A DNA stretch of 48,743 nt from a bacterium HR17 (lineage in GTDB: Bacteria; Armatimonadota; Fervidibacteria; Fervidibacterales; Fervidibacteraceae), in contig BEHT01000029.1 in the NCBI GenBank assembly GCA_002898575.1, forward strand, positions 1 through 48,743. The letters run 5' to 3'. Positions 1-48,743 of this stretch are shown piece after piece; position 1 is the first letter of the stretch; each line of letters opens with the position of its first letter. The translations under genes and the position numbers were made by a program. Below the pieces are notes generated by a model. The model ran no database searches and was not told the origin of the DNA. It worked only from the letters and a program-made list of their open reading frames with translations.

Positions 1-331
1 CAGAGAGCCGCCCTCCGAAGAGCCACCTTGTCGTTCGGAGGGCGTGTCTCTTGACGCGCCGTTTTTTCGGCGGCTCAGAGAGCCGCCCTCCGAAGAGCCA
101 CCTTGTCGTTCGGAGGGCGCGTCTCTTGACGCGCCGTTTTTTCGGCGGCTCAGAGAGCCGCCCTCCGAAGAGCCGCCTTGTCGTTCGGAGGGCGCGTCTC
201 TTGACGCGTCGTTTTTTCGGCGGCTCAGAGAGCCGCCCTCCGAAGAGCCGCCTTGTCGTTCGGAGGGCGCGTCTCCCGACGCGCCGCTGTTTGGCGGCTC
301 AGAGAGCCGCCCTCCGAAGAGCCGCCTTCCG
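1..331 (+). repeat. Tandem array of a 75-bp triple-hairpin repeat (array 1)
   Basis: Four and a half head-to-tail units start at 1, 76, 151, 226 and 300, so the period is 75 bp with one 74-bp unit. Each unit holds three nested palindromes: GGCGGCTC pairing with GAGCCGCC, CCCTCCGAA with TTCGGAGGG, and a GCGTC/GACGC arm. The copies differ by only a few substitutions. The array starts at the window edge and may extend further left. Small reading frames cross it only because 75 is a multiple of three, and I do not call them genes. The rest of the gap to 411 carries the tail TTTCAACACAGCA (about 348-360), which recurs beside related elements, and then the hyuA leader. Confidence 0.9.
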
Positions 332-411
332 ACCGAACACCATTGTTTCAACACAGCATTGGGGCTTTGTGAGATAGCCTGAGCCAACATTTTGGCGGGT
401 GAACGCGGACG

Positions 412-2412
412 ATGTTGGTCGGTGTGGACATCGGCGGGACTTTCACGGATGTGGTCGTGCTGACGGACGATGGGCAATGGCGTGTGCACAAGGTGTTGTC
501 AACGCCGCCGACATTTGAGCGCGGTGTCGCTGACGCATTGCGGCAGTTGCAATTGCCCGCTGGCTTTGTCGTCGTGCACGGGACGACGGTCGCCACCAAC
601 GCCGTGCTGGAACGCAAGGGGGCGGTGACGGCACTCGTCACGACGGACGGGTTTCGGGATGTTTTGGCGATTGGGCGGCAAACACGCCCCAACCTTTACA
701 CCCTTTGCGTGGAACGCCCCGACCCCATCGTGCCCTGCAAGCACCGTTTCACTGTCCGCGAACGCACCGCCGCCGATGGAACGGTGCTGATACCGCTGAA
801 CCCTGATGAAGCGGAGCGGGTTCTCCAAGCGGCGCGCCAAAGCCGTGCGGAAGCCATCGCTATCTGTCTGCTGTTTAGTTTCGCTAACCCCGCACACGAA
901 CGGATGTTGGCAAAAATCGCCCGTCGCTATCGTTGGTTCGTTTCTGTTTCGCACGAAGTTTTGCCTGAATTTCGCGAATACGAGCGGACAGCGACGACGG
1001 TGCTCAACGCTTTCGTCGGTCCTGTCATGAGCCGCTATTTGCAACGGTTACACCGTATCGTGCGGCGCTCTGGCGGGATGCAGTTTTGGGTGACGCAATC
1101 GTCTGGCGGCAGCGTGGCGCCGACATGGGTGCGGCGCTTTCCCGTCCACACGCTCTATTCGGGTCCCGCAGCGGGTGTCATCGGTGCATTGTTCATCGCC
1201 CAACAAGTCGGCTTTGAGCGCGTGTTGACGCTTGACATGGGCGGCACTTCCACCGATGTCGCGCTGTGCGTCGGCGCACCGACGGTCACGACGGAGAACG
1301 AAATCGGCGGGTTACCGTTGCGTGTGCCGTCCATCGCTATCCGCAGCATCGGTGCTGGAGGTGGGTCCATCGCATGGCTGGATGTGGGTGGGGCGTTACA
1401 AGTCGGCCCGCACAGCGCGGGGGCAAAGCCCGGTCCCGCATGCTACGGGTTCGGCGGGCAAGCGCCAACGGTCACCGACGCCAACTTGCTGTTGGGGCGG
1501 TTAGACCCTGAGCGGTTTTGGGGCGGGCGCTTGCGGCTGCGCCGCGATTTGGCGGAACGCGCTTTGACGCCATTGGCGCAGGAAATGAACGCCACTCTGC
1601 GCGACGCCGCAGAAGGCATCATCGCTGTCACCAACGCCAATATGGCACGGGCGTTGCTTTCGGTCAGCGCCGAACGCGGGCACGACCCACGCGAATTTGC
1701 CCTCGTCAGTTTCGGCGGCGCTGGCGGATTGCACGCGTGTTTGCTGGCAGAGTTGTTGGGAATCAGCACGGTGTTGCTGCCACCTTTTGCGGGCGCATTG
1801 TCGGCGTTGGGCGCGGTCGTCATGGACACGGTGCGCGATAGGGCGCAAACGATTGCGGCGCCGCTGGACACTGATGGCTTAACAAAAACTCAGCGCCTTG
1901 CCCAGCGGTTGGCAGAAAAAGGGCGCAAGGAACTGCGGCAGATGGGTTTTGCCGATGACCGCATCGCCGTGCAAGTGGCTTTGGACATGCGCTATCGCGG
2001 GCAGGGTCATGAGTTGACAGTGCCCGTGAGCGAATGGGGCGAAGGGGTAATCCGCGCGGCGTTTGAGCGGTTGCATCAACAGCGTTTCGGGCACATTTAC
2101 GCCGGTGCGGCAGTGGACATCGTGACGGTGCGGGTGCGGTGTATCGGTGTGCGCACCAAACCCTCGCTGCCGCGTTTGCCCCGTCGCAGAGCGGTTCGTC
2201 CGTCTGCCACCGTTGCGCTGTGGACCGGCAACGGTATCGTGGCAGCAGCGGTTTGGGAGCGGCAGCGGTTGGGTGCAGGCACCGTTTTGCGCGGTCCATG
2301 TCTGCTCGTGGACGAACACGCCACCGCTTATTTGCCGCCTGATTGGGCGGCAGAGGTGCATCCGACGGGATGCGTGATCGCGACGCCCGACAGGGCAACC
2401 GGTAGCAAGTAG
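412..2412 (+). CDS. hyuA: Hydantoinase/oxoprolinase family protein, HyuA-type subunit
   Basis: This 666-residue protein is an ATP-dependent hydantoinase/oxoprolinase A subunit, which in the family opens cyclic amides such as hydantoins or 5-oxoproline. The N-terminus GVDIGGTFTDVV is the phosphate-binding motif of the ASKHA fold. A second glycine-rich segment (LDMGGTSTDVAL, about residue 273) and the GAGGGSIAW segment (about 315) are typical of the core domain. Length is close to the family norm. The ATG at 412 has a GGCGGGTGA stretch just upstream. The usual B subunit (hyuB) is not adjacent; the next genes are a permease and an aldo/keto reductase. The substrate cannot be read from sequence. 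Confidence 0.9.
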   Translation: MLVGVDIGGTFTDVVVLTDDGQWRVHKVLSTPPTFERGVADALRQLQLPAGFVVVHGTTVATNAVLERKGAVTALVTTDGFRDVLAIGRQTRPNLYTLCVERPDPIVPCKHRFTVRERTAADGTVLIPLNPDEAERVLQAARQSRAEAIAICLLFSFANPAHERMLAKIARRYRWFVSVSHEVLPEFREYERTATTVLNAFVGPVMSRYLQRLHRIVRRSGGMQFWVTQSSGGSVAPTWVRRFPVHTLYSGPAAGVIGALFIAQQVGFERVLTLDMGGTSTDVALCVGAPTVTTENEIGGLPLRVPSIAIRSIGAGGGSIAWLDVGGALQVGPHSAGAKPGPACYGFGGQAPTVTDANLLLGRLDPERFWGGRLRLRRDLAERALTPLAQEMNATLRDAAEGIIAVTNANMARALLSVSAERGHDPREFALVSFGGAGGLHACLLAELLGISTVLLPPFAGALSALGAVVMDTVRDRAQTIAAPLDTDGLTKTQRLAQRLAEKGRKELRQMGFADDRIAVQVALDMRYRGQGHELTVPVSEWGEGVIRAAFERLHQQRFGHIYAGAAVDIVTVRVRCIGVRTKPSLPRLPRRRAVRPSATVALWTGNGIVAAAVWERQRLGAGTVLRGPCLLVDEHATAYLPPDWAAEVHPTGCVIATPDRATGSK

Positions 2413-2432
2413 GGGCGACCGACCTGTCGCCC
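2413..2432 (+). terminator. Hairpin directly after hyuA
   Basis: GGGCGAC (2413-2419) pairs perfectly with GTCGCCC (2426-2432) across a 6-nt loop, starting right after the hyuA stop codon. No T-run follows, so this is either a weak terminator or an mRNA-stabilising hairpin. Confidence 0.35.
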
Positions 2433-2486
2433 TCACAAACCCCATCCAAACTTAGCGCGCTGAGTGCAAAGGGGGCGAACAGTGCG

Positions 2487-2999
2487 ATGCTGTTGAGCAC
2501 GCTGCTGATCGCAGCGGTGACCGTCGGGCTGTTTTGCGCGGCGGCGTGGAAGGCGCAGGGCATTCCGACGCAAGCCCTGAAGGACGGTTGGCACACTTTC
2601 GTCACGACTTTCCCGTTGGTGTTCTGCGCCTTCTTGTGCGAAGGGCTTATCCGCTACTTAGTGCCGCCTGAATGGGTGCAAAAGTGGCTGGCAGCGGAAT
2701 CGGGTTGGCGCGGGATTGCCATCGGTTGCCTTGCAGGTGCATTGACGCCAGGCGGTCCCTACACGAGTTTCCCCATCGCGATGGTGCTGCTGAAAGCAGG
2801 CGCGGGCATCGGCACCGTCGTCGCTTACTTGACGGCGTGGCAGTTGTGGTCGTTCACGCGCTACCCGATGGAGATCGCCTTTGTCGGCGTGCCCATCACG
2901 CTGTTGCGGTTTGTCGTGACCTGTTTTGTGCCGCCGTTAGCAGGCTTTTTGGCGTATCGGCTGGCACAACTGGAAGCGCTGCGCACCGTTTTGCGCTGA
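2487..2999 (+). CDS. Small integral membrane permease (DUF318/ArsP-like)
   Basis: This 170-residue, strongly hydrophobic protein has about four to five membrane spans. The stretch GALTPGGPYTSFPIAMVLLK followed by an AGAGIGT segment resembles the half-permeases of the DUF318/ArsP-like group, where a proline/glycine-rich turn enters a re-entrant helix. It is about half the length of full DUF318 permeases, so it may act as a dimer. An AAAGGGGGCG ribosome site precedes the ATG. It lies 74 bp after hyuA and 22 bp before an aldo/keto reductase, so co-transcription is likely. The substrate is unknown and the family call is tentative. Confidence 0.65.
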   Translation: MLLSTLLIAAVTVGLFCAAAWKAQGIPTQALKDGWHTFVTTFPLVFCAFLCEGLIRYLVPPEWVQKWLAAESGWRGIAIGCLAGALTPGGPYTSFPIAMVLLKAGAGIGTVVAYLTAWQLWSFTRYPMEIAFVGVPITLLRFVVTCFVPPLAGFLAYRLAQLEALRTVLR

Positions 3000-3021
3000 C
3001 GAAAGGGGGAGCGAAATAGGG

Positions 3022-3867
3022 ATGGAGTATCGCCCACTGGGACGGACGGGGTTGACGGTCTCGGCACTGTGTTTTGGCTGTTGGGAAATTGGTGGGCTGT
3101 TCTGGGGGCGCATTGACGCCAAAAAGGCGGTTAATTTGATCCGCCACGCTGTGGACTTGGGCGTGACGACTTTTGACACTGCCGATGTTTACGGCAACGG
3201 ACGCTCAGAGGTCATCTTGGGATTTGCGTTGCGCCATGTCCGCGACAAAGTCGTCATCGTCACTAAAGCGGGCTACCAAGTCGGCGCCGACGGCGCCCAA
3301 TCGCTCTATGTTGACGCGCAAGGCTTCGTGGACCAGCGCTTTGACCCGGACTATTTGCGATGGCAATGCGAATTGAGTTTGTGGCGGTTGCGGTGCGACT
3401 ATGTGGATGTGTTTTTGCTGCACGACCCCAGCGTGGAAATCGTGGAGCGCGATGAGCCCTTTGAGGCGCTGCACCGACTCAAGCGGGAAGGCAAAGCGCG
3501 GGCGGTGGGCATTTCGTCGTCGGTGGCAGCGTGTCGTCGCGCCATTGAGCGGGGCGTCGTGGAAGTTGTAGAGTGCGGGTTCAACTTTTTGCAGACAGAA
3601 GCGAAAGAGCAATTGTTTGCGCTGGCGGTAGAAAAAGGCGTCGGGGTGCTCGCCCGCAGCCCATTTGCGGGTGGGCGACTGTTTGCGCCGGAGCATGCCG
3701 AAAAGTTGCGGGCGTTGGTGCCCCATCTGCCGTTGCCTGAAGCCGCCGTCAAGTTCGTCCTTGCGCATCCGCAGGTCAGCAGTTGCGTGACGGGAATCAT
3801 GAGGCTGCGGGAATTACGCCAAAACGCCCGCGCCGCCGAACCGCCTTACCTTACGCTACCATCGTAA
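3022..3867 (+). CDS. Aldo/keto reductase
   Basis: This 281-residue NAD(P)H-dependent oxidoreductase of the AKR superfamily folds as a TIM barrel. The N-terminus MEYRPLGRTGLTVSALCFG is the standard opening of the bacterial subfamily. FDTADVYGNGRSE (about residues 52-64) carries the catalytic Asp and Tyr, and VDVFLLHDP supplies the His region. The end is slightly short compared with the common 300-330 residues. AAAGGGGGAG lies just upstream of the ATG. The substrate is unknown. Last intact gene of the hyuA-permease-AKR run before a broken regulator gene. Confidence 0.9.
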   Translation: MEYRPLGRTGLTVSALCFGCWEIGGLFWGRIDAKKAVNLIRHAVDLGVTTFDTADVYGNGRSEVILGFALRHVRDKVVIVTKAGYQVGADGAQSLYVDAQGFVDQRFDPDYLRWQCELSLWRLRCDYVDVFLLHDPSVEIVERDEPFEALHRLKREGKARAVGISSSVAACRRAIERGVVEVVECGFNFLQTEAKEQLFALAVEKGVGVLARSPFAGGRLFAPEHAEKLRALVPHLPLPEAAVKFVLAHPQVSSCVTGIMRLRELRQNARAAEPPYLTLPS

Positions 3868-3925
3868 GGGTGCGGCATGGCGCGCGCCACCAGCAAGCGT
3901 TGCGTTTTGTCGTGAGGGTTTAGCG

Positions 3926-4231
3926 GTGAAGAAAGCGCTGACGGCGCAAGCGGAGCGTTGGTATTTGAGCCGCGTGAACTTGTTCGCCGATTTGGCGCCC
4001 GATGAACTGAGCGTTATCAACGCTGCCGCGCAACCGCTACGGCTTCTGTGGGGCGATGCCATTTTCTTGAAAGGGGAAGGAATTGCCCCTCGCGTTGATT
4101 TGCCCCAAAGACATCTTCGGCATGTTACCGCTATTTGGCAGCACAGTGCAGACCTACGATGCGAGCGCCCTCAGCGATTGGCAAAGCAACACGGATTGCG
4201 GGCACGGTTGGGTGTGCGTATCAGCTCTCTT
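3926..4231 (+). pseudogene. Crp/Fnr-type cyclic-nucleotide-binding regulator remnant
   Basis: The first about 50 codons read WYLSRVNLFADLAPDELSVI and continue to GDAIFLKGEG, a recognisable start of a cNMP-binding domain of Crp/Fnr regulators. The expected continuation then fails. In another frame from about 4099 the sequence reads PKDIFGMLPLFGSTVQTYDA, which matches the later phosphate-binding-cassette part of the same domain. The gene has therefore lost an internal piece, shifted frame and lost its C-terminal helix-turn-helix. The sequence runs directly into the hairpin repeat array at 4232, which may have caused or followed the break. Confidence 0.75.
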
Positions 4232-4540
4232 GAGCCGCTGAACAGCGGCGCGTCAGGAGACGCGCCCTCCGAACGACAAGGTGGCTCTCGGAGGGCGGCT
4301 CTCCTGAGCCGCCAAACAACGGCGCGTCAAGAGACGCGCCCTCCGAACGACAAGGTGGCTCTCGGAGGGCGGCTCTCCTGAGCCGCCAAACAACGGCGCG
4401 TCAAGAGACGCGCCCTCCGAACGACAAGGTGGCTCTCGGAGTGCGGCTCTCCTGAGCCGCCGCAAAGAAATCGGCGCGTCAGAGACGCGCCCTCCGAACG
4501 ACAAGGTGGCTCTCGGAGGGCGGCTCTCTGAGCCGCCGAA
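4232..4540 (-). repeat. Tandem array of the triple-hairpin repeat, inverted (array 2)
   Basis: Units begin at about 4232, 4306, 4380, 4454 and 4530 (periods 74, 74, 74, 76). The sequence is the reverse complement of array 1, with the same arms GGCGCGTC/GACGCGCC, CCCTCCGA/TCGGAGGG and GGCGGCTC/GAGCCGCC. It truncates the Crp-like gene on its left. The stretch from 4541 to the cytochrome gene at 4779 has no credible reading frame or recognised RNA. With array 1 it brackets about 3.9 kb (332-4231) in inverted orientation. Confidence 0.9.
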
Positions 4541-4778
4541 AAAACTGCCGAAAGGGTAACTCAACAAAGCAAGCGAATTGCGCCGTGACAGGGATCGCTT
4601 ACGACCATCAGCCCATTCGCATCTGTCCTCATCTGCGATTTGCCCTCCTTGCGGCGGCTTGGCAAGGTTTGTAATCTGGCTTACAGCGCCCGTCGGTTCA
4701 GCGACGCCATCCTGAAGGCGGAACAAAACTGTCGTAGATGGCGCTTGAAATGTTTGGGAGCGACGGAAGGTGACGGCG

Positions 4779-5579
4779 ATGCTGCAGGCGCTGCGCCGAT
4801 GGGGGCTGGTCATCGTGTTGGTCGCCGAAAATGTGGCGCTCTTGACGGCGTGGGGCGTCGCCCGATGGCGGCAAGGCAGCGTCGCTTCTGTGGAACGGGG
4901 CAAGCACATCGCGGAACGGTTGGGCTGCTTCACTTGTCACGGACCAGGTGGCATTCGTGGCGTCGCATTTGCCAAACGCCCCCAATGGGATTGCCCGCCA
5001 TGGGATGGGGGAACAGCGATGATGTATGTCCGCGATGAAAGCGAAATCGCCGAATGGATTCTGGACGGCGCGCCCAAACGGTTGCGGGAAAGCACCAATT
5101 ACCAACGAGAGCGCAAAGAGCGGTTGGTGAACATGCCCGCTTATCGGGGCGTTATTAAGGACGACGAGTTACGCGATTTAGTTGCCTACTGGAAAGCCGT
5201 TGCCGAGTGGCAAATGCCTCCCGATGACCCGCAAGCGGCAAAAGGTTATCAAGTCGCCAAGCAAAGCGGCTGCTTTGCCTGTCACGGGGCGGGGGGCAGA
5301 GGTTCGCCGCCCAACCCCGGTTCGTTCAAGGGCTACATTCCTGCATGGGGCAGCGCCGATTTCACCGAGTTGGTGCGCGATGAGGCGGAATTGGAGCAGT
5401 GGATTTTGGACGGCGTAAGTGAGCGCTTTCGCAAAAATCCAGCGGCGCAATTTTTCCTGCGCCGAGCGCCCATCAAAATGCCTGCCTATCGGGGCTATCT
5501 GAACCGTGACGAAGTGGAGGCGCTCAAAGCCTACATCCATTGGCTACGGCAGCGGACCCGCCCATCGGCGGGGCGTTAA
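4779..5579 (+). CDS. Membrane-anchored di-haem cytochrome c
   Basis: This 266-residue electron-transfer protein has an N-terminal membrane helix (about residues 8-27) that would hold it on the outer face of the membrane. Two covalent haem sites are visible: C50-F-T-C-H54 and C165-F-A-C-H169. Each is followed some 60-75 residues later by MPAYRG, whose Met is the likely distal ligand. The protein is therefore an internal duplication of one class-I-like domain. I prefer the ATG at 4779, because GGAAGG sits at proper spacing; a GTG at 4770 is in frame but too close to it. The gene pairs with the next small exported protein, 27 bp downstream. The redox partner is unknown. Confidence 0.88.
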   Translation: MLQALRRWGLVIVLVAENVALLTAWGVARWRQGSVASVERGKHIAERLGCFTCHGPGGIRGVAFAKRPQWDCPPWDGGTAMMYVRDESEIAEWILDGAPKRLRESTNYQRERKERLVNMPAYRGVIKDDELRDLVAYWKAVAEWQMPPDDPQAAKGYQVAKQSGCFACHGAGGRGSPPNPGSFKGYIPAWGSADFTELVRDEAELEQWILDGVSERFRKNPAAQFFLRRAPIKMPAYRGYLNRDEVEALKAYIHWLRQRTRPSAGR

Positions 5580-5606
5580 AAAACACTTTCACGGAGGTGT
5601 TGTGCG

Positions 5607-5987
5607 ATGAAGCGTGCTGCGGCGTTGCTGCTTGTCGGCGGGTTGTTGGTTGCGGGCATCTTGTTGGCGCAAGCGCCCAGAGAGAGAAAGCCCAAACCGA
5701 CGACCATCACGGGCGAGGTCGTGGATTGCTTCTGCTATGTGACGATGGGCAAGGAGAAGGGGAGCGGTCCGGGGCACAAGCAATGTGCTGAGATGTGCGC
5801 GAAAGGTGGGCTGCCGCTGGGCATCGCTACCGACACGGGCGAAATTTATGTCGCCTTCAAGGAACACAAACTCGCCAACGCCGACCTGATGCCCTACATT
5901 GCTCAAAAGGTCACGGTCACAGGCGTCGTCCACCGCCATCGCGGGTTCAATGTCATTGAGGTGCAGAAAGTAGAGGCGGCGAAATAA
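5607..5987 (+). CDS. Small exported protein with Cys-rich motif, probable OB-like fold
   Basis: This is a 126-residue protein of unknown function. Residues 1-22 form a signal peptide ending in LLAQA. The mature part begins with basic residues, then TITGEVVDCFCYV and HKQCAEMCAKGG, giving four closely spaced cysteines that could bind metal or haem or form disulfides. The C-terminal half (KVTVTGVVHRHRGFNVIEVQ) looks like an OB-type beta barrel. GGAGGTG precedes the ATG. It sits directly after the cytochrome gene and before a strong terminator, so the two probably form one operon and may share an electron-transfer role; that role is inference. Confidence 0.75.
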   Translation: MKRAAALLLVGGLLVAGILLAQAPRERKPKPTTITGEVVDCFCYVTMGKEKGSGPGHKQCAEMCAKGGLPLGIATDTGEIYVAFKEHKLANADLMPYIAQKVTVTGVVHRHRGFNVIEVQKVEAAK

Positions 5988-6000
5988 GGGTACCACGCCT

Positions 6001-6038
6001 GTCGGGGCGGGGCACGCCCTCGCCCCGACCGTTTTTTT
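6001..6038 (+). terminator. Rho-independent terminator
   Basis: GTCGGGGCG (6001-6009) pairs perfectly with CGCCCCGAC (6021-6029). A T-run (6032-6038) follows closely. It closes the cytochrome / small exported protein operon. Confidence 0.9.
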
Positions 6039-6061
6039 GAAACTGGCTTCAAAACCAGCGG

Positions 6062-6238
6062 TCAACTTTCGCTGGGCGGTTTAGGAGTGCTGTCGGGTTC
6101 GTCCTCACCGTGCATGGCTTTTTTGAACTCCTTGATGCCTTTGCCGAGGCTGGCGAAAAATTCAGGCACCTTTTTCGTCCCGAACAGTAAGACGACCAAC
6201 AACCCCAAGATAAGTAATTCCGTCGGACCGAGGTTCAT
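6062..6238 (-). CDS. tatA: Twin-arginine translocase subunit TatA/TatE-type
   Basis: This 58-residue protein builds the pore-forming part of the Tat pathway, which exports folded proteins. It begins MNLGPTELLILGLLVVLLFG, one short membrane helix, then the FGTKKVPEF hinge and the amphipathic helix LGKGIKEFKKAMHG, followed by an acidic tail ending PPSES. This is the full TatA architecture at the short end of the family range. The window also encodes likely Tat substrates (the RRTFLR-type oxidoreductases at 23.5-26.4 kb). TatC is not seen here. The start is the only ATG that fits. Confidence 0.9.
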   Translation of the reverse strand: MNLGPTELLILGLLVVLLFGTKKVPEFFASLGKGIKEFKKAMHGEDEPDSTPKPPSES

Positions 6239-6291
6239 GAGAGTTCACCTCAAGCACCCTGTTCGTTTCTCGCCCAAACACAAATAACACG

Positions 6292-6320
6292 GCGTCGGGG
6301 GACAGCGTAACCCCCGACGC
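6292..6320 (-). terminator. Strong hairpin between lipoprotein gene and tatA
   Basis: GCGTCGGGGG (6292-6301) pairs perfectly with CCCCCGACGC (6311-6320) across a 9-nt loop. On the minus strand it follows the lipoprotein gene and is trailed by the moderately T-rich GTTATTTGTG. It is a probable terminator or attenuator before tatA. Confidence 0.6.
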
Positions 6321-6376
6321 GACAACGCACGGCAGCCTCGTTGAGGATGTTCTTATCCGCTCACGATAGGTAGGTT

Positions 6377-6514
6377 TTAACCTTTGCGCGGTTGCACGGT
6401 TGTTGGCGTCTGAGAAGTTTTGCTAGACTTGCTGCCGTGCCGGCAACCGAGAACCGACACAGCCAGCACCAGCGCCAGCACCAAGCCAACGCCGCTGACG
6501 AACCGTCGTTTCAT
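6377..6514 (-). CDS. Very small lipoprotein
   Basis: This 45-residue open frame starts at an ATG preceded by AAAGGAGGTGG, an excellent ribosome site at proper spacing. The protein opens MKRRFVSGVGLVLALVLAVS and reaches VLGC, a usable lipobox, after which a short Ser/Thr/Lys-rich tail ends QPRKG. The mature lipopeptide would be only about 23 residues. No function can be assigned. It lies upstream of tatA on the same strand, separated by a hairpin. Signal peptide, lipobox and ribosome site together make it more than a chance frame. Confidence 0.7.
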   Translation of the reverse strand: MKRRFVSGVGLVLALVLAVSVLGCRHGSKSSKTSQTPTTVQPRKG

Positions 6515-6565
6515 CTCACGCCACCTCCTTTAGGCGTTTAGGGCTGCTTTCCTTTTCGGCAGTGC

Positions 6566-6627
6566 CTCGGAGGGCGTGTCTTTTGATGCGCCGTTTTTTT
6601 CGGCGGCTCAGGAGAGCCGCCCTCCGA
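6566..6627 (+). repeat. Single partial copy of the triple-hairpin repeat
   Basis: This copy holds CTCGGAGGGCG, then a GATGCGCC arm, a T-run and GGCGGCTC-AGGA-GAGCCGCC followed by CTCCGA. It is a truncated and slightly diverged unit in the same orientation as array 1. It is followed at about 6641-6654 by TTTCCTCAACACAG, the tail also seen after array 1. Confidence 0.8.
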
Positions 6628-6662
6628 TCAAGCCCCATTTCCTCAACACAGCAGTGCACGGC

Positions 6663-6699
6663 AAAAACAGGGTGCTGGCGGGAGGCGACCAGCACCCTG
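6663..6699 (-). terminator. Rho-independent terminator
   Basis: On the minus strand CAGGGTGCTGG pairs perfectly over 11 bp with CCAGCACCCTG and is followed immediately by TTTTT. It lies 41 bp downstream of the Lys/Ala/Pro-rich protein gene and clearly ends its transcript. Confidence 0.92.
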
Positions 6700-6739
6700 C
6701 TGGGCGGGAAGGTCGGGACGACGACAGAGGTGGGGAGGC

Positions 6740-7093
6740 TCATTTCTTGGCAGCGGCGACTTTCTGAGTCGTGCGGCGATGGGCGGGACGGCGATGACGC
6801 ACCTTGCGGTGCTTTCGGACATGCCGCTTCGCCGCCCGCTTCTTAGTGCCGGTGGCAGCCTTCTTTGCCGGCGTCGCCGGTTGGGCAGGGGTTGCTGGCT
6901 TTGCCGGCGTCGCTGGCGTTGCCGGCTTTGCCGGCGTTGCTGGGGTCGCTGGCTTTGCCGGTTGGGCTGGTTTCGCCGGTTGGGCTTTTTTCGCTGGCGG
7001 TTGGGTAGGCTTCTTGGACGGCTGCTGCGCCCAGACCGCAACCGGCAGCGTCATCGTCCCCGCCAGCAACCATGCCATCATGCGTTTCCACAT
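6740..7093 (-). CDS. Exported Lys/Ala/Pro repeat protein
   Basis: This 117-residue protein of unknown function has a signal peptide (about residues 1-22, ending AVWAQ). Residues 28-80 are a low-complexity run of AKPAQP and PATPAK units, followed by a highly basic tail rich in Lys, Arg and His (KRHVRKHRKVRHRR). This resembles histone-H1-like or cell-wall-binding basic tails, but the signal peptide points to the envelope. GAGGAGGT precedes the ATG and a strong terminator follows, so it is a single-gene unit. It diverges from the ECF sigma gene at 7268. The DNA repeats make its length likely to vary between strains. Confidence 0.75.
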   Translation of the reverse strand: MWKRMMAWLLAGTMTLPVAVWAQQPSKKPTQPPAKKAQPAKPAQPAKPATPATPAKPATPATPAKPATPAQPATPAKKAATGTKKRAAKRHVRKHRKVRHRRPAHRRTTQKVAAAKK

Positions 7094-7267
7094 ATGCCCG
7101 ACACCTCCTCACGCGGTGGATGTGGGCACCCGCGCATTGGGTGCCACTGGCTTGAGCGCAAAGGGATGGCGTTGAGTTCCCAAATTGGCGGGCGGAACCG
7201 GCGCGGTGCCTATTGCGCTTTATCTGCGGTTGGGAAGCGTTCCGACGCGCGGAGGTCGGGACATAAC

Positions 7268-7813
7268 ATGGACGAGACCGCCAAAGCGCGGGCGTTTGAG
7301 CGATTGGTCCGAGAAAACCAAGCGGCTCTGTATCGGCTCGCCTACCGGCTAACAGGCAACCGCGACGACGCCGAGGACTTGCTGACGGAAGCCTTGACGG
7401 AGGCATGGAGCGATTTTGACCGCTTTCGGCACGACGACGGCTTTGTGCGTTGGGTGGCGACCATCATGACGCACACTTTTTTGGACTGGAAGCGCCGAGC
7501 GAGCCGAGCGGAAGTGGTCTCACTGGACAACCCATCACCTGATGGCGACGCTGACGATGAAGGGGCATGGGAGTTGCCCGACACCGCCGATGACCCCGAG
7601 ACGATCGCGATGCGGCGCCAGTTTTGGCGAGCGGTACAAAAGGCACTGGAAGAACTGCCTCCCGAGTTTAAAGCCGTCGTCGTGCTGGTAGACATGGAAG
7701 GGCTGAGTTACGAGGAGGCAGCGCAAGCGTTGCGCTGTCCTATTGGGACGGTGCGGTCGCGCTTGCACCGAGCACGAACAATGCTGCGGGAACGCTTGAA
7801 AGATTGGCTGTGA
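7268..7813 (+). CDS. ECF-family RNA polymerase sigma factor
   Basis: This 181-residue sigma-70 family factor is of the extracytoplasmic-function type. Region 2 is FERLVRENQAALYRLAYRL with DDAEDLLTEA (about residues 8-43). Region 4 is LEELPPEFKAVVVLVDMEG followed by SYEEAAQALRCPIGTVRSRL. I start it at the ATG at 7268, since the longer upstream frame has an unrelated sequence. An extracytoplasmic-style -35 element GGAACC lies at 7194-7199 and may be an autoregulated promoter, but its -10 is unclear. The next genes are a zinc-finger anti-sigma factor and an RseB-like sensor, forming a complete envelope-signalling operon. Confidence 0.93.
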   Translation: MDETAKARAFERLVRENQAALYRLAYRLTGNRDDAEDLLTEALTEAWSDFDRFRHDDGFVRWVATIMTHTFLDWKRRASRAEVVSLDNPSPDGDADDEGAWELPDTADDPETIAMRRQFWRAVQKALEELPPEFKAVVVLVDMEGLSYEEAAQALRCPIGTVRSRLHRARTMLRERLKDWL

Positions 7814-7849
7814 ACCCAAAAACTTTGCCTTGTAAAGGGGCGAAAAGGG

Positions 7850-8311
7850 ATGGCATGTCCAGAATGGTCTGAGCAACTTTCTGCTTACATGGACGGGGCG
7901 CTGGACGAAGGGCAACGAGCGGCAATGGCGGCGCATTTGACGACTTGCCCCACTTGCCAACAGACCTTGCACGATTGGCAGCGGTTGCAAAGGGAACTGC
8001 GGGCGTTGCCCTCGCCGCCGCCGACGCCGGGTATGTGGCGGCGCGTGTTCCATCGGGTGTTGCGCCGCACTTCTACCCGACCTAAAGTCGCGGCGTGGCA
8101 CCTCTGGTGTGGGGCAGCCGCCGTCGCCGCCTGTTTGGTCGGCGCAGTGCTGTTCTGGCGCTGGCAGACAACGCCGCCGCAAAACGCACAAACGCCGGTC
8201 AACTTGCTCGTCGGCTATCACGCCGACACGATGGCGCTGATGCTGGGCGATGCCCCGACTTGGCATTTGGTGGCGACCAACGAATTGCAGGAAGGGACGG
8301 AAGGTGATTGA
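7850..8311 (+). CDS. Zinc-finger anti-sigma factor
   Basis: This 153-residue, single-pass membrane protein begins MACPEWSEQLSAYMDGALDE and contains H29-L-T-T-C33-P-T-C36. That is the zf-HC2 anti-sigma domain that holds an ECF factor inactive in the cytoplasm. A membrane helix follows at about residues 85-103, then a short outer segment of about 50 residues. It is 36 bp downstream of its sigma gene and 4 bp upstream of the RseB-like gene, so signalling by regulated release of the sigma factor is likely. Confidence 0.88.
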   Translation: MACPEWSEQLSAYMDGALDEGQRAAMAAHLTTCPTCQQTLHDWQRLQRELRALPSPPPTPGMWRRVFHRVLRRTSTRPKVAAWHLWCGAAAVAACLVGAVLFWRWQTTPPQNAQTPVNLLVGYHADTMALMLGDAPTWHLVATNELQEGTEGD

Positions 8312-8315
8312 CCCG

Positions 8316-9278
8316 ATGCGCCTTCATGTCATGAGGCGCTGGGGCGTATTTATTGCCCTCGTTAGCGCGCCTGCGGTCTACGCCGGTGGTGTAGACCTGC
8401 AGGCGTTGTTACGGAAAGCCGCCAACCCACCCGTCGCTTACACCTGTAAAATCGTCGTGACGACTTGGCACAGCCACAAGAGTGATGCGGCGATGCTTCG
8501 CGAATGGCGGCTGCCCGATGAGCGCTACCGCATTGAGTATTTGGCACCCCGTCCGCTGCAAGGCGTTGTGTTGCTCTCAGACGGCAAGCAACGGTGGCGG
8601 CTGATTAACGACCGCCCCGTGTGGCACCTGCCAGTAGACGACACACCCAGTTTACAGGTGCACTTGCTGTCCCGCAACTACCGTCTGAGCGCGCCGGTCG
8701 CCGTGACGCTGCTGGGACGGAAAGCGTGGCGTGTGGAGGTCGTGCCTAAATCCAAAGGCAAACCCTATCACCGCTTTTGGCTGGATGCCCAGCACGGCAT
8801 CCTGCTACGGACCGAAACCTACCGAGCGGACGGAACGCCGTTGTCGTTTATGACGGTAACCGAACTGCGGTTCCTTACGCCTCGTGAAGTGCCGTCTCGC
8901 CTTTTCGCCCCCCCTGCGAAACGCCCGCCGAGTATCACTCGCACCCTGACGCCGGCGCAAGCCCAGCGGCAGTGGTCTACCCCACTCCCTGCAAGGCTGC
9001 CCGCTGGCTTCGTTTGCGAGCGGGTAGAGGAAGTCCGGCTGCCTAAGACGGCGCCTTTTTTACATGCCCGCTACACGGACGGTCTCATTCTCGTCTCGCT
9101 GTTCGTTGTGGCTTCCGACGAAGACGACGAAGATGAGCCACCTATCGTCTTGCCCACTGAGCGGGCACGGTTGCCTGTCATTCGGTGGCGCGCCAACGGG
9201 CACACTTGCTATTTGGTCGGGAGCGTCAGCCGCCCCTTGCTGCACCGTATCGCTCGCGTGTGGACCCGGCGTCCGTGA
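8316..9278 (+). CDS. MucB/RseB-like periplasmic sensor protein
   Basis: This 320-residue protein begins with a signal peptide (MRLHVMRRWGVFIALVSAPA, cleavage near VYAG). Residues about 30-210 match the lipoprotein-carrier-like beta-sheet fold of MucB/RseB: repeated strands such as WRLPDERYRIEYLAP, GVVLLSDGKQRWRLIND and YHRFWLDAQHGILLRTETY. In that family the protein binds the anti-sigma factor and senses envelope lipids or mislocalised proteins. I chose the ATG at 8316 for its signal peptide; a longer frame overlaps the anti-sigma gene. It converges on the M56 peptidase gene with 9 bp between them. Confidence 0.8.
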   Translation: MRLHVMRRWGVFIALVSAPAVYAGGVDLQALLRKAANPPVAYTCKIVVTTWHSHKSDAAMLREWRLPDERYRIEYLAPRPLQGVVLLSDGKQRWRLINDRPVWHLPVDDTPSLQVHLLSRNYRLSAPVAVTLLGRKAWRVEVVPKSKGKPYHRFWLDAQHGILLRTETYRADGTPLSFMTVTELRFLTPREVPSRLFAPPAKRPPSITRTLTPAQAQRQWSTPLPARLPAGFVCERVEEVRLPKTAPFLHARYTDGLILVSLFVVASDEDDEDEPPIVLPTERARLPVIRWRANGHTCYLVGSVSRPLLHRIARVWTRRP

Positions 9279-9287
9279 GGTCTTTGC

Positions 9288-10277
9288 TTACGCCACCAAC
9301 GCCTCTGCAAGGCAATGCAAGGTAAACCACAGCGGGGGAGTCAGGGTGCAGGCAAGGGCGAAGGTGCTAAGCCCGATGGCAGCGATCGTCGGGTAGCGGG
9401 GCGACGGCGGTGGGGTCGTGGAGCGGGCTTGCAACCGGGCGATGCGTCGCCCCAGTGCACCACCGGCAAGGCTCAACGCTGCCGTCGTGGAATAGGTGTG
9501 CACGGCTTGCAACGCCAACGCCAACGCCTGCGCCAGTTCGGGCGTCGGAGCGGCAGCATCGTCCGCTGCCTCTTCGCTGGCGACCCGCCACTCACGGTGC
9601 ATCCACACCACACCTGGCACACACCCAAACACTACGCCGACAAGCGTCGCTCCCCATCGCGTCCAATGGTCGCGCCGTTGCCAATGCATCAGTTCGTGTC
9701 GCAAGACCGCTTCCAATACGGGCAGCGATGCCGAGCGAACCAACCAGCGGGCGACAAAGATGAACGGGCGCCATTTGCCGACCAACCCAGCGGGAGCGCC
9801 CGTCAACGCCTCGCGGACCGGCAGCGCCGCAGGCACACCCGCCCGTAGGGCTGCCCGTTGTAACTTGGGGGACGGAGCGGTCAACTGCATTGCGGTGCGG
9901 CGGTGCCAGAGCACCAGCCAAAGGCTGCCCGCTATGCCCAGCCATACAGCAGCGAGCCAAGCCAGAATCTGCGCGTCGTGGTGGGCGGCAGCGGTCGCGT
10001 GCCCGCACCAATGCCGGACGGTGTGCAAGCAAGCATGGAGCAGGGGTAACTGCCATTCGGCGCAGAAGGTCGCCGACACAATGGTGCTCCCCGCCACCAG
10101 CGCCGCCATCGCTGGCGGGAGCAACAGAGCGGTCGCCAGGCAGTTTGCCCACGCCGCGCCATCTACTTGCCGCAACCGCGTCGTGCGACGCAACAGCCAA
10201 AGGCACCCGCCGACCGCCAGCAGCACCCCTGCTGTCACCAGCCACCAGAGCACGAGCCACGCCAGCACGAACCGCAT
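9288..10277 (-). CDS. BlaR1-type M56 membrane metallopeptidase
   Basis: This is a 329-residue membrane protein with several N-terminal spans and the zinc site HELMH (in VLRHELMHWQRRDHW), the signature of the M56 family. In characterised systems an extracellular signal activates the peptidase, which leads to cleavage of the cognate BlaI/MecI repressor. The protein ends soon after one further membrane segment and has no large penicillin-binding sensor domain, so its signal is probably not a beta-lactam. The start at 10277 is placed 7 bp after the BlaI stop. A longer frame to 10340 would overlap that gene. Confidence 0.85.
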   Translation of the reverse strand: MRFVLAWLVLWWLVTAGVLLAVGGCLWLLRRTTRLRQVDGAAWANCLATALLLPPAMAALVAGSTIVSATFCAEWQLPLLHACLHTVRHWCGHATAAAHHDAQILAWLAAVWLGIAGSLWLVLWHRRTAMQLTAPSPKLQRAALRAGVPAALPVREALTGAPAGLVGKWRPFIFVARWLVRSASLPVLEAVLRHELMHWQRRDHWTRWGATLVGVVFGCVPGVVWMHREWRVASEEAADDAAAPTPELAQALALALQAVHTYSTTAALSLAGGALGRRIARLQARSTTPPPSPRYPTIAAIGLSTFALACTLTPPLWFTLHCLAEALVA

Positions 10278-10284
10278 AGCAGGC

Positions 10285-10623
10285 TCACCGCCGCCGGCGC
10301 TCCGCCACAATTTCCGCCAAGTAGGAGACCGCCGGCTCACCGAAGACCGCCACCAGCCGGTCCACGACTGCCATGGCGAAGCGCCGCAGTAAAGTTTCGT
10401 GGGGTTGGGTCGGGAAATAGCGATAACCTTTGCCCTCTTTGACCCGACGCAAGAGCCCCTTTTCGTGCAGCCGGACCATGACGGTCATCACCGTTGTGTA
10501 AGCCAGCCGCTTGCCGTCGTCCCGCAGCGCCAGCCACACTTCCCGCACCGTCGCAGACCCTTTACGCCAGATGACCCGCATGACTTCGGCTTCCAGCGGG
10601 CTGAACATCCTCCTGTTCACCAT
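10285..10623 (-). CDS. BlaI/MecI/CopY-family transcriptional repressor
   Basis: This 112-residue winged-helix repressor contains FSPLEAEVMRVIWRKGSATV, then YTTVMTVMVRLHEKGLL (recognition helix region) and GKGYRYFPT (wing), followed by a short dimerisation helix pair. It forms an operon with the M56 peptidase immediately downstream. I use the ATG at 10623; a GTG at 10641 is in frame but has poor ribosome-site spacing. No beta-lactamase gene is nearby, so the regulated target is unknown. Confidence 0.9.
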   Translation of the reverse strand: MVNRRMFSPLEAEVMRVIWRKGSATVREVWLALRDDGKRLAYTTVMTVMVRLHEKGLLRRVKEGKGYRYFPTQPHETLLRRFAMAVVDRLVAVFGEPAVSYLAEIVAERRRR

Positions 10624-10702
10624 CCTTTTGGACGGCACCACCCAGTTTGGAGGGGGTCACCCTGCCGCAGGGCACCCCACCGCAAAAATGTGACAGCGGT
10701 TG

Positions 10703-10720
10703 CTACGCCGTCCATCGTAG
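10703..10720. promoter_or_regulatory. Candidate operator upstream of blaI
   Basis: CTACG (10703-10707) and CGTAG (10716-10720) form a perfect inverted repeat with an 8-nt centre. It lies in the short gap between the blaI start and the moeB stop. BlaI-type repressors bind short dyads upstream of their own gene, so autoregulation is plausible, but the match is short. Confidence 0.3.
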
Positions 10721-10728
10721 GTGGGCGG

Positions 10729-11907
10729 TCAATACTGAGGCACCGAAGGGTCAACTTCGCGCGCCCACGCGTTGATACCGCCTTTCAGGACCCGAACCCG
10801 TCCGAACCCCAACTGCCGTAGGAGTTGAGTGGCATAGCGGCTGCGTTGGTCGTCGCGGCAGAACACGACAATGTCTGCGGTTTGGTCCAGTTCGTTAACC
10901 CGCTCCATCAGGTCATCCAACGGGATGTGCTTGTAGGGGTGCGGGAACTCGGAAATCTCCAACTCCTCAGGTTCGCGGACATCCAGTAAGACCAAGTCGC
11001 CATCCCGCTCCAACCGTTCCTTGAGTTCCTGGGGCGTGATGAACAGGTCGGCGCTTTCGGGAATTTCGCCTCGCCGCAGCCCGCAAAACTCCTCGTAGTC
11101 AATCAACTCGTGGATGGTCGGGTTGTCGCCGCAGACGGGGCAGTCGGGCTTGCGCCGAATTTTGACGGCGCGAAAGTCCATCCGCAGCGTGTCCACGAGC
11201 AACAGCCGCCCAATGAGCGGTTCACCGATGCCGACGATGAGTTTGATGGCTTCCGCCGCTTGTAGCGCCCCAATGATGCCCGGCAAAACCCCCAGCACAC
11301 CCCCCTCTGCGCAGGTCGGCACCGTCCCTGGCGGGGGCGGCGACGGGAACAGGCAGCGGTAGCATGGACCCCGCTCAAACCCGTTAAAAGGTTTGGACAG
11401 GAACACCGACACCTGCCCCTCAAAGCGGAAAATGCTGCCATAGATGTAGGGCTTGCCTAGCAGCACGGCGGCGTCGTTGGTCAGGTAGCGCGTCGGGAAG
11501 TTGTCCGTGCCGTCCACGACGATGTCGTAATCCGCCATGATTTGCAGGGCGTTCTCCGAAGTCAGCCGCACGGGATAGGTCTCAATCTCTACATCGGGGT
11601 TCAAGTCTTTGAGCCGCTCCTTCGCCGCCTCCACCTTCGGCACACCGACCACACTGTCGCCGTAAAGGATTTGGCGCTGCAGGTTGGTCTTGTCCACGAC
11701 ATCAAAGTCCACTAACCCCAACTTGCCGACACCTGCCGCCGTCAGATACAGTGCGATAGGGCAACCCAGCCCGCCTGCGCCGATAATCAACACGCTGGCT
11801 GCCCGCAATTTCTTCTGCCCCGCCATCCCCACCTCGGGTAAAATCAGGTGGCGCGAGTAGCGCAAGATCTGCTCGTTGGTCAGCCGAATTTGCCGAATGT
11901 CAATCAT
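10729..11907 (-). CDS. moeB: MoeB/ThiF-type sulfur-carrier adenylyltransferase with rhodanese domain
   Basis: This 392-residue enzyme adenylates the C-terminal glycine of a ubiquitin-like sulfur carrier for molybdopterin, thiamine or related sulfur transfer. The N-terminal domain has RYSRHLILPEVG, the nucleotide loop IIGAGGLGCP, and zinc ligands in CYRC and CPVC. The C-terminal rhodanese domain (about residues 280-392) has the active loop CRDDQRS, whose Cys would carry the persulfide. The N-terminal fold is complete. GGAGGG precedes the ATG. It lies downstream of alaS on the same strand. Which sulfur carrier it serves cannot be told here. Confidence 0.92.
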   Translation of the reverse strand: MIDIRQIRLTNEQILRYSRHLILPEVGMAGQKKLRAASVLIIGAGGLGCPIALYLTAAGVGKLGLVDFDVVDKTNLQRQILYGDSVVGVPKVEAAKERLKDLNPDVEIETYPVRLTSENALQIMADYDIVVDGTDNFPTRYLTNDAAVLLGKPYIYGSIFRFEGQVSVFLSKPFNGFERGPCYRCLFPSPPPPGTVPTCAEGGVLGVLPGIIGALQAAEAIKLIVGIGEPLIGRLLLVDTLRMDFRAVKIRRKPDCPVCGDNPTIHELIDYEEFCGLRRGEIPESADLFITPQELKERLERDGDLVLLDVREPEELEISEFPHPYKHIPLDDLMERVNELDQTADIVVFCRDDQRSRYATQLLRQLGFGRVRVLKGGINAWAREVDPSVPQY

Positions 11908-12024
11908 CGGCGTGTTTTCCCTCCTGCACAGCGAGAGTTTTTGTGTTGGGGCGATTCGGCACCCGCAACGACGGCACTTTTTGCCGCCGGCGACTGATGA
12001 AAAAGTCTGCCACCGCCGAGCGCT

Positions 12025-14706
12025 CTACCGTTTAAGTTGCTGCGTCACCAATTCAGGGACTTTGCGCAACGCGTCTTGTAGTTTAGCGGGATTACGCCCG
12101 CCCGCTTGTGCAAAGTCGGGACGCCCACCTCCACCGCCGTCCGTCAGTTTCGCCACCTCGCGCACCAAGTTGCCTGCATGCCCGCCTTTCGCCACGATGT
12201 CCTTCGTCACTTTGCTGACCAACACCACTTTGCCATCGTCCACTGTCCCCAACACCACGACGCCCGACCGCAGCCGCACTTCCAACTCGTCCGCCAATCG
12301 GCGCAGCACGGCGGGCGAAACGCCCGAAACGATGCCCGTGACGACTTTGACGCCAGCGACCTCTTGCACCTGTTGCAGCAACTCGTTAACCTGCTGCATT
12401 GCCCGCCGCTCTTCTGCGTCCTGCAACTTGCGTTCCAACTCTCTGATGCGCTCCTGCAATTCGCCGATGGCGACGACCAGGCGGTCGGGTGCAGCCTCAA
12501 GGGCGTCCGCTGCCTGTAGCAGCCACTGCAACCGCTCTTCATACCAGCGGCGCGCCCGTTCGCCCGTGTAGGCTTCAATGCGGCGGATGTTGGCGCCGAC
12601 GCTCGTTTCCGACACGATTTTCAGCAGCCCAATTTCCGCTGTGTTGGCGAGGTGCGTCCCGCCACACAACTCCACCGACACACCGTCAATCTTAATGACC
12701 CGCACGCGTTCGCCATACTTTTCACCGAACAGCGCCATCGCCCCCATCGCGCGCGCTTCGTGCAAACTCGTCTCAAAGGGCTCAACGGGATACGCCGCCA
12801 AGATGTGGCGGTTGATTGCGTCCTCAATCGCCTGCGTCTCTTCGGGCGTCAGGGGTTTGGGGTGCGTGAAGTCAAACCGCAGTCGGTCAGGTTCAACGAC
12901 CGAACCGGCTTGAAAGACGTGCTCGCCCAGAATGTTCCGCAGCGCCGCGTGCAACAGGTGGGTAGCGGTGTGGGCGCGCCGGAGGGCTTGACGGCGTTCC
13001 GCATCCACTTGCGCCCACACGACGGCGCCCTCCGTCAAAAAGCCCTTCTCCATTACGACCTTGTGGGCGATGACATCGCCGAACTTCTTCGTGTCCAACA
13101 CCCGCGCAACCGCCTTCGCCGTCTCCTTGTCCCCTGCCCCTTGCCCTCCGTTCCACACCAGCATGCCCGTGTCGCCAATTTGCCCACCGCCTTCAGGATA
13201 AAAGGGTGTCTTGTCCAGCACGACCCACACTTCCTCGCCCCGCCGCTTGATGGCGAGCACCGTCGCCTCACACGCCAACACGCCTTCAGGTTCGGGCATC
13301 TGACCGACGAAAGGTGTGGGCGGTAACCCTTCAAACTCACTGGCTTCAAAGGGTGAAGTGAACCGCATCCGCTCACGGGCGCGCCGGCGTTGCGCCTCCA
13401 GTTCCTCATGGAACTCGTTTTTGTCGACGGTCAAACCGTGTTCGGCGCAGATTTCCTGCGTCAGTTCCAGCGGGAAGCCGTAGGTGTCGTAGAGGGTAAA
13501 AGCGTCGCGTCCGCGCAGCACCGTTTCGCCCCGCGCCTTCGTCTCGGCAATCATTTCTTCAAGGCGTGCCATGCCGACCTCCAGCGTTTGTTCAAACCGC
13601 TCCTCCTCGCGCAAGATGACCTCGGTGATGACGCTTTGTGCCTTAACCAGTTCCTCGTAGGGGTCACCCATCAGTTGCACGACGGTCGGGACAAGTTGAT
13701 GGACGAAGGGCTCGTCCACACCGAACAATCGCCCCAGCCGCATAGCGCGGCGGATAAAGCGTCGCATGACATAACCCCGCCCTTCGTTGGACGGGACAAT
13801 ACCCTCCGCCGCCATAAAGCAAACAGCCCGCGTGTGGTCAGCGATGATGCGGACGGCAACATCACGGTTCAATGGACGGGGCACCGCTGATGTGCCCTGC
13901 GTGCCCTGTCCTTCGTCGCGCCCATACTCGTAGTTGAGCCGCTGGCAAATGTGCTGCACCAGCGGGAAAAAGATGTCGGTCTCAAAGACGCTGTTCTTGC
14001 CCTGCACCGCTGCCGCCAACCGTTCCAAGCCCATGCCCGTGTCAATGCCCGGTTTGGGCAACGGGAGGAGCGTTCCGTCCTTTTGCTGGTCATACTGCTG
14101 GAACACCAAGTTCCAAATCTCGCCCCAGCGGTCGCAATCGCAGCCGGGTTTGCACTCGCGGCGCCCACAGCCAAACTCTTCGCCTCGGTCGTAGTAGATT
14201 TCCGTGTCAGGACCGCACGGACCTGAATCGCCGACGGGACCCCACCAGTTGTCCTTTTTGCCCAGCCGCACGATGCGCTCAGCAGGCAATCCGATGTCGT
14301 TGCGCCAAAGCGTTGCGGCTTCGTCATCCTGCTCGTAGACTGAGACCCACAGCCGCTCTTTGGGCAAGCCAATAACTTCTGTCAGGAACTCCCATGCGTA
14401 GCGGATGGCTTCGCGTTTGAAGTAGTCGCCGAAACTGAAGTTGCCCAGCATCTCAAAGAAACTCAGGTGCCGCCAAGTGAACCCGACCTGCTCAATGTCG
14501 TCGGCACGGAAGCATTTTTGACAGGTAGCGATGCGCGGGTGGGGCGGTTTGGCGATGCCCTGAAAGTAAGGGATGAGCGGCTGCATCCCCGCCGAAGTGA
14601 ACAGCGTGCTTTGGTCGCTGGGAATCAGCGAGAAACTGGGCAAGACCAAGTGGTCTTGCCGCCAAAAGTAGTCCAGAAAGGTGCGGCGCAGTTCCTTCAC
14701 CGTCAC
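12025..14706 (-). CDS. alaS: Alanyl-tRNA synthetase
   Basis: This 893-residue enzyme charges tRNA-Ala and hydrolyses mischarged Ser/Gly-tRNA. The class-II aminoacylation domain opens ELRRTFLDYFWRQDHLVLPS, with FTSAGMQPLIPYF and FFEMLGNFSFGDYFK. The editing domain has HTATH at about residue 579 and CGGTH at about 681, so all four zinc-type ligands are present. A coiled segment and C-terminal DHHA1-like domain with GGGGGRPDFAQAGG end the protein. The start codon is GTG. Length is typical. The parA gene lies 93 bp upstream on the same strand. No T-box or other leader was recognised. Confidence 0.98.
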   Translation of the reverse strand: MTVKELRRTFLDYFWRQDHLVLPSFSLIPSDQSTLFTSAGMQPLIPYFQGIAKPPHPRIATCQKCFRADDIEQVGFTWRHLSFFEMLGNFSFGDYFKREAIRYAWEFLTEVIGLPKERLWVSVYEQDDEAATLWRNDIGLPAERIVRLGKKDNWWGPVGDSGPCGPDTEIYYDRGEEFGCGRRECKPGCDCDRWGEIWNLVFQQYDQQKDGTLLPLPKPGIDTGMGLERLAAAVQGKNSVFETDIFFPLVQHICQRLNYEYGRDEGQGTQGTSAVPRPLNRDVAVRIIADHTRAVCFMAAEGIVPSNEGRGYVMRRFIRRAMRLGRLFGVDEPFVHQLVPTVVQLMGDPYEELVKAQSVITEVILREEERFEQTLEVGMARLEEMIAETKARGETVLRGRDAFTLYDTYGFPLELTQEICAEHGLTVDKNEFHEELEAQRRRARERMRFTSPFEASEFEGLPPTPFVGQMPEPEGVLACEATVLAIKRRGEEVWVVLDKTPFYPEGGGQIGDTGMLVWNGGQGAGDKETAKAVARVLDTKKFGDVIAHKVVMEKGFLTEGAVVWAQVDAERRQALRRAHTATHLLHAALRNILGEHVFQAGSVVEPDRLRFDFTHPKPLTPEETQAIEDAINRHILAAYPVEPFETSLHEARAMGAMALFGEKYGERVRVIKIDGVSVELCGGTHLANTAEIGLLKIVSETSVGANIRRIEAYTGERARRWYEERLQWLLQAADALEAAPDRLVVAIGELQERIRELERKLQDAEERRAMQQVNELLQQVQEVAGVKVVTGIVSGVSPAVLRRLADELEVRLRSGVVVLGTVDDGKVVLVSKVTKDIVAKGGHAGNLVREVAKLTDGGGGGRPDFAQAGGRNPAKLQDALRKVPELVTQQLKR

Positions 14707-14799
14707 GGTCAGTCACCCTTTCGCGTCCTGCGCGGGTCGGTCTCTCTTCGGTGCCAGTAGGTGTGCGGTCTTTCCCGCCCAACAATTTTGCGACAGGCA

Positions 14800-15594
<795 letters not shown>

Positions 15595-15617
15595 TCACGC
15601 TGCGACGCACTTTGGCG

Positions 15618-16226
15618 TCAGCGGCGACGGGACAGCGGGTTGACGGACATCGTGACTTCGCCCCAAACCCCCTTGCGAGTCGTTGCCCGCACCCGATAGA
15701 CGGCGTTTGCTCGCAGCGAGCGCTTTAGCAAGTCCGACAACCGCCACTGGTAAACGACGACAGGTTGCGTTTGCACCCAAAAATCCGCCACCAGTCGCCC
15801 ATCGTTCTCCCACACCTGCAACCGCACCGCTTCCGACTGAGGCGTTTGCACTTCCACGACGAAGTCGTCGCCGATGCCCCGACAGCCAAACCGACCAGCC
15901 GTCGGGGTCGGTTCCCACCATCCGCGCAAAGTTACCCCAACCGCTGAAAGCAACAACACAATGCCCAGCGTCACCGCCCAGCGCGACAACCCCCCTTTCA
16001 CACGACAACGCGCAGGCAGCGCCAACACGGGTGGAGGGGGGAGGACAGGATGCCATTGCGCCGCTTGACGCACCAGTTCCAAAGCGCCCGCCATTTGCGC
16101 CAGCGCCGCGCGACATGCAGGGCAATCGCGTTCGTGCTCCACCATCGCTGCCTGTTGCGCCGTCGTCAAAGCGTTTTCCAACCAAGCCAATGCCCTTTCC
16201 TGAAACTCGCGACAGGTCACGGTCAA
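15618..16226 (-). CDS. Zinc-finger anti-sigma factor
   Basis: This 202-residue membrane protein begins with TVTCREFQERALAWLENALT and has H-E-R-D-C-P-A-C near residues 31-38, the HxxxCxxC zinc motif of anti-sigma factors. A membrane helix (AVTLGIVLLLSAVGVTL) follows, then an outer domain of about 100 residues with beta-strand character. Its TTG start overlaps the stop of the sigma gene by four bases (TTGA), so translation is coupled. Confidence 0.85.
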   Translation of the reverse strand: MTVTCREFQERALAWLENALTTAQQAAMVEHERDCPACRAALAQMAGALELVRQAAQWHPVLPPPPVLALPARCRVKGGLSRWAVTLGIVLLLSAVGVTLRGWWEPTPTAGRFGCRGIGDDFVVEVQTPQSEAVRLQVWENDGRLVADFWVQTQPVVVYQWRLSDLLKRSLRANAVYRVRATTRKGVWGEVTMSVNPLSRRR

Positions 16227-16786
16227 CGCCCCTTTTGTTCGGACGATGAAGGCAGGTTCAGCAACACCGCCAGTTGTTGCAACGCCACCGCTACCCGTTT
16301 GCGCGCTGCCGTTTCGCTGCAGCCCAACACTTGCGCAATTCCCGCGTAACTTAGTTCCTCAAAAAACCGCAACACCACCGCCTCCCGCAGCGGCAAAGGC
16401 AGCTGATGTAGCGCCCAACGCACCTGTTGCCCATTTTCACGCAAGCGCAAAAGTTCCTCAGGGTCGGTTCGCAGCAGCACAGTTTCATCCGCAGGGACAA
16501 GTTCCGCCCACATCTCCTCGTAACGCCGAAAGGGCATCCGCAAGCGCCGGTGGGCAAGGCGCACCGCGATGCGGAAGAGCCAAGTGCCGAACCCTGCCTC
16601 GCCCCGAAACTGCGCCATCTTTTGCCAAGCGATTTCAAAGGTTTCCACCGCCACATCATCGGCGTCGGTAGCGCCCATCAGCGAAAATGCCAATCGGTAA
16701 ATCCGCTCCCAATAGCGCCGCACCAGTTCGTCAAACGCTGTCGTGTCACCGCGTTGCGCCCGCGCAATCAACTGCCGTTCGTCCAT
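16223..16786 (-). CDS. ECF-family RNA polymerase sigma factor
   Basis: This 187-residue factor has region 2 in AFDELVRRYWERIYRLAFSL, then TDADDVAVETFEIAWQKM and GFGTWLFRIAVRLAHRRLR. Region 4 is LPLPLREAVVLRFFEELSY with AGIAQVLGCSETAARKRV. I prefer the ATG at 16786, where GAGG has proper spacing; an ATG at 16792 is too close to it. It begins 18 bp after the selenoprotein-like redoxin gene and is coupled to its anti-sigma factor, so a redox protein and this sigma factor may be co-expressed. Confidence 0.92.
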   Translation of the reverse strand: MDERQLIARAQRGDTTAFDELVRRYWERIYRLAFSLMGATDADDVAVETFEIAWQKMAQFRGEAGFGTWLFRIAVRLAHRRLRMPFRRYEEMWAELVPADETVLLRTDPEELLRLRENGQQVRWALHQLPLPLREAVVLRFFEELSYAGIAQVLGCSETAARKRVAVALQQLAVLLNLPSSSEQKGR

Positions 16787-16804
16787 GCCCATCCCTCGGT
16801 TACC

Positions 16805-18172
16805 CTATTGCCCGACCAACTGCGCCAGCAGTTGCGCCACCTTGTCCAGTTCGCGCCCGGCAAACCGAATGCGCCCGTCGCGGTCAATGAGCATCAAGTA
16901 GGGCACATAAGTCACGCCGTAGCGACCTGCCACGCTGCCCTTTTCGTCCACCAGCACGGGGAAAGTCAAACTGTGCCGTCGCTGAAACGCTTGGCACTCT
17001 TTAACCGACTGCTGCCACGCGTTCACGGCAAAAAATTGCACCCCTTTGCCTTGAAACCGCTCCCACAACTCTTGCAGACGCGGAGCCTCCGCATCGCACG
17101 GACCTCAGCCAAACCCGAAGAAACTCAGGACGACGACGCTGCCCTTGTAGCCGCTGAGCCGATGGGGTTTGCCGTCTGTGTCCACAAGGGTGAAATCGGG
17201 TGCAGGCAGCGGTTGCCCCTTTGCCAGTTTAGTTTCCAACAAGGCAGTGCGTCGGCTGCCTAACGACTGCCACGCGGTTTCCAAAACGCAAACCCGCAGC
17301 CATTCGTCCTTTTCTTTCTCCTGCCATCCTTGCAATTGGTTAAACAGTTGCTCCCACTCCGCCCAATTTTCGCCGAGCGGTCGTCGCTCCAGTTCCTGCA
17401 GGCGCTTGTCCAGCGCCTGCAGCCGTTCCGACGCTTGCCGCAGGTGTGCGGCGGCTTCGGGCGCAAGACGGTTGATTTGCGTCAGTTGTAGCGTCAAGCG
17501 GAGTTTGGCGGTGTAGCTGCCATTGAAGGGCAAGGGTTGCTCAAACGCCGCGTCCAGCGTATAACGCATCGGTGTGCCGTCCTCGCGCGCTATCCACCAG
17601 CGCTCGTGGTAACGGGGAATTTGAGTTACGCCGATGCGTTGGGGCACGCTCCGTTCCACGACCCAACACGCCCGTCCGTTGACCTTCTCCGCTGCGACCA
17701 CACGGTAGCGGGTGGTCAAAGTGAAACCTGCAAAACCGAAGCCGCCCCACCAGACAGGGTCTGCCGCTTTCGTCCACACTTGCCCGACTTTCCGCACGAG
17801 CGGTTGAAAAGCGAGGAACAAGTGGGGCGGCAGGTAATTGATGCGAGGGTTTCCCACCAATGGGGCGCGAGCGAGTTCCAAAACGATGTTGGGCGCTTTC
17901 AGGACGAACTGCACGGCATCGCCCCATCGCTGCTTTTGTGCGCTGAGCAGGCGAAAGACGATGTGGCGAACGCCGTTTTCCTCTTGCCTGACCGCCACCT
18001 CCCGAATCCGCACCGTTTCACGCCTTGATGCGCTGACGGTCCCCAAACCTATGTCTCCGAACACCCCCACCTCCACTGCCCCCTCGTAAATGCGCTCCTG
18101 TCCGACGGGCATCGCCGTTGCCGCGACCGCCCAACCGACGATGAAACCGAGCGTAACTATCCACTTCTTCAC
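16805..18172 (-). CDS. Exported TlpA-like thioredoxin-fold protein, probable selenoprotein
   Basis: Read with an in-frame TGA as selenocysteine this is one 455-residue protein. A signal peptide (KKWIVTLGFIVGWAVAATAM) leads a domain of about 310 residues rich in beta strands. A coiled segment and a redoxin domain from about residue 325 follow (APDFTLVDTDGKPHRLSGYK). The active site reads FFGFG-U356-GPC-DAEAPRLQEL, where TGA (17105-17107) stands exactly at the first Cys of CxxC. The fold continues in frame for 99 residues, including GVTYVPYLMLID with the conserved cis-Pro. The GTG start at 18172 has AGGAGGG upstream. A hairpin of SECIS type follows the TGA. The alternative, a nonsense mutation or sequencing error, is less likely. 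sel genes are not in the window. Confidence 0.85.
17073..17098 (-). promoter_or_regulatory. Bacterial SECIS-like hairpin after the in-frame TGA
   Basis: On the minus strand, 9 nt after the TGA, GATGCGG (17095-17089) pairs with CCGCGTC (17083-17077), including one G-U pair, around the loop AGGCT. A bulged T and three more pairs (TGC with GCA) extend the stem to 10 bp. The loop lies 16 nt from the TGA and carries GG, features expected of bacterial selenocysteine insertion elements such as that of E. coli fdhF, whose loop is AGGUCU. Confidence 0.65.
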
Positions 18173-18271
18173 CGCACTTCCCTCCTTGCACAAGCGCCGC
18201 CACCCTTTTAGAGGCACCGACAAGGACTTTTCCGCACCTGACGATAGTGCAAAGCGATGGGGGTGAGCGAC

Positions 18272-19645
18272 ATGGTGGCGATTATTTTGGCGGCAGGGGA
18301 AGGGCGCAAGATGTTTCCGTTTGACCTTACCCGCCAAAAATGTGCCATCCCGATCGCCAACGAACCCGTCGTCCGCCGTTTAGTGCGCCAACTGCAAACG
18401 GCAGGTGTTACCCGCTGCCTCGTCGTGACGGGACACCATGCGGGGCAAGTGTATCACGCCGTCGGCGACCTCAAGGGCGTCGCTTTCATCCACCAACCGC
18501 AACGCGATGGGACAGGGACTGCCACTTTGTTGGCACTGCGCGAAATGCCCGATGTCGATGAATTCGTCGTCGCCTACGGCGACATCGTCCTGACGCAAAA
18601 CGATGTCACGGCGTTGTTGCGCGCCCACGCCGATAGCGCTGCCGTTGCGACCGTGTTGGTGCAGCGTTTGGCACCGCCATTGGAGAGCCGCGATTGGCTG
18701 TGCGCCCAAGTGCACGGTAACCACATCCTTCAAGTGCAAGGGCATCCGCGCGGGGCGTCCCATCGGCTTGCGGGCATGTTCGCTTTCCGCAAAGACGCCA
18801 TCCCGTTTCTGGAACGCAACCCCGGCGTCATGTGGAGCGTGCCCGTCGGCGGCATGCCCCCGCTGGAATCCGAATTGGCTCAATCGCTGCAGGCGCTCGT
18901 GGACGCCGGCAAAGAAGTCCTCGCCGTTGAAGCGCACGGGTTCGTCGTGGATGTGGACAAACCGTGGCACATCTTGGAAGCGGCGCACCATGTCGTCAAC
19001 GAACTCAGAGAGCGATTCCCCGAAGACCACATCGCCCCGACGGCACGCATTGAGGACAGCGCCGAGATTGACGGGCGCATCGTTGTGGGCGACGGATGCA
19101 TCATCGGCAAACGCGTCGTCGTCAACGGCTTTCTGCTCGCTGAGGCTAACACGCACATCGTCAACGGGGCGATTTTGCGTGGGCGCATCGTGACGGGACG
19201 CCATTGCCGCTTGCGCGATTACTGCCTCTTGGGCGATTGCGTGTTGGGACACCGCTGCATCGTCGGGCACGGCGCCGAGTTTGAAGGCGTGGCGTTCAGC
19301 ACGGTTTACCTCTACCATTACTGCGAAATTTTCGGCGTGCTGGGTGAAGCCGTTGACATCGGTGCGGCGACCGTGTGCGGGACGCTGCGTTTTGACGACG
19401 GCGAAACGGTGCACACTGTGCGGGGACGGCGCGAAATCCCGCCCCTCGGCGCCAACGCCAGTTACCTTGGCGATTTCACCCGCACGGGCGTCAACGCCAT
19501 TTTGATGCCGGGCGTTAAAGTCGGCGCCTACTGCTGCATCGGACCCGGCGTCGTCCTTTACGACGATGTGCCCCATCGCACGCTGGTGCTGGTGCGCCAA
19601 GAGTTGACCCACCGCATGTGGGGACCTGAACGCTACGGCTGGTGA
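18272..19645 (+). CDS. GlmU-like sugar nucleotidyltransferase with left-handed beta-helix
   Basis: This is a 457-residue protein. Residues about 1-230 form a nucleotidyltransferase fold starting VAIILAAGEGRKMFPFD, with QKCAIPIANEPVV as sugar/nucleotide loop, DGTGTA and a YGDIVL metal-site region. The C-terminal part is a hexapeptide-repeat helix (IVVGDGCIIGKRVVVNGFLL and later repeats). The layout matches bifunctional GlmU-type or glucose-1-phosphate thymidylyltransferase-like enzymes. The usual GxGTRM signature is altered to GEGRKM and PK to QK, so the substrate may differ. The ATG at 18272 has GGGGTGA upstream and is preferred over 18257. Confidence 0.85.
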   Translation: MVAIILAAGEGRKMFPFDLTRQKCAIPIANEPVVRRLVRQLQTAGVTRCLVVTGHHAGQVYHAVGDLKGVAFIHQPQRDGTGTATLLALREMPDVDEFVVAYGDIVLTQNDVTALLRAHADSAAVATVLVQRLAPPLESRDWLCAQVHGNHILQVQGHPRGASHRLAGMFAFRKDAIPFLERNPGVMWSVPVGGMPPLESELAQSLQALVDAGKEVLAVEAHGFVVDVDKPWHILEAAHHVVNELRERFPEDHIAPTARIEDSAEIDGRIVVGDGCIIGKRVVVNGFLLAEANTHIVNGAILRGRIVTGRHCRLRDYCLLGDCVLGHRCIVGHGAEFEGVAFSTVYLYHYCEIFGVLGEAVDIGAATVCGTLRFDDGETVHTVRGRREIPPLGANASYLGDFTRTGVNAILMPGVKVGAYCCIGPGVVLYDDVPHRTLVLVRQELTHRMWGPERYGW

Positions 19646-19665
19646 GCAAAGGAGGCGAAAAAACG

Positions 19666-20463
19666 ATGACGGCACGCTTGCAAGTGGCGGGCGACCACAT
19701 CGCTGTTTGGTTCGGCGACGAACTGTTCGCTGCTTACAAGTTTCCGCCCGACCAACACTTGCCCTACTGGTTTCCTGTGAACGCCGCCGGCGGCATCGGT
19801 GTGACACAAGAGTTTCCCACCCTTTACCCGCATCACCGTTCGCTGTGGTTGGGGCACGGCAATGTCAACGGCGCCGATTTTTGGCTGGGGCGTCCCGATA
19901 GCGGGCGCATTCGTCACCTCGGCTTGCTTTGGCAGCGAACGGTAGACGAGGGAGTGGAGTTCGCCGTCCAAGCGGCGTGGCAATTGCCGAACGGGCAAAC
20001 GCTTTTGCGCGATGAGCGCGTCTGGCGCTGCTGGCAATCGGGGACGCTGCGCTTGGTGGACGCCACCATCACTTTGCACGCCCTCTTGCCTGAAATCGTT
20101 TTGGGTAAGACCAATCACGCTTTGTTTTGCGTGCGGGTGCGCCCAGAACTCGCCGTCGTCAACGGCGGGCAATTGTGCAACAGCGAGGGAGGCATCAACG
20201 AAAGCGGGACGATGGGGCAACGCGCCCGCTGGTGCGCCGCTTTCGGGACAGTCAACGACACAACGGTCGGCATCGCTTTGTTTGACCATCCCAATAACCC
20301 TTGGCATCCGTCGCAGTGGTTCACCCGCGATTACGGCTTTTTGTCGCCGTCCCCGTTCAACTGGGACGCGTGGCGCTTAACGCCCGAACAACCCTTGCAT
20401 TTGCGCTACCGCGTCGCCGTTTTTGTCGGCGAGCCTGACTTGGACGCTCTGATGCCGCGTTGA
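19666..20463 (+). CDS. DUF6807 (PmoA-like) family protein
   Basis: This 265-residue protein has the features of the DUF6807 family: FGDELFAAYKFPPDQHLPYW near the N-terminus, FPTLYPHHRSLWLGHGNVNG, and GIALFDHPNNPWHPSQWFTR with the DYGFLSPSPFNW block. The His-rich segments suggest a metal or carbohydrate site. Family members sit in polysaccharide-degradation loci, as here between a sugar nucleotidyltransferase and two sugar isomerases. No reaction is established from sequence. The ATG at 19666 follows AAAGGAGG; an upstream GTG in frame overlaps the previous gene's stop. Confidence 0.85.
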   Translation: MTARLQVAGDHIAVWFGDELFAAYKFPPDQHLPYWFPVNAAGGIGVTQEFPTLYPHHRSLWLGHGNVNGADFWLGRPDSGRIRHLGLLWQRTVDEGVEFAVQAAWQLPNGQTLLRDERVWRCWQSGTLRLVDATITLHALLPEIVLGKTNHALFCVRVRPELAVVNGGQLCNSEGGINESGTMGQRARWCAAFGTVNDTTVGIALFDHPNNPWHPSQWFTRDYGFLSPSPFNWDAWRLTPEQPLHLRYRVAVFVGEPDLDALMPR

Positions 20464-20529
20464 GCGCATGGCGCTGTATCGCCCGTGTTCACCGTGACCC
20501 TGCGAAAAAAGTCAGAGGGGTGACAGAAG

Positions 20530-21333
20530 ATGCGCATAGCCGCTTCATCGCTGGCGTTTTCACGGCAACCGCTGGAGACGGCATTGCGGAAATTGGCGGC
20601 GCTGGGGTTTCGCTATGTGGACCTCGGCACCGTTGAGGGTTGGGCGCATCTCGCTCCGTCAGAAATAGCGGACGAACCTGACCGCGTCGCCGAGAGGTTG
20701 GTGCGCTTGTTTGATCGCGACGGGCTGCAGCCTGTCGCCTTCAACGCGGGTCTGGGAACGGACGACCCCGACGAGCAACAGCGCCGCTTGCGGGGGCTTT
20801 GTCGCCTCGCCCAACGGCTCGGCGTCCGCGTCATCACGCTGCCAGCGGCGCAACGCGGGACGCCGCTGGATGTAGAAATCGCCCGTTGGCGCCCGATGGT
20901 CGCCCTCGCAAGTGAGCACGATGTGACCCTTGCGGTGGAGACCCATTTCGGTCAGGTCACCGAAGACCCCCAGACAGCGTTGGCGCTGGCAGAACGCATA
21001 GACGGCTTGCGGCTAACTTTGGATCCATCCCATTTCACCATTCAGGGCATGGCGCTGAGCGACTTTGCGGCGCTCCTGCCTTTCGTCGCCCATGTGCATT
21101 TGCGCGACGCCGGCACCAACGGGTGGACGGAAGTGCAAATGCCTGTCGGCAGGGGTGCCGTGAATTTCGCAGGGATACTGACGGCTCTAAAGGAGGTCGG
21201 CTACAACGGCGCGGTGTCGTGCGAATACATTGACACGGTCGGCGCGTTGGACATCGCCGATAACTTACGGCGCTTGAAGATGCTACTGGAAAGGCTGTTG
21301 ATAGCGGAGTTGATGGCGGATGCGCAAAATTGA
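20530..21333 (+). CDS. Sugar phosphate isomerase/epimerase, AP-endonuclease-2 TIM barrel
   Basis: This 267-residue protein begins MRIAASSLAFSRQPLETALR and has LGFRYVDLGTVEGW, LAVETHFGQVTEDP and LRLTLDPSHFTIQG, then HVHLRDAGTNGWTE. These Glu, Asp, His and Asp positions form the divalent-metal site of the xylose-isomerase-like barrel. Such enzymes isomerise or epimerise sugars, inososes or keto-sugars; which one is not evident. GAGGGGTGA precedes the ATG. A second paralogue follows 36 bp downstream. Confidence 0.88.
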   Translation: MRIAASSLAFSRQPLETALRKLAALGFRYVDLGTVEGWAHLAPSEIADEPDRVAERLVRLFDRDGLQPVAFNAGLGTDDPDEQQRRLRGLCRLAQRLGVRVITLPAAQRGTPLDVEIARWRPMVALASEHDVTLAVETHFGQVTEDPQTALALAERIDGLRLTLDPSHFTIQGMALSDFAALLPFVAHVHLRDAGTNGWTEVQMPVGRGAVNFAGILTALKEVGYNGAVSCEYIDTVGALDIADNLRRLKMLLERLLIAELMADAQN

Positions 21334-21369
21334 GCGGCGGTTGAATTTCGGCAAAGGAGGAGACGACGG

Positions 21370-22134
21370 ATGGCGCGCAAGATCGCGTTGCAACTCTACT
21401 CGGTGCGGGACGATTGCGCGAAGGATTTGGCGGCGACGCTGCAAGCGGTGGCGGAAATGGGCTATCAGGGCGTGGAGTTCGCCGGCTACTACGGGCGCAG
21501 CGCCCACGAGTTGCGCAAGATGCTGGACGATTTGGGGCTGCAAGTCGCCGGCACCCACACGGCGCTCACCACACTGCTGGGCGATGAACTGCCCCGCACA
21601 GTGGAGTTCAACCAGATTTTGGGCAACCGCTACCTCATTGTGCCTTGGCTGCCCGAGGAGTATCGCAACTCCAAAGACGCGTGGCTGCGGACGGCAGAGT
21701 TGTTCAACGAATTGGCAGACAAGGTCAAACCTGCAGGCATGTTCGTCGGCTACCACAACCATGCCGTTGAGTTTCAAGCGACCTTTGACGGTGTGACAGG
21801 GTGGGACCTGTTTTTCGGGCACACGCGCCCCGAGGTCGTCATGCAACTGGACACGGGCAACGCCATGCACGGCGGTGTCAGCGCCGACGGCATCTTGGAC
21901 ATTTTCCGGCGCTACCCAGGACGGGCAAAAACGGTGCACCTGAAGGAGTTTTCGTCCACTAACCCCAACGCCCTCATCGGTGAGGGCGAAGTGAAGTGGC
22001 GGGAAGTCTTTGAACTGTGCGCCACGGTGGGCGGAACGGAATGGTTCATCGTGGAGCAGGAAACCTACGCCTACCCGCCGCTGGAATGCGTCCGCCGGTG
22101 CTTGCAAAACCTAAAGGCGATGGGGTTAGCGTGA
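21370..22134 (+). CDS. Sugar phosphate isomerase/epimerase, AP-endonuclease-2 TIM barrel
   Basis: This is a 254-residue protein of the same fold as its upstream neighbour but of a different subfamily. Motifs are ALQLYSVRDDCAKDLAATLQ, MGYQGVEFAGYYGRS, GYHNHAVEFQ, MQLDTGNAMHGG and KTVHLKEFSS, which give the expected metal-binding Glu, His, Asp and His residues. It ends with the usual ECVRRCLQNLKAMG helix. AAAGGAGGAG precedes the ATG. Its stop codon lies 3 bp from that of the convergent xylanase gene, leaving no room for a separate terminator. Confidence 0.9.
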   Translation: MARKIALQLYSVRDDCAKDLAATLQAVAEMGYQGVEFAGYYGRSAHELRKMLDDLGLQVAGTHTALTTLLGDELPRTVEFNQILGNRYLIVPWLPEEYRNSKDAWLRTAELFNELADKVKPAGMFVGYHNHAVEFQATFDGVTGWDLFFGHTRPEVVMQLDTGNAMHGGVSADGILDIFRRYPGRAKTVHLKEFSSTNPNALIGEGEVKWREVFELCATVGGTEWFIVEQETYAYPPLECVRRCLQNLKAMGLA

Positions 22135-22137
22135 CGG

Positions 22138-23487
22138 TCAGGCGGTCAACCGCACTTCAAAGCGGTTGTCCGCTCCTTGCCGCACTGTCAGCGGATAGGT
22201 GACGGTGCGTCCATCCGGCGCGCGGACGGTCAAGGTGTAATCGCCGAAAACGGCGCGGGTGCGCCATTCGCCGTGGGCGTCCGTGACGCCGCTTGCTTTC
22301 GTCCACCACGCCCCCTTGATGAGCGCCATCATCCGCTCGTAAACGGGTTTGGGCGACATGTCCTTGCGCAACCAACCGGCAGGCGCATCCATCCACGCGC
22401 CATCGTCGGAGAAGTCCCACCAAGTGATCGCTTGCACGGCGGGATGGGAAAACAGCAGGGTGTAAAAGCGTTCGGTCCCTTCCGCTTGGCGCTCTTCGCC
22501 GTCGGGCGTCGTTTCGCCCCAACGCTGCCGGTCTATGGACGGTCCGCTGACGATGGTCGTTTCGGTGAAGTGCAAAGGTAAACCGAGTTGGGCGAACCGC
22601 TCACAAATTTGCCAAGTGCGCTGGGGTGACCAAACGCCGCCGTGCATGTGGCTTTGGATACCGACGACATCAAACAGCCAGCGTCCTCCCTCGTCTCTCA
22701 GCTGCTGCAAAATCCGCAGGTAAGCCTCGCTGGTGTTGTAGTCGTTGACGAGCAATGTCGCTTTCGGGTTGGCTTGGCGGGCGATTTGCAGGTGCAACCG
22801 CGTGTAAGCGACGGGACCCAACTGGTGCGCCCACGCCCGCATCTTGGTCGCAAATTCACCGCTCGGCTTGAACTGCGTGTGCGTCGGCTCGTTGACGACA
22901 TCCCAAAGGTCAATTTGACCCGCAAACCGTCGGACGATTTCCCGCACCCGCGCCGTTGACAGGCGCTCAATCTCCGCGAAGTCGTCGGGCAGCCAAGAAG
23001 GGGAACTGGCGGGATGGTCCCAAACGAGCGGGTGCCCTTTACAAACGATGCCGTGTTGTTGACACCACTCTACGACGCGCTCCGTGTAGTCGTAAATCGG
23101 TTTACCCCGCTCGCGCTCGTAAAACGCCCAGTAAAAGGGCAGCGTGGCGTAGTTGAAAATTGCCGCAAACCGCTCGCGGTAAAGGGCTTCGCGTTCAGGG
23201 TTTGCGATGCGTCCCCAACGGAAGATGTTGCAGCCGAACAGGAAAGCGTGGCGCGTTTGCACGAGTTGCAACGCAGCGTGGGGCAGTGGCTTGCCTTGCG
23301 CCGTGCGGACGACGACGGTGACATCGCCCTTGCGGTGCCGCTCAATGCGTTCGTTTGCCGTCGCCAGCAATTGGTGTTCCTCTTGCGCCGCCACTTCGTC
23401 CATGTTTTTCTGCGCCCCTTTCCGCTGCAATCCAACGCCTATTGCTGCTGCGCCGATCGCTGTCACAATAAACCTGCGCCGCTTCAT
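22138..23487 (-). CDS. GH10 endo-1,4-beta-xylanase-like glycosidase
   Basis: This 449-residue exported enzyme begins MKRRRFIVTAIGAAAIGVGL, a Tat- or Sec-type signal. After an N-terminal beta domain the GH10 barrel shows CKGHPLVWDHPASSPSWLP, then WDVVNEP (acid/base Glu200) and LHFTETTIVSG (nucleophile Glu309), with GIQSHMHGG and WWDFSDDGAW around the cleft. A short C-terminal beta domain resembles a carbohydrate-associated Ig-like module. The likely action is retaining hydrolysis of xylan or a related glycan. The position after Glu309 is Thr-Thr rather than a hydrophobic-Asp pair. The ATG at 23487 has GGAGAGTGA upstream; it follows two oxidoreductase genes on the same strand. Confidence 0.9.
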   Translation of the reverse strand: MKRRRFIVTAIGAAAIGVGLQRKGAQKNMDEVAAQEEHQLLATANERIERHRKGDVTVVVRTAQGKPLPHAALQLVQTRHAFLFGCNIFRWGRIANPEREALYRERFAAIFNYATLPFYWAFYERERGKPIYDYTERVVEWCQQHGIVCKGHPLVWDHPASSPSWLPDDFAEIERLSTARVREIVRRFAGQIDLWDVVNEPTHTQFKPSGEFATKMRAWAHQLGPVAYTRLHLQIARQANPKATLLVNDYNTSEAYLRILQQLRDEGGRWLFDVVGIQSHMHGGVWSPQRTWQICERFAQLGLPLHFTETTIVSGPSIDRQRWGETTPDGEERQAEGTERFYTLLFSHPAVQAITWWDFSDDGAWMDAPAGWLRKDMSPKPVYERMMALIKGAWWTKASGVTDAHGEWRTRAVFGDYTLTVRAPDGRTVTYPLTVRQGADNRFEVRLTA

Positions 23488-23551
23488 CGGGTCACTCTCC
23501 TTTTTCCACTCAACCTGTTGCGTCGTCCCTCTTTTTAGACGGATGGCGTCT

Positions 23552-24865
23552 TCACAGCGACCAACCTTTGCGGTAGGTGCGCCGGAGGTAGCGGTCAGCT
23601 TCGGGGCAACCCTTGGCGCGCAGCGCTTTCGGGTCAAACTCAATCTTTTCGCCCGTCAGCAGTGCCACATTGCCCAGCAGCACGACTTCTGTCACCAACC
23701 CCGCAAACTCAAAGTTGGACATTGTGGGTGTCCCCGTTTTGCACGCCTGCACCCACTCCAGGCGATGGTTGTCCTGCGGGGCACGGGGTAAACTCGGGGC
23801 AGGCGGTTGGTAGTCTTTGAAGCGGTCTGCCGGCAGCAACCGCCCGTTGAACATCACACCCTTGTCACCGACGATCAAATGCCCGTTGTCAGGGATGGTC
23901 TCACCCTTTAGCCAATCCTTGAGCAACTCCGCCGACGGTTTCTGCCCGCCGTCATACCAAGTCAACCGCACCGAAGGCAAATTGCCCCGTGCGGGAAACT
24001 CATATTGCACGATGGACCAACGCGGGTAGGTCTCGCCGTTGTGTCCCGACGAAACGGCTTGCACCCACGACGGGTAGCCCAAATTTAACGCCAAAAAGGG
24101 CATCGGAAACGCATGGCAGCCGATGTCGCCCAACGCCCCTGTCCCGAAATCAATCCAACCGCGCCAGCGGAACGGATGGTAAGCTGGATGGTAGGGGCGA
24201 TAGGGGGCAGGACCCAGCCACAAATCCCAGTCCAACTCCGACGGCACCGGCGGCGTCTCCTTCGGTCGGTCAATCCCCTGCGGCCAGATGGGACGGTCCG
24301 TCCACAGATGCACTTCCCGCACTGCACCCAGCGCGCCTGCGCGGATGATTTCAATGGCTTGGCGCGTCGCACTGCTGGCTAACCCTTGGTTGCCCATCTG
24401 CGTCGCCACTTTTTGCCGCCGCGCCACCTCCCGCATCATCCGCGCCTCAGCGATGCACCAGGTCAAGGGCTTCTCACAGTAGACATGCTTGCCCAACTTC
24501 ATCGCCGCAATGGACGCCACCGCATGGGTGTGGTCGGGTGTCGCCACGACGACGGCGTCAATTTGCCCGTGCAGTTCGTCCAGCATCTTCCGAAAGTCTT
24601 TGTAGCGCCTCGCCGCCGGAAATTTTTGGAAGGTGCCTGCTGCGTGCTGCCAGTCCACATCGCACAGCGCGACGATGTTTTCGCCCAATTTGGCAAACTC
24701 GTCCACCAACGCGGCGCCTTGTCCGCCGGCGCCGACGAAAGCGATGTCCAGTTTCTCGTTGGCTTGGTAACTCCACGCGGAGCGGGCGTTGCGCAAGAGC
24801 CAAAATCCCACACCGCCCGACACCGCTGTGCGCAAAAAGGTGCGCCGTTCCATGCGTTCCCCCAT
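23552..24865 (-). CDS. Tat-exported Gfo/Idh/MocA-family oxidoreductase
   Basis: This 437-residue, NAD(P)-dependent sugar oxidoreductase begins with a Tat signal (MERRTFLRTAVSGGVGFWLL). The Rossmann motif is DIAFVGAGGQGAALVDEFA, and the family signature VYCEKPLTW follows with the catalytic Lys. The C-terminal domain has WRGWIDFGTGALGDIGCH. Exported members act on sugars or glycoside-derived compounds outside the membrane, which fits the xylanase 64 bp downstream. The ATG at 24865 follows AAAGGAGGT. Parts of the gene are almost identical at the DNA level to the next paralogue. Confidence 0.93.
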   Translation of the reverse strand: MGERMERRTFLRTAVSGGVGFWLLRNARSAWSYQANEKLDIAFVGAGGQGAALVDEFAKLGENIVALCDVDWQHAAGTFQKFPAARRYKDFRKMLDELHGQIDAVVVATPDHTHAVASIAAMKLGKHVYCEKPLTWCIAEARMMREVARRQKVATQMGNQGLASSATRQAIEIIRAGALGAVREVHLWTDRPIWPQGIDRPKETPPVPSELDWDLWLGPAPYRPYHPAYHPFRWRGWIDFGTGALGDIGCHAFPMPFLALNLGYPSWVQAVSSGHNGETYPRWSIVQYEFPARGNLPSVRLTWYDGGQKPSAELLKDWLKGETIPDNGHLIVGDKGVMFNGRLLPADRFKDYQPPAPSLPRAPQDNHRLEWVQACKTGTPTMSNFEFAGLVTEVVLLGNVALLTGEKIEFDPKALRAKGCPEADRYLRRTYRKGWSL

Positions 24866-25035
24866 CGCAGCGACCTCCTTTCGGCTTTTACGCGATCGCC
24901 CAGAAGGCGCGTTCCGCACCCACACCGAAAACGATTGCGGCGGCGCTTAACGCTGCCTTCCGAGGCAGATGCGTCAAGCCATTTTTTTCGCCGAACCAAA
25001 GCCCATTTGCTCAGCACAGCACCGCGCTGCAACGG

Positions 25036-26370
25036 TCACAACGCCCAACCCTTGCGGTAGGGGCGCTGGACGAGCGGCTCGGCTTCGGGGCGACCCCGCA
25101 CCTTCATCGCCGCCGCATCCCATTCCACACGCCCACCCAAGCGGATGGCAAGGTTGCCCAGCGCGACGATCTCCGTTAAGTAAGCGGCGTAATCAACGAA
25201 GTTGGACATCGGCGTGATGCTTTCGCCCTTACACGCCAACACGAACTCGCGGTGGTGCCCCGGCGAGCGCGGCAGGAAGGGCGCAGGTGGCTGGAAATCA
25301 CGGAATTGGTCGGCAGGCAACAGTTGCCAACTGGTCGCGTAATCGCCGGGCGCATACAGCGTCCCCTTTTCGCCGACGATAAGACAACCGCTGCCGGGCA
25401 CTTCACCGCTGATAAGGCTCAAAACTTCCTGCGGTGGCTTTTTGCCCCCGTCATACCACACGAGCGTCAAAGGAGCCATCCCAGCGCGAGCGGGGAAATG
25501 GTAGCGGACGATAGACCACTTGGGGTAACTCTCACCGTTGCAGCCGGAGTGCTCCGCTTCCACGACGATCGTTTTGCCTTCTGCGACGGCGCGGTGCAAC
25601 TTCAGCGCCATGACGGGCAAGTTGAGCGTGTGACACCCCATATCACCCAACGCTCCCGTCCCAAAATCGCACCAGCCCCGCCAAACAAACGGCAGGTAAG
25701 CCGGATGGTAGGGGCGATAGGGGGCAGGACCCAGCCACAAATCCCAGTCCAACTCCGACGGCACCGGCGGCGTCTCCTTCGGTCGGTCAACCCCCTGCGG
25801 CCAGATGGGGCGATTGGACCAAACATGCACCTCACGCACTTGACCCAAGACGCCCGCGCGCACGATTTCTACGGCTTGGCGTAACCCGTCGCTCGCCGTC
25901 CCCTGATTGCCCATCTGCGTGACGACCTTCTGATTAATCGCCACCTTTCGCATCGCCCGCGCTTCGCCGATGCACCAGGTCAAGGGCTTCTCACAGTAGA
26001 CATGCTTACCCAACTTCATCGCCGCAATGGACGCCACCGCATGGGTGTGGTCGGGTGTCGCCACGACGACGGCGTCAATTTGCCCGTGCAGTTCGTCCAG
26101 CATCTTCCGAAAGTCTTTGTAGCGCCTCGCCGCCGGAAACTTTTGGAAGGTGCCTGACGCCCGTCGGTCATCCACATCGCACAACGCGACGATGTTCTCA
26201 CCCATCCCCGCAAATACATTCACCAACCCACCGCCTTGACCGCCAGCGCCGACGAACGCCATGTTGAGTTTGTTGTTCGCCTGATAACCCCACACCGACT
26301 TAGGGTTGCGCAAGACGAGCAACCCCACGCTGCCGAGCGCCGCATTGCGTAGGAATGTCCGCCGCTTCAT
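25036..26370 (-). CDS. Tat-exported Gfo/Idh/MocA-family oxidoreductase
   Basis: This 444-residue paralogue of the preceding gene has a Tat signal MKRRTFLRNAALGSVGLLVL, the Rossmann loop MAFVGAGGQGGGLVNVF, HVYCEKPLTW and WRGWCDFGTGALGDMGCH. It carries a longer loop (residues about 275-300, containing VVEAEHSGCNGE) than its sister. AAAGGAGG stands 9 nt before the ATG at 26370. The two genes and the GH10 gene form one minus-strand unit. The remnant between the two oxidoreductases (24866-25035) contains a decayed piece of the hairpin repeat and the CTCAGCACAGCA tail. Confidence 0.93.
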   Translation of the reverse strand: MKRRTFLRNAALGSVGLLVLRNPKSVWGYQANNKLNMAFVGAGGQGGGLVNVFAGMGENIVALCDVDDRRASGTFQKFPAARRYKDFRKMLDELHGQIDAVVVATPDHTHAVASIAAMKLGKHVYCEKPLTWCIGEARAMRKVAINQKVVTQMGNQGTASDGLRQAVEIVRAGVLGQVREVHVWSNRPIWPQGVDRPKETPPVPSELDWDLWLGPAPYRPYHPAYLPFVWRGWCDFGTGALGDMGCHTLNLPVMALKLHRAVAEGKTIVVEAEHSGCNGESYPKWSIVRYHFPARAGMAPLTLVWYDGGKKPPQEVLSLISGEVPGSGCLIVGEKGTLYAPGDYATSWQLLPADQFRDFQPPAPFLPRSPGHHREFVLACKGESITPMSNFVDYAAYLTEIVALGNLAIRLGGRVEWDAAAMKVRGRPEAEPLVQRPYRKGWAL

Positions 26371-26734
26371 CCGACCATCGCCTCCTTTTGCATCCTGCAA
26401 GGGCAGGTTCAACCCTGCCCCGCTGCTCTCGCTCGTGGCAGGGATGCGATAATCTCCACGACGCCCCTTCGGGTTAAGTGAGGAAAGTGACGGGAGTCTT
26501 TGCAGTCGGGAACCGCAGCGGATCGGTGAGGTGCGATAATTTCGCGGAGCCCACCTTTGTTGAAGGAAGGCTGCCTCACGAGCGGTGTCACGCCGCCACG
26601 CTCTTTAGGCACAGGTCTGCGCCGTTGCATCCCCGATGAACCTCCTCGCGGCGCCGGAAAGTACCGTGCGCCGTTATGCGGCATAGTTTTTAGCACACTC
26701 TCGCGGCAATATCAACCTTTGAGGTGCGACGGCG
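26371..26734. other. Intergenic region with degenerate repeats
   Basis: This 364-bp region between divergent genes has no credible gene. A 7-bp hairpin GGGCAGG/CCTGCCC lies at 26401-26420. Two related blocks sharing TGCGATAATYTCSRCGRMGCCC lie at about 26441-26488 and 26527-26570. On the minus strand they read as NKGGLREIIA and TRRGVVEIIA, the kind of dispersed repeat that decays in non-coding DNA. The last 40 bp hold the ribosome site for the methyltransferase gene. Confidence 0.4.
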
Positions 26735-27628
26735 ATGGAGCGTTACCGCAGCGTTATCCCAGACTTTGACGCGTTCCTTGCGACCCTTCAGCGCCCGCAG
26801 CCCGTCACGGTGCGGGTCAACCGCTTGAAGGCGACACCCCAAAAGGTCGCCGACGCATTGCGGCGGCGCGGGTTTGAAGTGACGCCGTTAGCGTGGGACG
26901 AATGGCTGCTACGCGTGGACGGTGGCGGCAGCGTCGCCAAAACATTGGAGCATTGGCTGGGCTGGTTTTATGTGCAGGAAGCCAGCGCTGCCACCGCCGT
27001 GATGGCGTTAGACCCGCAACCGGGCGAACGCGTCTTGGACTTGTGCGCCGCGCCTGGCGGCAAAACGACACAGATGGCGGAGTTGATGGGCAACACAGGG
27101 CTCATCGTCGCCAACGATGTAACGCCCAAACGGTTGCGGGCGTTGTTAGCCAACCTCTCGCGCACGGGCGTGACCAACACGATCGTGACGCAATGGGACG
27201 GGCGCAATTACCCCGACCTCGGCATCGCCTTTGACAAAGTGCTGGTGGATGTCCCTTGCTCGGCGGAAGGGCGCGCCCGCGAAAACCCCGACCTGCTACA
27301 AGGCGCCGATCTCGCCTTTATCCGCTCCATCAGCGGCACACAAAAAGGGCTGTTGCGGCGCGCATTGGAACTGGTCAAACCCGGCGGCGTCGTCGTCTAC
27401 GCCACCTGCACCTTTGCACCGGAAGAGAACGAAGCCGTCGTCGCCTACGCACTGCAAAAAGTTCCCAGCGAACTATTGCCCCTTGGGTTACCCGTGCCCC
27501 ACGCGCCGGGCTTAACGGAATGGCAAGGGCGCTCTTTCGGCGACGCGATGCGCCGTTGCGCTCGCATCTACCCCCACCACCTTGATTCCGGCGGCATGTT
27601 TTTGGCGAAACTGCAGCGATTGGAGTGA
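26735..27628 (+). CDS. NOL1/NOP2/Sun-family RNA m5C methyltransferase
   Basis: This 297-residue S-adenosylmethionine-dependent enzyme methylates cytosine C5 in rRNA or tRNA. The SAM loop is VLDLCAAPGGKTTQMAELMG. The two catalytic cysteines are in VLVDVPCSAEGRA and YATCTFAPEENEAVV. It has the short N-terminal RNA-binding part (TVRVNRLKATPQKV) but neither a NusB-like domain nor a long C-terminal extension, so it is closer to archaeal/RsmF-core forms than to RsmB. GAGGTG precedes the ATG. The exact target base is unknown. Confidence 0.92.
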   Translation: MERYRSVIPDFDAFLATLQRPQPVTVRVNRLKATPQKVADALRRRGFEVTPLAWDEWLLRVDGGGSVAKTLEHWLGWFYVQEASAATAVMALDPQPGERVLDLCAAPGGKTTQMAELMGNTGLIVANDVTPKRLRALLANLSRTGVTNTIVTQWDGRNYPDLGIAFDKVLVDVPCSAEGRARENPDLLQGADLAFIRSISGTQKGLLRRALELVKPGGVVVYATCTFAPEENEAVVAYALQKVPSELLPLGLPVPHAPGLTEWQGRSFGDAMRRCARIYPHHLDSGGMFLAKLQRLE

Positions 27629-27856
27629 CCCGCCAAGGACCAGCACACTCAAGCCATCCGAACTCAGCCGCAACCGTTGCCCCTTCCAGTGTCGTAACGC
27701 CCAAACCACTTCAACGGGCGCACAAGGAGTCGCTGCGCTACCGGCAAAATGCCCTTCGGTGACGCCTTAGGAGCAGGGCATCGCCACAACAACCACGCGT
27801 CCGTTGCCGATTCAACGCCGCCTTTGTGCGACGACACAATTTTGCCGGTGATACGG

Positions 27857-28891
27857 ATGCTCGTGTTGGGCATTGAAACTTCCTGCGATGAAACGGCGGC
27901 GGCGGTCGTCGCAGACAAGGTGTGGGTGCGTTCCAATGTCGTGCTGACGCAGACGGCATTGCACGAACCGTTTGGCGGCATCGTCCCCGAAATTGCATCG
28001 CGTAAGCAGATGGAGTTCATCGCGCCCGTCGTCCGACAGGCATTGCGTGAGGCGGGCGTGAGTTGGCGCGACCTTAGTGCCATCGCCGTGACGAACCGAC
28101 CGGGCTTGATTGGCTCGCTGCTCGTCGGCGTCAGTTTTGCCAAAGCCATCGCGCTGGCACACGGTTTGCCGCTTCTGCCCATCAACCACCTTGAGGGGCA
28201 TGTGTTTTCGGTCTTTCTCCGGGACTGGGGAACAGAGGCTGGGCAAGAGTGGGGTTTCCCGTTTTTGTGCCTGCTCGTGTCAGGCGGGCACACGGAGTTG
28301 ATATGGGTGCGGGATGTCGGCGATTACGAAGTGCTGGGGCGAACGCGGGACGATGCGGCAGGGGAAGCCTTTGATAAAGGGGCACGGGCGTTGGGCTTGG
28401 GGTTTCCAGGCGGTCCTGCCATTGATAAAGCGTCAGAGGGTGGCGACCCAAGCGCCGTCGCCTTCCCGCGCGCCGATTTAACGCCTTCGCTGGACTTTTC
28501 CTTTGCTGGGTTGAAAACGGCGCTGGTGCGCTACCTGAAGGGCATGGAAGAACGCTTGAAACGCCGCCCGAACCCGACCCTTGCCGATATCGCCGCCAGT
28601 TTTCAAGAAGCCATCGCTGACATGTTGCTTGCGACGGTGGAACGGGCGGCAGAGCAAACGCAAGCGGAACGCGTGGCGGTTGTCGGCGGTGTCGCTGCCA
28701 ACCGGCGGTTACGCCAAAAATTGCTGGCGATGGCGCAGCAACGGGGATGGCGGTTGGCGTTGCCTGCGTTGAAATGGTGCACGGACAACGCTGCAATGAT
28801 CGCGTGTGCCGCCAGTTTTCGGTTGGAACGCGGTTTGGAGCAAAGCGATCTTTTGTGCGACGCGTTCGCCGTCGCCGAAGTGACCGAGTGA
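27857..28891 (+). CDS. tsaD: tRNA N6-adenosine threonylcarbamoyltransferase TsaD
   Basis: This 344-residue enzyme transfers the threonylcarbamoyl group to A37 of ANN-decoding tRNAs. It begins MLVLGIETSCDETAAAVV, with the metal-binding HLEGH (about residue 115), LVSGGHTELIWV, GEAFDKGARALGLGFPGGP and VVGGVAANRRLR, and ends in DNAAMIACAA. All family landmarks are present and length is normal. The ATG at 27857 gives the standard N-terminus; an in-frame GTG lies 9 bp upstream. The stop precedes the Mut7-C gene by 13 bp. Confidence 0.97.
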   Translation: MLVLGIETSCDETAAAVVADKVWVRSNVVLTQTALHEPFGGIVPEIASRKQMEFIAPVVRQALREAGVSWRDLSAIAVTNRPGLIGSLLVGVSFAKAIALAHGLPLLPINHLEGHVFSVFLRDWGTEAGQEWGFPFLCLLVSGGHTELIWVRDVGDYEVLGRTRDDAAGEAFDKGARALGLGFPGGPAIDKASEGGDPSAVAFPRADLTPSLDFSFAGLKTALVRYLKGMEERLKRRPNPTLADIAASFQEAIADMLLATVERAAEQTQAERVAVVGGVAANRRLRQKLLAMAQQRGWRLALPALKWCTDNAAMIACAASFRLERGLEQSDLLCDAFAVAEVTE

Positions 28892-28904
28892 GGGTGGGAG
28901 CGAC

Positions 28905-29393
28905 ATGGGGGACGCCGCCCCACGCTTCATCGCCGATGTCATGCTGGGCAAGTTGGCGCGCTGGCTACGGATTCTGGGCTACGATGTCGCCTACGACCCA
29001 CGCGCCGACGACGAGCAACTGGTGCGCCAAGCCGTCGCTGAAGGACGCACCTTGCTGACCAAAGACCGCCGTCTCGTGGAGCGGTGGCGGAAAAAGTTGC
29101 GCCAACACGGCTACCTGTTGCTAGCCAGCGACGATTGGCGGGAGCAATTGCGCCAAACCGTCCACCACTTTCGTTTGGACACCCACAACCACCGCCTCAC
29201 CCGCTGCCCCGATTGCAACGGCGTGCTGGAAGCGGTAGATAAAGAGGCGGTGCGTTACCGCGTGCCCTTTTTTGTCTTTGCCCATTACGACCGCTTTGCC
29301 CGTTGCCAGCGATGCGGCAAGGTATATTGGGCAGGCAGCCACTACGAACGCATCAGCACCGCGTTGGACGAACTGCTCCGCGAAACACCTTGA
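28905..29393 (+). CDS. Mut7-C RNase-domain protein with zinc ribbon
   Basis: This 162-residue protein opens RFIADVMLGKLARWLRILGY and VAYDPRADDEQLVRQA, then LLTKDRRLVERW. This is the PIN-like Mut7-C fold, with acidic residues for metal-dependent RNA cleavage. The C-terminal half is a zinc ribbon with C-P-D-C and C-Q-R-C pairs and the closing WAGSHYERI segment typical of the family. GGGTGGGAG precedes the ATG, and it is probably co-transcribed with tsaD. The target RNA is unknown. Confidence 0.9.
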   Translation: MGDAAPRFIADVMLGKLARWLRILGYDVAYDPRADDEQLVRQAVAEGRTLLTKDRRLVERWRKKLRQHGYLLLASDDWREQLRQTVHHFRLDTHNHRLTRCPDCNGVLEAVDKEAVRYRVPFFVFAHYDRFARCQRCGKVYWAGSHYERISTALDELLRETP

Positions 29394-29400
29394 GACCCCC

Positions 29401-30612
29401 TCACGGTGCCTGTTTGGTGAAAGCGTGAGCGCCGACTTTGCGGGCGGGGCTGTCGTCAGCGACGCTCACATTGCCCCTTTCCGGGTCGCGCAGCCTGGGG
29501 TCAACACCGTAAACGCCGTCGCGCTCGGACACAGGCAAGCGGGGGCGGCTGCGGGCGGGGTCGTCCAGACAGAACCACCAATTGCGGGCGAAGGTGAAGG
29601 TGTGGGGCGCTGTATGAGGTCCGATGTTGACCCCGCCTTCTGCCCATTCATCTGACCGAAAGACGATAAGGTTGTCCGCAATAACACCGTTGCGGCACGG
29701 CACAAACCCTTCCGCTCGCGTCTCCTGTAAAATGCGGAACGCCCAACGCTTGGGACGATAAATCGTGTTGAACTGCACGACGGCACCGTCCACGCCCGCG
29801 AACGCAATCGCCGCCGTTGAGCCGATAACGGTGCACCCTTCAACGGTCAAGTCGCGGGCTTCGGCGTGCAACGCGCCGGGGCGCAAAGGCGGGCGGAAAA
29901 ATTGCAGCCCCGTGCTGCCACCCAACTGAACGGCGCGGGCGCCAGCATGCTCCAGCCGACAGCGGACGATGCGGATGCGACTACTGCCGCCTTTCGCTTG
30001 GATGCCGAAGCCCTTTTCGTCCTCAAAGCGCAGGGTGCAACCGACGATGACGCCGTCGTGGCAGCCTACCATGTCAATGCCTTGCCCGCCATCGCCCCAT
30101 CGCTCCACCACACAATTTTCCACGCGGAAGTGAGTCACGCCCGATAACTTGATGCCGTCACAATTGCCTTGCGGTCCGATGTCGCGCACTTTCAGGTTGC
30201 GCAAGACGATGTGGTGCGCCGGGGTATCAAAGGAGCCGCCGTCGTCAATGTTCAGCCCGTTGCCGCTGGCACCGACCAAGACTAAGTCTCGCAGTTCCAC
30301 ATACGCTGCGTCCACCAAGTGCAGGCACTCGGTGCCGCCTTTAATGACGGGTGGGTCGGTAGGGTCGGCGGCGGCGATGAGAATAGGGCGGTCGGGTGTC
30401 CCTTGTAAGTTGGTCAGGAAAAGTCCGCCCCGATATTCGCCCGGCGCAATTAGCACCGTCGTTCCCGGTTGAACGGCTCTCAACGCGTCCCGCAACTCGG
30501 CATCGTTTGCGACCCGTAAAGTCAGCCCGCCGCTCGGCGGCGCTGGGGGCGCGACAGCAACGCATATCGCCCCGACGGCGATAAGGACGGCGACAACGGT
30601 GCGTAGCAGCAT
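29401..30612 (-). CDS. Exported right-handed parallel beta-helix protein
   Basis: This 403-residue protein has a signal peptide (MLLRTVVAVLIAVGAICVAV). The mature part begins with LRVANDAELRDALRAVQPGT and LIAPGEYRGGLFLTNLQGT, the start of pectate-lyase/chondroitinase-B-like helices. Repeated coils such as HHIVLRNLKVRDIGPQGNCD and HFRVENCVVERWGDGGQGID follow. It may be a polysaccharide lyase or a carbohydrate-binding surface protein; no catalytic set could be confirmed by eye. The ATG at 30612 fits the signal peptide and GAGGTGG ribosome site. It is divergent from the GH172 gene. Confidence 0.85.
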   Translation of the reverse strand: MLLRTVVAVLIAVGAICVAVAPPAPPSGGLTLRVANDAELRDALRAVQPGTTVLIAPGEYRGGLFLTNLQGTPDRPILIAAADPTDPPVIKGGTECLHLVDAAYVELRDLVLVGASGNGLNIDDGGSFDTPAHHIVLRNLKVRDIGPQGNCDGIKLSGVTHFRVENCVVERWGDGGQGIDMVGCHDGVIVGCTLRFEDEKGFGIQAKGGSSRIRIVRCRLEHAGARAVQLGGSTGLQFFRPPLRPGALHAEARDLTVEGCTVIGSTAAIAFAGVDGAVVQFNTIYRPKRWAFRILQETRAEGFVPCRNGVIADNLIVFRSDEWAEGGVNIGPHTAPHTFTFARNWWFCLDDPARSRPRLPVSERDGVYGVDPRLRDPERGNVSVADDSPARKVGAHAFTKQAP

Positions 30613-30770
30613 CGTTCCCACCACCTCTTTCCCAGTCATGCGAGGACGCACGCCCTTCCCAAACGGCGTGGCGGCACATTTTCCGACGCTCCTTCCGAAA
30701 GGGGCGACCCAACGCCCTCGTGGCAAAATGTTGGCTCGGATACATCGGTCATGGAGGTGGCGCTACGGCG

Positions 30771-33137
30771 ATGCGACATCGGCTTGTGAGCGTGATAGCG
30801 GTGACGCTATGGACGGTCGTCGGGTTAAACGCCCAGCGACCTTTTCCGCCCGCTGAGATCGGTGTGGACACGCTATTGCGTTGGCTCATCACCGTTGACC
30901 ATTTACCCTACTTGCGTGACTTTCGGTGCATGCAGTTTTCTAGTTACGACCGCACGGGTGGCAATCGCGACTTTGGCAACTTTTTGCGCGTGGAAGGCAA
31001 CACGGCGGTGCTGGCTGAGATGGACGGACCTGGCGCCATCGTCCGCATTTGGTCGGCGAACCCGCGCGGGCGCTTACGCATTTACCTTGACGATATGGAC
31101 AAACCCGTCATTGATTGTCCGATGCGCGATTGGTTTGAAGGGCGCGTTCCACCCATCCGCCCGCCTCTCGCCATGCCGTCCAGCGGCGGCGTCGTCAGCT
31201 ACTTTCCGATGCCCTTCGCTCAAAAGATGCGCGTGACCGTTGATGACCCCGGTCCGATGTATTACCATGTGACCGTCTTGAAGTTTCCGTCCGACACAAA
31301 GGTGCGAACGCTGCGGTTACCTTTGAGCGCCAATGAACTGGCGGCGTTGGACGAAGTGTTGCGGGTGTGGACTTCGCCCGTGCAGTTACCCAGCCGTTGG
31401 GCGTTTGAAGAGCACACGATTGCGCCCCGCAGCCGTAAAGTCGTTTTTGACCTGCGCGGTCCTGCCCGCATCACGGGACTGTTCCTCAGCGTGCCCCCAG
31501 AGCAGTTTTTGGCTTGGCGACGGGGTGTGTTGCGGATCTACTGGGACGGCGAACGATCGCCCAGCGTGGAGGCGCCGTTGGGCGATTTCTTTGGGAGCGG
31601 GTTCGGTCCGACCTACCTTTACGCCCCACTGATTGGCTTCACCGATGAAGGCGTCGGCTACTGCCGTTTCCCGATGCCTTTCGCTAAATCGGCGCGCATC
31701 GTCGTAGAAAACGGGCTGAGCGAACCGCTGACTTTACGCATCGCTGTCCAATCGGAAGGGCTCAATCCAGCGGAACTGAAGCGCATGGGCTACTTCCACG
31801 CTAAATGGGTTTGGTGGTTCACGCGCAAGGGTGTGCCCCATCAACTGCTGAAAGCGCAAAAGGCTCGCGGGCACTTCGTCGGCGCGGCGATGACGATGCA
31901 AAGCGCTGCCGGATTGGGTTTTCTGGAAGGTGACGAACTGTTTGATGCGGACGGCGCCCGCGTCTTCAACGGCACGGGCACCGAGGACTACTTCAACAGC
32001 GGCTGGTATTTCCAAACGGGTCCTGTCATCGCCCCGCTGCATGGGTGCGTCCGCAAGACGGACAACAGCATCGTCGCTTACCGCATCCACATCACCGACG
32101 CTGTCGTGTGGCAGGAGAGTGCCGACTTGAAAATTGAGCACGGTGCCGTCAGCGACACGGAAGGCGTGGAGTACGCCAGCGTGGCGTGGTGGTATCAGAC
32201 CGAACCGCACACGGACTTTTTTAAGTTGCCGCCCGCCAGCGTGTTGAACTTCCCCCGCCAGCCCGTCACTTTGCCGCCGACGGCGTTGGTCGCCGCCACC
32301 TTGGTCACGCCCCGCAAAGGCGTGGAAGTGTTGGGCTTGTTCCGCTTCACCAACGCAGCGGGCATGGACGCCGTTGTCGTCCGACCGCCCCAGCGCACCC
32401 TGCTCATCCCGCTGAAAGACATCGTGCCAGATCGCGGGTTGCTGTTCGGCTATTTTGTCAAACGGCGCGATTTTGGCGTCGTGCGAGTGTTCATCGGCGA
32501 CCGACAGGTGGGCGAGGTGGATTTGCGGGGCGAAACGGAAGACGGGCGCGTCGTGCGGCTGCCGCTGGGTGCGGTGCGCCTTGCGCCTGACCAAAAAGCC
32601 ATTCGCCTTGAAGGCGACGGCAAACGCCTCTTTGCGGTGCTCGGGTTTGAGTTGCGGTCGCAAAGCCCCTTCATCACCGATTGGCTTATCGCTGGTCCGT
32701 TCCCCAACGAAGGCGACAAAGGCTTTGACGCCACCTACCCACCGGAGCAGGCGAAGTCGCTGGACGAAGCGCTGAAAGTGGCGGAGTGGCGGCGCGTTAG
32801 TGCACCAGACGGCGTTTTGAACTTGCTGCCGCACTTTAAGCCCAACACAAATGTCGTCGCTTACGCACTGGCGGTCATTGATGCCCCCAGTGAGACGGTG
32901 ACGGAGTTGCTGCTCGGCAGCGACGACGGCGTGAAAGTGTGGCTCAACGGCGAATTGGTGCACAACCATCACGCCCATCGCGGGTTGACCGTTGACCAAG
33001 ACCCCGTGCGGGTGCGGTTGCGTAAAGGGGCAAATTGGCTGTTGGTCAAGGTAGAAAACGGCGGCGGCGATTGGGCAGTCGCCGTGCGGGTGCGCGATGC
33101 CGACGGCGTGCTGAAATTTAGCGCCCCACAGCGTTGA
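30771..33137 (+). CDS. GH172/DUF2961-family glycosidase
   Basis: This 788-residue exported protein has a signal peptide (RLVSVIAVTLWTVVGLNAQ). The DUF2961 core (about residues 40-480) includes FSSYDRTGGNRDFGNFL, MDGPGAIVRIWSANPRG and FNGTGTEDYFNSGWYF with Glu405 in the TEDY motif. Characterised GH172 members cleave fructofuranosides or arabinofuranosides with conserved Glu residues. The last about 160 residues (FITDWLIAGPFPNEGDKGFD, then LLLGSDDGVKVWLNGELVH) form an added carbohydrate-binding-like beta domain. GGAGGTGG precedes the ATG. The substrate is unknown. Confidence 0.9.
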   Translation: MRHRLVSVIAVTLWTVVGLNAQRPFPPAEIGVDTLLRWLITVDHLPYLRDFRCMQFSSYDRTGGNRDFGNFLRVEGNTAVLAEMDGPGAIVRIWSANPRGRLRIYLDDMDKPVIDCPMRDWFEGRVPPIRPPLAMPSSGGVVSYFPMPFAQKMRVTVDDPGPMYYHVTVLKFPSDTKVRTLRLPLSANELAALDEVLRVWTSPVQLPSRWAFEEHTIAPRSRKVVFDLRGPARITGLFLSVPPEQFLAWRRGVLRIYWDGERSPSVEAPLGDFFGSGFGPTYLYAPLIGFTDEGVGYCRFPMPFAKSARIVVENGLSEPLTLRIAVQSEGLNPAELKRMGYFHAKWVWWFTRKGVPHQLLKAQKARGHFVGAAMTMQSAAGLGFLEGDELFDADGARVFNGTGTEDYFNSGWYFQTGPVIAPLHGCVRKTDNSIVAYRIHITDAVVWQESADLKIEHGAVSDTEGVEYASVAWWYQTEPHTDFFKLPPASVLNFPRQPVTLPPTALVAATLVTPRKGVEVLGLFRFTNAAGMDAVVVRPPQRTLLIPLKDIVPDRGLLFGYFVKRRDFGVVRVFIGDRQVGEVDLRGETEDGRVVRLPLGAVRLAPDQKAIRLEGDGKRLFAVLGFELRSQSPFITDWLIAGPFPNEGDKGFDATYPPEQAKSLDEALKVAEWRRVSAPDGVLNLLPHFKPNTNVVAYALAVIDAPSETVTELLLGSDDGVKVWLNGELVHNHHAHRGLTVDQDPVRVRLRKGANWLLVKVENGGGDWAVAVRVRDADGVLKFSAPQR

Positions 33138-33172
33138 CTTGCGCCACAGCGCAAGCGGGCAGGTGATCGCCA

Positions 33173-33664
33173 ATGCGCCGAGCGCAAACTGTTGCGGTGA
33201 GCGCAGCGTTGTGCGTGGGAATTGTGGCGGGGGCTGTGTTGTCCCAGCGCAGTGCGCCAAGCAACGATGCAGCGAGGGTGTGGCTGGCATTGCCGTCCCA
33301 AACGACCCTCGCGACGGGCACGGAAATTGCGGCACGGTTGCAAGTGCCCGATGGGCAAGGGATAGCGCGGTCGTTGTTGGGGCAAACGGAGCATGCGACA
33401 CTGATGGCGGTCGCGGTGCGCACGCAGGAACTGCCCCATCGGCACGCCAAAAGCGATTTGCTGGTCATCGTGCTGCGCGGACAAGGGAAAATGACCGTCG
33501 GCGACCGCACGGAAACGGTGCGGGTAGGCGATATCGTGTTTGTGCCCAAAGGTGTGCCGCATTTTTTTACCAACACAGACCGCGCACCGTCGGTGGCATT
33601 GGTGCTCTTCACGCCGCCGTTTCAACCTGGCGACACGGTGCCCGTGAACGACAAAGGCAAGTGA
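33173..33664 (+). CDS. Exported cupin-domain protein
   Basis: This 163-residue protein has an N-terminal signal or anchor (VAVSAALCVGIVAGAVL). The single cupin barrel contains LPHRHAKSDLLVIVLRGQGK (motif 1, two His and a reduced Glu position) and GDIVFVPKGVPHFFTN (motif 2, His), which could bind a metal ion. It begins 35 bp after the GH172 gene. The role is unknown; isomerase, dioxygenase or small-molecule binding are all possible. Confidence 0.85.
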   Translation: MRRAQTVAVSAALCVGIVAGAVLSQRSAPSNDAARVWLALPSQTTLATGTEIAARLQVPDGQGIARSLLGQTEHATLMAVAVRTQELPHRHAKSDLLVIVLRGQGKMTVGDRTETVRVGDIVFVPKGVPHFFTNTDRAPSVALVLFTPPFQPGDTVPVNDKGK

Positions 33665-33670
33665 TGGGGT

Positions 33671-34210
33671 GTGGCGCGCAAAAACTGGTTGCTGACGGGA
33701 ACGCCAGGTATCGGCAAAACGACGGTCGTTCAGCGCACGCTCAATCTTTTACCGCCAGCGTGGCGAGTCATCGGGTTTTTTACCGAAGAGGTGCGCGAAC
33801 ATGGGGAGCGAGTGGGGTTTCAAATCGTCACGCTGGACGGACAACGGGCATGGCTCGCCCGCAAGGGCATGGCGTCACCGTACCAGATCGGACGCTACGG
33901 CGTGGACACCGACGCTATCGCGCGAGTCATCGTCCCCACTTTGCAACGAGCGTTGCAGGAGGCGGACTTAATCGTCGTGGACGAAATCGCTAAGATGGAA
34001 CTGTGCCATCCCGCTTTTGCTGAAGTCGTTTGGGCGTGCTTGGACAGCCCACGCCCCGTCTTGGGCGCCATCCAGCAAAGTCGTCTGTCGTTTCTGGACA
34101 AAGTGCGTCAACGCTCTGATGTGGAGATCGTGACGGTGACGCGGGAAAACCGCGATGCACTCCCCCACCAACTCGCTGCGACGCTGACGGCGTTGGTGGG
34201 GAGGGGGTGA
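33671..34210 (+). CDS. THEP1-family nucleoside triphosphatase
   Basis: This 179-residue P-loop NTPase begins NWLLTGTPGIGKTTVVQRTL (Walker A). GFFTEEVREHGERVGFQIVT and LIVVDEIAKMELCHPAF (Walker B with DEI-KME) identify the THEP1 family, whose members hydrolyse several NTPs and are common in thermophiles. GTG start, 6 bp after the cupin stop. The cellular role is unclear in the family. Confidence 0.92.
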   Translation: MARKNWLLTGTPGIGKTTVVQRTLNLLPPAWRVIGFFTEEVREHGERVGFQIVTLDGQRAWLARKGMASPYQIGRYGVDTDAIARVIVPTLQRALQEADLIVVDEIAKMELCHPAFAEVVWACLDSPRPVLGAIQQSRLSFLDKVRQRSDVEIVTVTRENRDALPHQLAATLTALVGRG

Positions 34211-34216
34211 AACCGC

Positions 34217-35164
34217 GTGGCTTTTCGGTTGGGCGTTTGCGTCTTCAGCTTCGCCGCCGCTCGACCGCCAACGATGGATGACTTGTTGGCGTTGGCGCAT
34301 CGTTTCGGGTTGCAAAGTGTGGAAGCCGATGTGAAGTTGCTCGGCGCAGCGCCTCACACCCGACGGCAGTTGGAAAAGTGGGGGCTGCGGTGTGTCGTCG
34401 CCGGCGGACAACTTTTGCGGACAGACATCGTCGCATTGCTCCAAACCACTCACGCCGTCGGCGCATCGGTCGTGCGGTTGGTGCTCAGCGGCGTGTTGGA
34501 AGGCGAGCGCTACAAAGTAGACGGCGGCAATTGGCACGCGCATTTGCAGCGATGCGCTCACCGCTTGCGAGAAATTGCCCCGCTGTTAGAGCGCTACGGC
34601 GTCGCGTTGGCGCTGGAAAACCATCAGGATGCGACAGCGGAAGAGTTGGTCTGGCTGTGCGAGCAAGCAGGCAGCCCGTTGGTCGGTGTGTGTTTGGACA
34701 CGGGCAACCCGTTGGCAGTGCTGCAACATCCCGTCACTTTCGCGAAGACCGTTGCCCCGTGGGTGCGCGATGTCCACTTGAAGGACTACCAAGCCTTTCA
34801 AACGATGGAAGGGTTTTGCCTAAAGCGCTGCCCACTGGGCGCGGGCATCGTGGATTTCGCGGGCATTTTGCGTGCATTGGCAGCGCAACGAAGCGACGAC
34901 CTGCCGCTGCACATTGAATTGGGTGCGGTGACGGCGCGGCATATCCGGTGGCGCACCGCGGCATGGTGGCAAAGTTTTCCCGCTGACCATCGGAAGCAAG
35001 CAGCGGAAGCGCTGGCGCTGATAGAGCGACGAGCGTTGACAGGCGATTGGCGCACACCCCATGAGCGCGGTGCCGATGGAGCAATGCAACGCGCCGTTGA
35101 GTTGGACGAGTTTGCCCAAAGCGTAGCGTTCGCACAAACCCTGCTGCGACGCTCGGAGGGGTGA
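34217..35164 (+). CDS. Sugar phosphate isomerase/epimerase, TIM barrel
   Basis: This 315-residue protein is the third xylose-isomerase-like barrel in the window. Motifs are LGVCVFSFAAARPPTMDDLL, FGLQSVEADVKLLG, VALALENHQDATAEELVWLC, GVCLDTGNPLAVL and WVRDVHLKDYQAF, which give the metal-site Glu, Asp and His. GTG start, separated by 6 bp from the THEP1 gene and 3 bp from the following SDR gene, so the run is one operon. The substrate is unknown. Confidence 0.88.
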   Translation: MAFRLGVCVFSFAAARPPTMDDLLALAHRFGLQSVEADVKLLGAAPHTRRQLEKWGLRCVVAGGQLLRTDIVALLQTTHAVGASVVRLVLSGVLEGERYKVDGGNWHAHLQRCAHRLREIAPLLERYGVALALENHQDATAEELVWLCEQAGSPLVGVCLDTGNPLAVLQHPVTFAKTVAPWVRDVHLKDYQAFQTMEGFCLKRCPLGAGIVDFAGILRALAAQRSDDLPLHIELGAVTARHIRWRTAAWWQSFPADHRKQAAEALALIERRALTGDWRTPHERGADGAMQRAVELDEFAQSVAFAQTLLRRSEG

Positions 35165-35167
35165 AAG

Positions 35168-35989
35168 ATGGTGGGTGACCATTTGCGGGGTAAAGTCGCT
35201 ATCGTCACGGGTTCAGGACGCGGCATCGGTAAAGCGATTGCGCTGCGGTTGGCAAGCGCAGGGGCAGATGTCGTCGTCCACGACGAAAATGAACAGGCGC
35301 CGAGCAAGTTCGGCGAAAGCCACAGCCTTGAGGAAGTCGCTGAGCATGTGCGGGCAAAAGGGCGCCGTGCCCTCGCCCTGTTCGGCGACTTGACAGTGCC
35401 CGGCAATTGCCAGCGCATCGCAGAAACGACGGTGACAACCTTCGGGCGCATTGACATTCTGGTCAATAACGCAGGTGGCGATATCGGAGCGACAGACGAA
35501 AAGCCAGAGCCCAATGACCTGTTCATCGCTGACCCCGACTTGCACGCCGTCATCCACCGCAACTTGCTGACAGCGATTTACATGTGCCGTGCTGTCGTGC
35601 CCGTGATGATGGAGCAGCGTGCAGGCAAGATTGTCAACATCGCGTCTATCGCTGCCTTCGTCGGCGTTCCCCGCGAAATCGCTTATGCGACCGCCAAAGC
35701 GGGCGTCGTGCAGTTCACCCGTTGCCTCGCAGCGATGTTGCGCCCTTACGGTATCACCGTCAACGCTGTCGCCCCCGGCAACACGCTAACAGGGCGTTTT
35801 CTGGCGACTTTGCGCCAACGGGGGTTGTCTGAAGAGCACATCAAGCCTAAAGGTCTGCTGGAACGCTTTGCTGAACCTGACGACATCGCGAAGGTCGTGG
35901 AGTTTTTCGTCAGCGACTGGGCGAACTTCGTGACAGGGCAAACGCTGCTTGTAGACGGTGGCATGTCGCTGGGGCGCGTCGCCCGTTGA
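35168..35989 (+). CDS. SDR-family oxidoreductase
   Basis: This 273-residue, classical short-chain dehydrogenase/reductase has the cofactor loop VTGSGRGIGKAIALRL, the NNAGG stabilising motif and the YATAKAG active site (Tyr and Lys), with a Ser-containing NIASIAAFVG strand ahead of it. The end VTGQTLLVDGGMSLGR is standard. The loop after the glycine motif carries an acidic residue (VHDENE), which favours NAD over NADP. GGAGGGG precedes the ATG. It closes the plus-strand sugar operon and converges with another SDR 5 bp away. Confidence 0.93.
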   Translation: MVGDHLRGKVAIVTGSGRGIGKAIALRLASAGADVVVHDENEQAPSKFGESHSLEEVAEHVRAKGRRALALFGDLTVPGNCQRIAETTVTTFGRIDILVNNAGGDIGATDEKPEPNDLFIADPDLHAVIHRNLLTAIYMCRAVVPVMMEQRAGKIVNIASIAAFVGVPREIAYATAKAGVVQFTRCLAAMLRPYGITVNAVAPGNTLTGRFLATLRQRGLSEEHIKPKGLLERFAEPDDIAKVVEFFVSDWANFVTGQTLLVDGGMSLGRVAR

Positions 35990-35994
35990 AATCT

Positions 35995-36726
35995 TCACGC
36001 GAACAACCGCGCGCCACCGTCGATGTCCAGCACGACACCCGTCAGCCACGCCGCTTCATCGGAGCAAAGAAATAAAGCGGCATACGCCACATCTTCAGGC
36101 TCACCCGAACGGTTCAAATTGGGTGTCGGCAACCCGATGCAGCCGCTACTTTTGAGTTGCCCGATGCCCGCCGGGCAAAGGCAATGGACGCGGATGTTGA
36201 AGGGCTTAAGAGCCCGGGCGAGGTTGTGAGTTAAGCCAATCAGCCCCGCTTTGGCGGCGGCGTAACCTGCATGGGCGTTTTGCCGCACCGTCAGCGCCGC
36301 CGACACTAACACGATGACGCCCCCACCGCTCTGTCGCAATGCCGGGACGGCGAAACGACACGGAAAGAAAGCGCTGTTGAGGTTGACATCCACGAGGTAG
36401 CGCCATTCGCTGTCGTCCGTCTCCGCCAGCGGTTTGTCGCCGAAAGCGTAATCGCCGACATTGTGGTAAAGGATGTCCAGCCGCCCGTAACGGTCAAGGG
36501 CATAAGCGACCATCCGTTGCGCGCCGTCAAGTGTCAACGCATCGCCCGTCACAAAGGTCGCTTCGCCGCCGGTTCGCGCGATGCGTTGTGCCAACTCTTG
36601 CAGCGGTTCCGGTCGGCGCGCCGCCAAAATGACTTTCGCTCCTTCCTGCGCAAACAGCGTGGCGACCGCTGTCCCCATCGGACCGCCTGCTCCGACAATC
36701 AGAGCCACCTTGTTGCACAGTCGCAT
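35995..36726 (-). CDS. SDR-family oxidoreductase
   Basis: This 243-residue SDR has ALIVGAGGPMGTAVATLFAQ as a slightly altered cofactor loop, HNVGDYAFGD in place of NNAG, VLVSAALTVRQNAHAGYAAA ending in the catalytic Tyr-x3-Lys (YAAAK), and WLTGVVLDIDGG at the end. An Arg after the second strand (AARRPEP) hints at NADP use. GAGAGGGGCG precedes the ATG. It is the last gene before the A+T-richer cassette region and is transcribed away from it. Confidence 0.92.
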   Translation of the reverse strand: MRLCNKVALIVGAGGPMGTAVATLFAQEGAKVILAARRPEPLQELAQRIARTGGEATFVTGDALTLDGAQRMVAYALDRYGRLDILYHNVGDYAFGDKPLAETDDSEWRYLVDVNLNSAFFPCRFAVPALRQSGGGVIVLVSAALTVRQNAHAGYAAAKAGLIGLTHNLARALKPFNIRVHCLCPAGIGQLKSSGCIGLPTPNLNRSGEPEDVAYAALFLCSDEAAWLTGVVLDIDGGARLFA

Positions 36727-36828
36727 CCGTGATCGCCCCTCTCATAAAGTTAACTACCCCAAAACGCCACAAGACCGATTGGCGATCACACACAGCACCA
36801 AGACCAAAAGCCAACGACAAAATCAGTA

Positions 36829-36857
36829 TTGACACGCCTTCCCCCATGTGCTACCAT
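36829..36857 (+). promoter_or_regulatory. Sigma-70-type promoter of the primary effector gene
   Basis: TTGACA (36829-36834) and TACCAT (36852-36857) are separated by exactly 17 bp. They lie about 45 bp before an ATG at 36904 with a GGTGAG ribosome site. The -35 is a perfect consensus and the -10 matches at four of six positions. Confidence 0.6.
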
Positions 36858-36903
36858 GAGAGCGGCTTCGGTGTTCGTTCACAAAAGGTAGGGTGAGTTG
36901 CTG

Positions 36904-36974
36904 ATGCGAGGGCGAACGCTAAAGCAACTCTCTCTCTCTCAGTAAACCTTTGCCTGACAGGGGCGATTTTGACC
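36904..36974 (+). other. Out-of-frame true 5' end of the primary gene (possible phase-variable leader)
   Basis: The ATG at 36904 has GGTGAG 6 nt upstream and reads MRGRTLKQLSLSQ before a stop at 36943. The frame of the large gene is open from 36897 through this stretch. Removing one CT from the tract at 36928-36940 joins the two. The joined N-terminus has a basic n-region (RGRTLK), a long hydrophobic core (LSVNLCLTGAILTMLALSP) and a plausible cleavage site at RTFA-Q. The present sequence would make only a 13-residue peptide from this start. Sequencing or assembly error in the tract is the main alternative. Confidence 0.6.
36928..36940 (+). repeat. CT dinucleotide tract, (CT)6C
   Basis: Thirteen alternating C and T bases lie inside the beginning of a reading frame. 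This is the only dinucleotide microsatellite I noticed beside a gene start in the window. Its position between a good ribosome site/ATG and the signal-peptide core is the arrangement used for slipped-strand phase variation. Confidence 0.85.
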
Positions 36975-39900
36975 ATGCTCGCTCTCTCCCCGCTCCTCAT
37001 CCGAACTTTCGCTCAAACTCAGTCTGACTCCCCTGTTCCCTCCCCTATCGTCCTCTTCCTCCTTCCCGACCAAACGGTCACAGAACCCGTTGTCCCCATC
37101 CTCGTTGCTGTCACCTTGCCCTCAGAACTTTCCGACCGCTATCAACTCTCTGACATCTTCGTCTTCGCCGACGATGTCTTCATACCTGTCTCTCCCCTTG
37201 CGGAAGAGCCCTTCACAGACCTTCAAACGGGCAACCTTGTCTGGCTCTTTTTCGGCTCCCTTGACCTCTCCCAAATCTCCGATTCTCACCTTCCCAATTT
37301 CACCGTTTCCCTCCTCTCCCAAGCCTTCTTTGACCCTGTTGACCCTTCCCTTTCCTCCCTTTCCCCTTTTGACCAATTGACCCTTTCCGCCTCTCTGCCG
37401 CCTCCTGAGACGTTGAAAGAAACAGGGGAAAAAGCGGAAACTTCCTCAGGACAGACAGGGAAATCGCCTTCAGAGGGAGAAGCAACCTCAACGAAAGGAC
37501 GCCTAACACCGTCAACCTCAACGACTCACGCTTCTTCCAAGAACCTTGCCCCTGAGAAGGCAACTGCTCAAAAGGCGATAGCGAAAGACCCGAAAACAGC
37601 AAGGAAAGTTTTTGAGCAAGAAATTGCTGCCAAAGCGTTATCTAACGCCAAAAAGAACCCAAAGAGCACGGCAAAAGGGAACGGGATGGTCATCACCGTT
37701 GGCGCTTACCCTGATGTCTTACCTGCCGACGGAAAAAGCACCGCCTTCATCGTCGCGAAAGTTACCGATGAGAAAGGGAACCCATTACCCGGCAAGACGG
37801 TCAGGTTTTCTGCCGATGGAGGTAAACTTTTAGTCCCACAAGCGTTGACAGATGAAACTGGCGTGGCACTTTCAAGGGTTTGTTCTGAAGTGCTAAAGAA
37901 AGGACAAAGGAAGGTAGTGACGGTAAAAGCGAAAACGAATCCGGAGGTTCAAACTCAAGTTGTAATGGACGGCAATTTAGCACAAGTAACTTCTGCCAAC
38001 TACTCCACACACATTTCATTTGCTTGGTGTCCTAACCTGAATGCGGGCTCTAACGGAGTGGCGTGTTCTCAGGGAGGAGAAATCGGTGGCGGTGCACAAG
38101 TTGAGTTTTACATAAAGCAAAACATTCAAGGTGAGTTTTACCCGTATTTTTGGATCAACTTCATCAAGGTCTTGGGGGATGGACATCCAAGGCAGGTAGG
38201 TTTATCACATCCTGGACGAAACTCTGGAACCTCAGGGGCTTACTGTAGACCTTCCTTCATCCCTGGACAGGAAGCTCTCTTTACTTCAACAGTAGGACCA
38301 GGAGATTTAACATGGACGAGGTTTCATCATGGGAATGTGACGGTGGTGATAAACTACACTCTTGCAAGATACACTCCGCCATGGGAACCTCCACAGATGG
38401 TAACAGGAGAGGTGAGCATAACAGGGACAGCAAGAAACGCTGTATTGAAAGTTTCCGAAAACAGTCCACCCTTGCTTGCTTGGGATCCAGACAATCCACC
38501 AGATGAATCAAGGCGGACAGTGATTTTTAAGGTTGAAAGTTTGCAGAGTGGGAACATTACAGCGGTTGTGAGAATTTACAGAGCAGGTAGGAGCAACAAC
38601 GAAAGACCTGTCAAGGAGATTTGGGTGGAAGGGAACACGAACCAAAATATCCCTGTAGTTTGGGATGGAACAATGGATGGGGGAGAAGGACTTAACTATG
38701 CCGAGCGAGGACTTTACGCTTACGACATTCAATTTTGGCTACCTCAATTTTTCTCCGATATAGATGAAGATAGGAAGGTCAGTCCATACATGACGATAGA
38801 AAGAGCAACCGACGGAAATGGACAGCAAATTTTTGAGACTGAATACTACGGCTACGATGACAAAGGGACAGAGGAAGAGCATGACGACGAACACATTTAC
38901 TTTATCCGTTGGTATGTGCTTAAGTGTCAATCAGCACAGTATGACAACGATGGAGATGCGTTGATAGATCGGGACGGAGATGGATGGATAAAGGAGGATT
39001 GGATTGACGGTAGGGACGACGATAATGATGGATTGGTGGACGAAGATCCCTTAGGATGGGATGAAGATCCACCAGATGGGATAGACAATGATAGAGATGG
39101 ATTGACAGATGAAGATGGACCGGATCCAGTCAATGCATCAAAAGGTGAGATTATCTTGTATGACCCAGATTTGGAGCCAGTGAAAACATGGGATTTGCAA
39201 AGTTTGCTGTGTTTGGAGCACAACGCAAATGATGGATTGGTAGCGAGTTTGGAAGGTGTAAGGCATGGAGTTTTAGTGCCAGTTCCAGTATCTTTGATGC
39301 AGAAGGCAGGGACATACTATTTCGTGCTTCGTGTCTGGGACAACCATGCAAACTTACACAAAGACCATCAAGTCAAACCAGCGCTGGAGATGAGCGCAAA
39401 ATGGAAAACGCCAACCTTACTCCTCTCTTGGGCACCAATGAGACAAGGACAACAGTTCGGCATAAATCCCGGCAACGGTAAACCCCAATCAGCCCTTGGG
39501 AAGCGTCTCTTCCCTGACCTACCTGTCCCTCCCGACCAATTGCCACCAAACGATGACCGTGATGCTTACCGAAAAGCAAAAGTTATCGTCCAAGTTTGGG
39601 ACGAACCCAACACAACAAAAACTGTCTATCTTCGTCTCTTTGACCCTGATGACCCAAGCGCACCTGACACCGAAGAAGAGTTGCCTATTGACAGCAACGA
39701 TGAAATTGTTCAAAATCCAGAAGGTGGGATAAGTTTCATCCGAAGGATAGGAGATAACCGAAGTGATGGGACAGGGATTCCTTCCTCAGGCATCTTTGAA
39801 ACCAGCAAAAGCACAGACCATCAGGTTATCGTGAATTTGAATGAGAAAGGATATGGGATGGCAGAAGCGATTGTGATTTTGTCTCGTCAACCTGGCAATA

Positions 39901-40808
39901 ACTTCAAGGTTGCAGGGGCATTTGAAGAGGTGGTGCGAAATGGATTGCACATCAAAGAGGGGACACAGGAGCAGGCATTGAGAGTATGGACGAGCGATAA
40001 CAAGAGAGTGCCTGAGGGAAATGAGCCAGACATAATTCCTGTTGCAAGGGCGACAGAATTGTTAACGGTTTGGAGAAGGCTACATGTAGAGGTGGATTCT
40101 ATGGGTGAAGGTCCTTTTCTCTTCGCTGACCCTGATGATAGACCTAATTTCTGGGAGAATGATCCAAGCCGTGATGTTCCCGATCCTGTCTTAACAGCTT
40201 TAGAAAAGGCGATGTTGGAAGCCTATGTCCAAACCTTAAAGATACAGCCTAAAGAATGGAATCAGCCAAGCACAACCTGGATTCATGCTTTTGCAGGTCG
40301 CTTAGCTCGTAGGGATTATTGCCAATCCTTCCGGCAGAGCACTAATCATCCAGATTTCTGGGCTGTCTATGTCATTGGGATTTATGAATTAGGGGATGAG
40401 GTTCAAGATGAGCGATCACCCTACATTTTTGATGATAAAGACGACTTCCCTACCGATTGGGATAATGACCCTAACCAAGAACCTGCTTCTATAGGGGAAA
40501 GTTTTCCCTTTACCACCACACAATATGCTCAACATGCTTTAGTAGCTATGGAGGAATTACGGGATGTAGCAGTCCAACATAACTTCACTCGTGACCAACG
40601 GATACATGCTCTGTCCTGTGTTGTTGCCCATGAGATTGGGCATCTGTTTTTCTTAGATCACAGTCGTGATATTGACCCACAGGATTTGATGTGGCCTGTT
40701 CATGTGTTTTCTGACGACAGTTTTGAGGCTAAACTAAAGGATGTGCCGATGAAGTGGAAAAAATCAGATATAGCCCGGATACGCGAAAGAAAATATCCTG
40801 GAGATTAA
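36975..40808 (+). CDS. Primary secreted multidomain effector with C-terminal metalloprotease
   Basis: This is a protein of about 1277 residues from the ATG at 36975; the authentic start may be 36904 (see leader entry). It reads in order: hydrophobic start; a Ser/Pro/Thr-rich region (about 115-230); a Big_1-like Ig domain (about 237-330, VITVGAYPDVLPADGKSTAF); a further beta domain; a FlgD-like Ig domain (about 510-600); Asp-rich calcium-binding-like repeats (about 654-717, NDGDALIDRDGDGW); and a junction ending VKPALEMSA at about 808. The variable C-terminus holds a zinc site HEIGHLFFLDHS (1219-1230) and a following DLMWP that could be a Met-turn. The layout is that of polymorphic secreted effectors. 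The target is unknown. A homologous cassette without the N-terminal part lies downstream. Confidence 0.8.
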   Translation: MLALSPLLIRTFAQTQSDSPVPSPIVLFLLPDQTVTEPVVPILVAVTLPSELSDRYQLSDIFVFADDVFIPVSPLAEEPFTDLQTGNLVWLFFGSLDLSQISDSHLPNFTVSLLSQAFFDPVDPSLSSLSPFDQLTLSASLPPPETLKETGEKAETSSGQTGKSPSEGEATSTKGRLTPSTSTTHASSKNLAPEKATAQKAIAKDPKTARKVFEQEIAAKALSNAKKNPKSTAKGNGMVITVGAYPDVLPADGKSTAFIVAKVTDEKGNPLPGKTVRFSADGGKLLVPQALTDETGVALSRVCSEVLKKGQRKVVTVKAKTNPEVQTQVVMDGNLAQVTSANYSTHISFAWCPNLNAGSNGVACSQGGEIGGGAQVEFYIKQNIQGEFYPYFWINFIKVLGDGHPRQVGLSHPGRNSGTSGAYCRPSFIPGQEALFTSTVGPGDLTWTRFHHGNVTVVINYTLARYTPPWEPPQMVTGEVSITGTARNAVLKVSENSPPLLAWDPDNPPDESRRTVIFKVESLQSGNITAVVRIYRAGRSNNERPVKEIWVEGNTNQNIPVVWDGTMDGGEGLNYAERGLYAYDIQFWLPQFFSDIDEDRKVSPYMTIERATDGNGQQIFETEYYGYDDKGTEEEHDDEHIYFIRWYVLKCQSAQYDNDGDALIDRDGDGWIKEDWIDGRDDDNDGLVDEDPLGWDEDPPDGIDNDRDGLTDEDGPDPVNASKGEIILYDPDLEPVKTWDLQSLLCLEHNANDGLVASLEGVRHGVLVPVPVSLMQKAGTYYFVLRVWDNHANLHKDHQVKPALEMSAKWKTPTLLLSWAPMRQGQQFGINPGNGKPQSALGKRLFPDLPVPPDQLPPNDDRDAYRKAKVIVQVWDEPNTTKTVYLRLFDPDDPSAPDTEEELPIDSNDEIVQNPEGGISFIRRIGDNRSDGTGIPSSGIFETSKSTDHQVIVNLNEKGYGMAEAIVILSRQPGNNFKVAGAFEEVVRNGLHIKEGTQEQALRVWTSDNKRVPEGNEPDIIPVARATELLTVWRRLHVEVDSMGEGPFLFADPDDRPNFWENDPSRDVPDPVLTALEKAMLEAYVQTLKIQPKEWNQPSTTWIHAFAGRLARRDYCQSFRQSTNHPDFWAVYVIGIYELGDEVQDERSPYIFDDKDDFPTDWDNDPNQEPASIGESFPFTTTQYAQHALVAMEELRDVAVQHNFTRDQRIHALSCVVAHEIGHLFFLDHSRDIDPQDLMWPVHVFSDDSFEAKLKDVPMKWKKSDIARIRERKYPGD
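39228..39395 (+). repeat. Conserved junction repeat, copy A (in primary gene)
   Basis: This block of about 165 bp encodes NDGLVASLEGVRHGVLVPVP, then VSLMQKAGTYYFVLRVWDNH and ANLHKDHQVKPALEMSA. It is matched without indels by copy D (46812-46979) at more than nine of ten bases, and its last part is matched almost perfectly by copies B and C. It marks the border between the N-terminal carrier and the exchangeable C-terminus. Confidence 0.9.
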
Positions 40809-40825
40809 AAAGGAGGGACGATGTC

Positions 40826-41518
40826 ATGTTGCAAGTGAAGTATATGTGGGCGTTACTAAGCTTAACTGCCATGATTATCGCTATGACAGTGGGACAGGAG
40901 CAGCCGAAGCAAGAAGTCATTGATTATGAGGTATTGCGTCAAGAAGGGCGAAGGGTTAGGGAGGAACTACAAAAGAAATGGAGTTGGGAAAAGATTCGTG
41001 CTAACTCAGAAGTTTTTAGTCATCGCCCTCTTTCGCCTGATGAACAAGCCTATATTCAAAAAGCTTTGGCATTTGCTAAAAATCCAAAGAACGATTGGGT
41101 TGAGCGGGAAAATATTGTAATAACCCTTGGGATAATGGGACATGTCAGCATGATAGAAGGATTAAAAGAAATTGCTTGGCAGGCGCCGTTGTCTTATAAA
41201 GACCATCGTTCAGGAATCTCGGTGTGGGCGGTAATCAGTTTAAGTTTTATTGCGGATAAGCAGGTGATAGGGGTTTTGATAGAATTGGTGGGGCATCCTA
41301 ACAGGTCAGTGCGATTAGAAGCATTAATGAGGCTTTATCGTTTAGTTGGGAGAGAAATGCCTGAAAAGTATCGGCGAAGTAGAGGGTTTAATGTTCTGAC
41401 ATTAGACGATGAGGAACAAAGACGCAAAGTAGTTACAGACTTAAAGGCATGGTGGCAAAGGGAGGGAGAAAAGATTAAAGTCAAGTGGGAAACTTGGGAG
41501 GAGTTCAGTTTCCAGTAA
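40826..41518 (+). CDS. Exported HEAT-repeat protein, putative antagonist of metalloprotease 1
   Basis: This 230-residue protein begins with a signal peptide or anchor (KYMWALLSLTAMIIAMTVGQ). Helical repeats follow, such as ENIVITLGIMGHVSMIEGLK, VWAVISLSFIADKQVIGVLI and HPNRSVRLEALMRLYRLVGR, which look like HEAT repeats. The C-terminus is rich in Trp and basic residues. AAAGGAGGG precedes the ATG, which lies 17 bp after the stop of the primary effector. It is clearly related to the HEAT protein at 43756-44496, which follows the second metalloprotease cassette. This pairing suggests each neutralises its own protease; that role is inference. Confidence 0.8.
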   Translation: MLQVKYMWALLSLTAMIIAMTVGQEQPKQEVIDYEVLRQEGRRVREELQKKWSWEKIRANSEVFSHRPLSPDEQAYIQKALAFAKNPKNDWVERENIVITLGIMGHVSMIEGLKEIAWQAPLSYKDHRSGISVWAVISLSFIADKQVIGVLIELVGHPNRSVRLEALMRLYRLVGREMPEKYRRSRGFNVLTLDDEEQRRKVVTDLKAWWQREGEKIKVKWETWEEFSFQ

Positions 41519-41568
41519 AGAAGCCATCAGTTAGAACGATGTGGAAGACGGAAAAGGAGGGAACAATT

Positions 41569-42183
41569 ATGACGAGGCAACTGGCAGGAATGTGTTTACT
41601 GGCAGGCTTGGCTATGGGTCTGGCAGCCATTGGCTGGACAGAACAACAAAAACAACGAGAGGCGTGGAGCCCACCTTCAATTGATGAAGTGGTGAAACCT
41701 GCCCGCCGCCCTTTAACTCCTGAGGAAGCCGAGAAAATGGTGAAGTGGATAACAGATGCCATTTCGCTTAAGGGCTGGTCATTAGACCGAAAGAATGCAA
41801 TTCGTGCTTTAGGAGATATAATAGGGCATGTAGCGGTTATCCCAGTGCTTGAGAAAATAGCGAGAGACCAGCAGGAGAATAAAGACATTTGTGCGGCAGC
41901 TGTTTGGGCGATAGCCCGTATTCCTGACGAGCAAGCAATTGAGGCTCTGATAGGGATTCTGGATGAGGCTGAGAAGACATTGAAGCAAAACCCCAAAGAC
42001 AAGAGAGCACGGGAGGTCTATGGAGCGGCTGAAGAGATGTTGAGACGCCTCCTTGGACTTCCCATACATTTGATAGACTCGAAAAAGAGCATGGCAGAAA
42101 ATTATAGGGATTATTGGGAGAAGGTGCAGGAGAAGATAGATTTGAGGAAAAGTGTTCATTCTTTGAAGGCGCTAACACATTGA
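41569..42183 (+). CDS. Exported HEAT-repeat protein without its own effector
   Basis: This 204-residue protein has a signal peptide (MTRQLAGMCLLAGLAMGLAA) and HEAT-like helices (DRKNAIRALGDIIGHVAVIP; AAAVWAIARIPDEQAIEALI). AAAAGGAGGG precedes the ATG. It differs from the two other HEAT proteins of the array, lacking the VFSHR motif and the WW-rich end. No effector domain lies immediately before it, so it may be an orphan antagonist left by a lost cassette, or a second protector for the upstream protease. The next cassette begins directly after its stop. Confidence 0.75.
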   Translation: MTRQLAGMCLLAGLAMGLAAIGWTEQQKQREAWSPPSIDEVVKPARRPLTPEEAEKMVKWITDAISLKGWSLDRKNAIRALGDIIGHVAVIPVLEKIARDQQENKDICAAAVWAIARIPDEQAIEALIGILDEAEKTLKQNPKDKRAREVYGAAEEMLRRLLGLPIHLIDSKKSMAENYRDYWEKVQEKIDLRKSVHSLKALTH

Positions 42184-42196
42184 GTGAAGTGTTGTT

Positions 42197-42253
42197 GACA
42201 ACCATGCCTATTTGCACAAAGACCATCAAGTCAAACCAGCGCTGGAGATGAAT
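42197..42253 (+). repeat. Conserved junction repeat, copy B
   Basis: This short copy encodes DNHAYLHKDHQVKPALEMNA. The last 40 bp are identical to copy A up to the LEM codons. The matching frame is open only from the stop at 42185-42187. Confidence 0.9.
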
Positions 42254-43741
42254 GCTAATGAGAATATCCCTTATCGTATTAAGTTGGTCACTTGGGAAGC
42301 GTTTGCTAACGGTGAAGGTGGCTCGCTGGAGGCAGACCGACCCTCCCGTCTACACTCCCCTCTTGCTCACTGGCAACGTATCTTCCCCGACCGACAAAGC
42401 CCTAACGATCCACATCAGTCAACCCGCCGTCAGGTCTTATTAAAAATCCAAATAGACCCGCCACTTAAAGACAAACAAGTTTGGCTGCGTTCTTTCGATG
42501 TGGATGATCCATCCTCGCCACATGACCAATATGACCCGAACGCTATTATTGACCCGAAAGACAGTGCAAATCTAGACCTGCCCAATGATAGTGATGAAGG
42601 GGATAATCGGGGCACTCCTAAGACAGGACGATTTATCGGAGCAGTGGATACGCCGGTCGTGTTCATTGACGAACGAACCGTTAATGTGCTTACAGGAGAA
42701 GGGGGTATTGCTAAAATCATCTTTGAAGTAACGATGCAACCTGGAGATAACTTCCGAATCGCAGCAACGGTAGACCAAAACCAATTGGTCAGTCTTGCTC
42801 CGAGAAAAAGGGTCAGAGATGGAAGTATTTGGTTCGTTAGGAAAGACACCCAAGGTAAGGTGACGAAGTGGGTGGGGAAAGTTAACGATGACACGACGAG
42901 ACCGGCAAAGACGAAAGCATCTCCCGTTTTGACGGTCTGGAGAAGGTTATGGGTGGAGGTGGATTCTATGGGTTCGCCGCCTGCTGGAATTCAGTTAGGT
43001 GAAGACGACTTAACAACAGTGGACATCCCAGACCCACCCCTTGATGCATTGACAGAGGCAATGAAAGACGCCTATGTGGAAGTCTTTAAGGTGGGGGCAG
43101 GTTACAGTGAATCTGATACCGATTGGAAATATGTATTTAAAGCTGGGGGGCAAGGAGATGACGATATTGTTAACTACTGCCGCAACCGCCGTCAAAGCCG
43201 TAATTTGGAGGCAATAGATTTTTGGGTTACTCAAGTCGTTGGTATTTACGAGATTGGCTTAGTAAGTCTCCATCCCGAGTTCTTTAGCCCTATTGAGGAA
43301 GAAGATGACCCTAATGACCCTGCGCCTCTTGATCCTGACAAAGATGACCGTGATAACGACCCTGATGTCCGGCAAAATGCTGATGGAACGATAGTAGCGG
43401 AAATTTGCATGAACGGACTGACAGAAATCGCTGAACCTGATTGCTCGTTCGTCTCCTATGAGCAAATCCGGGATATGTGTATGCAAAGGCGTCTTCAAGA
43501 TCCAAATACTCGCAGGCAAATGAATATTTACAGTATCTATTCTGGAACCATCGCTCATGAGATCGGTCATCAGTTTCTTGGTGATGTGCATAGTTATGAC
43601 CCGAAGCCGAGAGATCTAATGTGGGCGCATGCCCCAAGAGGTGGCAATACCGATGATCGGGAAGAAGAAATGTTAGAGCAGCGACCCTGGCTATGGAAGC
43701 CGGAGCACATTCATGCCATTCGCGGAATAGATAAACCTTAA
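42212..43741 (+). CDS. Orphan C-terminal cassette: metalloprotease 2
   Basis: About 510 codons encode only the exchangeable C-terminal part of an effector. The frame begins within the junction (HKDHQVKPALEMNA) and has no good ribosome site; a TTG at 42212 is the nearest formal start. The body is homologous to the C-terminus of the primary protein: WLRSFDVDDPSSP, LTVWRRLWVEVDSMG, FWVTQVVGIYEIG, then HEIGHQFLGDVHSYD and RDLMWAHAPRGG. The spacing of the third zinc ligand differs, with Asp and His at positions 10 and 12. It is probably silent until recombined onto a secreted N-terminus. A cognate HEAT gene follows 14 bp downstream. Confidence 0.75.
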   Translation: MHKDHQVKPALEMNANENIPYRIKLVTWEAFANGEGGSLEADRPSRLHSPLAHWQRIFPDRQSPNDPHQSTRRQVLLKIQIDPPLKDKQVWLRSFDVDDPSSPHDQYDPNAIIDPKDSANLDLPNDSDEGDNRGTPKTGRFIGAVDTPVVFIDERTVNVLTGEGGIAKIIFEVTMQPGDNFRIAATVDQNQLVSLAPRKRVRDGSIWFVRKDTQGKVTKWVGKVNDDTTRPAKTKASPVLTVWRRLWVEVDSMGSPPAGIQLGEDDLTTVDIPDPPLDALTEAMKDAYVEVFKVGAGYSESDTDWKYVFKAGGQGDDDIVNYCRNRRQSRNLEAIDFWVTQVVGIYEIGLVSLHPEFFSPIEEEDDPNDPAPLDPDKDDRDNDPDVRQNADGTIVAEICMNGLTEIAEPDCSFVSYEQIRDMCMQRRLQDPNTRRQMNIYSIYSGTIAHEIGHQFLGDVHSYDPKPRDLMWAHAPRGGNTDDREEEMLEQRPWLWKPEHIHAIRGIDKP

Positions 43742-43755
43742 AGGAGGTGCCGGAG

Positions 43756-44496
43756 ATGGTAAAACGATGCGTTGTCTTTCTAACTTTTGGTTTTACTTTC
43801 AATTGGATGGCATTTACCTCAACAAGGCTGGCGACTCAAGAACAGGCGCAGGTAGCACCGGCACAAGGGGCGGTGCAACAGCAAGTTGAGCCCTTGGAGA
43901 AGTTGATTGAACGAATGCAAAAGATTTGGGGTGTCCGTCAAGATGCGATCTCAGAGCAACTTCGTAAAGATCCTGTCAGTTTCAGTCACCGTCAACTTGC
44001 CAAAGAAGAGGAGGAACTGGTTAGGGATTGCTTGAAGTTTCTAAAAGACCCGAGGCAAGCTATGGATAAGCGAGACATTTTGCTACTGCAACTGAGCAAA
44101 TACCCCCATGTCAGCATGTTGGATGTCTTTATTCAGATAGCCTGGCAAAAACCGCCGGAGAAGGAACCCTGGAGAACCTTAGCCGTTGCCTTTATAAGAA
44201 GAGCGGTCTCCGCCGTTAGCAGGATAGCTGATGAACGAGCGATTGAAGCATTAATTGAATTCGTCGGTCATCCTGTAATGGAAGTGCGCCTACAAGCATT
44301 GGAACAATTACAAAAGTTAGTGGGACGCCAATTGCCGAAAGGTTACCGGTATGGTGATTTGAGTCCCAATGACCCTGATAATCCATTGCGGAAAGGCGAA
44401 GGTGGGAAGCAAGCAATGGGAACGCTAAGGCAATGGTGGCAAGAAAATAAAGGGAAGGTCAAGATATTTTGGCGAGGGGTATGGTTCAGCCATTGA
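43756..44496 (+). CDS. Exported HEAT-repeat protein, putative antagonist of metalloprotease 2
   Basis: This 246-residue protein has a hydrophobic signal (VVFLTFGFTFNWMAFTSTRL), then a Gln-rich linker and HEAT-type helices. It shares SFSHRQLAKEEEELV, ..PHVSMLDVFIQIAWQKPP, ALIEFVGHPVMEVRLQALEQ and KLVGRQLPKGYRYGD with the protein at 40826-41518, so the two are paralogues. AAAGGAGGTGCCGGAG precedes the ATG. It lies directly behind the second metalloprotease cassette, repeating the effector/HEAT order of the primary gene. Confidence 0.8.
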   Translation: MVKRCVVFLTFGFTFNWMAFTSTRLATQEQAQVAPAQGAVQQQVEPLEKLIERMQKIWGVRQDAISEQLRKDPVSFSHRQLAKEEEELVRDCLKFLKDPRQAMDKRDILLLQLSKYPHVSMLDVFIQIAWQKPPEKEPWRTLAVAFIRRAVSAVSRIADERAIEALIEFVGHPVMEVRLQALEQLQKLVGRQLPKGYRYGDLSPNDPDNPLRKGEGGKQAMGTLRQWWQENKGKVKIFWRGVWFSH

Positions 44497-44508
44497 AAAA
44501 TACCCATT

Positions 44509-44580
44509 GTTTTTCGTGTCTGGGACAACCATGCAAACTTACACAAAGACCATCAAGTCAAACCAGCGCTGGAGATGAAC
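44509..44580 (+). repeat. Conserved junction repeat, copy C
   Basis: This copy encodes VFRVWDNHANLHKDHQVKPA followed by LEMNA. From about 44514 to the LEM codons it is base-for-base the same as copy A, and it diverges on both sides. The frame opens right after the stop of the preceding HEAT gene. Confidence 0.9.
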
Positions 44581-45714
44581 GCAGAATGGCGAAAATGGCA
44601 AATTACAGATGTCGGCTTCTACTATGACCTCAACGGTAACGGTAACCCCTACGAAGACCAAGAGAAACTCAGATGGAACGGCAACAACCCCAGTAACCCT
44701 CAACCAGGAGAATTTACCATCTTGCGGCAACAGCCAAAAGACAATACCCTTTTCATCCTTGCCCATGCCGCCTCTCTAAGCCCGCCCCCTCCCAACGCAA
44801 AGGTAACTGTCATGCTAAAAGCATCCATAACCAATCCAAAAGGCATAAAAGTCACCCTTCACTACAGTGGAGCATGTCCTCAAGGGAACGGCTATCACTT
44901 CCGAAAACCTTACGGACAGGAGATAAAGATGGTTGACCCTCCCGCTCAAAACATAGACGATGTTCAAATCCAAGTGCATATGAGTGGAGACAACACTCCA
45001 GAAGTTACGACTTACGACCATGCTACTACGGCTGGTTCAAATTACCAAGACTCCGAAGCGATAGAGACAGGATTAACAGGTCATCAGAAGAGAGGGAGGG
45101 CGAGGGATAGGAATTGGGAGATGACAACGCCGACCTTGCCGACACTTCTTCGTTTCCTCCAAGCAGCGGGGGTAGAGAAGATGAAGGTTTATGACCCTCA
45201 CAATCAATCGGTGAGTCATGAGTTGCCTGTCAAAAACCAATCGGACATCTTGTATTACAGCGGGCATGGGAGTAGTGCAAGTGGGGGGTTGCTTTCCTGC
45301 TGGGACAAGACCCCCGTTCTCGTATCGGATATAGTTCCATCAGTTAACTGGCATGAGGATTTAGATTACTTTATCATTGCTAGATGCGCAGTTTTGCATC
45401 CAGACCCTACAAACGGCTTTGCTTGGGGCAATGCGACGCTTAAGATGGGAATCCTGAAGGGATTATGCGGCTACTATGCATCGGCACCATCAGATGCTGG
45501 AGGGGCGTCTGTGAGGATTGCTAATGACTTTACAGCATTTGTCACAACTATGCAGCCACCTGCAAGAACTGGTGATCGCATCCTTGATGCTTGGCTGGAA
45601 GCGAACCTAAAGAATAAGTCCAAAGGTATTGCCTATAACGCCAATCAGTATTGGAAAGTTAGAATACGCCGATGGCCCTTCAAAGACAAGGTAGAAGGAC
45701 CTTTCAATTGGTGA
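44575..45714 (+). CDS. Orphan C-terminal cassette: caspase-like cysteine peptidase domain
   Basis: This cassette of about 379 codons is in frame with junction copy C. It has no ribosome site at its first ATG, which is the LEM codon itself. After a beta-rich part, residues about 220-310 read SDILYYSGHGSSASGGLL and DYFIIARCAVLHP. The SGHG and ARC pair is the His-Cys dyad arrangement of clan CD (caspase/gingipain-like, DUF6345-type) peptidases. It would need fusion to the secreted N-terminus for export. The gene 11 bp downstream encodes an exported propeller-like protein as putative antagonist. Assignment as a peptidase rests on motif shape only. Confidence 0.7.
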   Translation: MNAEWRKWQITDVGFYYDLNGNGNPYEDQEKLRWNGNNPSNPQPGEFTILRQQPKDNTLFILAHAASLSPPPPNAKVTVMLKASITNPKGIKVTLHYSGACPQGNGYHFRKPYGQEIKMVDPPAQNIDDVQIQVHMSGDNTPEVTTYDHATTAGSNYQDSEAIETGLTGHQKRGRARDRNWEMTTPTLPTLLRFLQAAGVEKMKVYDPHNQSVSHELPVKNQSDILYYSGHGSSASGGLLSCWDKTPVLVSDIVPSVNWHEDLDYFIIARCAVLHPDPTNGFAWGNATLKMGILKGLCGYYASAPSDAGGASVRIANDFTAFVTTMQPPARTGDRILDAWLEANLKNKSKGIAYNANQYWKVRIRRWPFKDKVEGPFNW

Positions 45715-45725
45715 GGTGAGTAAAT

Positions 45726-46760
45726 ATGCGAAAGTGGGTCGGCTTGCTTTGTTTGATTTGCATGATAGTCGTGGGTGGATGGTGGATTGTCCGACGAGCA
45801 ATCGGGCAAGCTACTTCCTTCGTTCGTAAAATCAACGGTCTCCCGGCAGGGCAACATTGGTGGTTTGTGGATGCTTACCAGGGTCAGCTCTTCGTTATAG
45901 ACAGATATGGCAACAAGGTAGACATCACAGGTAAGATAAACCTTTACCCTGTGGCGCCTTTTTATGTAGCTCGCATCAATCCTAATACTGAACAGGTGGA
46001 GGAAGAATTTACGACTAGGCAATGGCGCGCCGTTGCTATCTCGGCACAAAGAGAACAGCGTGTTGATTCGTGGCTTACTCAAGACTATGACTATTGGGTG
46101 CTGGATAGTCAATCTAACACTGCTTATGCTCTTAGACCCACCCATTGGGATGAGTGGGGAGAAGAACGCTACACTGGCATTTATGTGATAGATGTCCAAA
46201 CTCGTCAACTAAAGAAATTCTTAGAGATCTCCCCAATAGGCACCCTTTCGCTTAGCTCCAGTGAAGGAAAACTCTATGTCAGTGTAGGACCAGAGTACGG
46301 TAAGTCACCGGAGATAAGGGTTTTCTCTACTGCGACTTTGGATTTGATTAAGACTATGACCTATAATAGTGATTGCCCTATATGGGACATGAAATTCACA
46401 AGAGATGGGAAGCGGTTGTTCTGCTGTGTATACGGAAGAGGGTTATTGGTAGTAAACACTGTGAATGACCAATTTGAGTCGTGGGGTGAGCCATTGGACG
46501 TACCAGTTGACTTTGGTCTAGCAAATTTTTCGTTTAGTATAGCGATGGCTTCAGATGAGAAGGAAGTTTATGTGGCGCTTCGTGACAGCAGAGAGAGGGG
46601 AAGAGTGGCAGCGATAGACATTGCACAAAAGAAGTTGGTTCGGACATTAGAGTTAAGCCCAACTGCTTGCACCTCAGTGGTAGTGATAGGTGACAAACTG
46701 TTTGCTGCCTGTTTGGATGGTGTTTATGTCATAGACATCCCCGCATGGCGTCAGCAGTAG
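45726..46760 (+). CDS. Exported beta-propeller-like protein, putative antagonist of the caspase-like cassette
   Basis: This 344-residue protein has an N-terminal membrane or signal helix (WVGLLCLICMIVVGGWWIV). The rest is a string of beta-strand repeats typical of YVTN/WD-like propellers: DAYQGQLFVIDRYGNKV, EGKLYVSVGPEYGKS, GKRLFCCVYGRGLLVVNTVN, KEVYVALRDSRERGRVAAID and DGVYVIDIPAW. GAGGTGAG precedes the ATG. Its place after the cassette matches that of the HEAT proteins, so it may bind and block that effector. Function is inferred from position. Confidence 0.75.
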   Translation: MRKWVGLLCLICMIVVGGWWIVRRAIGQATSFVRKINGLPAGQHWWFVDAYQGQLFVIDRYGNKVDITGKINLYPVAPFYVARINPNTEQVEEEFTTRQWRAVAISAQREQRVDSWLTQDYDYWVLDSQSNTAYALRPTHWDEWGEERYTGIYVIDVQTRQLKKFLEISPIGTLSLSSSEGKLYVSVGPEYGKSPEIRVFSTATLDLIKTMTYNSDCPIWDMKFTRDGKRLFCCVYGRGLLVVNTVNDQFESWGEPLDVPVDFGLANFSFSIAMASDEKEVYVALRDSRERGRVAAIDIAQKKLVRTLELSPTACTSVVVIGDKLFAACLDGVYVIDIPAWRQQ

Positions 46761-46787
46761 TGATGGAAAAAGGAGTGAAGTGAACAG

Positions 46788-48023
46788 TTGTGTTGCATGG
46801 ATGCAAAAGTTAACGATAGATTGATAGCGAGTTTGGGAGGGGAAAGGTATGGAGTTTTAGTGCCAGTTCCAGTATCTTTGATGCAAAAGGCGGGGACATA
46901 CTATTTTGTGCTTCGTGTCTGGGACAACCATGCAAACTTACACAAAGACCATCAAGTCAAACCAGCGTTAGAGATGAATGCAACAGAATCTTCAGCGGTG
47001 ATTAACCTTGTTGCTACCGACTTATTCAAATCTCCTGTCCCTGAAACTGAAGAAGAAAATCCAGGCGCTTTCGTCCACTTCAACCTAGATAACGATAACG
47101 ACAGTGATAACAACGATGGCGCACCCAAGCATCCAGGTGGAGATTACATCGCAAATGAAACTCATGGTCCTGTAACTGGAGAGGACGACCTGAAGAGAGC
47201 AAAGATATTCTTTGGAAGGCAGTTAGGAAGATTGCCTAATGAAGGGAAAGTGGTCTTAAGGGTTACTCTCATTTCAGGTAGTAGGCATATGAGGGTTTGG
47301 AAGAACCCCGAGAAGGGGGCAGGAAACGATGTCTTGGTCACTGTTCAGGAAAAGGAATGGGATTTATCCGATCCTGTTCAAAGGCAGGCATTCGGTCAAA
47401 TCAAAGAGAACCTGTGGGTTGAGGGAATGGAGTATAATAGCAAGTGCTGGTTGGAGGTAGAGTATAAGAAGCAAGTAGGAGGACAATGGCAGGTGGTTGG
47501 CTCAGATAAAGTCAAATACACTTTCATTGCGGCAGATTGTGGTAATCAACCGAGGACAGATAATGGGCAAAGACAGCGCTTTGAAAATGCGTTTCCTAAT
47601 TTGGTGCGCTGCGAATGGAGTATTACAGGAGAGGCCACCCCTACTTACAATTGCTTTGCTTGGTCTATTGGGGTTACAAATCAATGGATTGACTGGGAAG
47701 TGGATTCTGTCTGGGGCGATAATGATGGAACGTTAGAGTCAACCGATTTTGACGCATTCTACCAACATTTTGGATATGTACGCACAACGAATATTGCTGA
47801 TGCAGATATTCTACTCTACCGAGACCCATCCCAAGTTAGTACGATCAATCCAGAAGGTATAACACACGCAGCGCGCCGGAGGTTATGTAATTGTGGACTT
47901 GGACGATGGATAATGTTTGAAAGCAAGTGTGGCGGGTGGGAGAGGATAGAACACCGTCGTGACCAATTGAGTGGGGGTGATTACGGCACGCCTTTCCGAT
48001 ACTATAAGCGAAGAAACCCATAG
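46788..48023 (+). CDS. C-terminal cassette: NCFAW-type cysteine-protease-like domain
   Basis: This cassette of about 411 codons begins at TTG 46788 (ATG at 46797 possible). AGGAG lies 13 nt before the TTG, so limited expression cannot be excluded. It carries the long junction form (GVLVPVPVSLMQKAG ... VKPALEMNA), an Asp-rich stretch (LDNDNDSDNNDGAP), a beta-domain and an ending with PTYNCFAWSIGVTNQWIDW, EGITHAARRR and FESKCGGWERIEHR. The Cys-then-His order recalls NlpC/P60- or DUF7689-like amidase/peptidase domains. There is no signal peptide. Another small exported protein gene follows 22 bp downstream. Confidence 0.7.
   Translation: MCCMDAKVNDRLIASLGGERYGVLVPVPVSLMQKAGTYYFVLRVWDNHANLHKDHQVKPALEMNATESSAVINLVATDLFKSPVPETEEENPGAFVHFNLDNDNDSDNNDGAPKHPGGDYIANETHGPVTGEDDLKRAKIFFGRQLGRLPNEGKVVLRVTLISGSRHMRVWKNPEKGAGNDVLVTVQEKEWDLSDPVQRQAFGQIKENLWVEGMEYNSKCWLEVEYKKQVGGQWQVVGSDKVKYTFIAADCGNQPRTDNGQRQRFENAFPNLVRCEWSITGEATPTYNCFAWSIGVTNQWIDWEVDSVWGDNDGTLESTDFDAFYQHFGYVRTTNIADADILLYRDPSQVSTINPEGITHAARRRLCNCGLGRWIMFESKCGGWERIEHRRDQLSGGDYGTPFRYYKRRNP
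46812..46979 (+). repeat. Conserved junction repeat, copy D
   Basis: This is the full-length copy, collinear with copy A (39228-39395) and with no indels. Only scattered, mostly synonymous changes are seen. It ends at the same LEM codon, after which the sequence is unrelated to A, B and C. Confidence 0.9.
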
Positions 48024-48045
48024 ATGACAGGAGGTGCCGAAAGTT

Positions 48046-48743
48046 ATGAATATAGACCAAGGAAGGATAATGGTATTCACTGCGTGTATACTGCTTGTGG
48101 TGGTAACTATCTCTGTACTTACTGTGCTCGGGGGACAAGATGGACAACCATGGACGATTCAAGCCTTTAAGAATTCTTTCCTTCAAGCCTATGCTAAGTG
48201 TGACATGGAGATAGCCTCTATTTTTGACGAGAAGGGATTTAGTTCTATAATGGACAAGAAGCTTTTAAGGAAGATAATAGCAGCTCAAAGAAAATATTTA
48301 GTTCCATTGGGTCCTCAGGCTTTACCTTATTTGATTGTCCTTTCACAAGAAGGCAAGTGGTGGTTAGTTAAAGTGTATCCTGAAACTTGGGATGGGTTAA
48401 CTGGGGCTATTCCTGCGATTAGTAAGTTCCAACCGCATGAGATTGCATTAAAGCGGGTTTCTCAAAAATCCTACTTTACTACTGAGGAATTCCCTGAAAT
48501 TGTTGAACCTTATCTTCCTAATCCTTACAGAGTCCATTTGATGTGGTGGCTTGAGGGGGAGAAGCGAACGCCACAATGGTTTACACATGGTTACGCTAAA
48601 TGGCTAACATATAGGCAGCAAGGCGACACCAAACAAGCACAAGCGATGTATCAGAAACTCCTGAACATCGGTATCGCTGCCATACCTTTGTGGGTTCAGA
48701 AACTTAGTGTTGAGCAAGATAGCGAGATAAGACAAGCCATCTT
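48046..48743 (+). CDS. Exported protein, partial at window edge; putative antagonist of the last cassette
   Basis: The ATG at 48046 follows ACAGGAGGTGCCG, the same leader seen before the HEAT gene at 43756. The frame stays open for 232 codons to the window end. It starts MNIDQGRIMVFTACILLVVV, a membrane or signal helix ending near VLGGQ. The rest (AFKNSFLQAYAKCDMEIASI; WWLVKVYPETW; QGDTKQAQAMYQKLLNIG) is mixed helical and not recognised. By position it is the antagonist of the NCFAW cassette. The true C-terminus lies outside the window. Confidence 0.75.
   Translation, partial: MNIDQGRIMVFTACILLVVVTISVLTVLGGQDGQPWTIQAFKNSFLQAYAKCDMEIASIFDEKGFSSIMDKKLLRKIIAAQRKYLVPLGPQALPYLIVLSQEGKWWLVKVYPETWDGLTGAIPAISKFQPHEIALKRVSQKSYFTTEEFPEIVEPYLPNPYRVHLMWWLEGEKRTPQWFTHGYAKWLTYRQQGDTKQAQAMYQKLLNIGIAAIPLWVQKLSVEQDSEIRQAI

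Follow-up and report, generated by a model that had tools for sequence, protein, structure and literature searches.

The hairpin arrays in the window (the whole stretch of 48,743 nt that was analyzed, which is contig C29 of a 3.15-Mb genome assembly of 75 contigs, 96% complete) are probably copies of a non-autonomous, MITE-like element that have been amplified internally. The arrays are not considered to be free-standing because each lies inside an element of the same type as a simple form of ~134 bp, with an end bearing TGCTKTGTTGAA, a series of doublets, (doublet)n, and an inverted end. The simple element consists of LE (TGCTGTGTTGAAtAATGGGGTTTGGTC), a GGAG-R1 hairpin, an A-rich spacer, an R2 hairpin followed by CTCC, and RE (GAGGCACTGCCGAAAGGAAAATTCAACAAAGCA). 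Dispersed single doublets were found to be alike well past their hairpins, in LE, in an inner spacer of ~23 nt and in RE. The element termini are inverted repeats, with TGCTKTGTTGAA at both ends, and the arrays bear the same ends. The following features of the window are relevant to this assignment:

1-330, minus strand: array 1, four complete R1-R2 doublets (hairpins at 37-315), a partial fifth and a degenerate R1 start
331-358, minus strand: LE of the array-1 element, with the terminal inverted repeat TGCTGTGTTGAA at 347-358
359-366, minus strand: putative copy of the target-site duplication of the array-1 element, AGCCCCAA as read on the minus strand
412-2412, plus strand: hyuA-like hydantoinase/oxoprolinase (PF05378, PF01968, PF19278), between the arrays and outside the element
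2487-2999, plus strand: ArsP_1-type permease (PF03773, barely over its cut-off at 33.1 versus 32.3 bits), outside the element
3022-3867, plus strand: aldo/keto reductase (AKR; PF00248), outside the element
4224-4537, plus strand: array 2, about four R1-R2 doublets in the orientation opposite to array 1, its left end truncated within R1
4538-4571, plus strand: RE of the array-2 element, with the terminal repeat CTCAACAAAGCA at 4560-4571, from the end search and direct reading
6569-6625, minus strand: single-doublet copy of the same element, a third copy in the window that lay outside the finding of the earlier note
6626-6653, minus strand: LE of the single-doublet copy, with TGCTGTGTTGAG at 6642-6653

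That the window holds two tandem arrays in mutually inverted orientation, as the earlier note had claimed, was borne out by TRF, which reported a period of 75 with 96% matches at 1-328 and a period of 74 with 92% matches at 4224-4545, and by arms that are 85-88% complementary over 75 nt. Rfam yielded no matches across the window. Each array retains one conserved element end, at 331-358 for array 1 and at 4538-4571 for array 2. Array 1, in which the element reads on the minus strand, is cut at position 1 of the window, which is the end of the contig (C29:1). The missing element end is supplied by contig C46, whose terminal 99 bases are exactly those of window positions 1-99, and the sequences that flank the joined element, AGCCCCAA on C29 and AACCCCAA at the other end on C46, match at 7 of 8 positions. 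The complete array-1 element would therefore be ~504 bp with at least six doublets, and the assembler may have collapsed copies within it.

The repeated unit is composed of two inverted hairpins, R1 and R2, which face each other and are each preceded by GGAG. R1 has the form GGAG-GGCGGCTC-loop-GAGCCGCC and R2 the form GGAG-GGYGYRTC-loop-GAYRCRCC. The earlier description of three hairpins per unit stands for these two, which are strong and have 8-bp stems, but the third is a weak pairing between neighboring doublets, in which the CTCC and GGAG tags pair across the linker with a loop of ~15-20 nt. When single units or strands were folded, z-scores ranged from -4.2 to -5.6 and none of 200 shuffles was as stable, for all six sequences folded. 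Across 35 array loci (L032-L066), the GGAG tag was present on 203 of 204 R1 and 193 of 204 R2 hairpins; the hairpin patterns behind these counts, and behind the comparison of spacers within and between arrays given below, accept 2 changes in 12, which favors the consensus. In the same loci R1 and R2 alternated in inverted orientation in 352 of 363 neighboring hairpin pairs and failed to do so in 11.

The stems covary. The alignment used for this analysis comprised 64 doublets, of which 60 came from a diversity-picked set of 64 from this genome (four having been omitted by us) and four from G004, a genome of the same order. Standard pairs occupied 97.6% of the stem cells, and two-sided changes were present in 8 of 20 stem pairs, with 36 two-sided cells versus 10.2 in shuffles (none of 500 reached the observed number) and no more than 5 in slid controls. 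Intermediates, counted on the R1 strand, showed no clear strand preference, since G.T outnumbered A.C in R1 (27 versus 11) but the two were equal in R2 (32 versus 32).

The 75-bp unit had 202 matches genome-wide, and a perfect-stem R1 pattern had 348 exact sites in the 3.15-Mb genome versus none in a reversed control, so the repeat is by no means unique to the locus where it was first seen; dozens of other arrays, in both orientations, are present in the genome. These numbers, together with the common inverted ends and the 8-9-bp target duplications found on a subset of copies, agree with the earlier proposal that the repeats are extragenic palindromes capable of spreading in trans. A coding function for the open frames of array 1, the alternative that the earlier note had named, was ruled out, as the lengths of array units vary from ~63 to 103 bp between loci and no reading frame is maintained. 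Of the 196 R1 hairpins tested, only two stood truly alone and lacked ends (L102 and L110), three more that were flagged by script being array edges. Five single matches to the genome-wide pattern in unrelated bacteria, among named genomes from which records of the organism's own lineage were perhaps left out, look like chance. Units were located within 200 nt of 18 of the 24 contig ends looked at, that is, of at least 18 of the 150 ends in the assembly, from which it follows that the arrays interrupt the assembly and that their number is underestimated. Four pairs of these ends overlap by 93-99 bases.

The evidence for a mobile element comes from its ends and from the target duplications. TGCTKTGTTGAA alone occurred at 46 sites genome-wide versus two in the reversed control. 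Of 23 TGCTKTGTTGAA sites in another 20 loci, R1 or R2 hairpins were flagged alongside 20, and the three unflagged sites were L128:6154, L140:870 and one in L133, next to which R1 could be discerned by eye; the first two were the only exact terminal repeats without the element, and no recognized insertion sequence was present at the exact terminal repeat in these 20 loci. Allowing up to three edits, LE was detected in 44 of 68 clusters, RE in 35 and both in 26. Contig ends and decay explain some of the clusters that lack ends, and some loci are clearly without both. In a fixed register, 8-base target duplications (at least 7 of 8 matching) bounded 7 of 29 unique intervals versus 0 of 812 cross-pairings, and 9-base duplications (at least 8 of 9) bounded two more of the 29, again versus 0 of 812. 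Registers of 7 and 10 yielded none, and a register of 6 yielded two versus 8 of 812. When the register was left free, scores of 8 or more were obtained for 5 of 24 elements versus 0.7% of cross-pairings. Further duplications were identified at L047 (9/9) and L044 (8/8) and, by reading, at the C26/C10 pair (TCAACCGCT, 9/9). The 20 of 29 intervals without a clear duplication may reflect either decay or false pairing of ends. Taken together, the element is short, non-coding and present in high copy number, and it has terminal inverted repeats and target-site duplications, which are characteristics by which MITEs are recognized.

Several observations bear on how the arrays grew. Between the same ends there may be anywhere from 1 to 15 doublets, as in a BOX-like plan, with the number per cluster ranging from 0 to 15 over 89 clusters and dispersed copies having one. 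Doublets were more similar within loci (0.941) than between loci (0.838), and both inner and outer spacers were mostly uniform inside an array and different from array to array. Among 23 single-doublet clusters, 14 had an inner spacer of 22-28 nt, whereas in clusters with at least three doublets 228 of 229 doublets had one of 6-15 nt. In addition, likeness to an RE-to-LE head-to-tail junction exceeded the 95th percentile of shuffles for 52 of 88 distinct outer linkers, all from outside the window (mean 0.23 versus -0.15). The shorter inner spacers in arrays and the likeness of the linkers to RE-LE junctions suggest that a shortened unit was duplicated locally. We propose that a staggered-cutting transposase, now lost or unrecognized, moved the element in trans via its ends, and that at many sites slippage, unequal exchange or rolling replication would then have increased the number of doublets on the spot. 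The inner spacer of the amplified doublet would have shortened from ~23 to ~7-14 nt, and multiplication in place would give arrays whose units are alike at any one locus but differ from one locus to the next.

With respect to the enzyme responsible, no transposase was recognized near the arrays, in agreement with the earlier note, and no proteins of the two families searched, DDE_Tnp_1 (PF01609) and Transposase_mut (PF00872), were found in the genome. The presence of target duplications points to a mover that makes staggered cuts. An alternative is that the GGAG hairpins are REPs or BIMEs moved by a RAYT (an HUH tyrosine transposase) that nicks at GGAG, with the ends and duplications being secondary and the RAYT lost or unassembled. 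Doublet anatomy, an unpaired tetranucleotide tag, inverted alternation, high copy number and intergenic arrays are indeed REP/BIME-like traits, as described in two REP papers (PMC2817692, PMC3733652). The occurrence of GGAG doublets with other flanks in other genomes would also fit a RAYT, and this genome encodes a genuine one (NCBIfam NF047646, 122 bits versus a cut-off of 80), on C41. This RAYT, an enzyme of the REP-associated kind that the earlier note had suggested looking for, turned out to be the sole Y1_Tnp protein of the genome and to reside among 13 GTAG-tagged hairpins and no GGAG-tagged ones, so it was rejected as the mover; GTAG doublets had 36 genome matches, concentrated on C41, C16 and C5. 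No cognate RAYT with GGAG hairpins on its flanks was thus found in an assembly that is 96% complete, in which a gene may have been missed. In addition, Y1_Tnp is absent from four related genomes (G001-G004), yet GGAG doublets are present in three of them (G001, G002 and G004), and the near absence of solitary hairpins also argues against a RAYT. Transposition of the IS200/RAYT type is not known to generate 8-9-bp target duplications of the kind observed here, and staggered cutting is not known for IS200-type enzymes. As such, we consider movement by a RAYT to be unlikely. In other genomes, two RAYT loci with GGAG hairpins were judged unconvincing as candidates: at L093 the tag of the inverted pair is within a longer perfect palindrome, and at L095 there are three same-direction copies inside a longer repeat.

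A second alternative is that the doublets, whatever spread them, owe their retention chiefly to a role at the level of RNA or the chromosome, such as stabilization of transcript ends, termination or gyrase binding. The two-sided changes that maintain stem pairing and the excess of G.T over A.C intermediates in R1 speak for such a role, but a replicating or single-stranded-DNA-based element would also keep its stems paired, and R2 shows no such excess. Gene context, which was derived from crude longest-ORF calls for 89 elements, can be read both ways: between genes of the same direction, 30 of 41 elements run with both genes in the R1-to-R2 direction and 11 against them, but convergent (11) and divergent (9) gene pairs are about equally occupied, the remaining contexts being incomplete. 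A transcriptional role of the element is possible; that such a role is the main reason for its retention seems quite improbable. Lastly, the suggestion that the inverted arrays serve to invert the 3.9-kb hyuA-permease-AKR segment (332-4231), which draws on two inverted arrays that are 85-88% identical over 75-nt arms and ~4 kb apart, is very hard to credit, given that with dozens of arrays in both orientations an inverted pair would be expected to occur even if it had no function, that G003 (same family) and the window agree in how the permease and moeB are oriented relative to each other, that there is no associated invertase, and that the arrays look like independent insertions, between which the segment would simply happen to lie.

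Having weighed these alternatives, we retain the assignment of the arrays to a MITE-like element, and comparison with related genomes bears on the history of its doublets. Among 61 genomes, the DNA unit had matches only in this one, and a covariance model of the doublet had matches in nine, this one included, in a search whose strict filter may lose weak matches and in which those above ~1e-5 are weak. GGAG doublets are thus also present elsewhere in the phylum of this bacterium, the Armatimonadota. Two members of the same genus had 2 (G001) and 11 (G002) matches, G004 had 19 rows, some of which are both strands of one place, and matches were also present in G007, G021, G034 and G045 (one genus of another family) and in G055. 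Two G004 doublets (L148 and L151) have a compensated stem, GGTGGCTC/GAGCCACC, two others (L150 and L152) are more changed, and all four have other flanks. In the genus of the other family, which is more distant, several hairpins were seen by reading to keep GGAG and to have in common a symmetrical GA/GA mismatch in the middle of the stem. Because the flanks of the GGAG-tagged doublets of G004 and G002 differ from those of the element, the doublet either predates these particular ends or can be separated from them, and GGAG doublets as such have an older and wider distribution than this element. The exact terminal repeat occurred at three sites in G001-G004, none of which is an element. No empty site could be demonstrated, since the congeners are only ~72% identical over aligned genes or are fragmentary. 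The distance from the permease to moeB is ~1 kb in G003 versus 8 kb in the window, and neither hyuA nor AKR was detected in the stretches fetched from relatives. It is conceivable, and we put it forward only tentatively, that GGAG doublets form a third super-family of tagged palindromes beside GTAG and CGTC, present in several lineages of the Armatimonadota and captured here by a MITE, between whose inverted ends they now lie, in which case a RAYT-type hairpin module would now be the cargo of a staggered-cutting transposase and would amplify into arrays.

The element has counterparts in several known systems. In the BOX elements of Streptococcus pneumoniae, which have the form boxA-(boxB)n-boxC, distinct end modules likewise enclose structured middle modules, repeated in tandem a variable number of times, in a dispersed, MITE-like element (PMC3049150). 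The middle module here is a GGAG-tagged double hairpin and the element is GC-rich; the resemblance is one of architecture only. BrickBuilt of Porphyromonas gingivalis, a minisatellite inside a MITE, shares the leader-(tandem repeat)n-tail plan, the short terminal inverted repeats, the intergenic location and the lack of its own transposase; however, its repeat is 23 nt and spacerless and it has 19 copies per genome (PMC4596501), whereas here the units are double hairpins of ~63-103 nt and the hairpins number in the hundreds. The element is like REP, BIME and REPIN sequences in its inverted hairpin pairs, tetranucleotide tags, clusters of alternating orientation and high copy number (PMC2817692, PMC3733652), but it differs from them in that its tag is GGAG, not GTAG or CGTC, in that terminal inverted repeats and target duplications flank it, and in that it is unlinked to the only RAYT of the genome. 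No word beginning with GGAG occurs in the available main text, figures excluded, of either REP paper (PMC2817692, PMC3733652), and in open-access PMC text no literature was found on repetitive extragenic repeats of Armatimonadetes or on GGAG REP sequences with a RAYT. The GTAG REP family of the same genome (C41, L031) has the same two-stem inverted doublet plan, GGTAG-CGTCGTCC.../...CGTCGGGG-CTACC, and differs from the GGAG family in tag and stems. Based on the tag and the lack of a cognate RAYT, we did not file the element as a REP, although its doublets are inverted and cluster in alternating orientation as those of REPs and BIMEs do; it has the attributes of a MITE apart from a known partner.

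By analogy with these systems, the element may be viewed as a version of an already known, BOX/BrickBuilt-like plan with a REP/BIME-like middle module. It unites REP-like hairpin doublets with MITEs that have terminal inverted repeats, target duplications and internal tandem amplification, two classes of bacterial repeat that tend to be treated separately, and it illustrates a way in which BIME-like arrays could expand in the absence of a cognate RAYT.

Two features in the window concern the GGAG-tagged element:
3926-4228, an open frame that extends into array 2 (4224-4537, + strand)
6569-6653, a third copy of the element, one doublet with its left end, which was absent from the earlier note

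The open frame had no match in a Pfam search and might be a decayed gene. Where it enters array 2, the left end of the array is missing.

Elsewhere in the genome, one element copy in locus L120 (contig C16) is present twice, at 4004-4075 and 5159-5230, ~1.15 kb apart with identical near flanks and GTAG repeats around, and is probably a segmental duplication. At L102:1366-1389 an R1 hairpin stands alone between direct repeats of ~24 bp (TACGAACTTTGGCTGGAGACTGAAC), and in an aberrant array (L058, G000:C16:21544-22318) one R2 hairpin follows another and the linker GAAGGGAAAAACATT occurs four times.

GGAG-tagged doublets were also identified in four genomes of one genus in another family (G007, G021, G034 and G045; L160-L163, L168, L169 and L174), with several copies per genome in some of these and a symmetrical GA/GA mismatch mid-stem in several doublets.

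The end of contig C41 overlaps the start of C16 by 99 bases. On C41, the RAYT gene in locus L031 (G000:C41:27843-30869) is surrounded by GTAG-tagged doublets of the form GGTAGCGTCGTCC.../...CGTCGGGG CTACC, a family also present on contigs C16 and C5; together, gene and surrounding doublets are a REPtron.
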